From Candidatus Blastococcus massiliensis AP3 (GTDB lineage Bacteria; Actinomycetota; Actinomycetes; Mycobacteriales; Geodermatophilaceae), in the NCBI RefSeq assembly GCF_000582785.1, contig NZ_HG931175.1:295643-359642 (forward strand): a stretch of DNA of 64,000 bases, read 5' to 3'. The translations under genes and the position numbers were made by a program. Positions 1-64,000 of the stretch are shown here, in pieces. The stretch's first letter is position 1. The number at the start of each line of letters is the position of its first letter. Under the pieces are notes generated by a model. The model saw only the letters and a list, made by a program, of their open reading frames with translations, did not search any database and was not told the DNA's origin.

Positions 1-17
1 CCTAGGACGCGGTCGCG

Positions 18-926
18 TCACGAGACCTGCGTCAGACCCTGCCGCAACTCGTCCATCGCCTGCGCGAGGCTCACCCGCGGCGCCCAACCCCACCCCTGCG
101 CGCGGCCGGCGAGCAGCCGCCCGGTCCAGACCGGTTCGTCGGTCCACTCCGGCGCGACCCCCAGGGCGTCGGTCACCGTGCCCAGGTAGTCCCGCCAGGT
201 CGCGCGCTCGCCGGCGACGATCACCGGGATCGTCCCCCCGGCCACCGGGCCGCGTTCCGGGTCGTCGGAGGTGGCGACGGCGCCGGTGGCCACGTCCGCG
301 ATCAGCACCGCCAGGTCGTCGACGTGCACCCAGCTCCAGGTCTGTTCCGGGTTCGCCCGGCGCTCCCCGTTCCGGACCGCCTGTGGTCGCAGCGTGTTCC
401 AGACCGACGTCTCCCCGGCGCCGATGATCGCCGGCGGCCGGACCAGCACGGTCGTGAGCCCGTCGACCTGAGCGAGCGCGGCGTCGGTGGCGTTCTTGGT
501 GTCGGCGTAGGCGCCGCTCCCCTCGGGCGCCAGAGGGCTGTCCTCGGCGACGTCGCCGGCCCCGGCGGAGCGGTCGTACACGGCGGCGGTGGACACGTGC
601 ACCAGGCGGGCGACCCCGGCGTCCCTGGCGGCCCGGGCGATGACGGGCGTGCCCTCGACGCCCACGCTGTGCTGCACCTCCCGGGACGAGCCCATGGGGT
701 GGACGGTCGTGACGACCGCGTCGGCGCCCCGGGTCACCTCACGGGCGAACGACTCGTCCGCGAAGTCCCCGACGTGCTCGGTGACGCCGTCGAGGGCGGG
801 GGCGCTCCCGGCCCGGCGGACGACGGCGCGCACCTGCGCCGATCGCTCGACGAGCGCGCGGCACACCGCGGTGCCCACCAGTCCGTTGGCACCGGTCACG
901 ACGACGACGGGCGAGGAATCGGTCAT
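18..926 (-). CDS. NAD-dependent epimerase/dehydratase (extended SDR)
   Basis: 302-residue extended short-chain dehydrogenase. The N-terminus reads VVVVTGANGLVG, the Rossmann GxxGxxG signature. A YADTK segment near residue 150 supplies the YxxxK catalytic pair, preceded by HVSTAAVY with the Ser/Thr of the triad. Substrate is unknown; nucleotide sugars, sterols or lipid-linked alcohols are usual for this family. The ATG at 926 was chosen because residues encoded further upstream in the same frame belong to antisense of the neighbouring gene. It lies 17 bases after the PlsC-like gene and is probably the last member of a four-gene leftward operon beginning at 3052. Family assignment is firm, reaction is not. 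Confidence 0.88.
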   Translation of the reverse strand: MTDSSPVVVVTGANGLVGTAVCRALVERSAQVRAVVRRAGSAPALDGVTEHVGDFADESFAREVTRGADAVVTTVHPMGSSREVQHSVGVEGTPVIARAARDAGVARLVHVSTAAVYDRSAGAGDVAEDSPLAPEGSGAYADTKNATDAALAQVDGLTTVLVRPPAIIGAGETSVWNTLRPQAVRNGERRANPEQTWSWVHVDDLAVLIADVATGAVATSDDPERGPVAGGTIPVIVAGERATWRDYLGTVTDALGVAPEWTDEPVWTGRLLAGRAQGWGWAPRVSLAQAMDELRQGLTQVS

Positions 927-943
927 GTCCTCCACCCTGCCAG

Positions 944-2044
944 TCACGGTGCGACGGCGCCCTGCGCGCGTCGTCCGCCGCCGAGGCGTCGGACAGCGCT
1001 CCGCCGTTCCGTGGCCGGCGGCGATGCGGCCGACGTGGTGGTGATCCAGTCGTCGATCGTCTTCCACCACCCGAACAGCCATGCGGTCAGCTGCGGCTCC
1101 TCGCGGGGCACGTCCGCGGCGGGGACCGACCACCAGCGCAGGTGGAGGGTCTTGTCCATGGGCAGGCCACGCCAGATGTCCCGCACCGTGCTCAGGTGCT
1201 CCAGCCCGGTGTGCGCCACGAACACGACGTCGGCGTGCGGTGCGGCGGTCAGCGCCGCGGCGACCCCGCCCGGTCTCGGTGGCAGGACCCGCTGCATGGC
1301 CTCGGCCCGGTCGACCGCTGCCGCGTGCCCCCGGTCCCGGAGTCGCTGGATGGCCCGCGTCCGGCGCGCGGGGGTGAAGTTGGCGCCCTCCGGGAAGATG
1401 AGCAGCGCGTCCTCCTCCCCCAGGCCACGGGCCAGGTCCGCGATCGCTGCCTCCGACCGCTCGCCCGCCCCGGGGCCGGACGAGACGAAGTGGTTGGGCA
1501 GCCGGTTGAGGTGGACGTCGATCACCGGGTCGAGTTGCAGGACGTCCTTGAGGACGACGCGTGGCCGGCGCAGGTGGTCCCGGTTCATGAGCGTGTGGAC
1601 GAGCAGGAGTGAGTCGCCCGGCCCGGCGTGCCGCGAGAGCACCACCATCGCGTTGGTGGAGCCGGGCACCCCGTCGTCCAGCGGTGACCACGACTCGCCG
1701 TCGGTGACCAGCCGCAGGGCGAACAGCCGCTGGGCGGTGCGCATCAGGGCGTCGAGAACCAGCCGGAGAACGGTGTAGTGCGCGGCCTGGAACCTCGGCG
1801 TCCGCAGGCGGCGGCCGAAGCCGCTGAGCACCCAGAGCACCGCCGCGGCCCCCATCGCCGCCACCTGCAGTGCCAGGTACACCAGCGCGAACGCCAGCAG
1901 CCGCAGCGCGCGCCAGCGCCCCGGCAGCCACACCGAGACGATTCCCGCGACGACGACGAGCAGGGGCAGCAGGGCGACACCGGCGACCAGCGCTCCGATG
2001 AGGAGCGGCCCGATGACGCGACGGACGCGGCGGGGCGGGAGCAC
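944..2044 (-). CDS. PlsC-like 1-acylglycerol-3-phosphate acyltransferase family protein
   Basis: 366 residues. The first roughly 75 residues contain two or three hydrophobic membrane segments. The acyltransferase domain follows with SRHAGPGDS (the H-x4-D catalytic motif) and FPEGANF (the acceptor-binding FPEG motif). It probably transfers acyl groups to a lysophospholipid or similar acceptor at the membrane. The GTG at 2044 was chosen because the patatin gene stops at 2046, one base upstream, and the frame upstream of it is antisense-like. Tight linkage to a patatin lipase suggests a deacylation/reacylation pair that remodels membrane lipids. Acceptor specificity cannot be read from sequence. 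Confidence 0.86.
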   Translation of the reverse strand: MLPPRRVRRVIGPLLIGALVAGVALLPLLVVVAGIVSVWLPGRWRALRLLAFALVYLALQVAAMGAAAVLWVLSGFGRRLRTPRFQAAHYTVLRLVLDALMRTAQRLFALRLVTDGESWSPLDDGVPGSTNAMVVLSRHAGPGDSLLLVHTLMNRDHLRRPRVVLKDVLQLDPVIDVHLNRLPNHFVSSGPGAGERSEAAIADLARGLGEEDALLIFPEGANFTPARRTRAIQRLRDRGHAAAVDRAEAMQRVLPPRPGGVAAALTAAPHADVVFVAHTGLEHLSTVRDIWRGLPMDKTLHLRWWSVPAADVPREEPQLTAWLFGWWKTIDDWITTTSAASPPATERRSAVRRLGGGRRAQGAVAP

Positions 2045-2045
2045 G

Positions 2046-2915
2046 TCAGGCGCCCGCGTTCCCGGACGGCGCGACGCCGTCGAGGTACTCGCGGGCCGCG
2101 GCGTGCGCCAGGTCGATGCGGGCGGGCACGGCGGAGAAGTCGCGGTAGCGCAGATTCGCGGCACCGACCGGAGCGGGGTCCCCCGCAGGGAGCACGTGCA
2201 CGGTGACCCCCTCCGGCAACGCGGCCAGGTCCGCGGCGAAGCGGTGACGACGGGCGATCTCGAAAGCCACGGTCGCAACCTCCCACGGCCGGGTCGGCGG
2301 GCGCAGCGGACGGTCGATCCGGCCCACGTGCAGCACGTAGATCGTGTCCGCTCCGAGAGCGACCGCCCGGCCGACCGGGATGCTGTGCACCAGCCCCCCG
2401 TCCAGGTAGTGCTCGCCGTCCAGCTCGACCGGCGGCAGGAGCCCGGGGACGGCGGAGGACGCGAGCACGGCCTCGATCAGCGGCCCCTCGGTGAACCACC
2501 GCTCGGCGGCGCGCTCGATGCTGGCCGCGACGCACTGGAACGGCACCTGCAGCTCGCCGAAGGTCCGCACCGGGAGATGCGCCGTGAGCAGATCCCGCAA
2601 CGGCTCGCGCGGGTGCAGGTGGGTGCGGGTCCGCACGAGCGTGTTCATCCGGGACAGCACCGAACCGCCGAAGATCCGTGCGGCCGCCAGCTCCTCCCAC
2701 ACCGCACGCAGCCGGTCGACCGCGCCCGCCGCCGGATCGGCGGCGACGAGCGCGCCGTTGATGGCGCCCACCGACGTGCCCACGATGAGGTCGGGGCGGA
2801 TCCCGTGCTCGAACAGGGCCTGCAGCATGCCGACCTCGGCCGCGCCCAGGACTCCCCCGCCGCCGAGGACGAAGGCCGTGCCACCGGGGACGGCCGGCAT
2901 CCGTGGCGGCCCCAT
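2046..2915 (-). CDS. Patatin-like phospholipase
   Basis: 289 residues. The oxyanion-hole glycine loop FVLGGGGVLG is near the N-terminus, the nucleophile elbow is GTSVG (Ser in GxSxG), and the catalytic Asp lies in YLDGGLV. This is the complete Ser/Asp dyad arrangement of bacterial patatins. Expected role is hydrolysis of acyl esters from phospholipids or other lipids in the cytoplasm or at the inner face of the membrane. The ATG at 2915 sits two bases after the stop of the small gene ending at 2918, and the PlsC-like gene follows one base after this gene, so the three are likely co-transcribed. Length is typical of the family. Confidence 0.92.
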   Translation of the reverse strand: MGPPRMPAVPGGTAFVLGGGGVLGAAEVGMLQALFEHGIRPDLIVGTSVGAINGALVAADPAAGAVDRLRAVWEELAAARIFGGSVLSRMNTLVRTRTHLHPREPLRDLLTAHLPVRTFGELQVPFQCVAASIERAAERWFTEGPLIEAVLASSAVPGLLPPVELDGEHYLDGGLVHSIPVGRAVALGADTIYVLHVGRIDRPLRPPTRPWEVATVAFEIARRHRFAADLAALPEGVTVHVLPAGDPAPVGAANLRYRDFSAVPARIDLAHAAAREYLDGVAPSGNAGA

Positions 2916-2917
2916 CC

Positions 2918-3052
2918 TCAGGCCTCGGCGGGGTCGTCCTCCGCCGGCGGCAGGTCCTGGAGCACCCCCTCGGACGGGCTCGCGTGCCGTCCCGGCTCCA
3001 GCTCCCGCGCCAGCTTCTGCTCCACCTCGGGGGTTTGCTCCGCGTCGGTCAT
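2918..3052 (-). CDS. Small acidic protein of unknown function heading the patatin operon
   Basis: 44 residues, starting MTDAEQTPEVEQ and ending in an acidic tail (PPAEDDPAEA). No membrane segment, cysteine or recognised domain. Supported by position: it stops two bases before the patatin ATG and starts at an ATG in a divergent intergenic region facing the acyl-CoA dehydrogenase, so it would be the first gene of the operon. A non-coding leader is the alternative. I do not recognise the family. Confidence 0.55.
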   Translation of the reverse strand: MTDAEQTPEVEQKLARELEPGRHASPSEGVLQDLPPAEDDPAEA

Positions 3053-3243
3053 GCCCCGACTGTGCCCGCGACCGCGCGCGCCGTCGATTCGGGAGGGCCG
3101 CCGGGATCCGGTCCGACCGGTCGGCCGCCCGCATGCCAGGCTCGGGGGTGCCGCCCTTCCGTCGGGACACGTCGTGACACGCACTCGGCTCGCTCCCGGC
3201 GGGCCACCCCGCCGCCTGAAAGACCAGCTGAGAGGGACATGTG

Positions 3244-4539
<1,296 letters not shown>

Positions 4540-4544
4540 CCGGG

Positions 4545-4578
4545 CGGAGGCCCGGGAGTGCAGCCTCCCGGGCCTCCG
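4545..4578. terminator. Strong intergenic hairpin terminator
   Basis: A perfect 14-bp stem (4545-4558 pairs with 4565-4578) with a 6-base loop lies 5 bases after the acyl-CoA dehydrogenase stop and before the stop of the leftward gene at 4597. It can end transcription from both sides. There is no long T-run, as is common in high-GC actinobacteria. Confidence 0.82.
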
Positions 4579-4596
4579 AGCACGGCGCGCGACGTC

Positions 4597-5376
4597 TCAC
4601 GCCCGACCGGCGGCCCGCAGCGCGCTCGTGCAGGCCCGCTCCAGGGCCCGCTGCCGTCGTACCCGGGCCAGGAGCCCAGGGACCGGTTCGAGCTGCCGCG
4701 GGCCCGAGGAGCTGACCTCCGCGAGACGCCCGTCGGCATAGCGACCCGTCGTGGTGTGCACCGTCCACCGCTCGACGTCCGGCACGGAGAACTCCTGCCC
4801 GATGGCGACGGCCGGACCCTGCTGCGGAACAGGACCGCCGGACAGCACCAGCGGGTCGGCATCCCAGTCCGCCACCCGGGCGGTGGTCACGTGCAGTCCC
4901 CCGTCGTCGACGCCGAGCACGACGTCCATCGGCCCCTCGCGCGGACGCAGCGCACCAGCACGGACGTCCTCGAGGACGATCACGAGCCGCGGCAGGTACC
5001 ACCAGTGCTCGCGGCGGAGCATCACCGAGTCCGCCAGCGCGCGCGACGGCGGGAACTTCCGGAGCTCCTGGTCGAGCAGGTGCTCGCCGAACAGGTCGCC
5101 GTCGCCGTCCTCGATCAGCCGCGGCCGCCCACTGAGCACCATCGGCCGCCAGGCCGAGCCGGTCAGCCGGGGGTCGGAGAGGGCCAGGGCCGCCTCCCCC
5201 GCCGCGCCGACCGCGCGCGCCGTCTCCCACTGCGCCCACGGGAGGGCCACCGCGGGCCGGCCCTCCAGGACGAGCGGAACGACCCCCACCGCCGCGGGCG
5301 GTTTTCCGGCGACCGGCCATAACAGTTCGGCCACACCGGCCGAATGGACAGCCGCTCCCACTGTTGTGACGTCCAT
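4597..5376 (-). CDS. PNPOx-like (FMN-binding split barrel?) protein, function unknown
   Basis: 259 residues, cytoplasmic, no membrane segment. The first half (ALPWAQWETARAVGAAGEAALALSD is only partly quotable; key pieces are ALSDPRLTGSAWRP and LDQELRKFPPSR) resembles pyridoxamine-phosphate-oxidase-like split-barrel proteins of actinobacteria. The C-terminal part, including WTVHTTTGRYADG, has no motif I know. The ATG at 5376 is preceded by an in-frame GTG at 5379, so the start is uncertain by one codon. It is divergent from cstA, with about 60 bases between starts. Assignment to the split-barrel fold is from memory of similar proteins and is tentative. Confidence 0.6.
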   Translation of the reverse strand: MDVTTVGAAVHSAGVAELLWPVAGKPPAAVGVVPLVLEGRPAVALPWAQWETARAVGAAGEAALALSDPRLTGSAWRPMVLSGRPRLIEDGDGDLFGEHLLDQELRKFPPSRALADSVMLRREHWWYLPRLVIVLEDVRAGALRPREGPMDVVLGVDDGGLHVTTARVADWDADPLVLSGGPVPQQGPAVAIGQEFSVPDVERWTVHTTTGRYADGRLAEVSSSGPRQLEPVPGLLARVRRQRALERACTSALRAAGRA

Positions 5377-5435
5377 CACATGGTTTCTACTCGCTCGTAC
5401 AAGCGGCGAGGGGCCGCCCTGTCCTTGGAGCTGCC

Positions 5436-7240
<1,805 letters not shown>

Positions 7241-7244
<4 letters not shown>

Positions 7245-7654
7245 CCTCCCGGATCGTCCTCGTCCGCGGCACCCGCTCGGCGGCTCCGGCCGGCGGTGGG
7301 TGCTGCGGGGGCGACGTCCGGCCCTTCGACGAGGGCGGCTCGCACTGCCATCCTCCGCCCCGGGACGAGGTGGGCGAGGTCTACCGGGCCCTGCGATCCG
7401 CCTTCCCCCACCCCGTGGACATCCAGGTGGTCGCACCGTCGAACTGGCTCTGGCTGCTGCCCGAGCTGATCCGCGGGGGGCGCCGTCGCGGCATGCGCGG
7501 GATCGCCCTCTACCGCTCCGTGCGGGCGGGCATGGCGGTGTCCTCGGTCCTCGTCGACGGCGTGGTGGTGATCTCCGGGGGCCTGCCGGCACCCACCGAC
7601 GTCGTCAGGCTGGTCGGGCAGGAGCCCGCGCTGCGTCGAGCACTCCCGCGCTGA
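7241..7654 (+). CDS. Cys-rich small protein coupled to CstA, unknown function
   Basis: 137 residues. An N-terminal AGGGCCGGDVRPFDEGG followed by GSHCHPPP places three Cys and a His where a metal or disulphide could form. The middle (DIQVVAPSNWLWLLPELIRG) looks like a beta-strand plus helix, and VSSVLVDGVVVISGG a beta-hairpin, loosely like a thioredoxin-type alpha/beta fold. The GTG at 7241 overlaps the cstA stop (GTGA). In E. coli the small CstA companion is YbdD/DUF466; this protein does not look like it, so it may be a different actinobacterial accessory. Function is not assigned. Confidence 0.75.
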
Positions 7655-7713
7655 CCCTGGGACGAGCGACCGCTCACCGGGCGGCGGTGGGTCGCGCTCC
7701 CTACGGTGGCGGG

Positions 7714-7917
7714 GTGTTCTTCCTCTTCGGCTTCGGCACCAAGGAACGGGACCTGGGCCCCGGGGCGACCCGAACCTGCCCGAACTGCGGGAACACCACG
7801 ACCTGGGCGCGGGTGCGGACGGTCAGGCAGGTCACCGTCTTCTTCCTCCCCATCGCCCGCTGGGGCCGACGGCAGCTGGAGGTCTGCGGCATCTGCGGCA
7901 CCGCCGTCGAGGTCTGA
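7714..7917 (+). CDS. Zinc-ribbon domain protein
   Basis: 67 residues with two paired-cysteine knuckles, CPNCGNTT and CGICGTAV, separated by about 35 residues. The intervening segment ends in a hydrophobic strand (VTVFFLPIARWG). The N-terminal MFFLFGFGTKERD is short and hydrophobic. The pattern fits small actinobacterial zinc-ribbon proteins thought to bind nucleic acid or a partner protein. The GTG start at 7714 is the first plausible codon in frame. It stops 8 bases before the tail of the convergent serA. Structural zinc binding is inferred from the cysteines; no pathway is indicated. Confidence 0.8.
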   Translation: MFFLFGFGTKERDLGPGATRTCPNCGNTTTWARVRTVRQVTVFFLPIARWGRRQLEVCGICGTAVEV

Positions 7918-7925
7918 GCAGATGG

Positions 7926-9134
7926 TCAGGCGGTGCCGGTCCCGCACGTCGACAGGCGGACGGTCTCCGGCAGCTCCTGCAGCGCGGCCAGCAGGGCCGG
8001 GGGCAGTGCGGCACTGACGTCGGTGACCGCGTACCCCAGCTCCCCCCGGGTGGCCAGGACCTGACCGTCCACGTTCAGCCCGTGCTCGCCCACCAGCGAG
8101 TCCACCCGGGCCAGGACGCCGGGCACGTTCCGGTGCAGCAGCGCGAAACGGGCAGCCGAGGAGCCGTGCAGCGCGACGGTGGGCATGTTGACGCTCAGCG
8201 TCGTCGTCCCCGCCCGCAGGTAGTCCACCAGCTTGCCGGCGACGAAGCGCCCGATGTCGTGCTGCGCTTCCTGGGTCGACCCGCCGACGTGCGGCGTGAG
8301 GACGACGTTGGGCAGCCCCCGCAGCACCGAGTCGAACGGATCGCCCTGCTCGCGCGGCTCCTCCGGGAACACGTCCACGGCAGCCCCCGCGATGTGGCCG
8401 CTGAGCACGTGCTCGCGCAGTGCCTCGTGGTCGACGACGAAACCGCGGGAGAGGTTGAGGAACAGGCTGCGCGGCCGCATCCGGGCGAACTGCTCGGCAC
8501 CGAAGAGCCCGGCGTTGCCGCCGCGGCCGTCCACGTGCAGGGTGACGGCCTCCGCCCGCTCGAGCAGCTCCTCCAGCGAGCCGCAGCGCTCCGCGTTGCC
8601 GAGGGCGAGCTTGTCCTCGAGGTCGTAGTAGACGACCCGCATGCCCAGCGCCTCGGCCAGCACCGAGAGCTGGCTGCCGATGTTGCCGTACCCGACGATG
8701 CCGAGGGTGCGCCCGCGGATCTCGTGGCTCCCGGACGCCGACTTGTCCCAGGTGCCCTCGTGCAGCGCGCGGTCCCGGTCGATCAGCCGGCGGGCCAGGC
8801 AGATGATCTCCGCCAGCGCCAGCTCGACCACGCTGCGGGTGTTCGAGTACGGCGCGTTGAACACCGCCACCCCGGCTGTCGCGGCGGCCGCGAGGTCGAT
8901 CTGGTTGGTGCCGATGCAGAAGGCCCCCACGGCGGCGAGCTCCGGACGCTGACGGAGCACGTCGGCCGTCACCTGCGTCTTCGACCGGATGCCCAGCAGG
9001 GAGACCCCGTCGAGGGCGGCCGCCAGGTCGGCCTCGTCCAGCGCCCCTCGGCGCGACTCCACCGCGTACCCGGCGGAGGACAGGACCTCCACCGCGACCG
9101 GATCGATGTTCTCCAGCAGGAGGGCGTTCGGCAT
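7926..9134 (-). CDS. serA: D-3-phosphoglycerate dehydrogenase with ACT domain
   Basis: 402 residues, the E. coli-like short SerA. Order: substrate-binding domain, NAD-binding GIVGYGNIGSQ near residue 155, catalytic Arg in NLSRGFVVD, Glu in FPEEPREQ, His in LTPHVGGS, then a C-terminal ACT domain (RFALLHRNVPGVLARVDSLV begins it) that binds L-serine for feedback inhibition. It catalyses the first step of serine biosynthesis, 3-phosphoglycerate to 3-phosphohydroxypyruvate. It lacks the ASB domain of the roughly 530-residue mycobacterial type. The ATG at 9134 was chosen because upstream frame sequence is antisense-like. The SnoaL-like gene ends 29 bases upstream, so they may be co-transcribed. Confidence 0.94.
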   Translation of the reverse strand: MPNALLLENIDPVAVEVLSSAGYAVESRRGALDEADLAAALDGVSLLGIRSKTQVTADVLRQRPELAAVGAFCIGTNQIDLAAAATAGVAVFNAPYSNTRSVVELALAEIICLARRLIDRDRALHEGTWDKSASGSHEIRGRTLGIVGYGNIGSQLSVLAEALGMRVVYYDLEDKLALGNAERCGSLEELLERAEAVTLHVDGRGGNAGLFGAEQFARMRPRSLFLNLSRGFVVDHEALREHVLSGHIAGAAVDVFPEEPREQGDPFDSVLRGLPNVVLTPHVGGSTQEAQHDIGRFVAGKLVDYLRAGTTTLSVNMPTVALHGSSAARFALLHRNVPGVLARVDSLVGEHGLNVDGQVLATRGELGYAVTDVSAALPPALLAALQELPETVRLSTCGTGTA

Positions 9135-9163
9135 CGCCCGAGTATGTCCGATTCGGGCGTCCG

Positions 9164-9562
9164 TCAGCCGCCGGCGGCCAGCAGGCGGCCCATCTGCTCG
9201 TGCACGGCGTTGATCGCCCGCAGGGGCCGGATCATCACGCGGAACTCCACGATCCGGCCCCCGTCGTCGCACCGGATGATGTCGACGCCGTTCACGTACG
9301 TGCCGTCGACGCTCGTCTCGAACTCGAGCACCGCGGTGTCCCCGGCGAGGACCTCCTTCGTGTAGCGGAAGGCACCCTCTCCCCCGCCGGCCAGGGCGTG
9401 TGCCGCCGCCGCGAGGTACTGCGTCGTGATCGCCTTCCCCCGCTGCGGCGTGTAGACCACCGGGGAGTAGAAGACGACGTCGTCGGCCAGCAGTTCGTCC
9501 AGACCGCCGGGGAGCTCGCCTCCCATGTAGCGGTGCCAGCGGGCGATCACGTCGTCGATCAC
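9164..9562 (-). CDS. SnoaL-like / NTF2-fold protein
   Basis: 132 residues. MIDDVIARWHRYMGG at the N-terminus, DELLADDVVFYSPV, and a late strand VDIIRCDDGGRIVEFRVMIR give the alpha+beta cone pattern and the terminal 'D.....DGKI.EF.VM.RP' signature of the SnoaL/NTF2-like superfamily. Members are small cyclases, isomerases or ligand-binding proteins, so no reaction can be named. ATG start, usual length. It lies just upstream of serA on the same strand and downstream of the MFS terminator at 9632, so it probably has its own promoter. Confidence 0.85.
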   Translation of the reverse strand: MIDDVIARWHRYMGGELPGGLDELLADDVVFYSPVVYTPQRGKAITTQYLAAAAHALAGGGEGAFRYTKEVLAGDTAVLEFETSVDGTYVNGVDIIRCDDGGRIVEFRVMIRPLRAINAVHEQMGRLLAAGG

Positions 9563-9631
9563 GGAGCCTCCTCGGTCGCGGGCGCGGGCGCGCCCGGAAC
9601 CGATCCTGCCGGTCGGGGTGTCGCACCGGAT

Positions 9632-9673
9632 ACGGCGACGGCCCCACCGGGGAACCGGTGGGGCCGTCGCCGT
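9632..9673. terminator. Terminator of the MarR-MFS operon
   Basis: A perfect 19-bp stem (9632-9650 with 9655-9673) closed by a GGAA tetraloop, beginning 14 bases beyond the MFS stop at 9687. It is followed on the minus strand by no long T-tract. It separates the leftward efflux operon from the SnoaL-like gene. Confidence 0.88.
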
Positions 9674-9686
9674 GCGTGCCGGTGGG

Positions 9687-11177
9687 TCAGTGCAGGAGCA
9701 CCGGGGCCGGCGCTGCGTCGTCCTCCTCGTCGAGGAGGTTCGACTCCTCCTTCCTGCGGGGCAGGAAGGCGACGGGGATCAGGGCGAGGAGGATCAGGAC
9801 GAACGCGACGGTGAACGTCGTCCCGAAGCCCTCGGCCATGGACTGCAGCGGGTCGGTGAACCCCGGGAGCCGAGACGTGAGCTGGTTGGTCAGGACGACC
9901 GACAGCACGGCGGTGCCGATGGAGCCACCGATCTGCTGGACGATGTTGACCAGCGTCGAACCGCGGGCGACCTCGGCGTTGGTCAGCGACTTCAGCGCCG
10001 AGGTCATGATCGGCATCATCGTGCCGCCCATGCCGAGGCCCATCACGAACAGCGCGCCGCACAGCACCAGGTACGAGGTGTCGGCGTCGACCTGCGTGAA
10101 GACGAAGAAGCCGCTCGCCATCACCAGCAGGGCGACCGGCACGGTGCGGCCGATCGGCACCTTGTCGGCGAGGACGCCGGCGATCGGCATCGTCACCATG
10201 GCGCCCAGGCCCTGCGGGGCGATCAGCAGTCCGGCCATCAGCGTCGTCTCACCGCGCACCTGCAGGAAGTACGACGGGAACAGCAGCCCGGCTCCCATGA
10301 ACGCGATCACGAAGACGAACATCGCGATCGTGGCGATCGTCAGGCGGCGGTTCTTGAACAGGCGCAGGTCGATCAGCGGCTTCTCCGTCCGCAGCGCATG
10401 CTGGACGAAGCCGAGGATCAGCAGGACGCCGATGGTCGCCGAGATCCACACCCGCGGGCCGAAGGACGCGCCCTCGCCGCCTTCGGCGATCGAGGAGACA
10501 CCGAACAGGAACAGGGCCAGGCCCGGCGAGAGCAGCAGCATGCCCGTGACGTCGAACGGCTCGGTCGGGCTCGGCTCGTCCTTGGGGAGCACCCGCAGCG
10601 CGTACGCGAGGGCCGCGATGCCGATCGGCAGGTTGATCAGGAAGATCCACTCCCACGACGCGATGTCGATGAGCCAGCCACCGAGGATCGGGCCCGTGAT
10701 CGGGCCGAGCAGCATCGGGATGCCGAGCACGGCCATGAGCCGGCCGATGCGGTCCGGGCCGGCGGCACGGGTCAGGATCGTCATGCCCAGCGGCATGAGC
10801 ATGCCGCCGCCGAGGCCCTGCAGGACGCGGAAGGCGATCAGCATCTCGATCGAGGTGGCCATCGCGCACAGCACGGATCCGGCGGTGAAGAGGAACAGCG
10901 CCGCGAGGTAGAGGCGCTTCGTGCCGAAGCGGTCGGCGGCCCAGCCGGTGAGCGGGATGACGGTGGCCAGGGCCAGCGTGTAGGCCGTCATGGTCCAGGC
11001 GACGGTCGCGTAGGTGGCGCCGAAGACCTCCTGAAAGGTCGGCAGCGCGACGCTGACCACGGTGATGTCGAGGATCGACATGATCGCGCCGAGGACGACG
11101 ACACCGGCGATCTTGAGGACCGGCCCGTCGATCTTCTCGGGGTACACCGGCGGCAGCGGTGGGGCGGAGCTGGTCAC
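9687..11177 (-). CDS. DHA2-family multidrug MFS transporter (14 TM)
   Basis: 496 residues with about 14 hydrophobic segments. Motif A appears as GWAADRFGTKRLYL, motif C-like residues as LGPITGPILGGWLID (G-x8-G-x3-G-P-x2-G-G type), and LDITVVSVALPTFQ is the DHA2 motif D1. Expected role is proton-driven export of drugs or lipophilic compounds across the inner membrane. Its ATG overlaps the stop of the MarR gene by 4 bases (ATGA), so it is co-translated with and probably repressed by that regulator. A strong hairpin follows. Confidence 0.93.
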   Translation of the reverse strand: MTSSAPPLPPVYPEKIDGPVLKIAGVVVLGAIMSILDITVVSVALPTFQEVFGATYATVAWTMTAYTLALATVIPLTGWAADRFGTKRLYLAALFLFTAGSVLCAMATSIEMLIAFRVLQGLGGGMLMPLGMTILTRAAGPDRIGRLMAVLGIPMLLGPITGPILGGWLIDIASWEWIFLINLPIGIAALAYALRVLPKDEPSPTEPFDVTGMLLLSPGLALFLFGVSSIAEGGEGASFGPRVWISATIGVLLILGFVQHALRTEKPLIDLRLFKNRRLTIATIAMFVFVIAFMGAGLLFPSYFLQVRGETTLMAGLLIAPQGLGAMVTMPIAGVLADKVPIGRTVPVALLVMASGFFVFTQVDADTSYLVLCGALFVMGLGMGGTMMPIMTSALKSLTNAEVARGSTLVNIVQQIGGSIGTAVLSVVLTNQLTSRLPGFTDPLQSMAEGFGTTFTVAFVLILLALIPVAFLPRRKEESNLLDEEDDAAPAPVLLH

Positions 11178-11668
11178 TGGTCGTTCTCCTGGTCTGTACG
11201 CGGGCGGAGGACGCCGCCCGCGAGGATGTCCGTGAGTGCCCGGTGCAGCTGGTCGCGCTGCTCCGGGGGCAGGGCGTCCGTGAACGCCTTCACCGAGTCG
11301 CGCTTGGCCTCGATGTGCTGCGCCGCGAGCCGCTCGCCGACCGGTGTCAGCGAGACGAGCTTGACGCGGCGGTCGGTCGCGCTCTCCCGCCGCTCGACGA
11401 GGTCCAGCTGCAGGAGCTGGTCGACGTTCCGCCCCGCCGCGGCCACCGAGAGCCCGAGGGCGTCGGCGACGGCGTTGATGGGCAACGGCTCGGGGGTCTT
11501 GGCCAGCAGGAACAGGGTGCGGGCCTGGGAGAACGACAGGTCGCTCTCGATGAGCGCGTCCAGACCGTCGGACTCGCTGAGGTTCATCAGACGGGTCAGG
11601 AACTCCACGAGCACGTCGTGGAGCTCGTCAGGTCGGCCGGGCACCGGAGGACGGTAACGCGATTGCAA
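11174..11668 (-). CDS. MarR-family transcriptional regulator
   Basis: 164 residues. The winged helix-turn-helix is recognisable: LSFSQARTLFLLAKTPEP, then INAVADALGLSVAAAGRNVD (recognition helix), then LVERRESATDRRVKLVSLT (the beta-wing with the conserved DxR). It probably represses its own operon with the DHA2 exporter and is released by a lipophilic ligand. The TTG at 11668 gives the longest form. A GTG at 11644 is an alternative that removes eight residues; neither has a clear ribosome-binding site. A palindromic sequence at 11680-11700 lies just upstream. Confidence 0.9.
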   Translation of the reverse strand: MQSRYRPPVPGRPDELHDVLVEFLTRLMNLSESDGLDALIESDLSFSQARTLFLLAKTPEPLPINAVADALGLSVAAAGRNVDQLLQLDLVERRESATDRRVKLVSLTPVGERLAAQHIEAKRDSVKAFTDALPPEQRDQLHRALTDILAGGVLRPRTDQENDQ

Positions 11669-11679
11669 CCTTTGACGAA

Positions 11680-11700
11680 GTGAAATGTTTGCTACATCAC
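11680..11700. promoter_or_regulatory. Candidate MarR operator in the divergent intergenic region
   Basis: An imperfect dyad centred on ATGT-N5-ACAT, flanked by GTGA and CAC, lies between the MarR start (11668) and the rightward gene starting at 11789. The local sequence is AT-richer than its surroundings. Size and position suit a MarR dimer controlling both directions. Seen by eye only. Confidence 0.45.
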
Positions 11701-11788
11701 AATGACTGCTGGGTCACAGGTGCACGTCTTCGACGCGTCCGATCGGCGGCTCGCTAGTGTCCCGGGTCACACCACCTCAGGAGGAACC

Positions 11789-12790
11789 GTGGCCCGGCCG
11801 ACCGCCGCTGACGAGCAACTCGTCCACCAACTGCCCGAGCTGCTCCCGGCCGTCGCGACGCCCCATCCCTACTGGCGGGAGAGCCACTTCTTCGACATCC
11901 ACGACCCGTCGGGCACCGGGGACGCCGTCTTCTTCACCCTGGCGGTGCGGCCGGCGGCGGACCTGATGGACAGCCTCCAGATGGGCCGGGTCGGTGGCGA
12001 GCAGATCCTGCACTCCGGAGCCCGGTCACTGGGCGACGACCCGCACACCCCCGAGGTCCCCGGCGCACGCGTCGAGATCGTCGAGCCCTGGCGGGAGGTC
12101 CGGCTCTGGGCCGACCCCGACGTCAGCCCCATCGGGGTGGACCTCGTGTTCCGCGCCCGCACCCAGCCCTACGGCCTGCGCCGCGGCACGATGCGGGCGA
12201 CCGACGGCATCGTCTGGGACCAGAGCCACATCCTGCAGTCGGGCACCTGGTCGGGCACCTACACCGCCGGTGGCGTCGAGCACCGGGTCGACGGATGGGT
12301 GGGCCAACGGGACCACTCGTGGGGTGTGCGCGACCACGACCGGTGCCCGCTGTGGATCTGGTTCCAGATCCAGCTCGACGACGGGATGCTCGGCGTCTGG
12401 CACTGGGAGCTGGCCAACGGCGCCACGATCTACACCGACGGCTGCTGGGCCGGAGCCGACGGCAGCGATCCGGTCCCCGTCGTGGGCTTCACCTACGACG
12501 TCGACTGGCGCGGCCGCGACGGCGCCGTCGTGGCCTACGGGACGAACGGCGAGCAGGTCTCCGGGCTCGCGGGCAGCTGCCGTTTCGTCCTCGCCGACGG
12601 CCGGACGATCGACGTCGAGGCCGAGGGCGACTTCGTCCGGCCGTACGAGCCCTTCCACCGCGGCGGGCTCAACGTGGTGCGCGTCCGCACCGGCGACGGG
12701 CGGAGCGGCACCGCCGTGTACGAGGTGACCGGCGCCCGCCACCACCGGTTCTTCCCCGACACCGAGGTCGCCGGGGTCCTGCCGTGCTGA
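11789..12790 (+). CDS. Lipocalin/AttH-like beta-barrel protein (DUF7064/7065-type)
   Basis: 333 residues, no signal peptide or membrane segment. Rich in Trp and beta-strands, with AVFFTLAVRP, GWVGQRDHSWGVRDHD and CPLWIWFQIQL resembling proteins of the AttH/hydroxyneurosporene-synthase-like superfamily that often sit beside aminoglycoside-phosphotransferase-like genes in actinobacteria. The GTG at 11789 was preferred over the ATG at 11702 because a full AGGAGG lies 4 bases upstream; the extra residues in the longer form look non-conserved. It overlaps the next gene by 7 bases. Probable role is binding or modifying a lipophilic substrate; reaction unknown. Confidence 0.72.
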   Translation: MARPTAADEQLVHQLPELLPAVATPHPYWRESHFFDIHDPSGTGDAVFFTLAVRPAADLMDSLQMGRVGGEQILHSGARSLGDDPHTPEVPGARVEIVEPWREVRLWADPDVSPIGVDLVFRARTQPYGLRRGTMRATDGIVWDQSHILQSGTWSGTYTAGGVEHRVDGWVGQRDHSWGVRDHDRCPLWIWFQIQLDDGMLGVWHWELANGATIYTDGCWAGADGSDPVPVVGFTYDVDWRGRDGAVVAYGTNGEQVSGLAGSCRFVLADGRTIDVEAEGDFVRPYEPFHRGGLNVVRVRTGDGRSGTAVYEVTGARHHRFFPDTEVAGVLPC

Positions 12791-13848
12791 CCATCGCCGA
12801 CACGCCCGGGGCACTGACGCCGGAGTGGCTCACCGCCGCCCTCACCGCCTCCGGCTCCCTCGACCGCGCGCGCGTCGTCGACGCGGAGGTGCGGCCGCTC
12901 GGCACGGGGCAGATGTGCGACAGCGTCCGGGTCCGCCTGACCTACGACGACCCGGCGGCCGGGCCCGCGTCCCTCGTCGCCAAGCTGCCTGCCGCGGACG
13001 AGGGCAGCCGGGCCACCGCCCGAGCCTTCCGCTCGTACGAGAAGGAGGTCCGCTTCTACCAGGAGCTGGCCGAGCGGCTGCCGGTCCGCACGCCCCGCCT
13101 GCACTACGCCGACCTCGACCTGGCGACGGCGTCCTTCGTGCTGCTGCTCGAGGACCTCGCACCCGCCCAGCCGGGCGACCAGCTGCGCGGCTGCGACACC
13201 GACGTCGCCGCCGCCGCCGTGGCGGAGCTGGTCAACCTGCACGCGCCGCTGTGGGGCGACCCGTCGCTCGCGCAGCTCGACTGGCTGCACGGCGACCCCG
13301 AGGGCCGGGGAGCGCTGCTCGGCGAGGTGCTGCCGATGCTGTGGGCGGGCTTCCAGGAGCGGTACGCGGCCTCGCTGCTGCCGCACGTGAAGCAGGCGGG
13401 TGACGTGTACTTCAGCCGGCTGGCCACCGGGCGGGCCGCCGACCGCGTCGCCACCGTGACGCACACCGACTACCGCCTGGACAACCTGCTCATCGCGCCG
13501 GACGGCGCCGTCACCGTCGTCGACTGGCAAACCTGCGGGACCGGCGTCGGGCCGAGCGACGTCGCGTACTTCCTCGGCGCGGGCCTGGCGCCCGAGGTCC
13601 GGCGCGAGGCCGAGGACGGCCTCGTCCGGAGCTACCACGACGGCCTGCTCGCGGCCGGCGTCACCGGCTACGCCTGGGACGACTGCTGGCTGGACTACCG
13701 GCGTGGCACCTGGGCCGGCCTGTCCATGGCGGTGCTGGCGTCCATGAGCGTGAAGCGCACCGACCGCGGCGACGCGATGTTCCTGGCCATGGCCGACCGG
13801 CACGCGCGGCACGCCCTCGACCTCGACGCCGCCGACGTCCTGGTCTGA
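12784..13848 (+). CDS. Phosphotransferase family protein (APH/EcK-like kinase fold)
   Basis: 354 residues. Kinase-like landmarks are the Lys in SLVAKLPAA, a conserved Glu in SYEKEVRFYQEL, Brenner's motif THTDYRLDNLL (catalytic Asp and metal-binding Asn) and VVDWQTCGTG in place of DFG. Such proteins are annotated as phosphotransferases, probably acting on hydroxylated lipids, steroids or small alcohols rather than aminoglycosides. The GTG at 12784 overlaps the preceding stop by 7 bases; an ALDH follows 33 bases later. The three genes look like one catabolic or modification operon. Confidence 0.87.
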   Translation: MLTIADTPGALTPEWLTAALTASGSLDRARVVDAEVRPLGTGQMCDSVRVRLTYDDPAAGPASLVAKLPAADEGSRATARAFRSYEKEVRFYQELAERLPVRTPRLHYADLDLATASFVLLLEDLAPAQPGDQLRGCDTDVAAAAVAELVNLHAPLWGDPSLAQLDWLHGDPEGRGALLGEVLPMLWAGFQERYAASLLPHVKQAGDVYFSRLATGRAADRVATVTHTDYRLDNLLIAPDGAVTVVDWQTCGTGVGPSDVAYFLGAGLAPEVRREAEDGLVRSYHDGLLAAGVTGYAWDDCWLDYRRGTWAGLSMAVLASMSVKRTDRGDAMFLAMADRHARHALDLDAADVLV

Positions 13849-13881
13849 CCCTCCCTCCTCCCTCGACCCAAGGACACCGAC

Positions 13882-15288
13882 GTGACCCAGCACCTGATGA
13901 CCATCGACGGCGAGTCCCGGGACTCCTCGAACCGGTTCGACGTGATCAACCCGGCGACGGGAGAGCCCTTCGCGACCGCGCCGGAGGCCGACGCGGTGAT
14001 CCTGGACGACGCCATGGCCGGTGCCGAGCGGGCGTTCCGCTCCTGGAAGCTCGACGACGACGCACGCCGCGACGCGCTGCGCTCGGCCGCGGCGGCCCTC
14101 AACGACGCCATCCCCCGGATCGCTCCCCTGCTCACCCAGGAGCAGGGCAAGCCGCTGAACGAGGCCATCTTCGAGGTGGCGGGCGTCGGCATGTGGCTGC
14201 AGTACTACGCCGACCTCGAGGTGGAGCGCGAGATCCTCCAGGACGACGACGCGGCCTTCGTCGAGGTCGTGCGCCGGCCGATCGGCGTCGTGGCCGCGAT
14301 CGCCCCCTGGAACTTCCCGCTGCTGCTGTCCTCGTGGAAGATCGCCCCGGCCCTGCGCGCCGGCAACACGGTCGTCCTCAAGCCCTCCCCGTACACGCCG
14401 CTGTCCTCGCTCGCGATGGTGGAGGTCCTCAACCGGGCGCTGCCGCCCGGCGTGCTCAACGTCGTCACCGGCGGGGACGCGCTGGGCGCCGCGATGACCG
14501 CCCACCCCACGCCGCGCAAGGTCAGCTTCACCGGATCGGTCAGCGCCGGGAAGAAGGTGGCGGTGGCCTCCGCCGCGGACCTGAAGCGGGTGACCCTCGA
14601 ACTCGGCGGCAACGACCCCGCCATCGTGCTGGACGACGCCGATCCCGCCGTGATCGGCAAGCAGCTGTTCTCCGCGGCGTTCCAGAACAACGGCCAGACG
14701 TGCATCGCGGTCAAGCGCGTCTACGTCCCGGAGCGCCTGCACGACGCGGTCGTCGACGCCCTCGTCGCGGAGGCCGAGCGCGCCGTCGTCGGCGACGGCA
14801 TGGACGAGAAGACGCAGTTCGGCCCGATCAACAACCGCCCCCAGTTCGACCGGGTCAGGGCCCTGGTCGACGGCGCACTGTCGTCCGGAGCCCGGGCCGT
14901 CGCCGGAGGAACGGCCCTCGAGCGGCCGGGCTACTTCTTCGCGCCGACCATCCTCACCGGCGCCCGGGACGGGACCGCGATCGTCGACGAGGAGCAGTTC
15001 GGCCCGGCCCTGCCGGTCATCCCCTACCGGGACCTCGACGACGCCGTGGAGCGCGCCAACGCCACCAGCTTCGGGCTCGGGGCGTCGGTCTGGGCCACCG
15101 ACACCGAGCGGGGCGAGAGCGTCGCCCGGCGCCTGGACGCCGGATCCGCGTGGGTGAACACGCACGCGGCACTGGCGCCCCACCTGCCGTTCGGCGGGTT
15201 CAAGTGGAGCGGCGTCGGCGTGGAGAACGGGACGTGGGGCTACAAGAGCTTCACGGACCTGCAGGTGGTGCACCGGCGCAAGCAGTAG
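13882..15288 (+). CDS. Aldehyde dehydrogenase family protein
   Basis: 468 residues, full-length ALDH. Seen in order: APWNFPLLLSSWKIAPAL (oxyanion Asn), NAD-binding VSFTGSVSAGKK, catalytic Glu in TLELGGNDPAIV, nucleophile Cys in NNGQTCIAVKR, and EEQFGPALPV near the C-terminus. Oxidises an aldehyde to the acid with NAD(P)+. A GTG at 13882 has AAGGA 7 bases upstream. It stops with TAG, one of several ordinary TAG terminators in the window. It probably acts with the kinase-like and barrel proteins upstream; substrate unknown. Confidence 0.94.
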   Translation: MTQHLMTIDGESRDSSNRFDVINPATGEPFATAPEADAVILDDAMAGAERAFRSWKLDDDARRDALRSAAAALNDAIPRIAPLLTQEQGKPLNEAIFEVAGVGMWLQYYADLEVEREILQDDDAAFVEVVRRPIGVVAAIAPWNFPLLLSSWKIAPALRAGNTVVLKPSPYTPLSSLAMVEVLNRALPPGVLNVVTGGDALGAAMTAHPTPRKVSFTGSVSAGKKVAVASAADLKRVTLELGGNDPAIVLDDADPAVIGKQLFSAAFQNNGQTCIAVKRVYVPERLHDAVVDALVAEAERAVVGDGMDEKTQFGPINNRPQFDRVRALVDGALSSGARAVAGGTALERPGYFFAPTILTGARDGTAIVDEEQFGPALPVIPYRDLDDAVERANATSFGLGASVWATDTERGESVARRLDAGSAWVNTHAALAPHLPFGGFKWSGVGVENGTWGYKSFTDLQVVHRRKQ

Positions 15289-15345
15289 CACCGGCTGCCA
15301 CCGATCCCCCTGGTCGGACCCCGGAGCGGCTGCCAGGATCGCGGG

Positions 15346-15738
15346 ATGCCCTCCCTCGCCGGCGCCTCGCACCTCGCTCTCACCGTCCGCGACATGGAGG
15401 CCAGTGCCGACTGGTACCGGCGCGTCCTCGGTCTCCAGGAGCTGCGCCGGTACGGCGCGGACGAGGCGGGCTCCCCGCGCATCCTGCTCCTGGACCGGGC
15501 GAGCTTCTTCGTCGTCGGGCTGTGCCAGTACGACGGCAGCTCGGCCGGCGCGTTCGACCACCGTCGGACCGGCCTGGACCACTTCGCCTTCAAGGTCGCC
15601 GACGAGGCCGAACTCGACCGGTGGATCGCCCACCTCGACGAGCAGGGCGTGCCCCACTCCCCCGTGCGCGTCCTGGACCTCGGGCGGTTCGTGTCCTTCG
15701 AGGACCCCGACGGCATCCAGTTCGAGCTCTGGCTCTAG
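15346..15738 (+). CDS. VOC/glyoxalase-fold protein
   Basis: 130 residues with two beta-alpha-beta-beta-beta modules. Metal-ligand positions are recognisable: His in SHLALTVRDM, His in GLDHFAFKV and Glu in IQFELWL. DWYRRVLGL is the usual helix after the first strand. Members include glyoxalases, dioxygenases, epimerases and resistance proteins. It lies 57 bases after the ALDH on the same strand and is followed 8 bases later by a membrane protein. It stops with TAG. Confidence 0.9.
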   Translation: MPSLAGASHLALTVRDMEASADWYRRVLGLQELRRYGADEAGSPRILLLDRASFFVVGLCQYDGSSAGAFDHRRTGLDHFAFKVADEAELDRWIAHLDEQGVPHSPVRVLDLGRFVSFEDPDGIQFELWL

Positions 15739-15746
15739 GTCCCCGG

Positions 15747-16208
15747 GTGCGACCGGACGTCCGGCTGCTGCTCCCCCGGCAGGCGGGCGAGTACCGCGGA
15801 GCGCGGTGGGCCGTCGTCGTCCTCCTGCTCTACAACGTGGTGGCCACCGGCCGCAGCCTGGTGCACGTCTTCCTCGGTGACAGCGGAGCCGGGTCCATCG
15901 CGACCATCGACGTCGACGTCGAGGGTGGCTCCGACGTGGTCGCGCTGCTCGGTCACTGGGGTGGCGCGCAGCTGTCCATGGCCGTGCTCGTCTGGGTGGT
16001 CCTGGCGCGCTACCGGGGACTCGTGCCGATGATGTTGGCGGCCGCCGTGCTGGAGGCCCTCCTCCGGTTGCTGATCGGGTCGATGAAGCCGCTGGAGACC
16101 CTCGGGACCCCGCCCGGCGCCGCGGGGACCTATGCCGCGCTGGTCGTCTGCGGGGTGGCGCTGGTGGCTTCCCTGGTGCCCCGCGCCGAGGTCAGTCCTC
16201 GACCCTGA
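15747..16208 (+). CDS. Small integral membrane protein, unknown
   Basis: 153 residues with four hydrophobic segments, roughly residues 18-34 (WAVVVLLLYNVVATG), 57-75, 80-98 and 120-140. RLLIGSMKPLETLG lies in the loop before the last helix. I do not recognise the family. The GTG at 15747 is 8 bases after the VOC stop, suggesting co-transcription. Its last 17 bases overlap the tail of the convergent dodecin gene, and both frames look genuinely coding. Confidence 0.75.
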   Translation: MRPDVRLLLPRQAGEYRGARWAVVVLLLYNVVATGRSLVHVFLGDSGAGSIATIDVDVEGGSDVVALLGHWGGAQLSMAVLVWVVLARYRGLVPMMLAAAVLEALLRLLIGSMKPLETLGTPPGAAGTYAALVVCGVALVASLVPRAEVSPRP

Positions 16209-16401
16209 AGCCGATCTTCAGTGCCACCTGGACGTGCGCGACGTCGCCGTCGACGACCTGACCGCGGATCTCCCCGACCTCGAACCACTCGATGTTGCGA
16301 ACGGTCGCCGCCGCCTTGCGGATGCCGGTGCGGATCGCGTCGTCGACGCTCGTGGGGCTGCTGCCCACGATCTCGCTGAGCCGGTAGACGTGGTTGGACA
16401 C
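16192..16401 (-). CDS. Dodecin (flavin-binding storage protein)
   Basis: 69 residues, exactly the size of dodecins. VYRLSEIVGSSPTSVDDAI, NIEWFEVGEIRG (the Trp that stacks on flavin) and VAHVQVALKIGFRVE match the family closely. Dodecins assemble as hollow dodecamers that sequester riboflavin, FMN or related ligands, and are common in actinobacteria. The GTG at 16401 has an excellent GAGGAGGGG a few bases upstream. Its 3' end overlaps the convergent membrane gene by 17 bases. Confidence 0.95.
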   Translation of the reverse strand: MSNHVYRLSEIVGSSPTSVDDAIRTGIRKAAATVRNIEWFEVGEIRGQVVDGDVAHVQVALKIGFRVED

Positions 16402-16505
16402 GGCCCCTCCTCGGGGGTTCTGGTGCGGCCGGGACGCCGGCACGGGTTCATCGTGGCGGCTCGACGGCGGACGCGCCGCCCGGCGGGTGCTCCCCGGCGG
16501 CGCGG

Positions 16506-17906
16506 TCAGCGCGGGCGGCTGTGCCCGTCGCGCATGAGCAGCGCGACCGGGACGGCGGCCAGGACGCAGGCGGCGGTCAGCAGGTAGACGAGGACGAAGG
16601 GTCCCGGGGTCGTGGCGTCGCCGGCGACGGCGGTGAACAGGCCGATCCCGACCACCGAACCGATCTGCATCGCGGTCTGCTGGAGGGACGTCGCCAGCCC
16701 GAAGTCCCGCTCGTCGACGGCGTGGCCCATGGCCGAGAGCAGGCCCGGCTGCGCATGCCCGAACGCCCACCCCGACAGCGGCAGCGCGATCGCGATGGCG
16801 ACCACGGAGGTGGCCGCCGCACCGATGGACATCGACCCCATCACGAGAGCCAGCCCGGCCGAGGCGACCACCACCATCCGGCGCTCGCCGAAACGCTGGC
16901 CCCAGCGCGAGGCCGTCGGGGCGGCAGCCACGATGAACGTCGCGCGCGGCACGCTCAGCAGCGAGGTCAGCCCCGCGGACAACCCCATGACCGACTGCAT
17001 GAGCAGCGGCGTGAGCACGAAGTTGCCCATCCACCCGGCCCCGAGCAGGAAGCTCGCCACGGTCACCACCCGGGTGTTCCTCGACGACAGCACCCGGATC
17101 GGCAGCAGCGGCGACGCCGACCGCCTCTCGATGCGGACGAGGGCCCAGAGGGCGAACGGGGCGACGGCGAGGCAGGCCAGCGGCAGCGGCGCCCACCCCC
17201 AGACCCCGAGGCGGTTGATGCCGAAGGTCACCGACAGGGTGAGCACCGCCAGGGCCAGCGCCCCCGGCAGGTCCAGGGGCACGCGGACCCGGTCGCGCGG
17301 ATCGGCCGGCAGGACGGGCAGGGCCGCCAGCAGCGCGGCGGCGCAGACGGCCGCCTGGACGGCGAAGATGATCCGCCAGCCGACGAGGTCCACGAGCGGG
17401 CCGCCGATGACCACCCCGATCACGGCGGCCCCGGCGAGGGTGGCCGAGGCCAGCGACGAGACCCTGACCCGCTGGGCCGGCGGATGGGCGCGGAAGAGCA
17501 TGGCGAACGAGCTCGGCACCGTGGCGGCCGCACCCAGCTGGGACACGGTGCGGGCGGTGATCAGGCTGCCGGCGTTCCACGCCAGCGCCGTCGCCACGGC
17601 GAAGAGCCCGGCGACGACCATGCCCGTCAGGAACAGCCGGCGGTGCCCGCGGATGTCGCCCAGGCGCCCCAGCAGCGGCGTGCTGACCGCGGCGGCCAGC
17701 AGGGGCGCCGTGGTCACCCACAGCACCGTCGACGGCGCGGAGTCCAGGTCGAGCGCGATCGGCTGGACGGCGATGGTGAGGATGGTCGCCGGGAACGTCG
17801 TGGCGAACATGCCCGCCAGACAGGCGACCAGCACCCAGCGACGGCGCCGGGGGTCGAGGACCTCCGGCGGCTCCGCCGGTTCGTCGGGATCGGGACCGTC
17901 GCTCAC
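16506..17906 (-). CDS. MFS transporter (DHA2/EmrB-like)
   Basis: 466 residues with 13-14 hydrophobic segments. Motif A is GRLGDIRGHRRLFL, and the helix-5 region carries IGVVIGGPLVDLVGWR, similar to drug/proton antiporters. Probably exports a small molecule. It begins about 19 bases after the Old Yellow Enzyme stop on the same strand, so enzyme and exporter may share a message. Substrate is unknown. Confidence 0.9.
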   Translation of the reverse strand: MSDGPDPDEPAEPPEVLDPRRRRWVLVACLAGMFATTFPATILTIAVQPIALDLDSAPSTVLWVTTAPLLAAAVSTPLLGRLGDIRGHRRLFLTGMVVAGLFAVATALAWNAGSLITARTVSQLGAAATVPSSFAMLFRAHPPAQRVRVSSLASATLAGAAVIGVVIGGPLVDLVGWRIIFAVQAAVCAAALLAALPVLPADPRDRVRVPLDLPGALALAVLTLSVTFGINRLGVWGWAPLPLACLAVAPFALWALVRIERRSASPLLPIRVLSSRNTRVVTVASFLLGAGWMGNFVLTPLLMQSVMGLSAGLTSLLSVPRATFIVAAAPTASRWGQRFGERRMVVVASAGLALVMGSMSIGAAATSVVAIAIALPLSGWAFGHAQPGLLSAMGHAVDERDFGLATSLQQTAMQIGSVVGIGLFTAVAGDATTPGPFVLVYLLTAACVLAAVPVALLMRDGHSRPR

Positions 17907-17925
17907 CGGGGTCGGCGCCGGCGGG

Positions 17926-19005
17926 TCAGGACGCGTCGGCGACGAAACCGCGCCAGTTGCGCATGTACTCGACGAACACCGGCGAGAGCCCCTCGGCGGT
18001 GAGGTGGTCCGGGGTCACCGGCGTCGGGACCGGCACGAAGCCGCCGTCCCGCCGCACCTGATCGGGGAAGTCGTGGTGCAGGATCGCCGCCCGGCCGACC
18101 ATCACGAAGTCGGCGCCCCGCTCGAGGGTCTCGGCCGCCTCCTGCCCGGTCCGCAATTTGCCGGCCACGCCGAGGCGGGTGGTGCCGCGGTCGAGGTCGG
18201 TGAACCAGTCCATCAGGGGCCGGTCCTGGTAGGCCTCCTCCTTCGGCTGCTTGGCCACGTCCCAGAGCGACATGTCCAGGTAGTCGACGTCGTCGGACAG
18301 CAGGACCTGGGCGGCGACGTCCCGGATCTCTCCGAGGCGCAGACCGAAGCGCTCGGGCGAGAGCCGGATGCCCACCTGGAAGTCGGCGCCGCAGCGCGCC
18401 CGCACCGCGGCGAGCACCTCGAACAGCAGGCGGGCGCGGTTCTCCAGGGAGCCGCCGTACTCGTCGGTGCGCTGGTTGACCTCGGGCGAGAGGAACTGGG
18501 CGAGCACGTAGCCGTGCGCGCCGTGGAGCTCGACGCCGTCGAACCCGGCGCGCTCGGCCCGGTGGGCCGCCGAGGCGAAGTCCTCGACCAGCTGCCCGAC
18601 CTCGTCGAGGGTCATCGCGCGGGCACCGCTCTGCTCGTCGTCCGACGCCCCGACCGGCTGCCCGACCAGTTCGCGCGGCGACCGGTTGCCGGCGTGGTGC
18701 AGCTGCAGGGACGCGAGCGACCCGGCGTCCTTGACCGCGGCGGCCAGGCGGGTCAGCCCGGGGAGGTGGTCGTCGGAGAAGACGCCGAGCTGACCGGGGA
18801 AGCCCTGCCCGCCGGCCTGGACGTGCGCGGCACAGGTCATGGTCAGGCCGTGCCCGCCGCGAGCCCGCAGCGCCAGCCAGTGCAGTTCCTCGTCGGACAG
18901 CGTCCCGTCGGGGTGGCTCTGCGTGTTGGTGAGCGGGGCGAGCCACACCCGGTTCGGCGCGGCGGGGCCGTGGGCGAGCGTCAGGGGCGCGAAGAGGTCG
19001 GACAC
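17926..19005 (-). CDS. NADH:flavin oxidoreductase, Old Yellow Enzyme family
   Basis: 359 residues, FMN TIM-barrel. Clear signatures are LAPLTNTQSHPDG at the first strand, LQLHHAGNRS (substrate-binding His pair), FDGVELHGAHGYVLAQFLSP and RTDEYGGSLENRARL, with phosphate-binding GRAAILHHDFP near the end. These reduce activated C=C bonds of enones or nitro compounds with NAD(P)H. The GTG at 19005 was chosen because residues further upstream are low-complexity and unlike the family, whose N-terminus is typically '.LF.P..L...'. Confidence 0.92.
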   Translation of the reverse strand: MSDLFAPLTLAHGPAAPNRVWLAPLTNTQSHPDGTLSDEELHWLALRARGGHGLTMTCAAHVQAGGQGFPGQLGVFSDDHLPGLTRLAAAVKDAGSLASLQLHHAGNRSPRELVGQPVGASDDEQSGARAMTLDEVGQLVEDFASAAHRAERAGFDGVELHGAHGYVLAQFLSPEVNQRTDEYGGSLENRARLLFEVLAAVRARCGADFQVGIRLSPERFGLRLGEIRDVAAQVLLSDDVDYLDMSLWDVAKQPKEEAYQDRPLMDWFTDLDRGTTRLGVAGKLRTGQEAAETLERGADFVMVGRAAILHHDFPDQVRRDGGFVPVPTPVTPDHLTAEGLSPVFVEYMRNWRGFVADAS

Positions 19006-19166
19006 CGGCCGAATGTACGGCGGAGCCCCGGACGGCTTCCCGCCGGCTCGGCCGATCGGCCTCGGGATCGTCCCGCCCCACCCGAAAACCCCTACCGGCT
19101 GCTCCGGCACTTCCCTAGCCTTGCCCGCGCAGGCGGACCGCTGTCCATTCGAACCCTGGAGTTCCG

Positions 19167-19991
19167 GTGACTTCCCTCCCGTCCACGGACGGCCACTCCC
19201 CCGCGCCCGCGGCCCGCGCCCGGTCGCTCAGCAAGATCTACGGCGAGGGCGACACCCAGGTGGTGGCGCTCGACAAGGTCGACGTGGACTTCGACCGCGG
19301 GCGCTTCACGGCGATCATGGGGCCCTCGGGCTCGGGCAAGTCGACCCTGATGCACTGCATGGCCGGGCTCGACTCGGTGACCGAGGGGCAGGCGTACATC
19401 GGCGACGTCGAGCTCACCACGCTCGACGACAAGGCGCTCACCGTGCTCCGGCGCGACCGGGTCGGCTTCGTGTTCCAGGCGTACAACCTGCTGCCGACGC
19501 TGACCGCGCTGGAGAACATCACGCTGCCGATGGACATCGCGGGTCGCACACCCGACCGCGAGTGGCTGGATCACGTCATCGACACCGTCGGCCTGCGGCC
19601 CCGGCTCACGCACCGCCCCACCGAGTTGTCGGGCGGGCAGCAGCAGCGGGTGGCCTGCGCACGCGCGCTGGCCGGCCGCCCGGAGATCGTCTTCGCCGAC
19701 GAGCCGACCGGGAACCTCGACTCCCGCAGCGGCGCCGATGTCCTGGACTTCCTCCGCCGCTCGGTGCGCGAGATGGGTCAGACGATCGTCATGGTGACGC
19801 ACGACCCGTCCGCCGCCGGCTACGCGGACCGGGTCCTCTTCCTCGCCGACGGCCGGATCGTCGACGAGATGCACGAACCCACCGCCGACCGCGTGCTGGA
19901 GCGGATGAAGGCCTTCGATCGCGAGGGCGTCCCCCGCACCGGTCCGGACGCGGCCGTGGTGGGCGACGGTCCGCGGGCAGAGGCGCACTGA
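19167..19991 (+). CDS. ABC transporter ATP-binding protein, MacB/LolD type
   Basis: 274 residues. Walker A GPSGSGKST at residues 52-60, Q-loop VFQAYNLLPTL, signature LSGGQQQRVACARAL, Walker B IVFADEPTGNLDS and switch His in VMVTHDPSAAGY. The NLLPTL and DEPTGNLDS wording is typical of the MacB/LolD/FtsE mechanotransmission group rather than importers. GTG start with GGAG 5 bases upstream. The FtsX-type permease starts one base after the stop. Energy-coupling subunit, cytoplasmic face. Confidence 0.95.
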   Translation: MTSLPSTDGHSPAPAARARSLSKIYGEGDTQVVALDKVDVDFDRGRFTAIMGPSGSGKSTLMHCMAGLDSVTEGQAYIGDVELTTLDDKALTVLRRDRVGFVFQAYNLLPTLTALENITLPMDIAGRTPDREWLDHVIDTVGLRPRLTHRPTELSGGQQQRVACARALAGRPEIVFADEPTGNLDSRSGADVLDFLRRSVREMGQTIVMVTHDPSAAGYADRVLFLADGRIVDEMHEPTADRVLERMKAFDREGVPRTGPDAAVVGDGPRAEAH

Positions 19992-19992
19992 C

Positions 19993-22536
19993 GTGTGGCG
20001 GACCACCTGGCGCAACCTGCTCGCGCACAAGCTGCGCCTGGCCATGTCCGGGCTGGCGATCGTCCTGGGCGTCGCCTTCGTCGTCGGGACGCTGATCTTC
20101 ACCGACACCCTGAGCAAGACGTTCAACGACCTGTTCGAGAGCACCTCCGCCGACGTCAACGTCACCCGCGCCACAGCCTTCGATCAAGGCCTCGCCGGGA
20201 CCGGGACCGGCGGCACGGCGACCTACGTGCCGGCCGAGCTGGTCGACCGGATCGCCGAGGTCGAGGGGGTCGCGGCCGTCGAGGGCAGCGTCCAGGCCGA
20301 GGGCGTCTACATCCTCGAGAAGGACGGCGAGGTGCTCGACACCGGCGGTGCCCCCGGGCTGGGCATCAGCTGGGACACCGAGGCGTCGCTCTCGCCCCTC
20401 ACCCTCATCGACGGGCGCGCGGTCACCGGCCCCGGCGAGGTCATGATCGACACGAACGCCGCCGAGGAGACCGGCCACCAGGTCGGCGACACCATCATCC
20501 TGCTCACGCCCGGGCCCCGCATCGAGGCCGAGCTCGTCGGCACCTTCCGGTTCGGCGAGGAGGGCGGGCTGGCCGGCGCGACCCTCACCGCGTTCGACAC
20601 GGCGACGGCCCAGGAGCTGCTCACGGCCCCCGGGCAGTTCACCGCCATCGGGGTGGACGCAGCCGACGGCGTCGACCCCGACGAGCTGACCGACCGGGTG
20701 GCCGCGGTCGTCGGCGACGACTACGACGTGAAGACCGCGACCGAGCAGGCGGAGACCCTCGCCTCGGACTTCTCCGAGGCCCTGCAGTTCTTCAACATCT
20801 TCCTGCTGGTCTTCGCCGGCATCGCGCTCTTCGTCGGCACGTTCATCATCCTCAACACGTTCTCGATGCTGGTCGCGCAGCGCACCAAGGAACTGGCGCT
20901 GCTCCGCGCGCTCGGCGCCAGCCGGGGGCAGGTGACCCGCTCGGTCCTGGGCGAGGCGCTGGCCGTGGGGCTCGTCGGGTCGACCGTGGGGCTCGCCGCG
21001 GGGTACGGGATCGCCGCCGGGCTGCGGGCGCTGTTCGGTTCCTTCGGCCTGACGCTGGACGGCGACCTCGTGTTCGCGCTGGACACCGTCCTCTGGGCCT
21101 ACGTCGTGGGCGTCCTGGTCACCCTGGTGGCCGCCTACGTGCCGGCCCGGCGGGCCGCGCAGATGCCGCCGGTGGCGGCGATGCGCGACGACGTCGTCGC
21201 CCAGCAGCGCGGGCTGCGCCGGCGCACCGTCATCGGGGTCGTGCTGGCCCTCGGCGGACTGGTGTCGCTGGTGACCGGTTCGATGTCCGAGGACGGGAGC
21301 ACCGCCGCCTCGCTCGTCGGGCTCGGTGCCCTCCTGCTGATCCTGGGCGCCACGGCGCTGAGCCCGGTGCTGGCCCGGCCGTTCCTGGGCGCGGTCGGCG
21401 CCGTGCTGCCGCGGGTCTGGGGCACGACGGGACGGCTGGCCCAGGAGAACGCGGTCCGCAATCCGCGCCGCACCGCCGCCACGGCCTCGGCGCTGATGAT
21501 CGGCCTCGCGCTGGTGAGCGCCTTCAGCGTCATCGGCGCCTCGACGAACGCCAGCATCGAGAAGCTGATCGCGGGGTCGGTGCGCGCGGAGTTCGTCGTC
21601 TCGAGCGCCGTCGGACAGCCGTTCAGCCCCGACGTCGCGAGCCGGCTCGCCGAGGTCGACGACGTCGAAGGGGTCATGCCGCTGCGCTGGGGCCAGGCCC
21701 AGCTCGACGAGCAGACCACGTTCCTCACCGCGGTCGACCCCGGCGGTCTGGACCGCAGCATCGAGCTCACCTGGGTGGACGGCTCCGCCGAGGGGCTCGG
21801 GAACTCCGGGCTGCTCGTCGACGAGGCGACGGCGCAGGGCCGCGGCTGGGGCGTGGGCGACACCGTCGACGTGCTCACCCTCGACGGGCGCGAGCAGGAG
21901 CTGACGGTCTCCGGCATCTTCGAGTCCAACCAGGTGATCGGCTCCACCGTGGTCTCCCTCGACACGCTGTCCGGCGCCGGCGGCGTGCCCCTGGACCGCT
22001 TCCTGTTCGTGGGCCTCGCCGACGGGGCGGCGCCGGCCGACGTCCGGTCCGGGCTGGACGAGGTGCTCACGGCCTACCCGATCGTCGAGCTCAAGGACCG
22101 GACGGAGTTCCAGGACGAGCAGAAGGGGCAGGTCGACCAGCTGCTCCTGCTCATCAACGCCATGCTGGTGCTGTCGGTGATCATCGCCGCGCTGGGCATC
22201 GTGAACACCCTCGCCATGTCGGTGATCGAGCGGACCCGCGAGATCGGGCTGCTGCGCGCGGTCGGGCTCAGCCGCGCTCAGCTGCGCCGCATGGTGCGGC
22301 TGGAGGCCGTGGTCATCTCGATCTACGGCGCGGTGCTGGGGCTGGTGCTCGGCACCCTGTTCGGGGTCGCCCTCGCCCGGGCACTGGAGGAGCAGGGCAT
22401 CACCGAGCTGGTCGTGCCGATCCCCCGGATGGCGGTGTTCCTGCTGGTCGCCGCGCTCATCGGCGTGCTGGCCGCGGTGGGTCCGGCCCGGCGGGCCGCC
22501 CGGTTGCAGGTCCTGGACGCCATCGCCCGGGCCTGA
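19993..22536 (+). CDS. ABC transporter permease with duplicated FtsX domains
   Basis: 847 residues. Two FtsX-like halves, each a first membrane helix, a large extracytoplasmic domain and three further helices. The first half opens with LAMSGLAIVLGVAFVVGTLI and carries QRTKELALLRALGASRGQ; the second carries ERTREIGLLRAVGLSRAQLR, the equivalent coupling loop. This is the actinobacterial eight-to-ten-helix permease partnered with a single MacB-like ATPase, implicated in lipoprotein, peptide or lipid extrusion. The GTG is one base after the ATPase stop. A hairpin follows the stop. Confidence 0.94.
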   Translation: MWRTTWRNLLAHKLRLAMSGLAIVLGVAFVVGTLIFTDTLSKTFNDLFESTSADVNVTRATAFDQGLAGTGTGGTATYVPAELVDRIAEVEGVAAVEGSVQAEGVYILEKDGEVLDTGGAPGLGISWDTEASLSPLTLIDGRAVTGPGEVMIDTNAAEETGHQVGDTIILLTPGPRIEAELVGTFRFGEEGGLAGATLTAFDTATAQELLTAPGQFTAIGVDAADGVDPDELTDRVAAVVGDDYDVKTATEQAETLASDFSEALQFFNIFLLVFAGIALFVGTFIILNTFSMLVAQRTKELALLRALGASRGQVTRSVLGEALAVGLVGSTVGLAAGYGIAAGLRALFGSFGLTLDGDLVFALDTVLWAYVVGVLVTLVAAYVPARRAAQMPPVAAMRDDVVAQQRGLRRRTVIGVVLALGGLVSLVTGSMSEDGSTAASLVGLGALLLILGATALSPVLARPFLGAVGAVLPRVWGTTGRLAQENAVRNPRRTAATASALMIGLALVSAFSVIGASTNASIEKLIAGSVRAEFVVSSAVGQPFSPDVASRLAEVDDVEGVMPLRWGQAQLDEQTTFLTAVDPGGLDRSIELTWVDGSAEGLGNSGLLVDEATAQGRGWGVGDTVDVLTLDGREQELTVSGIFESNQVIGSTVVSLDTLSGAGGVPLDRFLFVGLADGAAPADVRSGLDEVLTAYPIVELKDRTEFQDEQKGQVDQLLLLINAMLVLSVIIAALGIVNTLAMSVIERTREIGLLRAVGLSRAQLRRMVRLEAVVISIYGAVLGLVLGTLFGVALARALEEQGITELVVPIPRMAVFLLVAALIGVLAAVGPARRAARLQVLDAIARA

Positions 22537-22564
22537 GGCCACGCCGCCGGGCGCCGGTGGCCTC
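22535..22564. terminator. Hairpin after the ABC transporter operon
   Basis: GAGGCCAC at 22535-22542 pairs perfectly with GTGGCCTC at 22557-22564, with further GC-rich pairing possible in the 14-base loop region. It begins in the permease stop codon, suiting a rho-independent terminator without a T-run. Confidence 0.6.
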
Positions 22565-22698
22565 CGGGCTGGCCGACCGGACGGGGACCGCCATAGGGCA
22601 GGCTCTCCGTGGCGGGTGAGGACGCTGCACGCGGACCACCGGCCGTGCAGCACGGCACGGGCGCCCGGATCGGCGTCCTCGAGCGACGGAGGTGCGCG

Positions 22699-23592
22699 GT
22701 GGCAGGCTCGGGATCGTCCGCAGGCGGACGGGTGGTGGTCGGGGTCGACGGCTCGGAGTCGTCGACCAGGGCCGCCGTGTACGCGGCGGGAGTCGCCCGG
22801 CGCCGGGGCCTGGGCCTCCTGGTCGTACACGTGACCCCCAGGAAGGGCATCGACGACGCGCTGCCGATGGCCGGCCCGGAGATCAGGGCCCGGTTCGCGG
22901 ACAGCGCCACCGCGCTGGTGGAGTCCGCCGCCGACACGGTGCGGCAGACCACCGGCCTCACGGATGTCGGCGCCGAGGTGATCGACGACCACCCGGTGGA
23001 CGGCCTGCTCGCCCTCTCGGCCGAGGCCGAGGTGATCGTCATCGGCCGCCGCGGCGTGGGTGGACTCCCCGGCATGATCCTGGGCTCCACCGCCGGGGCG
23101 GTGGTGCAGCAGTCGGAGTGTCCCGTGATCGCGCTGCCCGACGAGCCGGACGACGCCGAGCCGGGGCGGCAGCCGGTGGTCGTGGGCGTCGAGGGACGAC
23201 CCGGTGACGACGAGGTGCTCGCCTTCGCCGTGGCCGAAGCCGCCGCACGGCGCACCGACCTCGTGGCCCTGCACGCGTGGCAGGAGGTGGCCATGGTGGC
23301 GGCACTCGGGGCTTACCAGCCGCTGGTGGACTGGACCGCCGTCGAGGAGCAGGAGCAGCACGTCCTGACCGACGCGGTCGCACGGTGGCGCACCGAGGCA
23401 CCCGGGGTCGCGATCCGGGAGACCGTCGCTCGGGACCGCGCCACGGCCGCCCTGCTCGCCGCCTCGGACGCCGCCGAGCTGCTCGTCGTCGGCCACCGGC
23501 ACCGTGGCCGGCTGGCGCGCCTGGGATCGACCATGAACGGCGTGCTCCACCGCGCGTCCTGCCCGGTCGCGGTGGTCCCACTCCGCGACTGA
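22699..23592 (+). CDS. Tandem universal stress protein (two Usp domains)
   Basis: 297 residues with two Usp domains. Domain 1 begins VVVGVDGSESS and ends with the ATP-binding GRRGVGGLPGMILGSTAG. Domain 2 begins VVVGVEGRPGD and ends with GHRHRGRLARLGSTMNGV. Both retain the G-x2-G-x9-G-(S/T) nucleotide-binding pattern, so both probably bind ATP. The GTG at 22699 is favoured by GGAGG 6 bases upstream; a longer form from 22609 looks unconserved. Usually induced by hypoxia or stationary phase in actinobacteria. Confidence 0.92.
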   Translation: MAGSGSSAGGRVVVGVDGSESSTRAAVYAAGVARRRGLGLLVVHVTPRKGIDDALPMAGPEIRARFADSATALVESAADTVRQTTGLTDVGAEVIDDHPVDGLLALSAEAEVIVIGRRGVGGLPGMILGSTAGAVVQQSECPVIALPDEPDDAEPGRQPVVVGVEGRPGDDEVLAFAVAEAAARRTDLVALHAWQEVAMVAALGAYQPLVDWTAVEEQEQHVLTDAVARWRTEAPGVAIRETVARDRATAALLAASDAAELLVVGHRHRGRLARLGSTMNGVLHRASCPVAVVPLRD

Positions 23593-23602
23593 CGTCTGCG
23601 GG

Positions 23603-23962
23603 TCAGCGCCCGTCGTAGGCGGCGGCGACCTTCTTCGGCACGCACATGCGCCAGGCGTCGACCAGCAGTTCCTCCAGCTCGTCGACGTCGATCGCGGCGA
23701 GCCGGACGCAGACCCACTGGAAGCGCAGCTCGGACTGCCGCGGCAGGAGGAACGTGGAGGGCGCCGAGGCCACCAGCGCCTCCCGCTCGTCCCGCGGATG
23801 GGCGAACCCCATGACGGTCTCGTCGCGGGAGAAGGCGGCGTACACCGTGCGGCCCACGCGGAGGCGCAGCTCGTCCCGCACGAAGGCCTCGTACGACCGC
23901 GGCAGCGTCGCTGCGATCGCCCGGGCCGCGCCGACCGTCACCCCGGCCGGGTCGCCGTTCAC
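23603..23962 (-). CDS. MmcQ/YjbR-family protein
   Basis: 119 residues. Elements matching the family are AATLPRSYEAFVRDELRLRVG near the N-terminus (only part quoted), VYAAFSRDETVMGFAHP and a C-terminal LEELLVDAWRMCVPKKV. Proteins of this group have a CyaY-like fold and are often annotated as DNA-binding, though biochemical support is thin. Its ATG overlaps the stop of the upstream alpha/beta-hydrolase by 4 bases (ATGA). Confidence 0.84.
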   Translation of the reverse strand: MNGDPAGVTVGAARAIAATLPRSYEAFVRDELRLRVGRTVYAAFSRDETVMGFAHPRDEREALVASAPSTFLLPRQSELRFQWVCVRLAAIDVDELEELLVDAWRMCVPKKVAAAYDGR

Positions 23963-24807
23963 GGCCGGCCGAGCGCCAGGATCGCGTCGGCGACCGCACC
24001 GGCCGCCGCGACCGGTATCGCGGTGGCGGCCTCGTCCAGGACGAGCAGCCGCGCCCCGGGGATCTCACGAGCGAGCGCCTCCCCGTTCCCGACGGGGAAG
24101 AACGGGTCCCGGCGGCCGTGGACGACGAGCGTGGGGACGCCGATCGCGCCCAGCCGCTCGCGCCACCGCGGGGCGCAGTCGAGCCGGGCGAAGACCGTGC
24201 CCAGCTGGTTGGCCAGGTGGACGGCGGGCGAGGACTCGGCGGTGCGGTTCCAGATGCGCGCGGCGACGTCGCGCGCTTCGGCCGGGTCGTCCCCGAGGAC
24301 CGCCGCGCCTGCCGCGGCGAACTGCGCCACCGCCTCGCGGTCGGTCCAGTCGGGCATCGGCTGCGAGAACAGCCGGCTCATCACGGCCGGGTCGTGGTCG
24401 GGGAGGTCGGGGTCGACCGCGCCGGGCGCCACCGCGCGGGTGCCGGCCAGCACGAGGCCCGAGAACCTGCCCGGATGATCCAGGGCGGCGACCTGGGCGA
24501 CCATCCCGCCGACCCCGATCCCCGCCAGCAGTGCGGGGCCACCGCCGAGGCTCGCGGCGAGGGCCGCCGCGTCGGCAGCGAGGTCACGCAGGGTGTAGGC
24601 GGGGGCCTCCGGGTCCGCGGTCGTCGACGCCCCGCTGTCCCGCAGGTCGTAGCGGACGACGCGTCGCCCGCCGGCTGCGAGGCGCTCGCAGAGGGCGTCC
24701 GGCCAGGAGAGCATCGTCGGCCCGCCGGCGAGGAGGACGAGCGGCGCGTCGTCCTCACCGAAGAACTGGACGCCCAGCGTCACCCCGTTGGTGGAGACGG
24801 TTCCCAC
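23959..24807 (-). CDS. Alpha/beta-hydrolase-fold protein lacking catalytic Ser and His
   Basis: 282 residues resembling RdmC-type esterases: VLLAGGPTMLSWP (oxyanion region), VVRYDLRDSGAS, and VVHGRRDPFFPV with the usual acid. The nucleophile elbow, normally GxSxG, reads AGIGVGGMV with Gly (GGG codon) in place of Ser. Where the catalytic His is expected (pattern 'GMGH.LP') the sequence is DEAATAIPVA. The frame is otherwise intact and well coded. The GTG at 24807 is chosen because AGGAGG lies 6 bases upstream. Either a pseudoenzyme with a binding role or an enzyme with a changed mechanism. Confidence 0.86.
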   Translation of the reverse strand: MGTVSTNGVTLGVQFFGEDDAPLVLLAGGPTMLSWPDALCERLAAGGRRVVRYDLRDSGASTTADPEAPAYTLRDLAADAAALAASLGGGPALLAGIGVGGMVAQVAALDHPGRFSGLVLAGTRAVAPGAVDPDLPDHDPAVMSRLFSQPMPDWTDREAVAQFAAAGAAVLGDDPAEARDVAARIWNRTAESSPAVHLANQLGTVFARLDCAPRWRERLGAIGVPTLVVHGRRDPFFPVGNGEALAREIPGARLLVLDEAATAIPVAAAGAVADAILALGRP

Positions 24808-24973
24808 GGCGTTCCTCCTCATCGGCCCGGTCGGCCTCCCAGGATCAGACGGCGGCCGGCCGGAGAACTCATCGCCCGGGTCCACGGCCCAAAGGCTCTG
24901 TCCGGTGCCGACGACCGGGTGGACGATCGGAGGCGGCAGCACGGCCCTGCACCTCCCGGAGGAGGCGGACACC

Positions 24974-25273
24974 ATGTCGGCTCCGACCCCGCGCCGGCCC
25001 GCGGAGATGTCGCTCGCCGAGAAGCTCGCCTGCGAGCGCGAGGCCCGGCACGACGTCCTCGCCCGCGGGCGCTCCGGCGACCTCGCCCCGGTCCAGCACT
25101 ACTGCGCGCACCTCCGCTGCGAGGACGCCCGGCATCCGCCGGCCGGACACCGGACGCCCTCGCACACGCGGCTCCGCCCGGTCGAGCACGACAGGACGGT
25201 GTCCCCGGCGCTCCGGCACTGGCTCCGCTGGGGCGAGGAGGGGGCGGCCGGGGAGCGGGCCGGCCCCGGCTGA
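24974..25273 (+). CDS. Small hypothetical protein
   Basis: 99 residues, basic and His-rich, with MSLAEKLACEREARHDVL near the N-terminus (predicted helix) and two central Cys in HYCAHLRCED. GGAGG lies 8 bases before the ATG. I do not recognise it. Its end runs into the degraded tail of the leftward GNAT pseudogene, so one of the two frames there is not used. Moderately supported by ribosome-binding site and codon pattern only. Confidence 0.5.
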   Translation: MSAPTPRRPAEMSLAEKLACEREARHDVLARGRSGDLAPVQHYCAHLRCEDARHPPAGHRTPSHTRLRPVEHDRTVSPALRHWLRWGEEGAAGERAGPG

Positions 25274-25784
25274 CCCGCCGTCCTCGGCGCCCGGTGCATC
25301 AGCCAGGTGCGGGGTCCGGCGCCGGGCAGGTCGACCACGTCGGTGACCGCGAAGCCGAGCCGGCGGTAGAACCGCACGTTGCCCTCGGCGCTCGTCTCGA
25401 GGTGCACCGGCAACGCCTGCTGGTCGGCCCTGGCCAGCCCGGGTTCGAGGGTGGCCGTCCCCCAGCCGTGACCGTGCAGGGACGGCAGGACACCGAGGCT
25501 GCCCAGCGTCAGGTGCGGCTGTCTCGGGCGGTGCCCGGCCCTACACGCAGCCAGACGTCCTCGGGCACGCCGGTGCCCGGCATCCAGACCGAGCCGACGT
25601 CGACCCGGCCGAAGGGCAGCGCGACCTCCTCGAGGAACAGCCGGCGCAGGGCGAGCAGGCGCTGCTCGTGGTCGGCCGCGTCGACCGTCCAACGGGTCCA
25701 GGCGTAGTCCGCGAACGCCTCCGCCAGCACCGCGGCGGCGGCCGGGACGTCCTCGGGCCCCGCGAGGCGGACCTCCGGTGTCAC
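25274..25784 (-). pseudogene. GNAT acetyltransferase remnant with frameshift and internal deletion
   Basis: Starts at GTG 25784, overlapping the CoA-transferase stop (GTGA). The first frame (25784 to 25509) encodes a normal GNAT beginning, VRLAGPEDVPAAAAVL, and stops at 25509-25511. A second frame on the same strand resumes at about 25530 with HRPRQPHLTLGSLGVLPSLH, then GWGTATLEPGLARAD and NVRFYRRLGFAV, the acetyl-CoA-binding and C-terminal parts of the same fold. The roughly 50-residue middle expected in homologues is missing, so this is a deletion joined out of frame, not a simple one-base error. The 3' boundary is approximate; no stop follows for another 175 bases. Confidence 0.75.
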
Positions 25785-26980
25785 GCGGACGCGGCAGCCT
25801 GCACCGCCACTCCGCGGCGGATCACGTCGTCGGCCGCGTCGGGTGCCAGGCCCGACTCGACGAGCAGCGCGTGCGTGTGCTGCCCCAGCGCGGGGACGTC
25901 GCCCATGGCGGCCTCGACGTCCGCGAAGGTGGCCGGCGGCAGCAGCGCCTGCACCGGCGCGTGCTCGGTGCCGATCGTCCGCCAGCGCTGCCGGGCCCGC
26001 AGCTGCGGGTGCTCGACGACCTGGGCGACGTCCTTGATCTGGGCCGCCGGGATCCCCGCGGCCGCGAGCAGGGCGTCCAGCTCGGCGGTCGCCCACCGGG
26101 CGGTCCGGACCGCCACCTCGGTGTCGCACTCGGTCCGGTTGCGCACCCGTTGCACGTTCGTGGCGAACCGGGGGTCGTCGGCGAGCTCCGGTGCGCCGAG
26201 GACCTCGGTGACCAGGGTCCGCCAGCCGCGATCGTTCTGGACGCCGATGAGCACCTGGCCGTCGTGGGTGGGATACGCGTCGTACGGCGCGATCGCGGCG
26301 TGGCTCAGCCCCATCCGCGGCGGCTGGCTGCCGGTGTGCATCTGCGTGTACATCGCGTGCCCGAGCCACTCGACGGTCGACTCGAGCATCGTCACCTCGA
26401 TCTGCGCACCCTCCCCCGTGCGGGCCCGGCGCAGGAGGGCGGCCAGCACGGACTGGGCGCAGTACACGCCGGAGGCGATGTCCGCGGTCGGGATGCCGGT
26501 CTTCACCGGGGTCTCGGGGGTGCCGGTGATCGAGATGAGGCCGGTCTCGGCCTGGATCAGCATGTCGTAGGCCTTGCGCTGCTCCAGCGGGCCACCGGCA
26601 CCGAAGCCGGACATGTCCACCACGACCAGCTCCGGGTGGTCCCGCCGCAGCTCCTCGGCGCCCAGCCCGAGCCGCGCCGCGGCGCCGGGCGCGAGGTTCT
26701 GCACGAACACGTCGGCGGCGTCGACGAGGCGCCGGACGACCGCGCGGCCCTCCTCGGTCTTGAGATCGACCGCGATCGACTCCTTGCCGCGGTTGAGCCA
26801 CACGAAGTGGGCACCGGTGCCGTGGACGACGTGGTCGTACTCGCGGGCGAAGTCGCCGCCGTCGGTCTTCTCCACCTTGATGACCCGGGCGCCGAGGTCG
26901 GCGAACTGCCGGGTGGCGAAGGGTGCGGCCACCGCCTGCTCCAGGGCGACGACCGTGACGCCGTCGAGCGGCAGAGTCAT
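25781..26980 (-). CDS. CaiB/BaiF family (class III) CoA transferase
   Basis: 399 residues. N-terminal LDGVTVVALEQAVAAPFATR, FVWLNRGKESIAVDLK, the catalytic Asp in RKAYDMLIQAETGL and VKTGIPTADIASG are standard for the family. It moves CoA between carboxylic acids via an aspartyl-CoA anhydride. Natural substrates vary widely (carnitine, bile acids, succinyl/mesaconyl). The ATG at 26980 is the usual family start. The GNAT remnant follows with GTGA overlap, showing the two were once a coupled pair. Confidence 0.94.
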   Translation of the reverse strand: MTLPLDGVTVVALEQAVAAPFATRQFADLGARVIKVEKTDGGDFAREYDHVVHGTGAHFVWLNRGKESIAVDLKTEEGRAVVRRLVDAADVFVQNLAPGAAARLGLGAEELRRDHPELVVVDMSGFGAGGPLEQRKAYDMLIQAETGLISITGTPETPVKTGIPTADIASGVYCAQSVLAALLRRARTGEGAQIEVTMLESTVEWLGHAMYTQMHTGSQPPRMGLSHAAIAPYDAYPTHDGQVLIGVQNDRGWRTLVTEVLGAPELADDPRFATNVQRVRNRTECDTEVAVRTARWATAELDALLAAAGIPAAQIKDVAQVVEHPQLRARQRWRTIGTEHAPVQALLPPATFADVEAAMGDVPALGQHTHALLVESGLAPDAADDVIRRGVAVQAAASA

Positions 26981-27067
26981 CGGACAGGCCCTCCGGCCGC
27001 CGGGAGCCCGGTTCCGCTGGTGCGCGTGCTCAGGTGCATGGGGGCAACGTAGCGAGGCGGCCGGACG

Positions 27068-27697
27068 TCATCGGTCCAGGTGCGCGGTGTCGTCCAGGCG
27101 CAGGACGCTGCGGTTGGCGAAGAAGTCGTCCTGCTCCAGCACGGTGATGCCCCCGCTGGAGGCGCGCAGGCTGACGAAGCCGGTGGACTCCAGCGGCATG
27201 CCGATCCACGCCGCGACGACGAACGTGAGCGCGAAGCCGTGGGTGACGACGACCTGGTGCGCGCAGGGGCTCGCCAGGATGCCGTCGACGGAGTCGTAGA
27301 TCCGGGCGGCGAACCGCGCCCTGGTCTCGGCCCCGTCGATGCCCTCGGAGTGGTCCATCCGGTCGCCGTCGGGGGGCGGGGGCACGAACCTCGCGTCCAG
27401 CCACGACTGGGCCCGCCCCTCCGCCTCGCCGTAGGACTTCTCGCGCAGCCCCGCCGTCAGCCGCGGCGGCACGCCGAGCCGATCGGCGACGGCCTCCGCC
27501 GTCTGCACCGCGCGGGCCAGGTCGGAGGACCACAGCTCCACCTCGGCGTCGGCGGGGACCAGCGCACGCACCCGGTCGGCGATCGCACCGGCCTGGTGGC
27601 GTCCGCGCTCGGTGAGGTCGGAGTCGAACCATCCGCCGACGAGCGAGGAGACGTGGTGCGTCGCCTCGGGATGGGTGACGACGACGATCCGGCGCAC
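27068..27697 (-). CDS. Histidine phosphatase-superfamily protein with altered RHG motif
   Basis: 209 residues. The fold is clear: ELWSSDLARAVQTAEAV (second Arg), GLREKSYGEAEGR (acid) and QVVVTHGFALTFVV (second His). At the N-terminus, where RHG is expected, it reads VVVTHPEATHH: the nucleophile His is kept but the phosphate-binding Arg is Thr and the Gly is Pro. Activity may be reduced or substrate-shifted. GTG start with AGGAGG 6 bases upstream. Stands alone, divergent from the small gene at 27905. Confidence 0.88.
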   Translation of the reverse strand: MRRIVVVTHPEATHHVSSLVGGWFDSDLTERGRHQAGAIADRVRALVPADAEVELWSSDLARAVQTAEAVADRLGVPPRLTAGLREKSYGEAEGRAQSWLDARFVPPPPDGDRMDHSEGIDGAETRARFAARIYDSVDGILASPCAHQVVVTHGFALTFVVAAWIGMPLESTGFVSLRASSGGITVLEQDDFFANRSVLRLDDTAHLDR

Positions 27698-27904
27698 GGT
27701 GTGCCTCCTGCCAGGTCACGGGAACGTCCCGGTCGGCCCGCCGGACGGTAGCGGAGCCGGCCGGTCCCCGGCGAGACCCGCACCTGCCACGTGCCGTCCG
27801 TCGGCAAGGACCGGCCCGCCCACGTGACCGGCCGACGACGTGGCGGCCGCCGCTCCGGCCGGACAGGCTGAGCCGGACGACACCACAGAAGGAGGAGGCA
27901 CTCG

Positions 27905-28036
27905 ATGGGTGACAAGTCCCCCGGACGCTCCACGAAGAAGGTCGGGAAGTCCATCAAGGAGAAGCGCGCCGAACGCAGGGCCCGGGCCGAGGGTCCCGGC
28001 TCGGTCGAGCGGCTCACGTCGCGGAAGCGGGGCTGA
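27905..28036 (+). CDS. Small basic MGDKSP-type protein
   Basis: 43 residues, opening MGDKSPGRSTKKVGKSIKEK and strongly basic throughout, ending LTSRKRG. Very short actinobacterial proteins beginning MGDKSP are recurrent; their function is unknown, though nucleic-acid binding is plausible from charge. A long AAGGAGGAGG sits 6 or so bases before the ATG, an unusually strong translation signal. No cysteine or membrane segment. Confidence 0.72.
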   Translation: MGDKSPGRSTKKVGKSIKEKRAERRARAEGPGSVERLTSRKRG

Positions 28037-28046
28037 CCTTCTCGGC

Positions 28047-28080
28047 TTGACGCTGCCGGGCCCCGGCAAGCATGGTCGGG
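28047..28080 (+). promoter_or_regulatory. Candidate PucR promoter with internal TGCCGGG palindrome
   Basis: TTGACG at 28047-28052 and CATGGT at 28071-28076 are 18 bases apart, an acceptable -35/-10 pair. The spacer is filled by a perfect dyad, TGCCGGG-C-CCCGGCA (28054-28068). Related dyads recur at 29358 and 29446 on the far side of the regulator gene, suggesting autoregulation by PucR. Confidence 0.5.
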
Positions 28081-28123
28081 GCCCTGCGGACGGTCGACCG
28101 GCCGGCCCGCCCGAGGAGGGCAC

Positions 28124-29335
28124 GTGCCACCGAGCCGGCGACCAGGCCGATCCCCCGATCCCGGCTCCGACGGCTGGCTGGACGCCGTCGGAGCCGCGGC
28201 GGCGAAGGCGGCGAACGCGCCGCTGGACCTGCTCAGCGACTACCTCCCGCTCCTGGCCGATGCGGCGGTGGACGGCCGCCGGCCCGAGTCCTGGGAGCTC
28301 GACGCGGTGCGCGACCTCGGCCGGCGCGCCGCCGCGCAGGGGGTCGGCGCCCGCCGGGCCGTGGACTTCTACCTGTCGGCGGCGTGGCGGCTGTGGCGAG
28401 CGCTGCCCGTGGACGAGCGGTCCAGCGATCCGGAGAAGGTGCGCCGCTCCGCGGAGGCCGTGCTCCGCTGCCTCGACGACGCCGTCGGAGCCCTCGTGGC
28501 CGGCCACCAGGCCGAGCGCCAGGACCTGGTCCGGCACGAGGAGGCACTGCGCCGGGAGTTCGTCGACGACCTCCTCCGTGGCGACGCCGACGTCGCGCAG
28601 ATGGTGCAGCGCGCCGAGCCGTTCGGGATCGACCTCGGCAAGCCCCACCGGGTGGCGCTGGCCGCGCTCCGGGACGGCCAGGACGGCATCGGCCGGTCGG
28701 CGATCCTGCTGGAACGGGCCATGGTCGACCGGTTCGGCGACCGGGACGTGCTGGTCACCACCAAGGACGGACGCGTGGTCGTCGTCGTCCCCAGCCGGCC
28801 TGCCCAGCCGGCGCCGGCCGGGCCGGAGCTCGGCGACCTCCTCCTGCACGAGCTGCGCCGGCTGCAGCCGTCGCGCGGATGGCGGGTGGCGGCCGGCCGG
28901 TCCTTCCCGGGGGCGTACGGCGTGGCCCGCTCCTACGAGGAGGCCCGGGAGGCCCTGACGTTCGCCGAGCGGCTCGAACCCGACGCCGACGTGGTCGGTT
29001 CCCGAGAGCTGCTCGTCCACCGCGTCCTCGGGCGCGACCAGACGGCGATCACCGACCTCGTGCGCGACGTGCTGGGGCCGCTCGCGGCCGTGCGCGGCGG
29101 GCCGGATCCGCTGCTGGAGACGCTGTACGAGTACTTCGCCGCCGGCGACGTCGCCACCGAGGCCGCCCGCCGGCTGCACGTCTCGGTCCGCACGGTCACG
29201 TACCGGCTGGCCAGGATCCGGCAGCTGACCGGGTACGCCGTCGCGCAGCCGCAGGACCGGTTCGCGCTGCACGCCGCCGTCCTGGGCGCGCGCCTGCTGG
29301 ACTGGCCCTCGCGTCCGCTCCCTGCCGAGGCCTGA
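28124..29335 (+). CDS. PucR/CdaR-family transcriptional regulator
   Basis: 403 residues. A central GGDEF-like sensing segment (GIDLGKPHRVALAALRDGQD in part, then SYEEAREALTFAERL) precedes the C-terminal PucR helix-turn-helix: LLETLYEYFAAGDVATEAAR, LHVSVRTVTYRLARIRQLTG. These regulators respond to metabolites such as purines, amino acids or sugar acids. GTG start with GAGGAGGG 5 bases upstream. The upstream and downstream intergenic regions contain related TGCCGGG palindromes, so it probably controls itself and the small genes that follow. Confidence 0.92.
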   Translation: MPPSRRPGRSPDPGSDGWLDAVGAAAAKAANAPLDLLSDYLPLLADAAVDGRRPESWELDAVRDLGRRAAAQGVGARRAVDFYLSAAWRLWRALPVDERSSDPEKVRRSAEAVLRCLDDAVGALVAGHQAERQDLVRHEEALRREFVDDLLRGDADVAQMVQRAEPFGIDLGKPHRVALAALRDGQDGIGRSAILLERAMVDRFGDRDVLVTTKDGRVVVVVPSRPAQPAPAGPELGDLLLHELRRLQPSRGWRVAAGRSFPGAYGVARSYEEAREALTFAERLEPDADVVGSRELLVHRVLGRDQTAITDLVRDVLGPLAAVRGGPDPLLETLYEYFAAGDVATEAARRLHVSVRTVTYRLARIRQLTGYAVAQPQDRFALHAAVLGARLLDWPSRPLPAEA

Positions 29336-29357
29336 GTCCGCCCGGCTGGTCGTCCCG

Positions 29358-29389
29358 TTTCCGGGGGACGGCAACCGGACCGGGTGCCG
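29358..29389. repeat. Degenerate TGCCGGG-type dyad, copy B
   Basis: The 17-base core at 29358-29374 matches the perfect copy at 29446 at 13 of 17 positions and is followed by the same CGGGTGCCG (29381-29389). Part of the 223-base intergenic region between PucR and the small gene at 29560. Confidence 0.45.
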
Positions 29390-29437
29390 CCTCGCGCACA
29401 CGCGAGGTCCCGTCAGCCGGGATGCGAGCGGCTCGTG

Positions 29438-29478
29438 TCGACGCCTTGCCGGGACCCGGCAACGCATCGGGTGCCGGG
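29438..29478. promoter_or_regulatory. Perfect TTGCCGGG palindrome, copy C, candidate PucR operator
   Basis: TTGCCGGG-A-CCCGGCAA at 29446-29462 is a perfect 17-base dyad, followed 9 bases later by a third half-site TGCCGGG (29472-29478). An upstream TCGACG and downstream GCATCGG mirror the arrangement at 28047. The leader to the GTG at 29560 is about 80 bases. Confidence 0.5.
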
Positions 29479-29559
29479 ATGGCCGGTGACGCCCCTGGAG
29501 ACCTCCGCTCCCCCGGGCCAGGCTGAGAGCACGTCCCCCCGAGCCGAAGGAGATCCGAC

Positions 29560-29763
29560 GTGTCCCTCACCCTCTCGTCCCCCTCGATCCCGCTGTCCAC
29601 CCAGGACACCGCGGCCGAGGCGCCGCTCTCCTCGGTCGACCCCGCGCCGGCGCGCGCTTCCGCCAGCCCTGCGCCCCCGCGGTCCCAGACCCCGGTCGTC
29701 GACGTCGTCGAGCACTGGGGCCTGGCGTCCTTCCCGGCCAGCGACCCGCCGTCCAACTGGTGA
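29560..29763 (+). CDS. Small SFPASDPPSNW-motif protein
   Basis: 67 residues. A low-complexity Ser/Pro/Ala N-terminal half is followed by VEHWGLASFPASDPPSNW, ending the protein. The SFPASDPP motif is a recurrent C-terminal signature in very small bacterial proteins of unknown function. GTG start with GAAGGAGA a few bases upstream. Followed 25 bases later by the Cys-rich small gene, probably on one transcript controlled by the palindromes upstream. Confidence 0.7.
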   Translation: MSLTLSSPSIPLSTQDTAAEAPLSSVDPAPARASASPAPPRSQTPVVDVVEHWGLASFPASDPPSNW

Positions 29764-29788
29764 CCCCTCCCCCGACGAAGGAGTTCCC

Positions 29789-29968
29789 GTGCCCACCTCG
29801 GTAGCGACCCCGCGCCCCGCCGTCCGGACCACCCCGGCTCCCACCCCTGCCGCCCGGTGCGGCGCGTGTCCCCACCCGGTGGCCGACCACGACGCCATCG
29901 GCCTGCGCTACTGCCGGGCCACCGTGACCTCGGCCCTCGACCGCGGCTGCGTCTGCGGCGTCGGCTGA
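29789..29968 (+). CDS. Small Cys-rich RGCVC-motif protein
   Basis: 59 residues. A Pro/Thr-rich start leads into ARCGACPHPVADHDAIGLRY, then CRATVTSALDRGCVCGVG. Five cysteines plus His residues arranged as CxxC, C and CxC would make a compact zinc-binding knuckle. Similar short CxxCxH...RGCVC proteins occur widely in actinobacteria without known role. GTG start with GAAGGAG 5 bases upstream; sits directly after the SFPASDPP gene. Confidence 0.7.
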   Translation: MPTSVATPRPAVRTTPAPTPAARCGACPHPVADHDAIGLRYCRATVTSALDRGCVCGVG

Positions 29969-30007
29969 CGTCGGAACAGCGCCGGTCCGGGGCGCGCTGC
30001 ACCCACC

Positions 30008-30997
30008 GTGACCGATCCCGGACCGCGGCTGTCCCTGCTGGACCGGGCCAGGACGCGCACCGGCGAGCCCGACGACGCGGCGCTCCGCGGAACCGTGGCC
30101 CGGGCGGTCTCGGCCGAACGCCTCGGCTTCGGGCGGTTCTGGGTGGCCGAGCACCACGGGGTCCCGGGGATCGCCGGCGCCGCGCCCGCGGTGCTGCTGG
30201 CCGCGATCGCCGGTGCGACGTCCACCGTCCGGCTGGGCACGGCCGGCGTCATGCTGCCCCACCACCAGCCCCTCGTGGTCGCCGAGCAGTTCGCCACGCT
30301 GACCGCCTTCGCGCCCGGGCGGACCGACCTCGGCCTGGGCCGCTCCCCCGGCTTCACCCCGCCGGTGCGCCGGGCGTTGCGGGAGACCGAGCGGAACTTC
30401 GCCGCCGACCTGGCCGAACTGCGCGCCTTCCTGACCGGGACGGCGGAGATCACCGTGCACCCGCGACCGGCCGGCGACGTACCGATGCACGTGCTGGCCA
30501 CCGGGCAGGGCCTCCAGGTGGCCGCGGAGCTGGGGCTCCCGGTGATCGTCGGCGGCCCGATCCTCGGCGTCGCCGAGGATCCGGAGCCCGGCCTGGCGGC
30601 GCTGGCCGGCTACCGGCGCGATTTCCGGCCGTCGGCGCAGCAGCCCGAGCCGCGGGTGTCGATCAGCCTCGACGTGCTGGTCGCCGACACCGCCGCCGAG
30701 GCCGCGGACCTGCTGCTGCCCGAGGCCTGGGCCATGGCCCGGGCCCGCTCCGAGGGCGCCTTCCCGCCGCTGGAGCCCGTTGCCGCGGGACGGGCCGCTT
30801 CTCGCACCCCCCGGCAGCAGCAGCACCTCGAGCAGACCGCCGCGGCGGCTGTCGCCGGCACCGCCACACAGGTGGAGAGCCGGCTGACCGAGCTGCTCGA
30901 CCGCACCGGCGCGGCCGAGCTGGTCGCCGGCAGCAGCACCTTCGACCGGGACGCCCTCGCCGCCTCCGACGCCGCACTGGCCGACCTGTTCGGCTAG
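30008..30997 (+). CDS. LLM-class flavin-dependent oxidoreductase
   Basis: 329 residues, luciferase-like TIM barrel. FGRFWVAEHHGVPGIAGAAP, TVRLGTAGVMLPHHQPLVVA and EQFATLTAFAPGRTDLGLGR are the standard N-terminal signatures of the MsnO8/YhbW-like subgroup. Uses FMNH2 or F420H2 to oxidise an unknown substrate. GTG start. It ends in TAG at 30995-30997, sharing the palindromic CTAG with the stop of the convergent P-type ATPase gene. Confidence 0.92.
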   Translation: MTDPGPRLSLLDRARTRTGEPDDAALRGTVARAVSAERLGFGRFWVAEHHGVPGIAGAAPAVLLAAIAGATSTVRLGTAGVMLPHHQPLVVAEQFATLTAFAPGRTDLGLGRSPGFTPPVRRALRETERNFAADLAELRAFLTGTAEITVHPRPAGDVPMHVLATGQGLQVAAELGLPVIVGGPILGVAEDPEPGLAALAGYRRDFRPSAQQPEPRVSISLDVLVADTAAEAADLLLPEAWAMARARSEGAFPPLEPVAAGRAASRTPRQQQHLEQTAAAAVAGTATQVESRLTELLDRTGAAELVAGSSTFDRDALAASDAALADLFG

Positions 30998-33414
30998 CCC
31001 CTCTGGTCGGAGAGGCCGCCGAGGCGGGCAGCGAGCTCGACCACCAGGGCCGCCGGCACCCCGACCGCCGCGGCGATCAGCACCGCCCTCGTCGAGAGTT
31101 CGAGCAGGAACACCCCCTCGGCCAACGGTGGGACGGCGAGCACGAGCACCGCAGCGCCGGCGAGACCCGCGACCAGGCCGACCTTCCGTGCCGACAACGG
31201 CCGGGCGAGGACGACGACGGTCCACAGGCCCACCACCAGGACGATCATCGTCGCCGTCGTCCGGGCCGCTTCCACCCCCAGGCCGCCGGCGAGCTCCCGG
31301 GTCAGCACGTAGCCGGTGTACGCGGCGGCGCCCGTCACCAGCCCGGTGGGCAACGAGAAACGCAGCACCCGCCGCAGGAAGCCCGGCACGTACCGCCGGC
31401 GGTTGGGCAGCAGCGCGAGGAAGAACCCGGGGACGCCGATGGTGAGGGTGGAGATCAGCGTCAGGTGCACCGGAGCGAGCGGGTAGGCCGCCAGGGTGAC
31501 GACGGTGATCAGCGCCATCACCAGCGCGTAGACGTTCTTGACCAGGAACAGGCTCGCGGCCCGCTCGATGTTGGCGATCACCCGCCGCCCCTCGGCCACC
31601 GCGTCGGGCAGGTGGGCGAAACGGCCGTCGAGGAGCACGAGCTGCGCGACGGCGCGGGTGGCCGGTGAGCCGTTGCCCATGGCGACGCCGATGTCGGCGT
31701 CCTTGAGGGCGAGCGCGTCGTTGACCCCGTCACCGGTCATGGCGACGACGTGCCCGCGCCGCTGCAACGCCCGCACCATCGCCCGCTTCTGGTGGGGGGT
31801 GACGCGGCCGAACACCCGCACCCGCTCCAGCACGTCCGCGAGCTCGTCGGGGTCGTCGGGCAGGGTCCGCGCGTCCACCGCGTCGGCGGCGCCCGTGACA
31901 CCGGGCACGCCGACGGCGGCCGCCACGGCGCCCACCGTGCGCGGGTTGTCGCCGGAGATCACCGTCAAGGCGACGCCCTCCTCGGTGAAGTAGCCGAGCA
32001 CCTCCGCGGCGTCCTCCCGCAGGTGCTCGGCCATCACCACCAGGGCCGCGGGCACGAGCCCGTCCGGTAGCTCGGCGTCGTCGCCGGCGACGACCGGCGG
32101 CGCGGTGGCCCGGGCCAGCAGCAGGACGCGACTGCCCTGCGCCGCGAGCTCGTCCGCGCGGGCGCGCGCCGCGGCGGGCGCACCGGGGCCGGGAGCCGGC
32201 AGCACCATCTCCGGGGCGCCCAGCACCCAGCTGACCCCGTGCCCGGTGTGCACCGCCGACCACTTGCGGGCCGACGAGAACGGCACCACCTGCGCCGCCG
32301 TCCCCCCGGCCGGGAAGGTGGCGGCCAGCGCCGCGGCCGTCGCGTTCGCGGTGTCGGCGGCCACCAGGGTGCCGAGCCCGGCGCGCAGCTCCGCCTCGTC
32401 CGGCCCGTCCAGCGGCTCGAGCCGGTCGAACCGGACGTCGCCGTGCGTGAGGGTGCCGGTCTTGTCCAGGCAGACGACGTCCACCCGCGCCAGCCCCTCC
32501 ACCGCGGGCAGCTCCTGCACCAGCACCTGCCGACGGGCCAGGGAGACCGTGGCCACCATGAACGCGAGGGTGGTGAGCAGCACCAGCCCCTCGGGGACCA
32601 TCCCCACGAGGGCGGCCACGGTGCCGGTGACCGCCTCTCGCCAGCCGAGGTTGTCGTCGCTGCGGAACTGGCTCCACAGCACGGCCGGCGCCACCACCAC
32701 GAGGACGACAGCGATCCAGCGGAGCAGCCGGTTCGTGTCGGCCACCAGCTCGGAGAAGGTGGTCGTGAAGCGGCGCGCCTCGGTGGCCAGCCGGGCGGCG
32801 TACGCGTCGTCCCCGACCGCCGTGGCCTGCACCCGGGCCCGCCCGGCCACCACGATCGCGCCCGACCAGACCCCGTCGCCCGGCTCCTTGGCCACCGGCT
32901 CGGCCTCGCCCGTGAGCAGCGACTCGTCGACGGCCAGGCCCGTGGCGGAGCGGACGACGCCGTCGGTGGGCACCTGGTCGCCCGCCCGGATCTCCAGCAG
33001 GTCGTCGAGGACGACGTCGGCGACGGGCAGCTCGGCGGGAGCGCCGTCCCGGACGACGCGGGCGGTGGGCGCGTTGAGGACGGCCAGCCGGTCCAGCGTC
33101 CGCTTCGCCCGCAGCTCCTGCACGATGCCGATCCCGGCGTTGGCGACGACCACGCCGCCGAAGAGCGCGTTCTGCCAGCGGCCGGTCATCATCGCCACGA
33201 CCCAGAGGGCGGCCAGCAGACCGTTGAAGAAGGTGAACGCGTTCGCGCGCACGATCTCGCCGGTCGTCCGGCTCGTGCGCACCGTCGAGGCGTTCGTGCG
33301 CCCCGCGGCCACCCGCTCGGCGACCTCGGCCGACGTCAGCCCGGAGGGCGGCGTCGACGGCCCGGCCGTGTCCCCTGGCAGCGGGACGACGGGCATCCGG
33401 GCGCTGCGCTCCAC
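30994..33414 (-). CDS. P-type cation-transporting ATPase, CtpE-like
   Basis: 806 residues. Actuator motif DESLLTGEAEPVAK, phosphorylation site CLDKTGTLTHGD near residue 315, VISGDNPRTVGAV and hinge VAMTGDGVNDALALKDADIG are all present. The PEGL in GMVPEGLVLLTTLAF (helix 4) and overall layout match mycobacterial CtpE, a calcium-uptake P-type ATPase required for cell-surface integrity. No N-terminal heavy-metal domain. GTG at 33414 chosen because GGGAGG lies 5 bases upstream; ATG 33396 is the alternative. Calcium specificity is inferred from similarity to CtpE. Confidence 0.93.
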   Translation of the reverse strand: MERSARMPVVPLPGDTAGPSTPPSGLTSAEVAERVAAGRTNASTVRTSRTTGEIVRANAFTFFNGLLAALWVVAMMTGRWQNALFGGVVVANAGIGIVQELRAKRTLDRLAVLNAPTARVVRDGAPAELPVADVVLDDLLEIRAGDQVPTDGVVRSATGLAVDESLLTGEAEPVAKEPGDGVWSGAIVVAGRARVQATAVGDDAYAARLATEARRFTTTFSELVADTNRLLRWIAVVLVVVAPAVLWSQFRSDDNLGWREAVTGTVAALVGMVPEGLVLLTTLAFMVATVSLARRQVLVQELPAVEGLARVDVVCLDKTGTLTHGDVRFDRLEPLDGPDEAELRAGLGTLVAADTANATAAALAATFPAGGTAAQVVPFSSARKWSAVHTGHGVSWVLGAPEMVLPAPGPGAPAAARARADELAAQGSRVLLLARATAPPVVAGDDAELPDGLVPAALVVMAEHLREDAAEVLGYFTEEGVALTVISGDNPRTVGAVAAAVGVPGVTGAADAVDARTLPDDPDELADVLERVRVFGRVTPHQKRAMVRALQRRGHVVAMTGDGVNDALALKDADIGVAMGNGSPATRAVAQLVLLDGRFAHLPDAVAEGRRVIANIERAASLFLVKNVYALVMALITVVTLAAYPLAPVHLTLISTLTIGVPGFFLALLPNRRRYVPGFLRRVLRFSLPTGLVTGAAAYTGYVLTRELAGGLGVEAARTTATMIVLVVGLWTVVVLARPLSARKVGLVAGLAGAAVLVLAVPPLAEGVFLLELSTRAVLIAAAVGVPAALVVELAARLGGLSDQRG

Positions 33415-33556
33415 GGCGACCTCCCGTGTCGGGTTCCTGACGGACGCAGCATCGCACCGCGCGGGACACGGGCGTGCACGCCGGACCTGCCGGGCACGCC
33501 GGCTCCGGTGGCCTCCGGCCCTTCCCCGGCGGTCCGGCACTCTGCATGCTGCCCGC

Positions 33557-34099
33557 ATGGGGACGTCGCCGGAGGTGCTGGTCGCGTACGCCACCGCTGC
33601 GGGCTCGACCGCCGGGATCGCCGAACGGATCGCCGCGGTCCTGACCGGGGCCGGCAGCCGCACCGTCTGCGCCCCGGCGGGACCGGAGCTGGATCCGGCC
33701 CCGTTCGACGCGCTCGTGATCGGCAGTGCGGTGCACGAGATGGCGTGGCTGCCCGACGCCCTGGAACTCCTGCGCCGGGCCGCGGGCACCGGGCGGCCGG
33801 TGTGGTGCTTCAGCGTCGGCGGCCTCGCCCACCCGGACGGGCGGCGGACGCGCTGGATGGCCCGCGGCGAGCTCGACCGGATCGAGCGCGGCTTCCCGCC
33901 AGGGCTCACGCCACGGGACCACTCCCTCTTCGCCGGGGTGGTCGACGTGCGCCGGTCGCCGCTGTGGGGGCGGGTGTTCTACCGGCTCACCGGTAGCTCC
34001 TCGGGCGACCACCGCGACTGGCCGGCGATCGAGGCGTGGGCCGGGAAGGTGGCGGCCTCGCTGCAGGCCGGGACGCCCGACCCGGACCTGCCCGCATGA
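33557..34099 (+). CDS. Flavodoxin-domain protein
   Basis: 180 residues. LVAYATAAGSTAGIAERIA is the FMN-phosphate loop, DALVIGSAVHEMAWLPDA the second flavin loop, and PVWCFSVGGLA the third. Similar to protoporphyrinogen-oxidase-like (HemG) flavodoxins of actinobacteria, which carry an 'S.G....G...W' middle, but a role in heme synthesis is not shown. ATG start. It is divergent from the ATPase gene, with about 140 bases between starts. Confidence 0.88.
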   Translation: MGTSPEVLVAYATAAGSTAGIAERIAAVLTGAGSRTVCAPAGPELDPAPFDALVIGSAVHEMAWLPDALELLRRAAGTGRPVWCFSVGGLAHPDGRRTRWMARGELDRIERGFPPGLTPRDHSLFAGVVDVRRSPLWGRVFYRLTGSSSGDHRDWPAIEAWAGKVAASLQAGTPDPDLPA

Positions 34100-34217
34100 C
34101 TCCGTCGTCGGACCTCGGCGGTCGCCCCGCCGTACGGGCTGGCCGACGTGCCGCAGGCCCTGCTCTACTCGGTGCTGGCCCGGCGGCTGCCCGCCGGGCG
34201 GGGAGGAGCACGCTGAC

Positions 34218-34529
34218 ATGGCCCGCCGACGGTGGCAGGACCTGACCCCGCGACAGCAGACCGCCGTCCTCACGCTGGGCTCGGTGCAGCTCTCCCTCGC
34301 GGCCACGGCGTGGACCGACCTGGCCCGCCGACCCGCCTCGGCCGTCGCCGGTCCCAAGGCGGTCTGGGCACTCGTCATCGCGGTCAACGGCGTGGGACCG
34401 CTCGCCTACTTCCGGTGGGGCCGCCGGCCCCCCGCGGAGGTGGACCCTGCGCGCCCCCGGCCCCCGCCCCGTTCGCCCGCAGGCTCGCGCGGTCGGGACT
34501 CCCCCTGGGTCCGGACCCGACCCCGGTGA
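34218..34529 (+). CDS. PLDc_N-type two-helix membrane protein
   Basis: 103 residues. Two hydrophobic helices (AVLTLGSVQLSLAATAWTDL and VWALVIAVNGVGPLAYFRWG) form the phospholipase-D-nuclease N-terminal-type module often seen as a stand-alone protein. The C-terminal third is Pro/Arg-rich. GGGGAGGAG lies upstream of the ATG. The next gene starts inside its stop (GTGA). Confidence 0.8.
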   Translation: MARRRWQDLTPRQQTAVLTLGSVQLSLAATAWTDLARRPASAVAGPKAVWALVIAVNGVGPLAYFRWGRRPPAEVDPARPRPPPRSPAGSRGRDSPWVRTRPR

Positions 34530-35227
34530 CCGACGCCGATCTGGCGGAGCTCCCGCCGGCGGCCGCCCGGTACCTGCGCGCCATGGGCGTGGTCGGCCGG
34601 CCGCGGACGTGGTCGATGCGGGCGCACCTGACCGGCCGGTTCCGGCTGGGCGTCGACAGCCCCTGGCTGCCGATGGACGCGTGGCAGTACAACTCCGCCG
34701 TCGAGGTGGCCCGGCTGTTCCGGATGCGGCTGCTCGTCGGCCGGGTGCTGCCGATGTGGGGCTGGGACACGTACGTGTCCGGCACCGGCCGCATGCGCGG
34801 CAAGGCCCTCGGGCTGGTGCCGGTCGCCGACGGCTCCGGGCCGGAGTTCGACACCGGCGAGCTGACCACCTGGCTGGACGACGCGGTGCTCATGGCGCCC
34901 GGCATGCTGCTGCACCCCCGCGTGACCTGGGCGGCGGCCGGCGACGACGGTTTCCGGGTGGCCGTCACCGACGCCGACCGGACGATCACCGCCGAGGTGC
35001 TCCTCGACGACCGCGGCCTCCCGCGCGACGTCCGCAGCCGCGACCGGTGGGCCGCCCTGCCCGGCGGTCCGGTCCGGGCGCTGTGGAGCACACCGGTCGA
35101 CGGCTGGACCGTCGTCGACGGGCGGCCGCGGATGACCGGCGGCGCCGCCGTATGGCACCTCGACGACGGGACCTACCGCTACGCGGAGCTGCGGCTGGTC
35201 GACCTCGTGCTCGACGTGCCGCCCTGA
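34526..35227 (+). CDS. DUF6544-like protein
   Basis: 233 residues, no clear membrane helix. Begins TDADLAELPPAAARYLRAMG and continues with PRTWSMRAHLTGRFRLG, AWQYNSAVEVARLFRMRL and VSGTGRMRGKALGLVPVADG, matching the pattern I recall for DUF6544 ('LP..v.rYl', then a lipid-binding-like beta-rich domain). The GTG overlaps the previous stop by 4 bases, implying coupling with the PLDc_N protein. Function unknown. Confidence 0.75.
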   Translation: MTDADLAELPPAAARYLRAMGVVGRPRTWSMRAHLTGRFRLGVDSPWLPMDAWQYNSAVEVARLFRMRLLVGRVLPMWGWDTYVSGTGRMRGKALGLVPVADGSGPEFDTGELTTWLDDAVLMAPGMLLHPRVTWAAAGDDGFRVAVTDADRTITAEVLLDDRGLPRDVRSRDRWAALPGGPVRALWSTPVDGWTVVDGRPRMTGGAAVWHLDDGTYRYAELRLVDLVLDVPP

Positions 35228-35237
35228 CGGAGCGGGC

Positions 35238-36494
35238 TCAGGCCTGCGGAACCTCGGCCGCCTGCTCGGCGCGGCGCCGGTGGTGCTCGCGCACCATGGC
35301 GCGCGTGGCGTAGGACGAGTACCTCGGCACCCACCGGGCCAGGCCCGCGGCACCGAGGAGGCCCACCCCGCCCATCACCGCGATGCCGACCCCCAGGGTC
35401 GCGACCGTCGCGATCGCCGTCGGGACCACCGGGCCCAGCGAGGTGCCCACGTCGTTGATCAACCGGAAGATCGCCAGGAAGGAGCGCCGGTCGACCTCGG
35501 GCGAGACGTCCGCGCCCAGCGTCATCACGATCCCCGAGCCGATCCCGTTGCCGAACGCCATCACCATCGCGACGGCCGTGAGGGTCACGGCGCTGCCGGT
35601 GAGCGGCAGCGCCATGGTGCCGAGCCCGAGGACGACCATGCACGGGACGGCGATCCACAGCCGTCCCAGCCGGTCCATGACGTGGCCGGACGGATAGAAC
35701 AGCGCCATGTCGACGGCGTTGGCGATCCCGAAGATCAGGCTGGTGGTCGCCGCGTCCAGCCCGATGTGCTCGGCCCACAGCGGGATCACCGCCATCCGCG
35801 CCGCGCGGATGGCACCGATCGAGGCGACGGCGACGCCGAGGGTGAGGAACAGCCGCCGGTGCCGGCGGAACATCTCGCGGACCCCGACCGGGCCGTGCGC
35901 CCCCCCGAGCGGATGGCTCCCCGGCACCTTCTCGACCGGCGCGAGGAACAGGATCAGCGCCGCCACCAGGGAGGCCACGACGGCGACGGCGAACGCCGAC
36001 CGGGTGCCCCAGACCGAGATGACCGCGGCCCCGACGAACGGCCCGATGAACAGGCCGATGCGGAAGACCCCGCCGAGGGTCGACATGGCGCGTGCCCGGT
36101 GGTGCACGGCCACGACGTCGGCGACGTAGGACTGTCGGGCGAGGTGCATCGTCGCGCCGCAGGCCCCCAGCACGAGCAGCGCGACCGCCAGCGCGGCGAC
36201 CGAGTCGGTGATCAGCACCGACAGCATCGCCGCGGCCGAGGCGAGCATCGCTACGAGCATCGCGCCCTTCTCGCCCACCCGGTTGGCCAGCCAGGCGGCG
36301 GGGACGTCACCCAGGATGGTGCCGATGCCGATGGCGGCGAGCATGAGACCGGCGACCGTCGTGGACGCGCCCGCGTCGAGGGCCACGAGAGCGATGACCG
36401 GCATGACGGCGCCGTGGCCGACCTCGTAGACGAGCATCGGCAGCATCACCGACGGCCCGATCTGGCCGACGACCGTGCGCAAGGTCGAACTCAT
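35238..36494 (-). CDS. MFS transporter (12 TM)
   Basis: 418 residues, about 12 hydrophobic segments. Motif A-like GDVPAAWLANRVGEKGAMLV follows helix 2, and ARQSYVADVVAVHHRARAM follows helix 4. Similar to general sugar/drug MFS carriers; substrate unknown. The ATG at 36494 is chosen over an upstream TTG at 36536, as the extra residues are unlike a carrier N-terminus. Convergent with the DUF6544 gene. Confidence 0.88.
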   Translation of the reverse strand: MSSTLRTVVGQIGPSVMLPMLVYEVGHGAVMPVIALVALDAGASTTVAGLMLAAIGIGTILGDVPAAWLANRVGEKGAMLVAMLASAAAMLSVLITDSVAALAVALLVLGACGATMHLARQSYVADVVAVHHRARAMSTLGGVFRIGLFIGPFVGAAVISVWGTRSAFAVAVVASLVAALILFLAPVEKVPGSHPLGGAHGPVGVREMFRRHRRLFLTLGVAVASIGAIRAARMAVIPLWAEHIGLDAATTSLIFGIANAVDMALFYPSGHVMDRLGRLWIAVPCMVVLGLGTMALPLTGSAVTLTAVAMVMAFGNGIGSGIVMTLGADVSPEVDRRSFLAIFRLINDVGTSLGPVVPTAIATVATLGVGIAVMGGVGLLGAAGLARWVPRYSSYATRAMVREHHRRRAEQAAEVPQA

Positions 36495-36622
36495 CTGCCG
36501 TGGTCCCTCGTCCCCGCTCGGTGGCTGCACCGTCAAGCATCGGACACCGGTGGCTGCGGTTCACCGGGAGGGCACGGCCGCTCGGTCGCGGGGCAGCACG
36601 GACCCCCCGCTACCTTGCCGCC

Positions 36623-37258
36623 ATGGCCTCGACGGCGCTGCTCGTCCTCGACCTCGTCGGCACCTTCGCCTTCGCGCTCAACGGCGCCCTCACCGCCCTG
36701 CGCGCCACCCGCCTCGACATCGTCGGCGTGATCACCCTCGGCATGATCACCGCGCTCGGCGGCGGCACCATCCGGGACGTCTTCCTCGACGCCCTGCCGC
36801 CGGCCACCTTCGTCGACTGGCGCTACCTGGCGGTGGCGGCCGCCGGCGGGCTGATCGCCTTCCTCACCGGCTCCTACCTGGAGCGGATCAACGGCACGAT
36901 CAACCTCCTCGATGCTGCCGGGCTGAGCCTGTTCGCCGTCACGGGCGCGCTGAAGGCGGTGGATCTCGGCTTCGGTCCCGCCCAGGCCGTTCTCGTCGGC
37001 GCGATCACCGGCGTCGGCGGCGGCACGCTGCGCGACGTGCTGATCCGTCGCGTGCCGTCGGTGCTCAGCAGCGGGCTCTACGCCGTCCCGGCGCTGTTCG
37101 GCGCGACCGTCGTGGTCGTCGCGGACCTCCTCGACGCCCGCGGCCCGGTCGCCGCGGTCGGCGCCGCCGGGGTGTGCTTCGCCATCCGCATGCTCGGCGT
37201 GCACTTCGACGTGAACGCGCCGTTCCCCCCGGGCAGCCGGAACCGCCAGGAGGAGTGA
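36623..37258 (+). CDS. TRIC-type / UPF0126 trimeric cation channel family protein
   Basis: 211 residues with seven hydrophobic segments built from a tandem repeat. The two repeat signatures are ITALGGGTIRDVFLDALPPA and ITGVGGGTLRDVLIRRVPSV. This GGGT-(I/L)-RD doublet defines the prokaryotic TRIC/YicG family of homotrimeric cation channels. ATG start; upstream region is the divergent promoter with the MFS gene. Confidence 0.92.
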   Translation: MASTALLVLDLVGTFAFALNGALTALRATRLDIVGVITLGMITALGGGTIRDVFLDALPPATFVDWRYLAVAAAGGLIAFLTGSYLERINGTINLLDAAGLSLFAVTGALKAVDLGFGPAQAVLVGAITGVGGGTLRDVLIRRVPSVLSSGLYAVPALFGATVVVVADLLDARGPVAAVGAAGVCFAIRMLGVHFDVNAPFPPGSRNRQEE

Positions 37259-37374
37259 CCGAGCGCCGGTCGGGCCGGTGATCATCGTCACCGGCGCGCC
37301 GCGACGCGCTGTGTGTTCGCGCACGATCCCGCCCGTCACCGCCCGGAGCGGCGCAGACTCGGGAGGTTGCGACC

Positions 37375-38448
37375 GTGCGAGTTTTCGGAGTTTTCCCCGT
37401 GAGATTGACCCGTTCCTCCGTCATCCTGGCCGTGGTGGGCGTGCTGCTGATCGTCGCCGCCGCGGTCGTCCGCTTCGTCGTCGTCCCGTCGGTCGCCAAG
37501 CTGCCCACGGACCTCGACGTCACCCTCGAGTTCGAGGGCACCTACAACGGCATCAACCCGGGCGTGCTCACGGGTTCGGCCACCGAGGTGCTGTCGCAGG
37601 ACGTCCCGATCCAGGCCACCCGTCAGGTCCTGGCCGAGGACGTGGACGGCGACACCGAGATCGTCCTGCGCCAGGACGAGCGGACCATCGGCGAGCGGAA
37701 GCCGCAGGTGACCGAGGTCCGCTTCGCCGTCGACCGCGGTACCGCCGAGGCCGGCCCCGCACCGGACGGCGCGGAGAACGTGACGTCCGCCGAGGGCCTG
37801 GTCTTCACCCTGCCGGTCGACCCGTCGACCGAGGAGGGCGCGTACACGTACTGGGACCAGTCCACGATGCAGGCGACTCCGCTGACCTTCGAGGGTGAGG
37901 ACACCCTCGGCGGCCGGGACGTCTACCGCTACCAGTCGGTGGCGGAGGGCGAGTTGGCCGACCCGAACGCCATGGGCCTCCCGACCTTCCTGCCCAAGGC
38001 CCAGCTGGCCGCGCTCGTGCCCGGCCTCGAGGGCCTGGTCGCCCCTGAGCTCCTGGCCGCGCTGCCGGCGGTGCTGCCGACGCTGCCCACCTCGATCCCG
38101 ATCGAGTGGACGTCGAAGACCACCACCCTGGTGGACGCCGACCAGGAACTCGGCGCCACCATCGCCGGCGGGAGCACCCAGGAGATCACCGGTTCCCTGG
38201 ACCTCGGCGTCACCGAGGTCGACGTGCCGTTCGCGACCATCGAGGTCTACTCCACCGACGACTCGATCGAGGACCGCGGCGACGAGGTCGGCTCGCAGTC
38301 CAGCCTGCTGAGCCTCGTCGGGACGATCCTGCCGATCGTCGCGCTGGTGCTCGGGGTCCTGCTGATCGTGGCGGCCCTCCTCCTGGCCCGCCGTGCGGCC
38401 ACCCGGACCGCGCAGCCGGTGGAGACGAGTACCTCCGCCTCCGTCTGA
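37375..38448 (+). CDS. DUF3068 / PorA-family protein with two membrane anchors
   Basis: 357 residues. An N-terminal hydrophobic helix (about residues 15-37, VILAVVGVLLIVAAAVVRF) and a C-terminal one (LVGTILPIVALVLGVLLIVA) flank a large beta-rich acidic extracytoplasmic domain. This layout and the phrases YTYWDQSTMQA and VYRYQS are typical of DUF3068, annotated as porin PorA family in corynebacteria and relatives. Role in a non-mycolate actinobacterium is unclear. Start GTG 37375, with GTG 37399 as alternative. A strong terminator follows. Confidence 0.87.
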   Translation: MRVFGVFPVRLTRSSVILAVVGVLLIVAAAVVRFVVVPSVAKLPTDLDVTLEFEGTYNGINPGVLTGSATEVLSQDVPIQATRQVLAEDVDGDTEIVLRQDERTIGERKPQVTEVRFAVDRGTAEAGPAPDGAENVTSAEGLVFTLPVDPSTEEGAYTYWDQSTMQATPLTFEGEDTLGGRDVYRYQSVAEGELADPNAMGLPTFLPKAQLAALVPGLEGLVAPELLAALPAVLPTLPTSIPIEWTSKTTTLVDADQELGATIAGGSTQEITGSLDLGVTEVDVPFATIEVYSTDDSIEDRGDEVGSQSSLLSLVGTILPIVALVLGVLLIVAALLLARRAATRTAQPVETSTSASV

Positions 38449-38460
38449 CGACGAGGATCG

Positions 38461-38504
38461 ACGAGAGCGGCCCCGGGTGCTGGTGCACCCGGGGCCGCTC
38501 TCGT
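38461..38504. terminator. Bidirectional terminator
   Basis: A perfect 20-bp stem (38461-38480 with 38485-38504) with a TGGT loop lies between the DUF3068 stop and the tail of the leftward acyl-CoA dehydrogenase. The longest perfect hairpin I found in the window. Confidence 0.9.
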
Positions 38505-38523
38505 TCTCCGCTGCTCCGGCCGG

Positions 38524-39651
38524 TCAGCCCACCGGGGCCGGCGCGGGCAGGTCGACCATGTCGGCGAGCCGCGCGCGGTGGGCGCCCGGGGTGCCGAACG
38601 CGATCTGGTCGGCCTTGGCGCGCTTGAGGTAGAGGTGCGCCGGGTGCTCCCACGTCATGCCGATGCCGCCGTGCAGCTGCACGGCCTCCTCGGCCGCCTT
38701 GACCGCCACGTCGGAGCAGAACGACTGGGCCACCGCGGTGGCGACGGCGCTGTCGGGATCGCCCTCGGCCGCGGTCGCCGCGGCGTAGCGCGCCGCCGCG
38801 GCGGCGGACTCGACCGCCGCGTAGAGGTCGGCCAGCCGGTGCTTGATGGCCTGGTAGCCGCCGACCACGCGACCGAACTGACGGCGGTCCTTGAGGTAGG
38901 CGATCGTGGTGGTCAGGCACCACTGCGCGACCCCGAGCTGCTCGGAGGCGAGCAGGGCGGCGCCCATGTCCAGGCCGCCGCGGATGGCCTCGCCGCCCGC
39001 GTCCGCGCCGAGCAGCTCCTGACCGGAGATGCCGTCGAGGGTCACGTCGGCGAGCTGCCTGGTCATGTCCAGCGAGACGACCGGCTCGATCCGCGCGTCC
39101 GCGGCCGGGACGGCGTGGACCGCCGTCCCCCCGCCGGACGTCACCGGCACGAGGAGGACGTCGGCCTCGAGGGCCCCGGCCACGCTCCGCGCACTGCCGC
39201 TGATCCGCCCGTCGCCGTCCACGGTGAGACCCGGGACCTCGTCGCCCGGGCCCACCGACAGCGGGAGGACCAGCGCCGCGGTCCGCTCCCCCGCGGCCAG
39301 TCCGGCCAGCAGCTCGTCGGCCGGCCCACCCGGTCCGGCGGCGAGCAGCACCGTGGTGGCGACGACGCTGCTGGTGAGGAAGGGCACCGGCGCGGCGGCC
39401 CGGCCCAGCTCCTCGAGCACCACGGCCGCCTCGCGGGCCGACGCTCCGGCGCCGCCGCGCTCCTCGGGGACCAGCAGCCCGGCCAGGCCGAGGTCGCCGG
39501 CCAGCGCCCGCCACAGCGGATCCACCACCGAGCGGTCGCCGTCGTAGACGCCCACCACCGTGCTGGCCTCGCTGCGGGCGGCGAGCAGGTCGCGGACGCT
39601 GCTGCGCAGGTCGTCCTCGACGTCGGTGTAGAGCAGGTTGAGGTCGCTCAT
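38524..39651 (-). CDS. Acyl-CoA dehydrogenase, likely second subunit of a heteromeric enzyme
   Basis: 375 residues. ACAD fold with GLAGLLVPEERGGAGAS in the N-terminal helical domain, FGRVVGGYQAIKHRLADLYA and VQLHGGIGMTWEHPAHLYLK in the C-terminal domain. The usual flavin-contact stretch of the middle domain is poorly conserved. It overlaps the previous ACAD gene by ATGA. In actinobacterial steroid and fatty-acid clusters such pairs (for example ChsE/FadE pairs) form alpha2-beta2 dehydrogenases; I infer the same here. Confidence 0.9.
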   Translation of the reverse strand: MSDLNLLYTDVEDDLRSSVRDLLAARSEASTVVGVYDGDRSVVDPLWRALAGDLGLAGLLVPEERGGAGASAREAAVVLEELGRAAAPVPFLTSSVVATTVLLAAGPGGPADELLAGLAAGERTAALVLPLSVGPGDEVPGLTVDGDGRISGSARSVAGALEADVLLVPVTSGGGTAVHAVPAADARIEPVVSLDMTRQLADVTLDGISGQELLGADAGGEAIRGGLDMGAALLASEQLGVAQWCLTTTIAYLKDRRQFGRVVGGYQAIKHRLADLYAAVESAAAAARYAAATAAEGDPDSAVATAVAQSFCSDVAVKAAEEAVQLHGGIGMTWEHPAHLYLKRAKADQIAFGTPGAHRARLADMVDLPAPAPVG

Positions 39652-40847
39652 CGGGGCAGGTCCTTCCACGGGATGCCGGTGTCCACGCGCGGCTCGGAGG
39701 GCAGGCCGAGCACCCGCTCGGAGATGACGTTGCGCAGGATCTCCGAGGTGCCGCCCTCGATCGAGTTGCCCTTCGCGCGCAGGTAGCGGTAGCCGGCGTC
39801 GCGGCCGGTGAAGTCGACGTGCTCGGGACGGCGCAGCGTCCAGTCGGAGAAGCGCAGCCCGTCCTCGCCGAGCAGCTCGAGCTCCATGCCGCTGGCCTCC
39901 TGCGCGATGCGCGCGAAGGTCAGCTTCATCGCCGAGCCCTCGGGGCCGGGCTCGCCCACGGCCAGCTTCTGCCGCAGCCGCTGGCCGGTCACCCGGGCCA
40001 CCTCGGCGTCGACCCACAGGCGCATGAGCTTGTCGTGCTGGCCGGCGCCGCGGCGCTCGGGGTGCTCCCGCCACGACTTCGCGAGGACGCCGACCATGCC
40101 GCTCTCCCGGCCGCCCCCACCGCCGCCGATCGCGACGCGCTCGTTGTTCAGCGTCGCGGTGGCGACCTTCCAGCCCTGCCCCTCGTCGCCGAGCCGCTGG
40201 CTGTCGGGGATGTGGACGTCGGTGAGGAACACCTCGTTGAACTCGGCCTCGCCGGTGATCTGGCGCAGCGGCCGGACCTCCACGCCCGGGACGGTCATGT
40301 CGCAGAGGAAGTAGGTGAGCCCGGCGTGCTTGGCCAGGTCGGGGTTGCTGCGCGCGACCAGGATCGCCATGTGCGCCTTGTGCGCGCCCGACGTCCACAC
40401 CTTCTGGCCGTTGACCACCCAGTCCCCGCCCTCGCGGACGGCTCGGGTGCTGACGGCGGCGAGGTCGGAGCCGGCCCCCGGCTCACTGAAGAGCTGGCAC
40501 CACAGCTGCTCGCCGGTCCACAGCGGGCGGAGGAACTTCTTCTTCTGCTCCTCGGTGCCGAAGGTCAGGATCGTCGGCGCGGCCATGCCCAGGCCGATGC
40601 CGTTGGCGCGCGGATTGTTGTCCGGGGCGCCGGCCGCGGTGAACTGCGCCTCCACCTGCCCCTGGAAACCGCGGGGCAGGCCCAGCCCGCCGTGTCCCTC
40701 CGGGAAGTTGACCCAGGCCAGCCCGGCGTCGTACCGGGCCCGCAGGAACTCCATCCGCTCGGTGGTGGCGGGGTCGTGCTCGGCGAGGAAGTCCGTGACG
40801 CGCCGGCGCAGGTCCTCCCCCACCGTTCGTGGGTCGGTCGTGGTCAT
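39648..40847 (-). CDS. Acyl-CoA dehydrogenase, FadE-type
   Basis: 399 residues. Flavin-binding CQLFSEPGAGSDLAAVSTRA and VNGQKVWTSGAHKAHMAIL are complete, and SIEGGTSEILRNVISERVLG closes the C-terminal domain. Oxidises an acyl-CoA to the trans-2-enoyl-CoA. Its ATG is followed by the partner ACAD with a 4-base overlap, and the CoA ligase gene ends 43 bases upstream, giving activation and first oxidation in one operon. Substrate class (branched, aromatic or sterol side chain) not determinable. Confidence 0.94.
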   Translation of the reverse strand: MTTTDPRTVGEDLRRRVTDFLAEHDPATTERMEFLRARYDAGLAWVNFPEGHGGLGLPRGFQGQVEAQFTAAGAPDNNPRANGIGLGMAAPTILTFGTEEQKKKFLRPLWTGEQLWCQLFSEPGAGSDLAAVSTRAVREGGDWVVNGQKVWTSGAHKAHMAILVARSNPDLAKHAGLTYFLCDMTVPGVEVRPLRQITGEAEFNEVFLTDVHIPDSQRLGDEGQGWKVATATLNNERVAIGGGGGGRESGMVGVLAKSWREHPERRGAGQHDKLMRLWVDAEVARVTGQRLRQKLAVGEPGPEGSAMKLTFARIAQEASGMELELLGEDGLRFSDWTLRRPEHVDFTGRDAGYRYLRAKGNSIEGGTSEILRNVISERVLGLPSEPRVDTGIPWKDLPR

Positions 40848-40890
40848 GGCGAACTCCCGTCGGGTCGGAGGTGGGTCTCTCGGGTCGGTG

Positions 40891-42390
40891 CTACTGCTGG
40901 GCCGGCACGCGGTCGGCCAGCAGCTGCGAGCGACGGACCTTGCCGGCGTCGTCGCGCAGCGGCTCGCCGACCAGTTCGAAGGTGCGCGGCTGCTTGTAGC
41001 GGACGAGCCGCTCGGCGAGGTGCCGGCGCAGGTCGTCGAGGTCGATGGCGTCCAGGCCCGGGGCGGGCTGCACGATCGCGTGCACCACCTGCCCCAGGTC
41101 GTCGTCGGGAAGCCCGATGACCGCACTGGAGGCGACCTGGGGGTGCTCGTCGAGGGCGGCCTCCACCTCGGCCGGGTACACGTTCGACCCGCCGACGAGG
41201 ATCATGTCGGTGCGCCGGTCGGCCAGGTAGAGGTAGCCGTCCTCGTCCATCCAGCCGACGTCGCCGAGCGACTCCCAGTTCCCGCGGGTCCGCGCCTCGG
41301 CGCCGATGTAGCGGTACGAGGGGCCCTGACCGGGAGCGCGCCGCAGGTAGACCTCGCCGACCGTGCCCGGCGGCACCTGCTCGCCGTCGGGGCCCAGGAT
41401 CGTCATCTCGCCGTAGGCGACCTTGCCGACCGAGCCGCGGTGCTCGAGCCACTCGGCCCCGCTGATGATCGTGCCGGCCTGCGCCTCGGTGCCGGCGTAG
41501 AGCTCCATGAGGACCTCGGGACCGACCCAGTCGATCCAGACCTCCTTGAGCCAGGCCGGGCACGGGGCGGCCAGGTGGTAGACGGTCTCGAGAGAGGCGA
41601 CGTCGTAGCGGGCGCGCACGTCGTCGGGCAGCCGCCAGATGCGGCTCATCATCGCCGGCACGAGGTAGAGCCAGGTGGCGCGGTGGCGCTCCACCAGCCG
41701 GAGCACCTCCTCGGCGTCGAACCGGGGCATCAGGACCAGCGCCGAGCCGTTGAGCAGCCCGGCCATGGCGCTGGTGAACGGCCCGTTGTGGTACATCGGG
41801 CCGGGCATGACCATGACGCCTCCGGGCCGGTGCCTCCACACCAGCGCACCGAACGGCTCGACGACGCCGGTCTGGCCGGACACGATCAGCTTCGGCCGGC
41901 CGGTGCTGCCCCCCGAGGTGGGCGCCTTGTAGGCCGGGGACACGACCGGCGGCAGCGGGGCGTCGTCGTCTGCCTCGGCCAGCAGCTCGTCGACGTCGGC
42001 GATCGGGCGGTCGAGCGGCAGCTCGCCGCGGGCGACGACCAGCGGCGGTGCGGCGAGCTCGACGACGCCCTGCAGCTCCAGCGGTGGCATCGCCGCGGAC
42101 ACCGGCTGCGGGACCGCCCCGGCCTTCCAGCAGGCGATGCAGGCCTCGACGAACTCGACGCTGTTGGGCAGCCCGATGGTCACCAGGTCGCCGAGGACGA
42201 CGCCGCGGGCGAGCAGTGCCCGCGCCAGCCGGTTGGTGCGGCTGTCGAGCTCGGCCCAGGTGCGGGTGGTGCCCTCGCAGACGACGGCCGTCGCGTCGCC
42301 GTGCTCCCGCGCGAGCTCACCGATGCGCACACCGATCGGCACCGGCGGCGGGTCCTCGACGGGCCCGGCGCCGGGTGCGGTCTCGGTCAT
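40891..42390 (-). CDS. AMP-dependent acyl-CoA synthetase (fatty-acid-CoA ligase)
   Basis: 499 residues, ANL superfamily. P-loop TSGGSTGRPKLIV, LYAGTEAQAGT (A5), the hinge Asp in LGDVGWMDEDGYLYLADRRT and catalytic Lys in RDDAGKVRRSQL near the C-terminus. Activates a carboxylic acid with ATP and CoA. The large gap between P-loop and A5 and the N-terminal length fit the class used in actinobacterial steroid or fatty-acid catabolism. First gene of the three-gene leftward operon ending at 38524. Confidence 0.93.
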   Translation of the reverse strand: MTETAPGAGPVEDPPPVPIGVRIGELAREHGDATAVVCEGTTRTWAELDSRTNRLARALLARGVVLGDLVTIGLPNSVEFVEACIACWKAGAVPQPVSAAMPPLELQGVVELAAPPLVVARGELPLDRPIADVDELLAEADDDAPLPPVVSPAYKAPTSGGSTGRPKLIVSGQTGVVEPFGALVWRHRPGGVMVMPGPMYHNGPFTSAMAGLLNGSALVLMPRFDAEEVLRLVERHRATWLYLVPAMMSRIWRLPDDVRARYDVASLETVYHLAAPCPAWLKEVWIDWVGPEVLMELYAGTEAQAGTIISGAEWLEHRGSVGKVAYGEMTILGPDGEQVPPGTVGEVYLRRAPGQGPSYRYIGAEARTRGNWESLGDVGWMDEDGYLYLADRRTDMILVGGSNVYPAEVEAALDEHPQVASSAVIGLPDDDLGQVVHAIVQPAPGLDAIDLDDLRRHLAERLVRYKQPRTFELVGEPLRDDAGKVRRSQLLADRVPAQQ

Positions 42391-42493
42391 CGGCTGCCTC
42401 CCCGGGGAGGACGTCCGGTGTCGACCTTCCCCGGTTTCGGACTGTAACGCAGGCCTCATCCCGCCCGCGGACGGTCGGGGAGAAGGGACGCGG

Positions 42494-42736
42494 CTAGCCG
42501 ACGAGGTGGTGCGGAACCGGCTCGGGCGCCTGGTCCTCGGAGCCGGCGCCCGACCGCGAGCGGGCCTCCAGCCACGACTGCCACTCGGCCGCGTCGATCT
42601 CGTCGTCGGAGAGCGACCGGGCCACCAGGAAGCCCACGCCGACGAGAACGGCGAGGACCAGCAGCACGACGAGGCCCACCCAGCCGTGCAGCGGCGGAAC
42701 GGTGAGGCTGCCGGGCAGCGGCGAATCGGTGGGCAT
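42494..42736 (-). CDS. Small single-pass membrane protein
   Basis: 80 residues: a short Pro/Leu start (MPTDSPLPGSLTVPPLHG), one clear transmembrane helix (VGLVVLLVLAVLVGVGFLVA), then an acidic cytosolic tail containing DDEIDAAEWQSWLEARS. I do not recognise it. ATG start. TAG stop. Divergent from the DivIVA-like gene, which starts about 210 bases away; no further gene seen in that gap. Confidence 0.68.
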   Translation of the reverse strand: MPTDSPLPGSLTVPPLHGWVGLVVLLVLAVLVGVGFLVARSLSDDEIDAAEWQSWLEARSRSGAGSEDQAPEPVPHHLVG

Positions 42737-42947
42737 GTCGACAAGGGTGCGCGCCGGTGCGGGCGGCCGCAGGTCGTACGCCGTCGTCGTCACCCGCTCG
42801 GGCGAGGCGCCCGGTCCGGCGGCCGGGAGGGCGCGGCACAGCCGCCCTCCCCGAACGGGTGAGCCACCCACCGTGATCGCAGGACTACAGGCTTTCGCCG
42901 CCGTAGCGTTCCTTCTCGTGTCGGAACTCGAGGGGAAGGCGGGTGGG

Positions 42948-43958
42948 ATGGGCGTCGAGCCGCATGTCGACGGCGAGGGCGCTCTCGTCCTGAGCGGGGA
43001 CCGGACCGCGTCGTCCCCGGACGCCCCGGCCCGCAGGCGCCCGAACGTCTCGGGTGACCTGCCCACGGTCTTCGAGACCGCGCCGATGTTCCGCCGGACC
43101 CTCGCCGGCTACGACCGCTTCCAGGTCGACTCCTACGTCCAGTGGGCCGAGGAGGAGCTGGCCACCGCCGACCGCGAGCGCGAGCACCTCACCGGCCGGT
43201 ACCTCCGGACCGTGGCCGAGCTGGCCGAGGCCCGCGAGCTGCTGTCGCACTCGTCCTCGGGTGCCGAGCTCCTGCAGCTCTCCCGCCGCCTCGGGACCCT
43301 GCTGGCCACCGCCGCCGACGAGGCCGACGGCATGCTGGCCGATGCCGACGGCGACCGGCGCACCGCCGCCGCGCAGGTCGAGCAGGCGGCCGCCGAGGCG
43401 CAGCTGATGGCGGAACGGGCCGCGGCCCAGGCGGAGCTCACCACCGCGGCGGCCGCATCCGAGGCGGCCGGCCTGCTCGCCGAGGCGCGCCGCTTCGTCG
43501 AGGAGGCCGAGGCGACCCGCACGCAGGCCCACGCGGAGGCCGAGGAGGGTCACGCGCGGATCCTGGACCTGGAGCAGCGCGCCCAGGAGCAGGCCGAGCA
43601 GGTCCGGTCCCGGGCAGCCTCCGAGGCGACCGCCGCGCGCCTGCAGGGCCGAGCCGAGGTGCTGGCGATGCTGACCACCGCCCGTGCGGAACGGCAGCGC
43701 GCGGACGCCGAGGCGGCCCGGATCCGGGAAGCCCAGGACGAGGCCGCCGCCGCGCGCCGGTCCTTCCTGCTCGCCGACGTCGCTGCCCTCGAGGACCGCC
43801 GCAACGCCCTGCGCGCCGAGATCGACGGCCTGGCCCGGCAGCTCACCGGCGCGACGGTCGACGCACCGGGTCTCCGCCTCCACGCGGTGCTCGCGTGGCT
43901 GGGCTGGCCGCCCCGGTCGGCGCCGGTCAGGAACCCGGTGTCCCTCCCGAAGCGGTGA
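42948..43958 (+). CDS. DivIVA-like coiled-coil protein
   Basis: 336 residues. An N-terminal segment FRRTLAGYDRFQVDSYVQWA resembles the DivIVA 'F.r.lrGYd..qVd.F' signature, then about 230 residues of Ala/Glu/Arg-rich heptads (for example EARRFVEEAEATRTQAHAEA) form a long coiled coil, followed by a short non-coiled tail. Likely a polar-growth or septum scaffold in the cytoplasm. ATG 42948 assumed; an in-frame GTG at 42918 is possible. Its 3' end overlaps the convergent selenoprotein gene by 32 bases. Confidence 0.8.
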   Translation: MGVEPHVDGEGALVLSGDRTASSPDAPARRRPNVSGDLPTVFETAPMFRRTLAGYDRFQVDSYVQWAEEELATADREREHLTGRYLRTVAELAEARELLSHSSSGAELLQLSRRLGTLLATAADEADGMLADADGDRRTAAAQVEQAAAEAQLMAERAAAQAELTTAAAASEAAGLLAEARRFVEEAEATRTQAHAEAEEGHARILDLEQRAQEQAEQVRSRAASEATAARLQGRAEVLAMLTTARAERQRADAEAARIREAQDEAAAARRSFLLADVAALEDRRNALRAEIDGLARQLTGATVDAPGLRLHAVLAWLGWPPRSAPVRNPVSLPKR

Positions 43959-44460
43959 CGGCGGCGATGACCGCGGCGTAGGCGCCGTCGGCCGCCGTCC
44001 GCAGCTCGTCGTCCGTCCGGTCCTGGACCGGGTGCGGCACCAGCACGAACGGGGCGGGGAACCCGAGCGCGGTGCCCTGCATCCGGGCGGCGTCGGCGAA
44101 CACCTCGCTGGCGAGGAAGACACCCACCACGCCCCGGCGCTCCAGGTCTGCGATGTCATGCACACTGCACGACGTGCAGGAGCCCTAATCGGCGAGCGCC
44201 TCGATGACCACCTCGCACTGCTCGGCGATCTCGTGCCGCAGGTCGACCGGCGCGGTCCGCGCGAACGTGGGCTTGCGGTACCGGCGCACGACCGCGCCGT
44301 CGGCGGCGAGCAGCTCCTCCAGCCGGTCCAGCACGACGTTGCCGCGGGGCTTGCTGATGTCGAGCAGCCCCACGGTGCGACCGCGCAGGGATGCGGGGCG
44401 CGGCAGGAGCTCCCGCGTCGTCGTCCGCTGCTCGCCGGTCGGGTCCAGGACGGTTCTCAT
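43927..44460 (-). CDS. UGSC-family selenoprotein with TAG-coded selenocysteine
   Basis: Read through as one frame of 177 residues. Residues 1-91 (MRTVLDPTGEQ...CEVVIEALAD) are followed by TAG at 44187-44185, then GSCTSCSVHDIADLERRG and VFLASEVFADAARMQGTALG to a TGA stop at 43927. The codon falls exactly at U of U-G-S-C, the family motif, and both halves share frame and codon use. A SECIS-like hairpin follows at once. UAG-coded selenocysteine is known from Geodermatophilus and Blastococcus. Function of UGSC proteins is unsettled; the U/C-x-x-C-x-x-C layout suggests thiol/selenol redox chemistry. The ATG overlaps the upstream thioredoxin-fusion stop (ATGA). A standard gene caller would report two fragments. 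Confidence 0.88.
44139..44184 (-). promoter_or_regulatory. Candidate bacterial SECIS element for the TAG selenocysteine codon
   Basis: Immediately after the TAG (minus strand) an extended hairpin can form. The apical stem is 8 bp with one G-U pair (44173-44166 with 44162-44155) around the loop GUG (44165-44163), whose first base is G. Below it are an AC/AUC internal loop, a 4-bp stem (44179-44176 with 44151-44148) and a 4-bp basal stem (44183-44180 with 44142-44139). The apical loop starts 20 bases after the codon, within the range expected for SelB-binding elements. Confidence 0.7.
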
Positions 44461-45854
44461 GCGCGTACCTCTCTGGTCACCGGGACGCTCCCGGTCGCAC
44501 CGGACACCCAGCCGCCGATGATGGCGCTGAACAGGCCGGCGTCGCCGCCGGCGTGCGCGACGAGCAGACCGCCGGGCCGGAACTTGGGCAGCTCGATGCC
44601 GGCGAGCCGCTCGGCGATCCCCTCGGAGATGCCGCCGACGCCCTGCAGGAGATCGTCGGACGGCAGGGTGAGCAGGGCCTCCAACTCGGCCACCAGGCGG
44701 GCTCGGTCCCACCCGGCCTCGCGGAACACCCGACCGTGCTCCGGGGAGACCACCAGGACGGCGTCGAAGGCCATCGGCAGCTTCGGGTGCCCGTTCACGC
44801 GCAGGCAGGCCGCGAACGACCGCGCCAGCGATTCCGGGGTCCGGCTGAGCTGGTCGACGACGGGCTGCACGCCCGCACCGGCGAAGAGGGTGACGGCGTC
44901 GCCGGAGACGCCGCGGTCGGCCGCGAGCGGGGCGAACGGGCTGCCCTCCTCGCGCTCGGCGAAGCAGAAGGTGAACTTGCCGGGGTTGCCGAGGGTGGCC
45001 CGGTCGATCTCGCCGGGCCGGCCACCGCCGACGTTGCGGACGACGAGCTGCAGTGCGCGGCCGATGGTCGCGTTGGCGCGGTTGCCCTGGCCGAGGGCGT
45101 TGACGCCGCTGTTCATGCCGATGCGCCGGGCGATGGGGCCGTTGACCACGACGACCGGGCCGGAGAAGTACGTCGTCGCCAGGAGGCCGTGCAGGGCGAA
45201 CTCGTCGGTGCAGGCGGCCTCGAGCGCGGCCAGCACGACCGGCAGGTGCTCGGGCAGGCAGCCGGCCATGACCGCGTTGACGGCGACCTTCTCGACCGTG
45301 CACTCGACCAGGTCCGGCGGGACGACCGCGACGACCTCCTGCGGATCGCGGGTGGTACCGCGCAGCATCCGCAGCACCCGCTCGGGGGTCGGTGGGACGA
45401 CGGGCAACCCGTCGGTCCAGCCGCGGTCGTGCATCGCCTCGTGCTCGTCCTCGAGGTCGGCGAGCTCCACCCGGCGGCTGCCCAGACCGCTGCCGCCGTA
45501 GCGCGCCTCCAGTGCGTCGACGCGGAACGGGTCGACCGACAGCGAGCCGCAGCCGGGCCGGTGCTCGGGCAGGTCGGCGCCGAGCCCGGTGCGGCCGGTC
45601 AGCTCCTCCCACTGCTCGCGGCTCCAGCCGACCACGCGCGCCGTCTCCTCGCCCCGGTCGACGCGCATCAGGGTCGGGACGGTCTCGATGCCGAGCCGGT
45701 AGGAGACCTCGAGTTCGGTGTCGTCGTGGTCGAACCAGGTGGCGTCGTCCTGGCACCACACCGCGGCACCGAGCTCGCGCAGCACCGGCTCGACGAGGAC
45801 GCACGTGGGGCAGTCCCGTTTGACGACGGCGACGAGACCGTCAGGGAGCTGCAT
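44457..45854 (-). CDS. Thioredoxin-domain fusion protein, UGSC operon partner
   Basis: 465 residues. The first roughly 85 are a thioredoxin-like domain with the active-site dithiol C15-P-T-C18 and cis-Pro in IETVPTLMRVD. The remaining 370 or so residues have no named domain: HDRGWTDGLPVVPPTPERVL, ECTVEKVAVNAVMAGCLPEH and VNGPIARRIGMNSGVNALGQ are the most distinctive stretches, and similar proteins occur beside UGSC genes. A role as the reductant or partner enzyme of the selenoprotein is inferred from fusion and ATGA coupling. The ATG at 45854 starts just before the Trx beta-strand; an upstream GTG would add a short non-conserved extension. Confidence 0.82.
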   Translation of the reverse strand: MQLPDGLVAVVKRDCPTCVLVEPVLRELGAAVWCQDDATWFDHDDTELEVSYRLGIETVPTLMRVDRGEETARVVGWSREQWEELTGRTGLGADLPEHRPGCGSLSVDPFRVDALEARYGGSGLGSRRVELADLEDEHEAMHDRGWTDGLPVVPPTPERVLRMLRGTTRDPQEVVAVVPPDLVECTVEKVAVNAVMAGCLPEHLPVVLAALEAACTDEFALHGLLATTYFSGPVVVVNGPIARRIGMNSGVNALGQGNRANATIGRALQLVVRNVGGGRPGEIDRATLGNPGKFTFCFAEREEGSPFAPLAADRGVSGDAVTLFAGAGVQPVVDQLSRTPESLARSFAACLRVNGHPKLPMAFDAVLVVSPEHGRVFREAGWDRARLVAELEALLTLPSDDLLQGVGGISEGIAERLAGIELPKFRPGGLLVAHAGGDAGLFSAIIGGWVSGATGSVPVTREVRA

Positions 45855-46012
45855 GGGCGGACCGTAACGCACGCGCACCCCACGCGAGCCGGTCGCGTCG
45901 TCCGGGAGCTGCTCCCGCGACATCCGATGCCAAGCCGCGTCAAGGCCCGCTGAACATCTGTGGACAAGCTTCTGACCTGGGCATTCATGGCGCGGACTAC
46001 GCCTCGCGGCGA

Positions 46013-46018
46013 TAGGAT
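46013..46018 (+). promoter_or_regulatory. Candidate -10 box giving a leaderless HNH transcript
   Basis: TAGGAT ends 6 bases before the ATG at 46025, so a start at the usual distance would place the first transcribed base at the A of the start codon. There is no ribosome-binding site upstream, which fits leaderless initiation common in actinobacteria. No clear -35 was found. Confidence 0.4.
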
Positions 46019-46024
46019 TCGTAC

Positions 46025-47263
46025 ATGTGTTCGACCGACTGTGCGACCCCGCTGGAGTGCCTCAGTGGTGCTCTGCAGGCGCTGGCCGGTCAGGACCTCA
46101 AACCGCTGTTCGGCCCGGCGGTGCTCGACCGGACGAACGTGCTGCTGCGGGCGCGGAACCTGCTCGGCTCCGAAGTGGGCCGCACCGTCCGCGAGGGTGA
46201 GCTGACCCAGGCGTCCGAGCACGACGGCAAGGCATCGATGAGCGGCTGGCTGCGCGGGCACCACCGCCTGCCTTCTGGTGTCGCCAGCCAGCTGGTGCGC
46301 AACGGGCGGGCGCTGGAGCAGTTGCCCGCCTTGGCGGCGGCTGCTGCGGCCGGCGGTGTGCCGCCGGAGGCGGTGTCGGTGATCGCCCCGGTCGCGGCAC
46401 CCGAGAACGTGGCGGCGGCTGAGGCGCAGGGCGTGGAGCTGGCCGGGATCGACGCCGCACTGACCACGGTCGCCATCAGTCGGTCGCACGCGGAGCTGCG
46501 GCAGGTGGTCGCTCACTACCTGGCCCGCCTCGACCCCGATGGTCCCGAACCCGACCCGACCGAGTCGCGCAGCCTCACGATCGGCCGCGACGGCGCGGGC
46601 ATGGTCGTCGGGCGGTTCGTGCTCGACGCGGTCGGTGGGGAGAAGCTGCAGTCTGCGATCGAGTCGATCCTGCAGGCCACCCGCCCCGCCGGTGACCTGC
46701 GCACCCGCGCCCAGCAGGCCGGCGACGCCCTGGTCCAACTCTGCGACAACGCACTGGCGTCCGGGAACCTGCCGATCCTGCGCGGGCACAAGCCGCACGT
46801 GGTGGTGCGCCTCGATCTGGACGACCTCGTCGACCCGCACCCCGGCGCGGGTGCCGCCCGTACCGGGTTCGGCGGCATCATCTCCGCCGCCCGCGCCCGC
46901 TGGCTGGCCTGCGACGGCAACGTCAGTCGCGTGGTGTTCGGCCCCGACGGGCACCGCCTCGACCTCGGCCGCAGCCACCGCGTCGTGCCCCCGGCCTTGC
47001 GCAGGGCCGTGGAGCTGCGGGACGAGCACTGCGTGTTCGCCGGCTGCGACGCCCCGTCCTATTGGTGCGACGTCCACCATCTGCTGCACTGGATCGACGG
47101 CGGAGAGACCGAACTCCAGAATTCAGGGCTGTTGTGCGAACGGCACCACGCCAAGGTCCACCACGGCTTCCAGATCGTGCGAGACACCGCCGGCCGATGG
47201 CACACCTACCGGCCCGACGGCACCGAGATCCACACGTTCGAACCCTTCCTCGTCCCCGCCTGA
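46025..47263 (+). CDS. DUF222/13E12-repeat HNH endonuclease family protein
   Basis: 412 residues. DUF222-type N-terminal region (about 1-290, helical, SGWLRGHHRLPSGVASQLVR and ARALEQL-type heptads) followed by an HNH nuclease: ELRDEHCVFAGCDAPSYWCD, then VHHLLHWIDGGETELQNSGL and LCERHHAKVHHG, retaining two Cys pairs and the His/Asn/His core. These 13E12 family genes are multicopy in actinobacteria and behave like solitary mobile nucleases, though activity is rarely shown. Intact, no frameshift. ATG start, possibly leaderless. Confidence 0.93.
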   Translation: MCSTDCATPLECLSGALQALAGQDLKPLFGPAVLDRTNVLLRARNLLGSEVGRTVREGELTQASEHDGKASMSGWLRGHHRLPSGVASQLVRNGRALEQLPALAAAAAAGGVPPEAVSVIAPVAAPENVAAAEAQGVELAGIDAALTTVAISRSHAELRQVVAHYLARLDPDGPEPDPTESRSLTIGRDGAGMVVGRFVLDAVGGEKLQSAIESILQATRPAGDLRTRAQQAGDALVQLCDNALASGNLPILRGHKPHVVVRLDLDDLVDPHPGAGAARTGFGGIISAARARWLACDGNVSRVVFGPDGHRLDLGRSHRVVPPALRRAVELRDEHCVFAGCDAPSYWCDVHHLLHWIDGGETELQNSGLLCERHHAKVHHGFQIVRDTAGRWHTYRPDGTEIHTFEPFLVPA

Positions 47264-47353
47264 CCACACCCCAGCGCTTGTGCGGCCACGTCTCCCCGGC
47301 GTCGCCGCGCAGCGGCATGCCCTCGGTCGTCCGGGGTCTGGGAGAGTTCTGTC

Positions 47354-47785
47354 GTGGCCTTGGTGGGGACGTACGAGCCCAGCACGGTGCCGTGGGTGCG
47401 CGAAGAGGTCGAGCACCTCGAGCAGACGGGGCAGGGCCTGCGCGGCCGCGCCGTCGTCCTGCTCACCACCGTCGGAGCGCGCAGCGGACTGCTGCGGAAG
47501 ACGCCGCTGATGCGGGTCACGCACGCCGGCGTCTATGCCGCCGTCGCCTCGACCAGGGGCGGGGACGCGCACCCGCACTGGTACGCCAACGCCCTCGCCC
47601 ATCCCGCCGTCGAGCTACGGGATGGCGACCAGGTGCTCGACCTGATCGCCCGGGAGGCGACCGGCGCGGAGCGCGGGCGGTGGTGGTCACGGGCCTGCAC
47701 GGTGTTCCCGTCGTACGTCGAGTACCAGCGGAGAACCAGCCGTCGTATTCCGCTGCTGCTGCTGGAACCGCCTCGAGGGGCCTAG
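47354..47785 (+). CDS. F420-dependent nitroreductase-family (Ddn-like) protein
   Basis: 143 residues. Split-barrel deazaflavin-binding pattern: GRAVVLLTTVGARSGLLRKT, PLMRVTHAGVYAAVASTRGG and HPHWYANALAHPAVELRDGD match mycobacterial Ddn/Rv3547-like proteins. Binds F420H2 and reduces quinones or other electrophiles, with proposed protection against oxidative stress. GTG start with GGAGAG 7 bases upstream. TAG stop, three bases from the stop of the convergent SpoIIE gene. Confidence 0.92.
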   Translation: MALVGTYEPSTVPWVREEVEHLEQTGQGLRGRAVVLLTTVGARSGLLRKTPLMRVTHAGVYAAVASTRGGDAHPHWYANALAHPAVELRDGDQVLDLIAREATGAERGRWWSRACTVFPSYVEYQRRTSRRIPLLLLEPPRGA

Positions 47786-47788
47786 GAC

Positions 47789-50374
47789 TCAGCTGCGTCC
47801 GGCCGCGTTTCCCTGCGGCGGATGCTTGGCGAGCAGCGCCCACACGCGCTTCCTGTCCTCGTCCACCTCGACACCGTGCGCGGACGTGAGGTCGGCGATG
47901 ACGTACAGGCCGTACCCACCCTGGCCGGCGGGGCGGTCGACGGCCGGCGTGGGGAGGGCGTCCCGAGCCGAATCCGTGACCACGACCACCCAGTGATCAC
48001 CGGCTTCCCGAAAATCAAGGCTGGCCGGAGTGGCTCCGTGGCGCAGCGCGTTCGATGCCATCTCGTCGATGACCAGGATCGACCGCTCCACAACGTCGTC
48101 GACGACGTCCCCGGCCACCACACCATCGGCCAGCAGCGACGTGGTCAGGAACTGCCGAGCGGCACGGCGGACGGATCCGAGCTGGCGGAGGGACGTCAGC
48201 TCGAGGACCGCCGCTGGGACGAGATCGGGAACGGGGCTCACGCGTCGCCAGGAGGCCCGGACCTCCTCGACCGGGTCACCCGGCTCCACCGTGGCCGACC
48301 GTGGCCGCACCGCCAGCATGGCGACGTCGTCCTCCCCCGCACGTGGGACCATGACCTCCAGGATCGCGTCGCAGAGCGTCTCGAGATCCTCAGAGGCATG
48401 CTGCTCGACGGTGGCCAGCAACCTCCGCAGCCCCTCGTCGAGATCCTCCCCGCGCCGCTCGACCAGGCCGTCGGTGTAGAAGAGCAGGGTCGAACCGGCC
48501 GGCAGCGCGGTCGCCTCGCTGGCCCGCCGCGCCTGCGCATCGACGCCCAGCAGGAGGTCGGCCCTCCCGGTGGGCGGCTCGAGCGCCCGGGCCCGACCGG
48601 ACGCCTCCAGCAGCACCGGCGGCGGGTGCCCGGCATTCGACCACTGCATCCGAACGCCGCCCGGGTCGTCACCTGCGGTGGGAAGGGAGAGCTGAGCCAG
48701 GACGGCGGTGGCCATGGTGTTCAGCTCCAGCCCTCCGATCGCCTCGTCCACCGATGACAACAACCGGCTCGGCACGTCACCGGAGTTGAAGCAGATGCCG
48801 CGCACCAGCCCGCGGAGCTGACCCATGGCTGCCGCGGCCCGGGTGTCGTGTCCCACCACGTCACCGATGACGAGGACGAGATCCCCGCTGCGCTGACGGA
48901 AGGCGTCGTACCAGTCACCGCCGACCTGGGCCTGCTGGCCGGCAGCGACGTAGCGGACGGCGATGTCGGCGAACTCGACCACCGGCGGGTCCGTGAGCAG
49001 ACTCTGCTGCAGTTCCGTGGCCAGGTGGCGCTGTCGGGAGTAGAGCCGTGCGTTGTCCAGCGCGATGCCCGCCCGCCGGCCGATCTCGACGGCGAGCTCC
49101 AGGTCCGATGCGCCGAAGGGGGCGCTGGCCGGGCCCTGCGCCAGGAGCAGGGAACCCAGCAGACCCGTCCGGCCCGGGACGGGCACGGCGATCAGACTGC
49201 GCGCGCCCAGCTGCCGCACGAGTGAGCGCAGTTCCTCGTCGGGGACCTGCGCCGTCAGCTCCTCGGCATCGAGCTCGCGGACTAGAACCGATTCGCCGCC
49301 GGCCGCACGCCGGCTGGGCTCGGTGCTCACACCTGTGCTGGACTTCAGACGCGCCGCCTCGCCGGCCACCGTGGCGAGCGCGGGATCTCGGTGGCGGATC
49401 AGGACGTCGCCATGCTGGTCGCGCTCGTTCCGCAGGTGGATGCCGACCCAGTCCGCGAATGCCGGGACCAGCGCGCCGGCCAGCCGGGACTGGGACTCCA
49501 CGAGATCGAGGGACACCATGAGCGACTGCGTGACCTGCCCCAGCAGGTCGACGTGGGCGGCCAACCGGTCGCGTTCCCGCTCGGCCAGCCGCTGATCGGT
49601 GACGTCGACGGCGAGCAGCAGCACGACCGGGCGGCCCAGGTCGGTCTGGCTGCCCACGGCGCTGAGCTCGACCTCCACCCGGTCACCGATCCGGAGGCGC
49701 AGCGGAGGGCGGACGGCGACGGCAGGAACGCCTGGGCCGGTTGCCGGCCGGGCGGAGCTCACCATCGACAGTGCGCCGGGGATGACGTCGTCCACCGGCT
49801 GCCCACTCATCGCCGGCAGGAGTCCGAACAGGTTCTCCGCACGGCGGTTCCATCCGAGGACCTCGCCGGTGCCGCTCGCGACGAGGACCGCCAGCGGCGC
49901 GTGCTCCAGGAGCGCGCCCACCGCGGTGACCGGCGACGGCGCAGGCGTTGCTCCTCCGCCGGCCCCGGAGACGACGGCCGCGAGGACGGCGCTGTGCCGG
50001 CGCCGCCCGACGCTCTCCGACCGCAGCTGCTGCAGCCGGGGCAGTACGTCGTCGTCGTCGACCCCGGCCACCAGCAGCTCCAAGGGCACCCCTGGGGCGA
50101 AGGACGCCTGTCGCCGGACGGCGACGGGGTCCGTTGCGAGAACCGCGACTCCCGCCTCCGGCCACCGACGGTGCGCCCGCTGGACCCCCACCACGGCGGA
50201 CGTCGCCAGCGACCCGATGACGACGAGGTCCACCGGCCCGCCCGCCGGGTCCGCCGGATCGACCAGCTCGGCCGACCGCATCCGCTCCGACCCCGCCAGC
50301 CCCGACAGCAGGGCGACCTCCACGGCCGAGACGTCGACGAGGATGCAGCGGCCCGGACCTCCCGAACCGGTCAA
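47789..50374 (-). CDS. Multidomain PP2C (SpoIIE) phosphatase with PAS, GAF and HATPase domains
   Basis: 861 residues. Order: a degenerate receiver-like alpha/beta domain (about 10-125), PAS (about 150-275, LLEHAPLAVLVASGTGEVLG), GAF (about 290-450), SpoIIE/PP2C (about 480-700; GGDWYDAF, VIGDVVGHDTRAAAAMGQLR, LLFYTDGLVERRGEDLDEGL) and a C-terminal anti-sigma-type HATPase (VIDEMASNALRHGATPASLD with the N-box, GGYGLYVIADLT with the G-box). Acts on phosphorylated anti-anti-sigma factors to switch stress or developmental sigma factors. Start assumed at TTG 50374, overlapping the ACAD stop as TTGA; no strong ribosome-binding site, so coupling to the ACAD is likely. Confidence 0.9.
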   Translation of the reverse strand: MTGSGGPGRCILVDVSAVEVALLSGLAGSERMRSAELVDPADPAGGPVDLVVIGSLATSAVVGVQRAHRRWPEAGVAVLATDPVAVRRQASFAPGVPLELLVAGVDDDDVLPRLQQLRSESVGRRRHSAVLAAVVSGAGGGATPAPSPVTAVGALLEHAPLAVLVASGTGEVLGWNRRAENLFGLLPAMSGQPVDDVIPGALSMVSSARPATGPGVPAVAVRPPLRLRIGDRVEVELSAVGSQTDLGRPVVLLLAVDVTDQRLAERERDRLAAHVDLLGQVTQSLMVSLDLVESQSRLAGALVPAFADWVGIHLRNERDQHGDVLIRHRDPALATVAGEAARLKSSTGVSTEPSRRAAGGESVLVRELDAEELTAQVPDEELRSLVRQLGARSLIAVPVPGRTGLLGSLLLAQGPASAPFGASDLELAVEIGRRAGIALDNARLYSRQRHLATELQQSLLTDPPVVEFADIAVRYVAAGQQAQVGGDWYDAFRQRSGDLVLVIGDVVGHDTRAAAAMGQLRGLVRGICFNSGDVPSRLLSSVDEAIGGLELNTMATAVLAQLSLPTAGDDPGGVRMQWSNAGHPPPVLLEASGRARALEPPTGRADLLLGVDAQARRASEATALPAGSTLLFYTDGLVERRGEDLDEGLRRLLATVEQHASEDLETLCDAILEVMVPRAGEDDVAMLAVRPRSATVEPGDPVEEVRASWRRVSPVPDLVPAAVLELTSLRQLGSVRRAARQFLTTSLLADGVVAGDVVDDVVERSILVIDEMASNALRHGATPASLDFREAGDHWVVVVTDSARDALPTPAVDRPAGQGGYGLYVIADLTSAHGVEVDEDRKRVWALLAKHPPQGNAAGRS

Positions 50375-51534
50375 TCGCCCAGCAACGGCAGCCCCAGCGC
50401 CGCCCGCCCCGTCCAGGTGCGCAGGATGTCCGTGGTCGGACTCATCACGTCGGCTGCCCGGGCATCGCGCAGGTGCCGTTCCAGGGGTGAGCGGTCCCGG
50501 TAGCCGATGCCGCCCACGAGCGTCATGGCCTCGTTGGTCACCTCTACCGCGCACCTGGCCACCTCAGCCTTGGCCGCAGTGAGGCCCAGGAGAGCCTTCG
50601 GCCCACCGGCGTCGCCCTCCTCGGCGGCCCAGTAGACGAGCCTGCGGGTCCGCTCGACCTGGGCCCAGAGCTCTCCGAGGCGGTGCTGGAGGATCGGCTC
50701 GGTCGAGAGCCTGCGGCCCGTGTGCGCCTGCGCCCGACGGCTCAGGTGCGCCGTCGCCTCGTCCAGCGAGGCCTGCGCGACCCCGAGATAGCTCCCGGCC
50801 ATAGCCATCAGGAAGTAGGGCGCGACGACCTCGAACACGTACCAGATCTGGTCGCCCTCGGCGCCCAGCAGGTGGTCCGGGCCGACGCGGACATCCTGGA
50901 GCAGCGCCCTCCTCGAGGAGTTGCCGCGCATGCCGATGCCGTTCCAGCCGTCGGTCCAGGTCAAGCCCTGCGCGTGCCCCGGGACGAGCACGCAGGAGAA
51001 CTCACCGACGGGCCCGTCCGGGTCGGCCGCCACCGTGCTGACGACGTAGGAGTCGGCGTGCGAGCCGTTGGTCACGAACGATTTCTCGCCGTCGATCCGC
51101 ATGCCGGCCCCGGCCTGCGACATCCGGGTCTGCGGCAGCCAGAACGCCGCGCCGGTTCCCGGCTCGGACAGCGCCAGGGTGGTGAGGTGCTCTCCCGCCA
51201 CGATGGCGTCGAGGAACTCCGTGCGCTGCCGTTCGGTCGGCTTGGCGGCGATCACCGCGGTGCCCACCGAGTGCATGCCGAAGCACAACGCGGTCGAGGC
51301 GCACACCCGGCCGAGAGCCTCGCCGACCGCCGCGACGCCGCTCAGGCCGAGCCCCGCCCCACCCACGGACCGCGGGGCCGCCAGGCCGCCCAGCCCGGCT
51401 TCCTGCAGGGCGCGCAGCGCCTCGGCCGGCCAAACGCCGGAGTCGGTGCGGTCGACCAGCGGTCGCGCGACGGTCTCGGCGACGTCCGCGGCGCGCACCG
51501 CCGCCTCCGCGACACTGACGGGGGGCCTGGTCAC
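50371..51534 (-). CDS. Acyl-CoA dehydrogenase family protein
   Basis: 387 residues. FAD-binding ALSEPGTGAAFWLPQTRM, VNG-type turn IDGEKSFVTNGSHADSYVVS and C-terminal TLVGGIGYRDRSPLERHLRD. The absence of a canonical 'GGT.EI' C-terminal Glu makes the exact subgroup uncertain; hydroxylase-like ACADs also have this form. GTG start at 51534. Its stop overlaps the TTG of the SpoIIE gene, so a metabolic enzyme heads a signalling gene. Confidence 0.88.
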   Translation of the reverse strand: MTRPPVSVAEAAVRAADVAETVARPLVDRTDSGVWPAEALRALQEAGLGGLAAPRSVGGAGLGLSGVAAVGEALGRVCASTALCFGMHSVGTAVIAAKPTERQRTEFLDAIVAGEHLTTLALSEPGTGAAFWLPQTRMSQAGAGMRIDGEKSFVTNGSHADSYVVSTVAADPDGPVGEFSCVLVPGHAQGLTWTDGWNGIGMRGNSSRRALLQDVRVGPDHLLGAEGDQIWYVFEVVAPYFLMAMAGSYLGVAQASLDEATAHLSRRAQAHTGRRLSTEPILQHRLGELWAQVERTRRLVYWAAEEGDAGGPKALLGLTAAKAEVARCAVEVTNEAMTLVGGIGYRDRSPLERHLRDARAADVMSPTTDILRTWTGRAALGLPLLGD

Positions 51535-51605
51535 GAGGGAGCAGCCTAGGCGAGCGCCGGGAACGACGTGGTGTACGCGCGACGGGACCTCGCGCGCAGC
51601 TCGGC

Positions 51606-52835
51606 TCAGGCGGGCGTGACCTCGTAGGTGTGCCCGGCGGCCCGCAGCCGCTCCACGAGAACCTCGCCGAGCGCCGTCGCCGGCGTGAGAGAACCGGCGC
51701 GGTCGGGCAACCGGTCGCCGTCCAGGGCCAGCGCGAGCGCGGCCTCCCCCAGCATCACCGCGGTCGCCGCGTAACCCGGGTCGCCCTTCCCGGCGGCGGT
51801 CGCCTTGTACCGGCGGCCGCTCTCGGTCGACGCCTCGACGTCCATCCGGAACCAGCCCTTCTGCCGGACCTCCTCGCTGGGGCCGGTGCCCGGCGCCGGC
51901 AGCACCCGGTCGAGCAGCGTCCGCGTGGGCGCGAAGCTCATCGCCGCCAGCGCCCCGGCCAGTCCACCGGTCACCCCGGCGGCGGTCAGCGCACCCGCCG
52001 GGCCGCGGCCGACGCCCATGACCTCGCCGTAGCTCATCTCCCGCCCGTAGGCCCAGTCCTGCAGCGCGTTGCTCCGCCGGACGATCCGGGTGTTGAAGGA
52101 CGCCATCACGAAGGGCGCCGCCCACCGCCCGTCCGGGAGGCGCGCGGGCGGGCCGGCGTCGCGGGGCTGGCGGGTCTCGGGCTCGGCGGCGCGGTCGGGG
52201 CTCAACGCGAACGGGTGGCCGGCGACCTTCCGCAGGGACGGGTCCTTCCCCATGGCCTCGACCTGCGCCCGCATGGAGTCGATCGTGCCGCCGCTGAAGC
52301 CGCCCTTGAGGGTCGCCACCAGCCGGACGTCGCGCAGCCCGCCGGCCCCGTCCTCGGCCGCGCGCGCGGCCAGGAGCATCGTGGCCAGATCCGAGGGGAT
52401 GGAGTCGTACCCGCAGGCGTGCACGATCCGCGCCCCGGTCCCGCGCGCGACCTCGTCGACGCGGTCGATGGCGTCCCGGACGAACAGGACCTCCCCGGTC
52501 AGGTCGGCGTAGTGGGTGCCGGCCGCGGCGCACGCCTCGACCAGGGGCATGCCGTACCGCGCGTACGGGCCCACGGTGGTGACGACGACGCGGGTGCCCT
52601 GCGCCAGCGCCGCCATCGACGCCGGGTCGGACGCGTCGGCCTCGATCAGCGGCCACCCGGCGGCCGCCGGGGGAAGCGCGGCACGGGCCTCCTCCAGCCG
52701 GGCACGCGACCGCCCGGCCAGGGCGATGCGGAGGCCCGACGGGGCGTGCTCGGCGAGGTAGGCGGCGAGCAGCTTCCCGACGAAGCCGGTCGCCCCGAAG
52801 ACGACGAGGTCGGAGTCGCGTGCGCTGGCGATCAT
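51606..52835 (-). CDS. Saccharopine-dehydrogenase-like / trans-acting enoyl reductase family protein
   Basis: 409 residues. Rossmann start LVVFGATGFVGKLLAAYLAE, IALAGRSRARLEEARAAL, TVGPYARYGMPLVEACAAAG and HYADLTGEVLFVRDAIDRVD closely match mycobacterial Rv2449c/Rv2953, a trans-acting enoyl reductase for methyl-branched lipids, and its widespread homologues. Whether this copy acts in polyketide lipid synthesis is unknown; no PKS is nearby. ATG start. It lies 71 bases upstream of the ACAD. Confidence 0.9.
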   Translation of the reverse strand: MIASARDSDLVVFGATGFVGKLLAAYLAEHAPSGLRIALAGRSRARLEEARAALPPAAAGWPLIEADASDPASMAALAQGTRVVVTTVGPYARYGMPLVEACAAAGTHYADLTGEVLFVRDAIDRVDEVARGTGARIVHACGYDSIPSDLATMLLAARAAEDGAGGLRDVRLVATLKGGFSGGTIDSMRAQVEAMGKDPSLRKVAGHPFALSPDRAAEPETRQPRDAGPPARLPDGRWAAPFVMASFNTRIVRRSNALQDWAYGREMSYGEVMGVGRGPAGALTAAGVTGGLAGALAAMSFAPTRTLLDRVLPAPGTGPSEEVRQKGWFRMDVEASTESGRRYKATAAGKGDPGYAATAVMLGEAALALALDGDRLPDRAGSLTPATALGEVLVERLRAAGHTYEVTPA

Positions 52836-52917
52836 GCACGCATGCTTACCGGGCCGGGTGCCGTCCGCGCACGCCGGGCGTCATCCGGCTGTCGGTACCG
52901 GCTGCCACGATGGCCGG

Positions 52918-54447
52918 GTGCTGCTCGCCGACGTCGTCGCCGCGTCCGCCCAGGTCGCCGCCAGCCGCTCGCGCTCGGCGAAGGCCGCCACCATCGCCGA
53001 CCTGCTGCGCCGGGCCCAGGTCGACGAGGTCGAGCCGGTCACCGCCTGGCTCTCGGGCGAGACGGGGCAGGGCCGGCTCGGGGTCGGCTGGCGCACCCTG
53101 GCGTCCCGGATGGGTCCGGTCGCCGAGCGACCGTCGCTGACCGTGGCCGCGGTGGTCTCTACGTTCACCGAGCTGGCGACGACGTCGGGCGCGGGCTCCG
53201 CGGCCCGTCGGGACGACGTCCTGAACGGTCTGCTCGCAGCCGCCACCGCGGAGGAGAAACGGTTCCTGGTCAGCCTGCTCACCGGCGAGCTGCGGCAGGG
53301 CGCGCTGGAAGGGGTCGTGCTGGACGCGGTCGCGACGGCCGCCGACGTCCCCGCCGCGACGGTGCGCCGCGCCTTCATGCTCTCCGGCCGCCTGCCGGAG
53401 ACCGCCGCCACCGCGCTCACCGGCGGCAGTGCCGCCCTCGACACGGTGCGGCTGGAGGTCGGACGGCCCGTCCGGCCCATGCTCGCCAGCCCGGGCTCCT
53501 CGCTCGACGCCGCCCTGGCCGACCTCGGCGCCGACGTGACCGTGGAGTTCAAGCTCGACGGCGCCCGCGTCCAGGTGCACAAGGACGGCGAGGACGTCCG
53601 GGTGTGGACGCGCACGCTGCGCGAGATCACCGACGGGGTGCCCGAACTGGTCGCCCGGGTGCGGGCGCTCCCCTGCCGCACGGCCGTGCTCGACGGCGAG
53701 ACGCTCGCGCTGGACGACGACGGCCGGCCGCGCGCCTTCCAGGACACGATGAGCCGCTTCGGCAGCGAGAGCGGCGACGAGAGCGTGCTGCTCAGCCCCT
53801 TCTTCTTCGACCTGTTGCACCTCGACGGCCTCGACCTGCTCGACGAGCCGCTGCGCGTGCGCCTGGACGCCCTGGCCGGGCTGCTCGCCGCGCCCGAGCA
53901 CGCGGCGCTGCGGATGCCCGGGGTCCGATCCCCCACCCCGGAGCAGGCCGCGGCCGTGCTCGACGACGCGCTGTCCGGCGGCCACGAGGGCGTCGTCGTC
54001 AAGGCACTCGACGCCCCGTACGCCGCGGGCCGGCGCGGCAAGGCGTGGCAGAAGGTCAAGCCGGTGCACACGCTTGATCTCGTCGTCCTCGGCGCGGAGT
54101 GGGGGTACGGCCGGCGCACCGGATCGCTGTCCAACATCCACCTCGGCGCCCGCGACCCCGACGGCGGCGAGCCGGTGATGGTCGGCAAGACGTTCAAGGG
54201 CATGACCGACGAGCTGCTGGCCTGGCAGACGCGCACGTTCCCGGACCTGGCCCGCGAGAATCCCCCGTGGGGTGTGCTGCTGCGGCCCGAGCTCGTCGTG
54301 GAGATCGCGGTGGACGGCGCACAGCGCAGCACCCGCTATCCCGGCGGCGTCGCCCTGCGGTTCGCCCGCGTGCTGCGCTACCGACCCGACAAGACCGCCG
54401 CCGAGGCCGACACCCTCCATGCCGTCCGTACCTTGCTGGCGCCGTGA
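52918..54447 (+). CDS. ATP-dependent DNA ligase
   Basis: 509 residues, the size of the mycobacterial LigB class. N-terminal DNA-binding domain, adenylation domain with FKLDGARVQV (nucleophile Lys about residue 212 in KxDG), RTLREITDGVPELV, ELLHLDGLDLL-type motif (FFFDLLHLDGLDLLD), GHEGVVVKALDAPYA and WQKVKPVHTLDLVV, then an OB domain. Seals nicks with ATP; not the replicative NAD ligase. GTG 52918 is the family-length start. The methyltransferase that follows overlaps by GTGA. Confidence 0.94.
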   Translation: MLLADVVAASAQVAASRSRSAKAATIADLLRRAQVDEVEPVTAWLSGETGQGRLGVGWRTLASRMGPVAERPSLTVAAVVSTFTELATTSGAGSAARRDDVLNGLLAAATAEEKRFLVSLLTGELRQGALEGVVLDAVATAADVPAATVRRAFMLSGRLPETAATALTGGSAALDTVRLEVGRPVRPMLASPGSSLDAALADLGADVTVEFKLDGARVQVHKDGEDVRVWTRTLREITDGVPELVARVRALPCRTAVLDGETLALDDDGRPRAFQDTMSRFGSESGDESVLLSPFFFDLLHLDGLDLLDEPLRVRLDALAGLLAAPEHAALRMPGVRSPTPEQAAAVLDDALSGGHEGVVVKALDAPYAAGRRGKAWQKVKPVHTLDLVVLGAEWGYGRRTGSLSNIHLGARDPDGGEPVMVGKTFKGMTDELLAWQTRTFPDLARENPPWGVLLRPELVVEIAVDGAQRSTRYPGGVALRFARVLRYRPDKTAAEADTLHAVRTLLAP

Positions 54448-55097
54448 GATCGCACGTGGTCGCGACGAGGACCAGCTACGACGCCATCGCCGAGAGCTAC
54501 GCCGAGGTGTTCCGGTCCGAGCTCGACGAGGCGCCACTGGACCGGGCGCTGCTGGCCGGGTTCGCGGAGACGGTGCTGCGCGATCACCCGGATGCCGAGG
54601 TCCTCGAGGTCGGCAGCGGTCCGGGCACGGTCACCGCCTACCTCCACTCGCTGGGACTCGACGTGAGCGGCATCGACGTCTCCCCGGGCATGGTGGAGGT
54701 CGCGCGCCGCGCTCATCCCGCGGTCGGCTTCGAGGTGGGCGACATGGCTGCCCTCGCCCGTCCGGCTGCCGGACTCTCCGGCCTGGTCGCCTGGTACTCG
54801 TTCATCCACGTGCCCGGCGCCCAGCGGCAGGACGTGCTCGGCGAGTTCTACCGGGTGCTCCGGCCGGGCGGCCACCTGCTGCTCGCCTTCCAGGTCGGCG
54901 ACGGCACCCTGCACCTGGCCGAGGCCTTCGGCTCCGATATCTCGCTGGACTTCTACCGTCTGCAGCCGGATGCCGTCGCCGGGCTGCTGGGCCGTGCCGG
55001 GTTCGAGCTGACCGCCCGGCTGGTGAAGGCGCCCGAGACCACCAGCGCCGCGAGCCGGATCCCGCAGGGGTTCCTCATGGCCCGGAAGCCGGGCTGA
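54444..55097 (+). CDS. Class I SAM-dependent methyltransferase
   Basis: 217 residues. SYDAIAESYAEVFRSEL, motif I VLEVGSGPGTVTAYLHSLG, SGIDVSPGMVEVARRAHP, IVEVGDMAAL-type post-I (GFEVGDMAALA) and LREFYRVLRPGGHLLLAFQ equivalents (LGEFYRVLRPGGHLLLAFQ). Substrate unknown. GTG overlaps the ligase stop, so it is co-translated with ligase; a DNA role is not implied by the fold. Confidence 0.9.
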   Translation: MRSHVVATRTSYDAIAESYAEVFRSELDEAPLDRALLAGFAETVLRDHPDAEVLEVGSGPGTVTAYLHSLGLDVSGIDVSPGMVEVARRAHPAVGFEVGDMAALARPAAGLSGLVAWYSFIHVPGAQRQDVLGEFYRVLRPGGHLLLAFQVGDGTLHLAEAFGSDISLDFYRLQPDAVAGLLGRAGFELTARLVKAPETTSAASRIPQGFLMARKPG

Positions 55098-55112
55098 GGC
55101 CTGGCAGGAACC

Positions 55113-56123
55113 TCACCAGCCGCGCATGTCGACCGGCCAGCAGTCCACGACCTCGTCGCCCTCGACGACCCACATCCGCTCGTGCAGCGCGCAGGTCGGG
55201 TCGACGTGGGCGGGCTCGAAGCGCACCCGGTCGCCGAGGGCGGGCAGCGGGCCGCCCTCCTCCGGAGCGAAGATCGTGTGCTCGTCCGAGCAGTACCAGA
55301 CCGCTGCGTCCCGCAGGGTCGGGTTGCCGTGGTCCATGCCGAAGGCCTTGAGGCCGGCGTCGGCCACGGCGTAGCCCTGGCCCGCGTTCACCGAGATCAC
55401 GGCCGCGAGGACCGTCAGCGCCTGCTCGAACGGGACGTCGTCCTGCCCCGCGTACGCGGTGTCCATGAGCGCGTAGGAGCCGGCCTGCAGCTCGGTGACG
55501 ACCGTGTTGGTCCGCCAGGTGCCGGTCCCGCCCCCGGACAGGATGTCGCCGCCCACGTCGGCGTGCGCCTGCTGCAGCAGGCCCATCGCCTTGGCCGTCC
55601 GCCGCGCCCGCTCGACGGGATCGGCCACCAGCATCAGGTGGCCCTCGTAGCCCATGACACCGCGCACCTCGAGCCCCGCGGCGCGGGCGGCGTCGGCCAG
55701 CCGGCCGGCGTCCTCCGGCGCGCACCCGCACCGCGGCAGGCCGACGTTCACGTCGATCAGCACCTCGCGGACGCCGCCGTCGACGGCTGCCCGGAGCACC
55801 GCGTCCGAGTCGACCGCGACCGTCACCCGGGTACCGGAGTCGACCAGCGCCCCGAGCCGGCGCATGTCGAGGACCTCGTTGGCCAGCAGCAGGTCCTCAC
55901 CCAGCCCCGCCTCGGCCATCACCTCGACCTCGCGGATCGTCGCGCAGGTGAAGCCCAGGTGCCCCAGCCCCGCCTGGAGCCGCGCCAGTCCGCTCGTCTT
56001 GTGCGCTTTGACGTGCGGCCGGAGCCGGCGCCCGGGCCAGACGGCGGCCATGGCTGCCAGGTTCCGCTCGAGCGCTCCCCTGTCGACGACGAGGGCGGGT
56101 GTCGGGAGCTCGCTGAGTCGCAT
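55113..56123 (-). CDS. PLP-dependent amino-acid deaminase/aldolase (alanine racemase N-terminal fold)
   Basis: 336 residues. Starts LPTPALVVDRGALERNLAAM, with the PLP lysine in RPHVKAHKTSGLARLQ. TCATIREVEVMAEAGLGEDL, LIDVNVGLPRCGCAPEDAG and a late VNAGQGYAVADAGLKAFGMD (with expected metal ligands His/Asp) fit the D-threonine aldolase/D-serine dehydratase-like group. Cleaves or deaminates a D-hydroxy amino acid. ATG 56123 chosen; the PIG-L gene ends 14 bases upstream, so the two may be co-transcribed. Confidence 0.9.
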   Translation of the reverse strand: MRLSELPTPALVVDRGALERNLAAMAAVWPGRRLRPHVKAHKTSGLARLQAGLGHLGFTCATIREVEVMAEAGLGEDLLLANEVLDMRRLGALVDSGTRVTVAVDSDAVLRAAVDGGVREVLIDVNVGLPRCGCAPEDAGRLADAARAAGLEVRGVMGYEGHLMLVADPVERARRTAKAMGLLQQAHADVGGDILSGGGTGTWRTNTVVTELQAGSYALMDTAYAGQDDVPFEQALTVLAAVISVNAGQGYAVADAGLKAFGMDHGNPTLRDAAVWYCSDEHTIFAPEEGGPLPALGDRVRFEPAHVDPTCALHERMWVVEGDEVVDCWPVDMRGW

Positions 56124-56136
56124 CACGCCCCGAAAA

Positions 56137-56907
56137 CTAGAGCGCCGGGACGTCGGTGGACATCCCACCCGCGGCGGACACCCACGGAGCGCAGCGGATG
56201 AACCACTCGGTGGAGAGCATCGCGACGCGAGCGTCCTGCGGCAGCGAGGCGACGAGTCCGGGCACGGCTCCCCGCTCCACCTCGCTCCGGTGCGCCAGCA
56301 CCGCGGCGATCTTCTGCTCCACCCACGGGCTCACGTCGAGGCGGTCGGTGACCTGCTCGTCCGGCACGCTGTAGACGGCCCGCTGGGCACCGATGAGGCC
56401 GGTCAACCGCGCCGCGACGGACCGCGGGTGGGTGGCCAGGTAGAGAGCCCGCGGCTGCCAGGGCGCGCCCGCCTCCGGGTAGAGCTGCTCGAGACCGGCG
56501 GCCTGGGCGGCGAGCATCGTGACCCGGTAGGTGTGGACGTGGTCCGCGTGGCCGGTCACACCGCCGTAGGCGTCGTGGGTGACGACGACGTCCGGACGGA
56601 AGTCGCGGATGTGCGTGACCAGCCGTCGCACGGCCTCGTCGAGGGGTGCGTCGCAGAAGCGCGGGCTCCCCGGGGCGGATTCCGGCACCTTCTGGTCGGC
56701 GTAGCCGAGCATGCGCGGCGGCTCGCCGACGCCCAGGTTGCGCAGCGCCTCGGCCAGCTCCCGTGCGCGCACGGAGTCCTCGGCCCACGTGGAGGTGACC
56801 ACGGCGGTCCGCGCACCGGCAGCGGCCTGACGGGCGAGCAGCCCGCCGGCCGACAGCGATTCGTCGTCGGGATGCGCGAAGACGGCGAGCACGCTCGACT
56901 CAGCCAA
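56137..56907 (-). CDS. PIG-L (LmbE-like) N-deacetylase
   Basis: 256 residues. Zinc site AHPDDE at the N-terminus (LAVFAHPDDESLSAGG) and HADHVHTY later, VVTSTWAEDSVRARELAEAL, and RPDVVVTHDAYGGVTGHAD are standard for MshB/Mca-type enzymes. In actinobacteria these deacetylate mycothiol precursors or cleave mycothiol conjugates. Too diverged to choose between MshB and Mca. Start uncertain: TTG 56907 overlaps the hydrolase stop; GTG 56892 is an alternative. TAG stop. Confidence 0.87.
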   Translation of the reverse strand: MAESSVLAVFAHPDDESLSAGGLLARQAAAGARTAVVTSTWAEDSVRARELAEALRNLGVGEPPRMLGYADQKVPESAPGSPRFCDAPLDEAVRRLVTHIRDFRPDVVVTHDAYGGVTGHADHVHTYRVTMLAAQAAGLEQLYPEAGAPWQPRALYLATHPRSVAARLTGLIGAQRAVYSVPDEQVTDRLDVSPWVEQKIAAVLAHRSEVERGAVPGLVASLPQDARVAMLSTEWFIRCAPWVSAAGGMSTDVPAL

Positions 56908-57730
56908 GCCGCAGCGCCGCACCGATGAAGGCGACGACGTCGGCGAGGACCTCGTCGGAGTTGGTCTCGTTGACGATCTCGTGCTGCGCACCGGGATAGA
57001 TCTTCTCGGCGTACAGCTTCCCGGCGGAGTGGTCCCCGCGGAGCTGCTCCACGCCGGGCCGCGTGCCGGCGAGCGGAACGAGCCGGTCGCCCTCGCCGTG
57101 CGCCCACATCAGCGGCAGCGACCCGAGGGACGGACCCGCCTCGATCGCCGCCAGCCCGCGGACGATGGCCTCGATGGTCGGCCGCTTGAACGGGCCGTGC
57201 CAGACCAGCGGATCCGCCTCGTAGGCCGCCCCGACGGACGGGTCGCGGGACAGCGTCGTGCTGTCCAGCGGGGTGTCGGGCAGCTCCGGCAGCGACAGCA
57301 GCAGCGGGCCCGCCGCCCAGTTCCCGACGAGCGGGCCGGACAGCACCAGCGCGGCCAGCGAGTCGCCGTACCGCTGGGCGTACCGGGCGGCGATCAGGCC
57401 GCCCATCGAGTGCCCGATCAGCACGACCGGCAGGTCCGGGTGCTGCTCGCGGGCCTGCTCGTCGACGGCGTGCAGGTCGTCGACGACCCGCTCGAAGTCG
57501 GTGACGACGACGCGGTCGCCGTCGCTCTGGCCGTGGCCGACGTGGTCGACGGCGTGCACGACGGCCCCGGCCTCGACCAGGGCGGCGGCCACGTGCCCGT
57601 ACCGCCCGGCGTGCTCGCCGTACCCGTGCGCCAGCAGGACCACGTGCGTGGGCGCCCCGGCGCCCTCCCACGTCCGGCAGGCCAGCCGGCCCGCGTGGCC
57701 GTCGAGCCCCCACTCCCGCTCGGCGGTCAC
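56900..57730 (-). CDS. Alpha/beta-hydrolase, monoacylglycerol-lipase-like
   Basis: 276 residues. VVLLAHGYGEHAGRYGHVAA (oxyanion), HAVDHVGHGQSDGDRVVVTD, nucleophile elbow VLIGHSMGGLIAARYAQRYG with Ser, acid in MWAHGEGDRLVPL and His in YPGAQHEIVNE. The lid and 'HG.gEH..RY' start are typical of monoacylglycerol lipases. GTG overlaps the LLM gene stop (GTGA); PIG-L follows by 8 bases overlap. Confidence 0.93.
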   Translation of the reverse strand: MTAEREWGLDGHAGRLACRTWEGAGAPTHVVLLAHGYGEHAGRYGHVAAALVEAGAVVHAVDHVGHGQSDGDRVVVTDFERVVDDLHAVDEQAREQHPDLPVVLIGHSMGGLIAARYAQRYGDSLAALVLSGPLVGNWAAGPLLLSLPELPDTPLDSTTLSRDPSVGAAYEADPLVWHGPFKRPTIEAIVRGLAAIEAGPSLGSLPLMWAHGEGDRLVPLAGTRPGVEQLRGDHSAGKLYAEKIYPGAQHEIVNETNSDEVLADVVAFIGAALRLG

Positions 57731-58758
57731 GAGAGCGCCGCCACGCGCGGGGCGACCTCGGTGCCCAGCAGCTCGATGCCGCGCAGCAGGTCGGTGTGGG
57801 CCAGCCGGGGGTTGGTCATCTGCAGCGAGATCCGGTCGACGCCGCCCAGCTGCCCGGCGATGCGCACCAGCTTCTCCGCCACCGTGTCCGGGTCACCCAT
57901 GAAGAACGCGCCGTTCGGGCCGCTGGTCGCGTCGAACTGCGCCCGGCTCGGCGGCGAGAACCCGCGTTCGCGGGACACCTTCTCGAACATCTCGTGCCAC
58001 CCCGGGTAGATGGTGTCCGCCGCTGCCTGCGTGCTGTCCGCGACGAAGCCGAACACGTGCAGCCCCACCTGCAGCTTCTCGGGCGGGTGACCGGCCTGGG
58101 CACCCGCCCGCCGGTAGAGGTCGACCAGCGGCGCGAACTGGCGCGGCTCCCCGCCGATGATCGCCACCATCAGCGGCAGCCCCAGGAGCCCGGCCCGGAC
58201 GAACGACTCCGGCGTCCCGCCCACCCCGACCCAGATCGGCAGCGGGTCCTGCAGCGGCCGCGGGTAGACACCCTGGCCGGTGAGCGGCGGGCGGTGCCGG
58301 CCCGACCACGTGACGTTCTCGGATTCCCGGATCCGCAGCAGCAGGTCGAGCTTCTCGGCGAACAGCTCGTCGTAGTCGGCGAGGCTCAGCCCGAACAGCG
58401 GGAACGCCTCGGTGAACGAGCCCCGGCCGACGACGAGGTCGATCCGGCCCTTCGAGATCAGGTCCAGCGTGGCGAACTGCTGGAACACCCGGACCGGGTC
58501 GGCGGCGCTGAGCACCGCCACCGCGCTGCCCAGCCGGATGCGGGAGGTCCGCGCGGCCGCGGCGGCCAGGATCACCGGCGGCGCGGAGTCGTAGTACTCG
58601 CTGCGGTGGTGCTCGCCGATGCCGAAGGAGTAGAGGCCGACCCGGTCGGCGAGCTCGATCTCCTCGAGCAGGTGCTCCATCCGCTCCTCGGGCCCCACCA
58701 GGCGGTCCGTGGCGGGATCGGTCACCGCCGCCACGAAGCTGTCGATGCCCAGGTGCAT
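57727..58758 (-). CDS. LLM-class flavin-dependent oxidoreductase
   Basis: 343 residues. MHLGIDSFVAAVTDPATD, YSFGIGEHHRSEYYDSAPPV, RTSRIRLGSAVAVLSAADPV and RVFQQFATLDLISKGRIDLV identify the luciferase-like family (the latter an F420/FMN contact). PLPIWVGVGGTPESFVRAGL follows. Substrate unknown. ATG start. First gene of a leftward set of four (LLM, lipase, PIG-L, PLP enzyme), each joined by overlaps or very short gaps. Confidence 0.93.
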   Translation of the reverse strand: MHLGIDSFVAAVTDPATDRLVGPEERMEHLLEEIELADRVGLYSFGIGEHHRSEYYDSAPPVILAAAAARTSRIRLGSAVAVLSAADPVRVFQQFATLDLISKGRIDLVVGRGSFTEAFPLFGLSLADYDELFAEKLDLLLRIRESENVTWSGRHRPPLTGQGVYPRPLQDPLPIWVGVGGTPESFVRAGLLGLPLMVAIIGGEPRQFAPLVDLYRRAGAQAGHPPEKLQVGLHVFGFVADSTQAAADTIYPGWHEMFEKVSRERGFSPPSRAQFDATSGPNGAFFMGDPDTVAEKLVRIAGQLGGVDRISLQMTNPRLAHTDLLRGIELLGTEVAPRVAALS

Positions 58759-58828
58759 GCCGGCCAGTCAAGCAGGCGGACGGCGGAGTCGCTGCGCGTG
58801 CGCGGACGCCCCGGACGAGGATGGAGCC

Positions 58829-59830
58829 GTGGCGGCAGCGCGGGCGGGCGGGTCCGGGTCGGCGCACGCCGGAGGCGGCCGACCGGTCCGCGGGCACGAC
58901 GCGCACGCCCCGCACCGGATCCCCCCGCGCGGCTGGCTCCAGGTGCTCGAGCGCGCGGCGCGGCACGTCCTCGACGACCGGCTCATGGCGCTGGCCGCCG
59001 CCGTCTCGTTCTTCGCCATCCTCTCCATCGCCCCGTTGCTGGTGACGGCGCTGTCGGTCTACGGCGCCGTCAACACCCCCGACCAGGCGCTGGACCAGCT
59101 CTCGTCGGTCGCCGAGGTGCTCCCGCCCGAACTCGAGCCACTGGTCGCCGAGCAGCTGACGACGATCACGACCGCCTCCGCTCAGGTGCTCACCTGGCGG
59201 GGCCTCAGCGGTCTGGCCGCCGCGCTGGTCACCGCCACGACCGCCGCGACCTACCTGATCGACGCGCTGACGCTCGCCTACTCCGAGACCGAGACCCGCA
59301 GCTTCCGACGCCGGACGGGGCTCGCGGTCACCTTCGTGCTCGCCGGCGCCCTGGTCCTCGGCGCGGTCATCGCCGGCACCGGCGCCCTCTCCCGCCGGCT
59401 CGACCGCCTGCCCGATCCCCTCCAGCCACTCGCTCCGGCCGTGCTCTGGCTGACGCTCGCGGTGCTGCTGGCCCTGGTGCTCTCCATGCTCTACCGCTTC
59501 GCCCCCGATCGGCAGCGCGCCCGCTGGCGGTGGATCAGCGTCGGCGCGGCGTTCGCCACCGTGCTGTGGCTGGTGACGTCGCTGGCCCTGTTCGCCTACG
59601 TGCAGAGCCTCGGCTCCTACGAGACCACCTACGGTTCGCTCGGCGGCGTCGCCATCAGCATGTTCTGGCTCTGGCTCAGCGTCTTCCTGGTGATCGTCGG
59701 CGCCGCGGTGAACGCCGAGAGCGAGCGGCAGACCGCCCGCGACTCGACGGTCGGCCCGGAGCGCCCGCCGGGCGAGCGGGGCGCCGTCGTCGCCGACAGC
59801 GTTCCGCCGCACGGGGACGACGAGCCCTGA
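58829..59830 (+). CDS. YihY/BrkB-family inner-membrane protein
   Basis: 333 residues, six hydrophobic helices. FFAILSIAPLLVTALSVYGA, YRFAPDRQRARWRWISVGAA and SLGSYETTYGSLGGVAISMF are the conserved segments of the YihY/BrkB family; SYxxTYG is its most constant motif. Once annotated as RNase BN, now regarded as a membrane protein of unclear role. Long hydrophilic N- and C-termini. GTG start at 58829. Confidence 0.92.
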   Translation: MAAARAGGSGSAHAGGGRPVRGHDAHAPHRIPPRGWLQVLERAARHVLDDRLMALAAAVSFFAILSIAPLLVTALSVYGAVNTPDQALDQLSSVAEVLPPELEPLVAEQLTTITTASAQVLTWRGLSGLAAALVTATTAATYLIDALTLAYSETETRSFRRRTGLAVTFVLAGALVLGAVIAGTGALSRRLDRLPDPLQPLAPAVLWLTLAVLLALVLSMLYRFAPDRQRARWRWISVGAAFATVLWLVTSLALFAYVQSLGSYETTYGSLGGVAISMFWLWLSVFLVIVGAAVNAESERQTARDSTVGPERPPGERGAVVADSVPPHGDDEP

Positions 59831-59863
59831 CGCCACCCGGATCGGCAGCGGGTCGGGCAGCGG

Positions 59864-60550
59864 TCAGGGGACGAGGGGCTGGGCCAGCACCGCCGCCGCC
59901 GCGGCGCGGTCGCCGGTCACGGTCAGCCGTTCGTCGTCCACGCGCATCCGCCGCCAGACCAGCAGCGCCAGGGCCGGCTCCGATCCGGTGATCTCGGCGA
60001 CCGGGTCGGGCCCGAGCACCCAGCTGCCCGAGGGCGCGGTGAGCCGCACGCCGCGGTCCAGCGGCGCCATGCGACCCAGCGCCACCTGCCGCGGCTGCAG
60101 GACGTCGACGACCTCGGCCACGCAGTCCGCCGCGACGGCGGGGTCGGCCGTTGCCTCGCGCCCCAGGGCCGCGGTGAGGTCCAGCCGGTGGATCAGCGTC
60201 TCGTGCACCTGGCGCCGGGTCCACCAGGCGGCGGTGCCCGGACCGGTGAGGGTGACGCAGGGACGCGCCGGGTCGGCCAGCGCCGCCCGGAGTTCGGCCG
60301 CCGCCGCGCCGTAGTCGGCAGCCGAGGTCGACCGGAACACCGGCCGGACGTCGGGGAGCGCCTCCGTGTCGTCCGTCCCGACCGCGAGCGCGGCCCAGCG
60401 GTGCACGGTGGCGAGGTGCCGCACCAGCACCTCCGCGGTCCAGGTACCGCACGCGGGCACCGGCAGGTCCCCGGGGGCGTCGGAGGCCAGGCTCGCGAAG
60501 GCTTCCTGCTCGCGAGCCAGGGCGGCGGTGTGGTCGACGTCGGCGGGCAC
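59864..60550 (-). CDS. Maleylpyruvate-isomerase-family, mycothiol-dependent (DinB-like) protein
   Basis: 228 residues. CGTWTAEVLVRHLATVHRWA supplies the first helix with His, WWTRRQVHETLIHRLDLTAA the second metal-binding helix (HE...HRxD). C-terminal RLTVTGDRAAAAAVL-type MDMPI domain follows. Members use mycothiol as cofactor; substrate here unknown. GTG 60550, 17 bases after the dienelactone-hydrolase stop. Confidence 0.9.
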   Translation of the reverse strand: MPADVDHTAALAREQEAFASLASDAPGDLPVPACGTWTAEVLVRHLATVHRWAALAVGTDDTEALPDVRPVFRSTSAADYGAAAAELRAALADPARPCVTLTGPGTAAWWTRRQVHETLIHRLDLTAALGREATADPAVAADCVAEVVDVLQPRQVALGRMAPLDRGVRLTAPSGSWVLGPDPVAEITGSEPALALLVWRRMRVDDERLTVTGDRAAAAAVLAQPLVP

Positions 60551-60567
60551 GGATCCGGCTCGGCGGC

Positions 60568-61299
60568 TCAGGCCTGACCGGAGGGCTCGTCCGCCCGCAG
60601 GTGCTCGTCGAAGAACCGCAGGATCCGCGCCCAGGCGTCCTCGGCCGAGGGCTGGTGGTAGGCGAAGCCGGACACCGTCTCCAGCACGCTGAACGGGCCC
60701 AGGTTGTGCCGGTTCAGGAAGGAGTGACCGGCGTCCGGGTACTCCTTCACGTCGTGCTCGACCCCGAGCCGGGTGAGCACGCCCTCCAGCTGGTCGGCCG
60801 CACCCCGGAACATCCGGTCCCGCTTCCCGTAGCTGGCCACGACGGGGCAGGCCCCTTCGAGCACCTGCTCGGCGTTCTTCGGGACAGCGGCGTAGTTCGC
60901 CCCCGCCGCGTCGAAGCCGCGGGTGGCGGCCAGCAGCGCGAACCCGCCGCCCATGCAGAAGCCGAGGACGCCGACCCGCCCGGTGCTGTCGGGGCGGTCG
61001 GCGAGCCAGCGACGGGCCGCCTCGAGGTCGCCGAAGGCCGCGCCCTGCCCCTGGAGCATCGCGCGGAACGTCGAGCGCAGGCAGCGCAGCACCCCGCCGG
61101 CGGTGAACAGGTCCGGCGCCACGGCGAGGTAACCGGCCGCGGCCAGGCGGTCGGCCTGCTGCCGGGTGTCGTCGTTGAGCCCCAGCGCCTCGTGCACGAC
61201 GACGACGGCCGGCCACGGTCCCCTCCCCGTGGGCGGGACGGCGAGGTAGGCCCGCAGCTCCGGGGCGCTCTCGGCGCCGGGGATCACGATCTCGGGCAC
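60568..61299 (-). CDS. Dienelactone hydrolase family protein
   Basis: 243 residues. [20 protein letters not shown] (catalytic Glu), nucleophile elbow [20 protein letters not shown] with Cys, Asp in [12 protein letters not shown] and His in [12 protein letters not shown]. The Cys-Asp-His arrangement marks a dienelactone-hydrolase-type carboxymethylenebutenolidase. GTG start. Followed closely by the MDMPI-family gene. Confidence 0.93.
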
Positions 61300-61332
61300 G
61301 GGGTCCCCTGACGTCGGAGGGATGGGGCGGGA

Positions 61333-62154
61333 TCAGCTGCCCGGGCGGAAGGGGTTCTTGCCCGCCCGGAACAGGGTCTCCTGGGTGAAGCTGGCGGCCA
61401 GCGTGCCGCCCGCGGTGAAGATGGCACCGGTGTACCAGCCGCGTCCACCCGAGACCGTGCCCGGCTCCATGTCCATGAGCACCCACTCGTCCAGCGGCGC
61501 GTGCCGGTGGAACCAGACGGCGTGGTCGAGCGTCGGGCCCGGGCTCGCCTCGTCCTGCGGCATGTTGGCCAGCCCGGTGCCGATGTCGGAGAGGTAGGTG
61601 AGCGCGCAGGCGTGCACGAGGTGGTCGTCGGGCAGCGGCACCGTCGTCCGCGCCCAGAACCGGGTCGGCAGCCGCCAGCCGGGGTCGGCCTGCCCGGGAC
61701 GGCGGCTCTCCATGGTGAACAACCGCGGCATGCCGTGGCTCTCCAGCCCGTCCGGACCCTCGACGTCGGGCATCTCCTGGACCGGGAAGTCGGGTCCCGC
61801 GCCACCGGCGTGGAAGGAGGCGGCCATGCTGAAGATGACCTCGCCGCCCTGCACCGCCACCACCCGCCGTGCGGAGAACGAGCCGCCGTCGCGGTCCCGC
61901 TCGACGCGGAAGATCGTCGGCCGGGCGGCGTCCCCGCTGCGGAGGAAGTAGCCGTGCAGCGAGTGCGGCAGCCGGCCCTCCCCCACCGTCAGACCGGCGG
62001 CGAGCAGCGCCTGCGCGGCGACCTGCCCGCCGTAGAGCGGGAACGGGTCGGCGAAGACCAGCGTGCTCCGGTACAGGTCCCGGTCGATCTCCTCGAGATC
62101 CAGGACGTCGAGCACCGTCGGCCCGGGGCCGCCTCCGTCGCCCTCGTGCTGCAC
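61333..62154 (-). CDS. tesB: Acyl-CoA thioesterase II
   Basis: 273 residues, double hot-dog fold. VFADPFPLYGGQVAAQALLA, LPHSLHGYFLRSGDAARPTI and FSARRVVAVQGGEVIFSMAA occur in the first hot dog; LDHAVWFHRHAPLDEWVLMD (Asp) and AASFTQETLFRA (Gln) in the second complete the catalytic set. Hydrolyses acyl-CoAs. GTG start with AGGGG 6 bases upstream. It follows the terminator-like hairpin after the nitronate-monooxygenase gene, so it has its own promoter. Confidence 0.93.
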   Translation of the reverse strand: MQHEGDGGGPGPTVLDVLDLEEIDRDLYRSTLVFADPFPLYGGQVAAQALLAAGLTVGEGRLPHSLHGYFLRSGDAARPTIFRVERDRDGGSFSARRVVAVQGGEVIFSMAASFHAGGAGPDFPVQEMPDVEGPDGLESHGMPRLFTMESRRPGQADPGWRLPTRFWARTTVPLPDDHLVHACALTYLSDIGTGLANMPQDEASPGPTLDHAVWFHRHAPLDEWVLMDMEPGTVSGGRGWYTGAIFTAGGTLAASFTQETLFRAGKNPFRPGS

Positions 62155-62236
62155 TGCGTTCCCCTCGGTCGGTGAGATGACATGCGGGACCTTACGGAGT
62201 CCCGAGAAGCGGCTGACGCGGCCGACCACGGACCGT

Positions 62237-62285
62237 TGAACCCGGAAGACCCGGAACCGCGCTGGTCCTGGGTCTCCCGGGTTCA
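62237..62285. terminator. Hairpin terminator after the nitronate-monooxygenase-like gene
   Basis: A 16-base arm (62237-62252) pairs with 62270-62285 with one mismatch around a 17-base loop, just beyond the stop at 62298 of the leftward gene. Fits a rho-independent terminator. Confidence 0.65.
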
Positions 62286-62297
62286 GCGGTCGACGCG

Positions 62298-63443
62298 TCA
62301 GCTCGCGGCGAGACCGTTGAGGCGCTCCACGGCGTCGACGAACTCCTCGACCATCTCGAGCACCACCCGGCGGGCCGGCCGGACGCTGCTCATGCTGGCG
62401 CTGCCCACGATCTGGCCCACGAAGTAGGTGGCCAGGTCGTTCGCCGGCGTCCCCGGCTTGTCGGCGACGCGGTTGATGCGGGCCAGCGCCTCGCCGACCA
62501 GCATCGGCTGCAGCGGCATCGGCAGCGTGCCGGGACCGTCGGTGGACTCCCACTCCTCGGTCCACGGGCTGCGCAGCATGCGGGCCGGCTTTCCGGTCAT
62601 CGAGCGGGAGCGCACGGTGTCGCCGAGCCCGGCGCGGAGGAACTTCTCCTTGACCGCCGGGTTGGTCTCGGCCTCCTCGGTGGTCAGCCACACCGAGCCG
62701 CACCACACGCCGTCGGCACCCAGCGCCATGCCGGCGGCGAGCTGCCGGCCGCGGCCGATCCCGCCGGCGGCCAGCACCGGCAGCGGGCCCACGGCGTCGA
62801 CGACCTCGGGCACCAGCACCATCGTGGCGATCTGCCCGGTGTGCCCGCCGGCCTCGGTGCCCTGCGCGACGACGAGGTCGGCGCCGGCGGCCTTGTGCCG
62901 GATCGCGTGCTCGACCGAGCCGGCCAGCGCCGCGACGGGGATGCCGGCGCCGTGGGCCCGCTCGATGAAGTGCGGCGGCGGCGGGCCGAGCGCCGAGGCG
63001 ACGAGCTTGGTCTCGTGGGCGAACAGCACGTCCAGCAGCGGCGCCATGCTCTTCGGGTCCACCCGCATGCCGCCGACGCCGGAGCTGCGGCCACCGGAGG
63101 GCGCGTCGGCGGGCAGCGGCGGGATGCCGTACCGGTCGAGCATTCCGTCGAGCCACTGGCGGTGCTCGGCGGGCAGCAGCTCGCCCAGGGCCTCGCGGTC
63201 GAGGCCGCCGGCCTCGGCGCCGGCGAACTTCCCCGGCACGAGCAGGTCGACGCCGTAGGGCCGGCCCTTGACCTCCTGCTCGATCCAGGCGAGGTCGATG
63301 TCGAGCTGCTCGGGGGTGTGGGCGACGGCGCCGAGGACGCCGAGCCCCCCGGCGTTGGTGACCGCGGCGACGACGTCGCGGCAGTGGCTGAAGGCGAAGA
63401 TCGGGACGTCGATCCCGACGAGGTCGGTGGCGGCTGTGCGCAC
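62298..63443 (-). CDS. NAD(P)H-dependent flavin oxidoreductase, nitronate-monooxygenase-like
   Basis: 381 residues, FMN TIM barrel. GIDVPIFAFSHCRDVVAAVT and AVTNAGGLGVLGAVAHTPEQ at the N-terminus, GADLVVAQGTEAGGHTGQIA (the GxEAGGH FMN-phosphate loop) and VLAAGGIGRGRQLAAGMALG later. Annotated broadly as nitronate monooxygenase or enoyl reductase; exact reaction open. GTG start at 63443. Confidence 0.93.
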   Translation of the reverse strand: MRTAATDLVGIDVPIFAFSHCRDVVAAVTNAGGLGVLGAVAHTPEQLDIDLAWIEQEVKGRPYGVDLLVPGKFAGAEAGGLDREALGELLPAEHRQWLDGMLDRYGIPPLPADAPSGGRSSGVGGMRVDPKSMAPLLDVLFAHETKLVASALGPPPPHFIERAHGAGIPVAALAGSVEHAIRHKAAGADLVVAQGTEAGGHTGQIATMVLVPEVVDAVGPLPVLAAGGIGRGRQLAAGMALGADGVWCGSVWLTTEEAETNPAVKEKFLRAGLGDTVRSRSMTGKPARMLRSPWTEEWESTDGPGTLPMPLQPMLVGEALARINRVADKPGTPANDLATYFVGQIVGSASMSSVRPARRVVLEMVEEFVDAVERLNGLAAS

Positions 63444-63499
63444 GGGAGTGCCTCTCTCAGTGGTGGGGCCCGGTGAGGGACGTGGGGGTGGTCGGAGGG

Positions 63500-64000
63500 T
63501 CAGGAGCGGCCGCCGGGCGGTGGGCCGTCGGTCGCCCCGCCCGCGAAGGCCTGGGCCTTCACCATCCAGTCGCGGGCGGCGGCACCCTGCGTCTCGAGCG
63601 CGGTGTCGTCGACGTGGCGGCGCTGGGTGACCACGAGGCAGAAGTCGAGCGCCGGTCCGCGCACGGACTCCGGTGCGTCGGCCTCGCCCCACCGCCAGCT
63701 CTCACCGGACGGCGAGGTCAGCTCCAGCCGGACGGCGGCCTCCGGCTGTTCCTCCCGCCGGACGGCGTAGGTCCACTTCCGCGTGATGAACCCGATCTGG
63801 CAGATGTGCCGGAGCCGGTCCGTCGGCTCCCGGGTGGCGCCGACGGCGTCGACGACGTCCTGGCCGTGCGCCCAGGTCTCCATGAGCCGCGCGGTGAGGA
63901 ACGACCTGCCGCTCATCGACGGGCCGTACCAGGGCACCCGCCGGCCGGGCTCGATGCTCTGCGCCACCTCGAGCAGGTGCTGCCGGTTCGCCCGCCACGC
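63500..64000 (-). CDS. TIGR03084-type DinB-fold protein, partial (5' end beyond window)
   Basis: The C-terminal 166 residues are in view, beginning AWRANRQHLLEVAQSIEPGR at the window edge; the start lies outside. RRVPWYGPSMSGRSFLTARL, METWAHGQDVVDAVGATREP (His-containing metal-binding helix) and ESWRWGEADAPESVRGPALD match the actinobacterial TIGR03084/wHTH-DinB family. Metal-binding, function unknown. It ends 56 bases upstream of the nitronate-monooxygenase start. Confidence 0.85.
   Translation of the reverse strand, partial: AWRANRQHLLEVAQSIEPGRRVPWYGPSMSGRSFLTARLMETWAHGQDVVDAVGATREPTDRLRHICQIGFITRKWTYAVRREEQPEAAVRLELTSPSGESWRWGEADAPESVRGPALDFCLVVTQRRHVDDTALETQGAAARDWMVKAQAFAGGATDGPPPGGRS

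Follow-up and report, generated by a model that had tools for sequence, protein, structure and literature searches.

Does an in-frame TAG within a gene of the UGSC family end that gene or is it translated, and if so, as which amino acid? The question is posed by a minus-strand locus in the 64,000-nucleotide stretch of DNA analysed here (the window), which lies inside a Blastococcus genome of 3.87 Mb in 4 contigs that is 99.94% complete (the source genome). We put the probability that this TAG encodes selenocysteine (Sec) at roughly 0.96.

An in-frame TAG in a UGSC-family gene

The gene begins with an ATG at 44460-44458 and ends with a TGA at 43929-43927. As described in the initial annotation, the frame reaches the TAG at its 92nd codon and then reads G-S-C-T-S-C-S-V-H-D, continuing for 85 residues in total before the TGA.

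43927..44460, minus strand: predicted UGSC-family selenoprotein gene of 177 codons, followed by a TGA stop (PF24696, NF041046, read-through translation)
44185..44187, minus strand: in-frame TAG, predicted Sec, codon 92 (relatives have TAG, TGA or Cys in this column; the genome encodes a CUA tRNA-Sec)

The family identity proposed in that annotation is borne out by profile searches. The read-through product matches PF24696 at 6.5e-44 (150.5 bits against a cut-off of 25) over residues 3-169, a range that spans the TAG, and it matches NF041046, ‘UGSC family (seleno)protein’, at 2e-41 (141.4 bits, cut-off 125). The [UC]GSC motif is present as TAG-G-S-C at 44187. In our UGSC alignments A2 (16 rows) and A3 (60 rows) the motif column is invariant as Sec or Cys, and the alignment with UGA- and Cys-containing homologues agrees with the earlier placement of the TAG at the Sec/Cys position. 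The open frame extends beyond the ATG on its upstream side (44185..45804, 539 aa), which makes the 92-codon start a matter of choice; this choice is supported, since the ATG lies in an ATGA overlap with the upstream gene and orthologues share the start MRTVLDPTG (L020, L030, L093).

In-frame stops usually mark broken genes, and the TAG might accordingly be a true stop in a pseudogene, or a sequencing error, with the 3' half as debris. This explanation is extremely unlikely, given that the same TAG occupies the same column in 72 matches spread over 48 genomes (related by shared ancestry, so not independent), that coding character persists 3' of the TAG, and that an anticodon matching the TAG exists in the genome. 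In particular, the GC content per codon position in the one frame is 0.77, 0.48 and 0.96 on the 5' side and 0.74, 0.56 and 0.91 on the 3' side, coding-like in both cases, and third positions hold most of the differences from 25 UGSC orthologues both before the TAG (614 of 952) and after it (521 of 768). The in-frame TAG is confirmed as a real observation and as more than chance.

UAG also retains its ordinary role in this genome. In our rough list of window genes, some of which may be false, the stop codon is TAG in 9 of 44, TGA in 35 and TAA in none. Clear Pfam domains are found in two of the TAG-ended genes, an AMP-ligase gene at 40891-42744 and an F420H2-quinone-reductase-like gene at 47354-47785. 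The initial annotation had spoken of a recoded genetic code; that wording stands as far as the recoding of UAG as Sec goes, but it is too broad, as UAG is recoded by context and not reassigned, and ordinary genes still terminate at it.

The context would be supplied by a conserved hairpin downstream of the UAG, which we infer to be a SECIS element bound by SelB.

44155..44173, minus strand: predicted bacterial SECIS hairpin with a stem of 8 bp and GUG at the apex (pair conservation in orthologues)

The hairpin occupies nucleotides 14-32 after the first base of the UAG and its apex nucleotides 22-24, and this distance is fixed. Its six inner pairs are formed in all 24 distinct TAG sequences, with two-sided changes between subfamilies at three pairs, while the two outer pairs are formed in 15 of the 24; controls in which the pairing was slid along the TAG sequences gave 27-50% pairing. 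Among 63 distinct TGA orthologues the mean pairing of the hairpin is 0.95, compared to 3-62% in slid controls. The covariation lies mainly between subfamilies and so represents few independent events, and the hairpin is located in coding sequence. We also considered folding energy as evidence for a SECIS and dropped it; the energy is ordinary (z = -1.0, single sequence), and 24 of 200 shuffled sequences fold equally well. A hairpin is likewise located downstream of the window TAG at 15286, which is apparently an ordinary gene end.

Selenocysteine machinery and the distribution of codon and anticodon

A tRNA-Sec with a CUA anticodon, together with selA, selB and selD, had been named in the initial annotation as what to look for in the genome, and all four genes were found on contig C1. 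The matches are to TIGR00475 for selB (294.1 bits), TIGR00474 for selA (415.7 bits) and TIGR00476 for selD (391.5 bits). The tRNA-Sec gene stands beside selA and was identified by Rfam RF01852 (64.2 bits), the sole family above its gathering score there. Its anticodon loop is CUCUAAA, giving the anticodon CUA, and ARAGORN also reads the anticodon as cta.

L001 2799-2894, minus strand: CUA tRNA-Sec (Rfam tRNA-Sec; ARAGORN label tRNA-Pyl)

The CUA anticodon and the ARAGORN label, tRNA-Pyl, would both be expected if the UGSC UAG were read as pyrrolysine. We regard this as vanishingly improbable. The tRNA-Pyl identity comes from ARAGORN alone, without Rfam support, against the 64.2-bit Rfam tRNA-Sec match beside selA; PylS was not found in the source genome, where the best PylS_Cterm match reaches 21.2 bits compared to a cut-off of 178.15; and the UGSC column holds Sec or Cys in relatives. 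Geodermatophilus obscurus appears as an excluded tRNA-Pyl candidate in PMC3639795, with the footnote ‘No UAG-anticodon’. A standard tRNA finder labels the CUA tRNA-Sec as tRNA-Pyl, and gene callers that stop at UAG are expected to split such genes in two. A second ARAGORN call, a tRNA-His in the window (anticodon atg, 93 nt, 5259-5351, minus strand), was considered as a hidden tRNA-Sec and rejected; Rfam is blank at this position, the call overlaps a predicted gene at 4597-5379, and the tRNA-His assignment itself is probably false.

The source genome likely encodes a second UAG-coded selenoprotein, a formate dehydrogenase.

L173 1239-4385, minus strand, contig C1 of the source genome, TAG near 1572167: formate dehydrogenase gene with one in-frame TAG (NF041513)

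With the TAG read through, this formate dehydrogenase matches NF041513 at 1794.3 bits (cut-off 1400), whereas TIGR01591 matched only piecewise and below that model's cut-off. The TAG is found in the context ENQARI-TAG-HSSTVPGL, at what we take to be the usual Sec site of formate dehydrogenases, and a stem with the apex GGUCU is located at the same place as in the UGSC gene.

We then compared codon and anticodon across 112 Geodermatophilaceae genomes, 54 of which contain UGSC matches. Two loci were left out before counting (L012 and L025, at the same places as L126 and L129) and two duplicates were removed later (L066 at 594, equal to L009, and L071 at 618, equal to L006), leaving 95 unique matches. 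The motif codon is TAG in 72 of these, Cys in 22 (20 TGC and 2 TGT) and TGA in none, with the motif absent from the remaining one. The CUA tRNA-Sec pattern was detected in 101 of the 112 genomes, including 48 of the 48 with a TAG-coded UGSC gene. It was missing from 11 genomes, namely all nine in genera g5-g7 plus two from g9 that are incomplete. The exact UCA tRNA-Sec pattern is present in seven of the nine g5-g7 genomes and in one further genome, G058; neither pattern was found in the other two of g5-g7 (G067 and G071), which are both incomplete. In none of the three UGSC matches from g5 and g7 is the motif codon TAG. Codon and anticodon switch in step, as predicted for a UAG-coded Sec. As only UCA was found in g5-g7, the move is placed inside Geodermatophilaceae, and these data support the view that in most of the family the Sec codon changed from UGA to UAG together with the tRNA anticodon. 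An order-wide draw of 397 genomes contained the CUA pattern in 76, of which 75 are Geodermatophilaceae. The sole CUA pattern outside the family (G610:C194:821-847) comes from a genome of another family that is 82% complete, and may represent either contamination or a second lineage with UAG-coded Sec.

Outside the family the UGSC codon is predominantly TGA. A draw of 396 genomes across the phylum yielded 45 UGSC matches, which contained one TGA in 34 cases, no stop in 10 and a TAG in a single case, the source genome; for 27 of 29 phylum-survey loci that could be matched again, the motif itself holds TGA in 21, Cys in 4 and is not readable in 2. We also scanned named genomes for the partner gene described below; out of 580 confirmed loci, the best 80 were retained. 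The UGSC codon is readable in 75 of these best 80, as TGA in 71 and TAG in 4, the latter from Blastococcus sp. TML/M2B, Blastococcus mobilis, Geodermatophilus poikilotrophus and Geodermatophilus obscurus. The other loci among the best 80 come from records titled Acidimicrobiia, Myxococcota, Alpha- and Gammaproteobacteria, Acidobacteria, Chloroflexi, Gemmatimonadota and others; the loci from outside Geodermatophilaceae are mostly metagenome-assembled, and their titles are only as reliable as the records.

These counts bear on a selenium-free reading of the UAG as an amino acid other than Sec, such as Cys, or through near-cognate decoding. The 22 Cys codons among the 95 family matches would be in keeping with such a reading. 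Against it stand the dedicated tRNA-Sec with its matching anticodon, the full set of sel genes, and the lack of any Cys among the 75 readable UGSC codons beside a thioredoxin-type partner in the best 80 of 580 named loci, and we consider it very unlikely. For a UAG that encodes Sec, the CUA tRNA-Sec would be charged with Ser, SelA would convert the Ser to Sec using selenophosphate from SelD, and SelB would deliver the Sec-tRNA to the UGSC UAG because the hairpin sits just downstream, while UAG elsewhere would terminate. From the genes and their conservation we infer that Sec is actually inserted at this UAG in the source strain.

The partner gene and the possible function of the UGSC protein

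Judged by its sequence, the UGSC product is a Blastococcus-type member of the UGSC selenoprotein family, whose gene overlaps that of a thioredoxin-domain partner; the stop of the partner gene and the UGSC start share an ATGA.

44457..45923, minus strand: partner gene, 488 aa, thioredoxin-like N-terminus with CPTC plus an unnamed domain of ~350 aa (TIGR01068, PF13098, fold match)
45591..45842, minus strand: thioredoxin-like domain of the partner, residues 28-111 (alignment, fold match)

The partner N-terminus matches the TIGR01068 thioredoxin model at 2.5e-4 and PF13098 at 5.3e-4, both under the curated cut-offs, and the domain has a thioredoxin fold match with a Z score of 8.6 and an rmsd of 2.6 over 80 aligned residues. 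Cys38 and Cys41 are invariant across 43 aligned partners. The ~350-aa domain harbors the motif GWTDGLPVVPPT and showed no Pfam match in the four proteins scanned and no NCBIfam match in the three scanned. A likeness of the partner to a fumarate hydratase subunit, the best Foldseek row, was rejected as too weak (TM 0.21/0.30), and only the thioredoxin domain was placed. Searches of solved structures with the UGSC (A2) and partner (A1) profiles gave nothing convincing, the best E values being 0.0062 (an ATP synthase chain) and 0.73, respectively.

The partner motif, as a strict pattern, is present within the fetched UGSC flanks in 84 of 97 rows, or 82 of the 95 unique family matches, and L097, one of the 13 misses, has the partner but with a deviating form of the motif. 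A thioredoxin domain would not fit into the frame that precedes the motif in several other subfamilies. In one locus (L115, G108:C16, minus strand) a Cys-containing UGSC protein and the GWSDGLP partner domain are fused in one open frame. Clustering of neighbouring frames in the best 80 of 580 named loci revealed selB-like clusters in 8 and selA-like clusters in 6, with one representative of each confirmed. This clustering was crude, as it included all frames, and its second and third largest clusters, apparently antisense or shifted frames of the partner, were ignored.

L230 2159-3832 and L233 2484-3875, named genomes: selB and selA near the UGSC/partner pair

The partner, the single natural fusion and the neighbouring sel genes in some genomes provide a handle on the possible function of UGSC proteins. 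Acyl-CoA ligase and acyl-CoA dehydrogenase genes are also located near the UGSC gene in the window; for the UGSC substrate they are only a hint.

The predicted UGSC model (mean pLDDT 91.7) consists of five strands alternating with five helices, with the Sec placed right after the third strand. A thioredoxin-fold oxidoreductase has been suggested for the UGSC protein in PMC2398784, and its UxxC motif would suit such an enzyme. We find it unlikely that the UGSC protein itself has this fold. The strands and helices of the model alternate, and the Foldseek and VIA-align 2 matches listed were generic ones to Rossmann, receiver and flavodoxin-like chains (138 residues aligned with an rmsd of 4.7 for the best, at Z 11.1), without a thioredoxin among them, an absence that by itself carries no weight; moreover, the thioredoxin domain belongs to the product of the partner gene. 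GrdB/PrdB (PF07355) offers a different comparison. Like UGSC, these proteins have a Sec followed by G-[ST]-x-T-x-C and then LER-x-G-[IV], and in the seven Actinomycetota members read (L262-L268) a TGA directly follows the Pfam domain. UGSC proteins are, in contrast, under half as long and have another partner gene. The UGSC protein (P0001) has no PF07355 match at E <= 0.001, nor was one found in its own genome, and hhalign of UGSC against GRDB gave E values of 4e-4 and 8e-4 but probabilities of only 34% and 25% over 53 columns. We tentatively propose, at somewhat under even odds, that the UGSC Sec may act as nucleophile in a selenol/thiol reductase with some likeness to glycine reductase protein B, and that the CPTC of the partner would re-reduce it.

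A second tRNA-Sec, mobile sec genes and relation to known systems

The Geodermatophilus-group genome G058, which has a CUA tRNA-Sec (on contig C11) and a TAG-coded UGSC gene, contains a second tRNA-Sec with the anticodon UCA (81.8 bits, C17:1173-1263).

L032 1169-2154 (contig C17 of G058): UCA tRNA-Sec and AhpD/CMD-like gene with in-frame TGA (CxxU)

The AhpD/CMD-like frame is ~0.3 kb from the UCA tRNA-Sec and comprises 192 codons with the sequence NRCFY-TGA-MESHAE; when the TGA is read through, the protein matches PF02627 at 1.9e-6. A hairpin follows the TGA, with its apex 20-22 nt past the first base, near the usual place. The island that contains these genes has ~61% GC, compared to 72% at 8-20 kb of C17, and is flanked on both sides by transposase genes (PF01609; PF01548 plus integrase-core matches). 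We considered whether the UCA tRNA stems from contamination, as it is close to the contig end, occurs in one such genome only and lies in a stretch of differing GC. Yet C17 is 69 kb long, with 72% GC at 8-20 kb and mostly 69-82% per kilobase beyond 6 kb; 2.7 kb of it matches the same-genus genome G053 at 79-92%, although the 24 further genomes searched gave short matches only; and a sequence of 50 bases next to the island on its right was found again in several genomes of the genus. The contig may also be an assembly chimera.

No SelA or SelB was seen on C17 in a short motif scan, and therefore both tRNAs would depend on the SelA and SelB of the host. It is conceivable, with chances slightly below one half, that the G058 cell uses two Sec codons, UAG and UGA, with shared SelA and SelB. 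If true, this would be a natural test of whether the codon or the SECIS specifies Sec. No homologue of the AhpD-like protein was found in viral contigs, and its homologues on plasmids (333 records) all have <60% identity. Plasmids of Arthrobacter sp. YA7-1 (L283) and Tsukamurella tyrosinosolvens (L284) carry selB, selA, a tRNA-Sec-like match, selD and formate dehydrogenase together, and the Arthrobacter plasmid was typed as conjugative. Sec genes are thus mobile in such bacteria.

UAG-coded Sec in UGSC proteins of Geodermatophilaceae is already reported. The initial annotation had pointed to a 2016 report by Mukai and colleagues for Geodermatophilus and Blastococcus, and PMC5330540 states as much: it credits that work with the UAG-coded formate dehydrogenase and UGSC selenoproteins of the family and adds an AhpC with UAG in Blastococcus saxobsidens DD2 and the CUA tRNA-Sec in three genomes. 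The use of UAG is mentioned also in PMC10778597 and PMC8124441. UGSC proteins are counted as selenoproteins in PMC13188914 and PMC9312934, and a 2026 review among these two describes the functions of such selenoproteins as largely uncharacterized. Within the literature searched, three of our results appear new: the mapping of the apparent UCA-to-CUA switch inside Geodermatophilaceae; the conserved partner gene of UGSC, with its predicted thioredoxin domain in the Blastococcus-type subfamily; and the presence in G058 of both CUA and UCA tRNA-Sec genes, with a candidate UGA selenoprotein gene next to the UCA one. In a search that covered mainly open-access papers, we found no account in print of a single genome with two tRNA-Sec genes whose anticodons differ.

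The locus thus closely resembles the Geodermatophilus/Blastococcus system of Mukai 2016 as given in PMC5330540, with the same CUA tRNA-Sec, UAG at the Sec sites of formate dehydrogenase and UGSC, and the same bacterial family. It differs in that another genome is concerned, in the survey of 112 genomes, and in the UCA-to-CUA boundary set inside the family. With the UGSC family at large (PF24696/NF041046) the protein shares a near full-length profile match and the [UC]GSC motif, whereas in the source genome UAG, instead of UGA, would code for the Sec.
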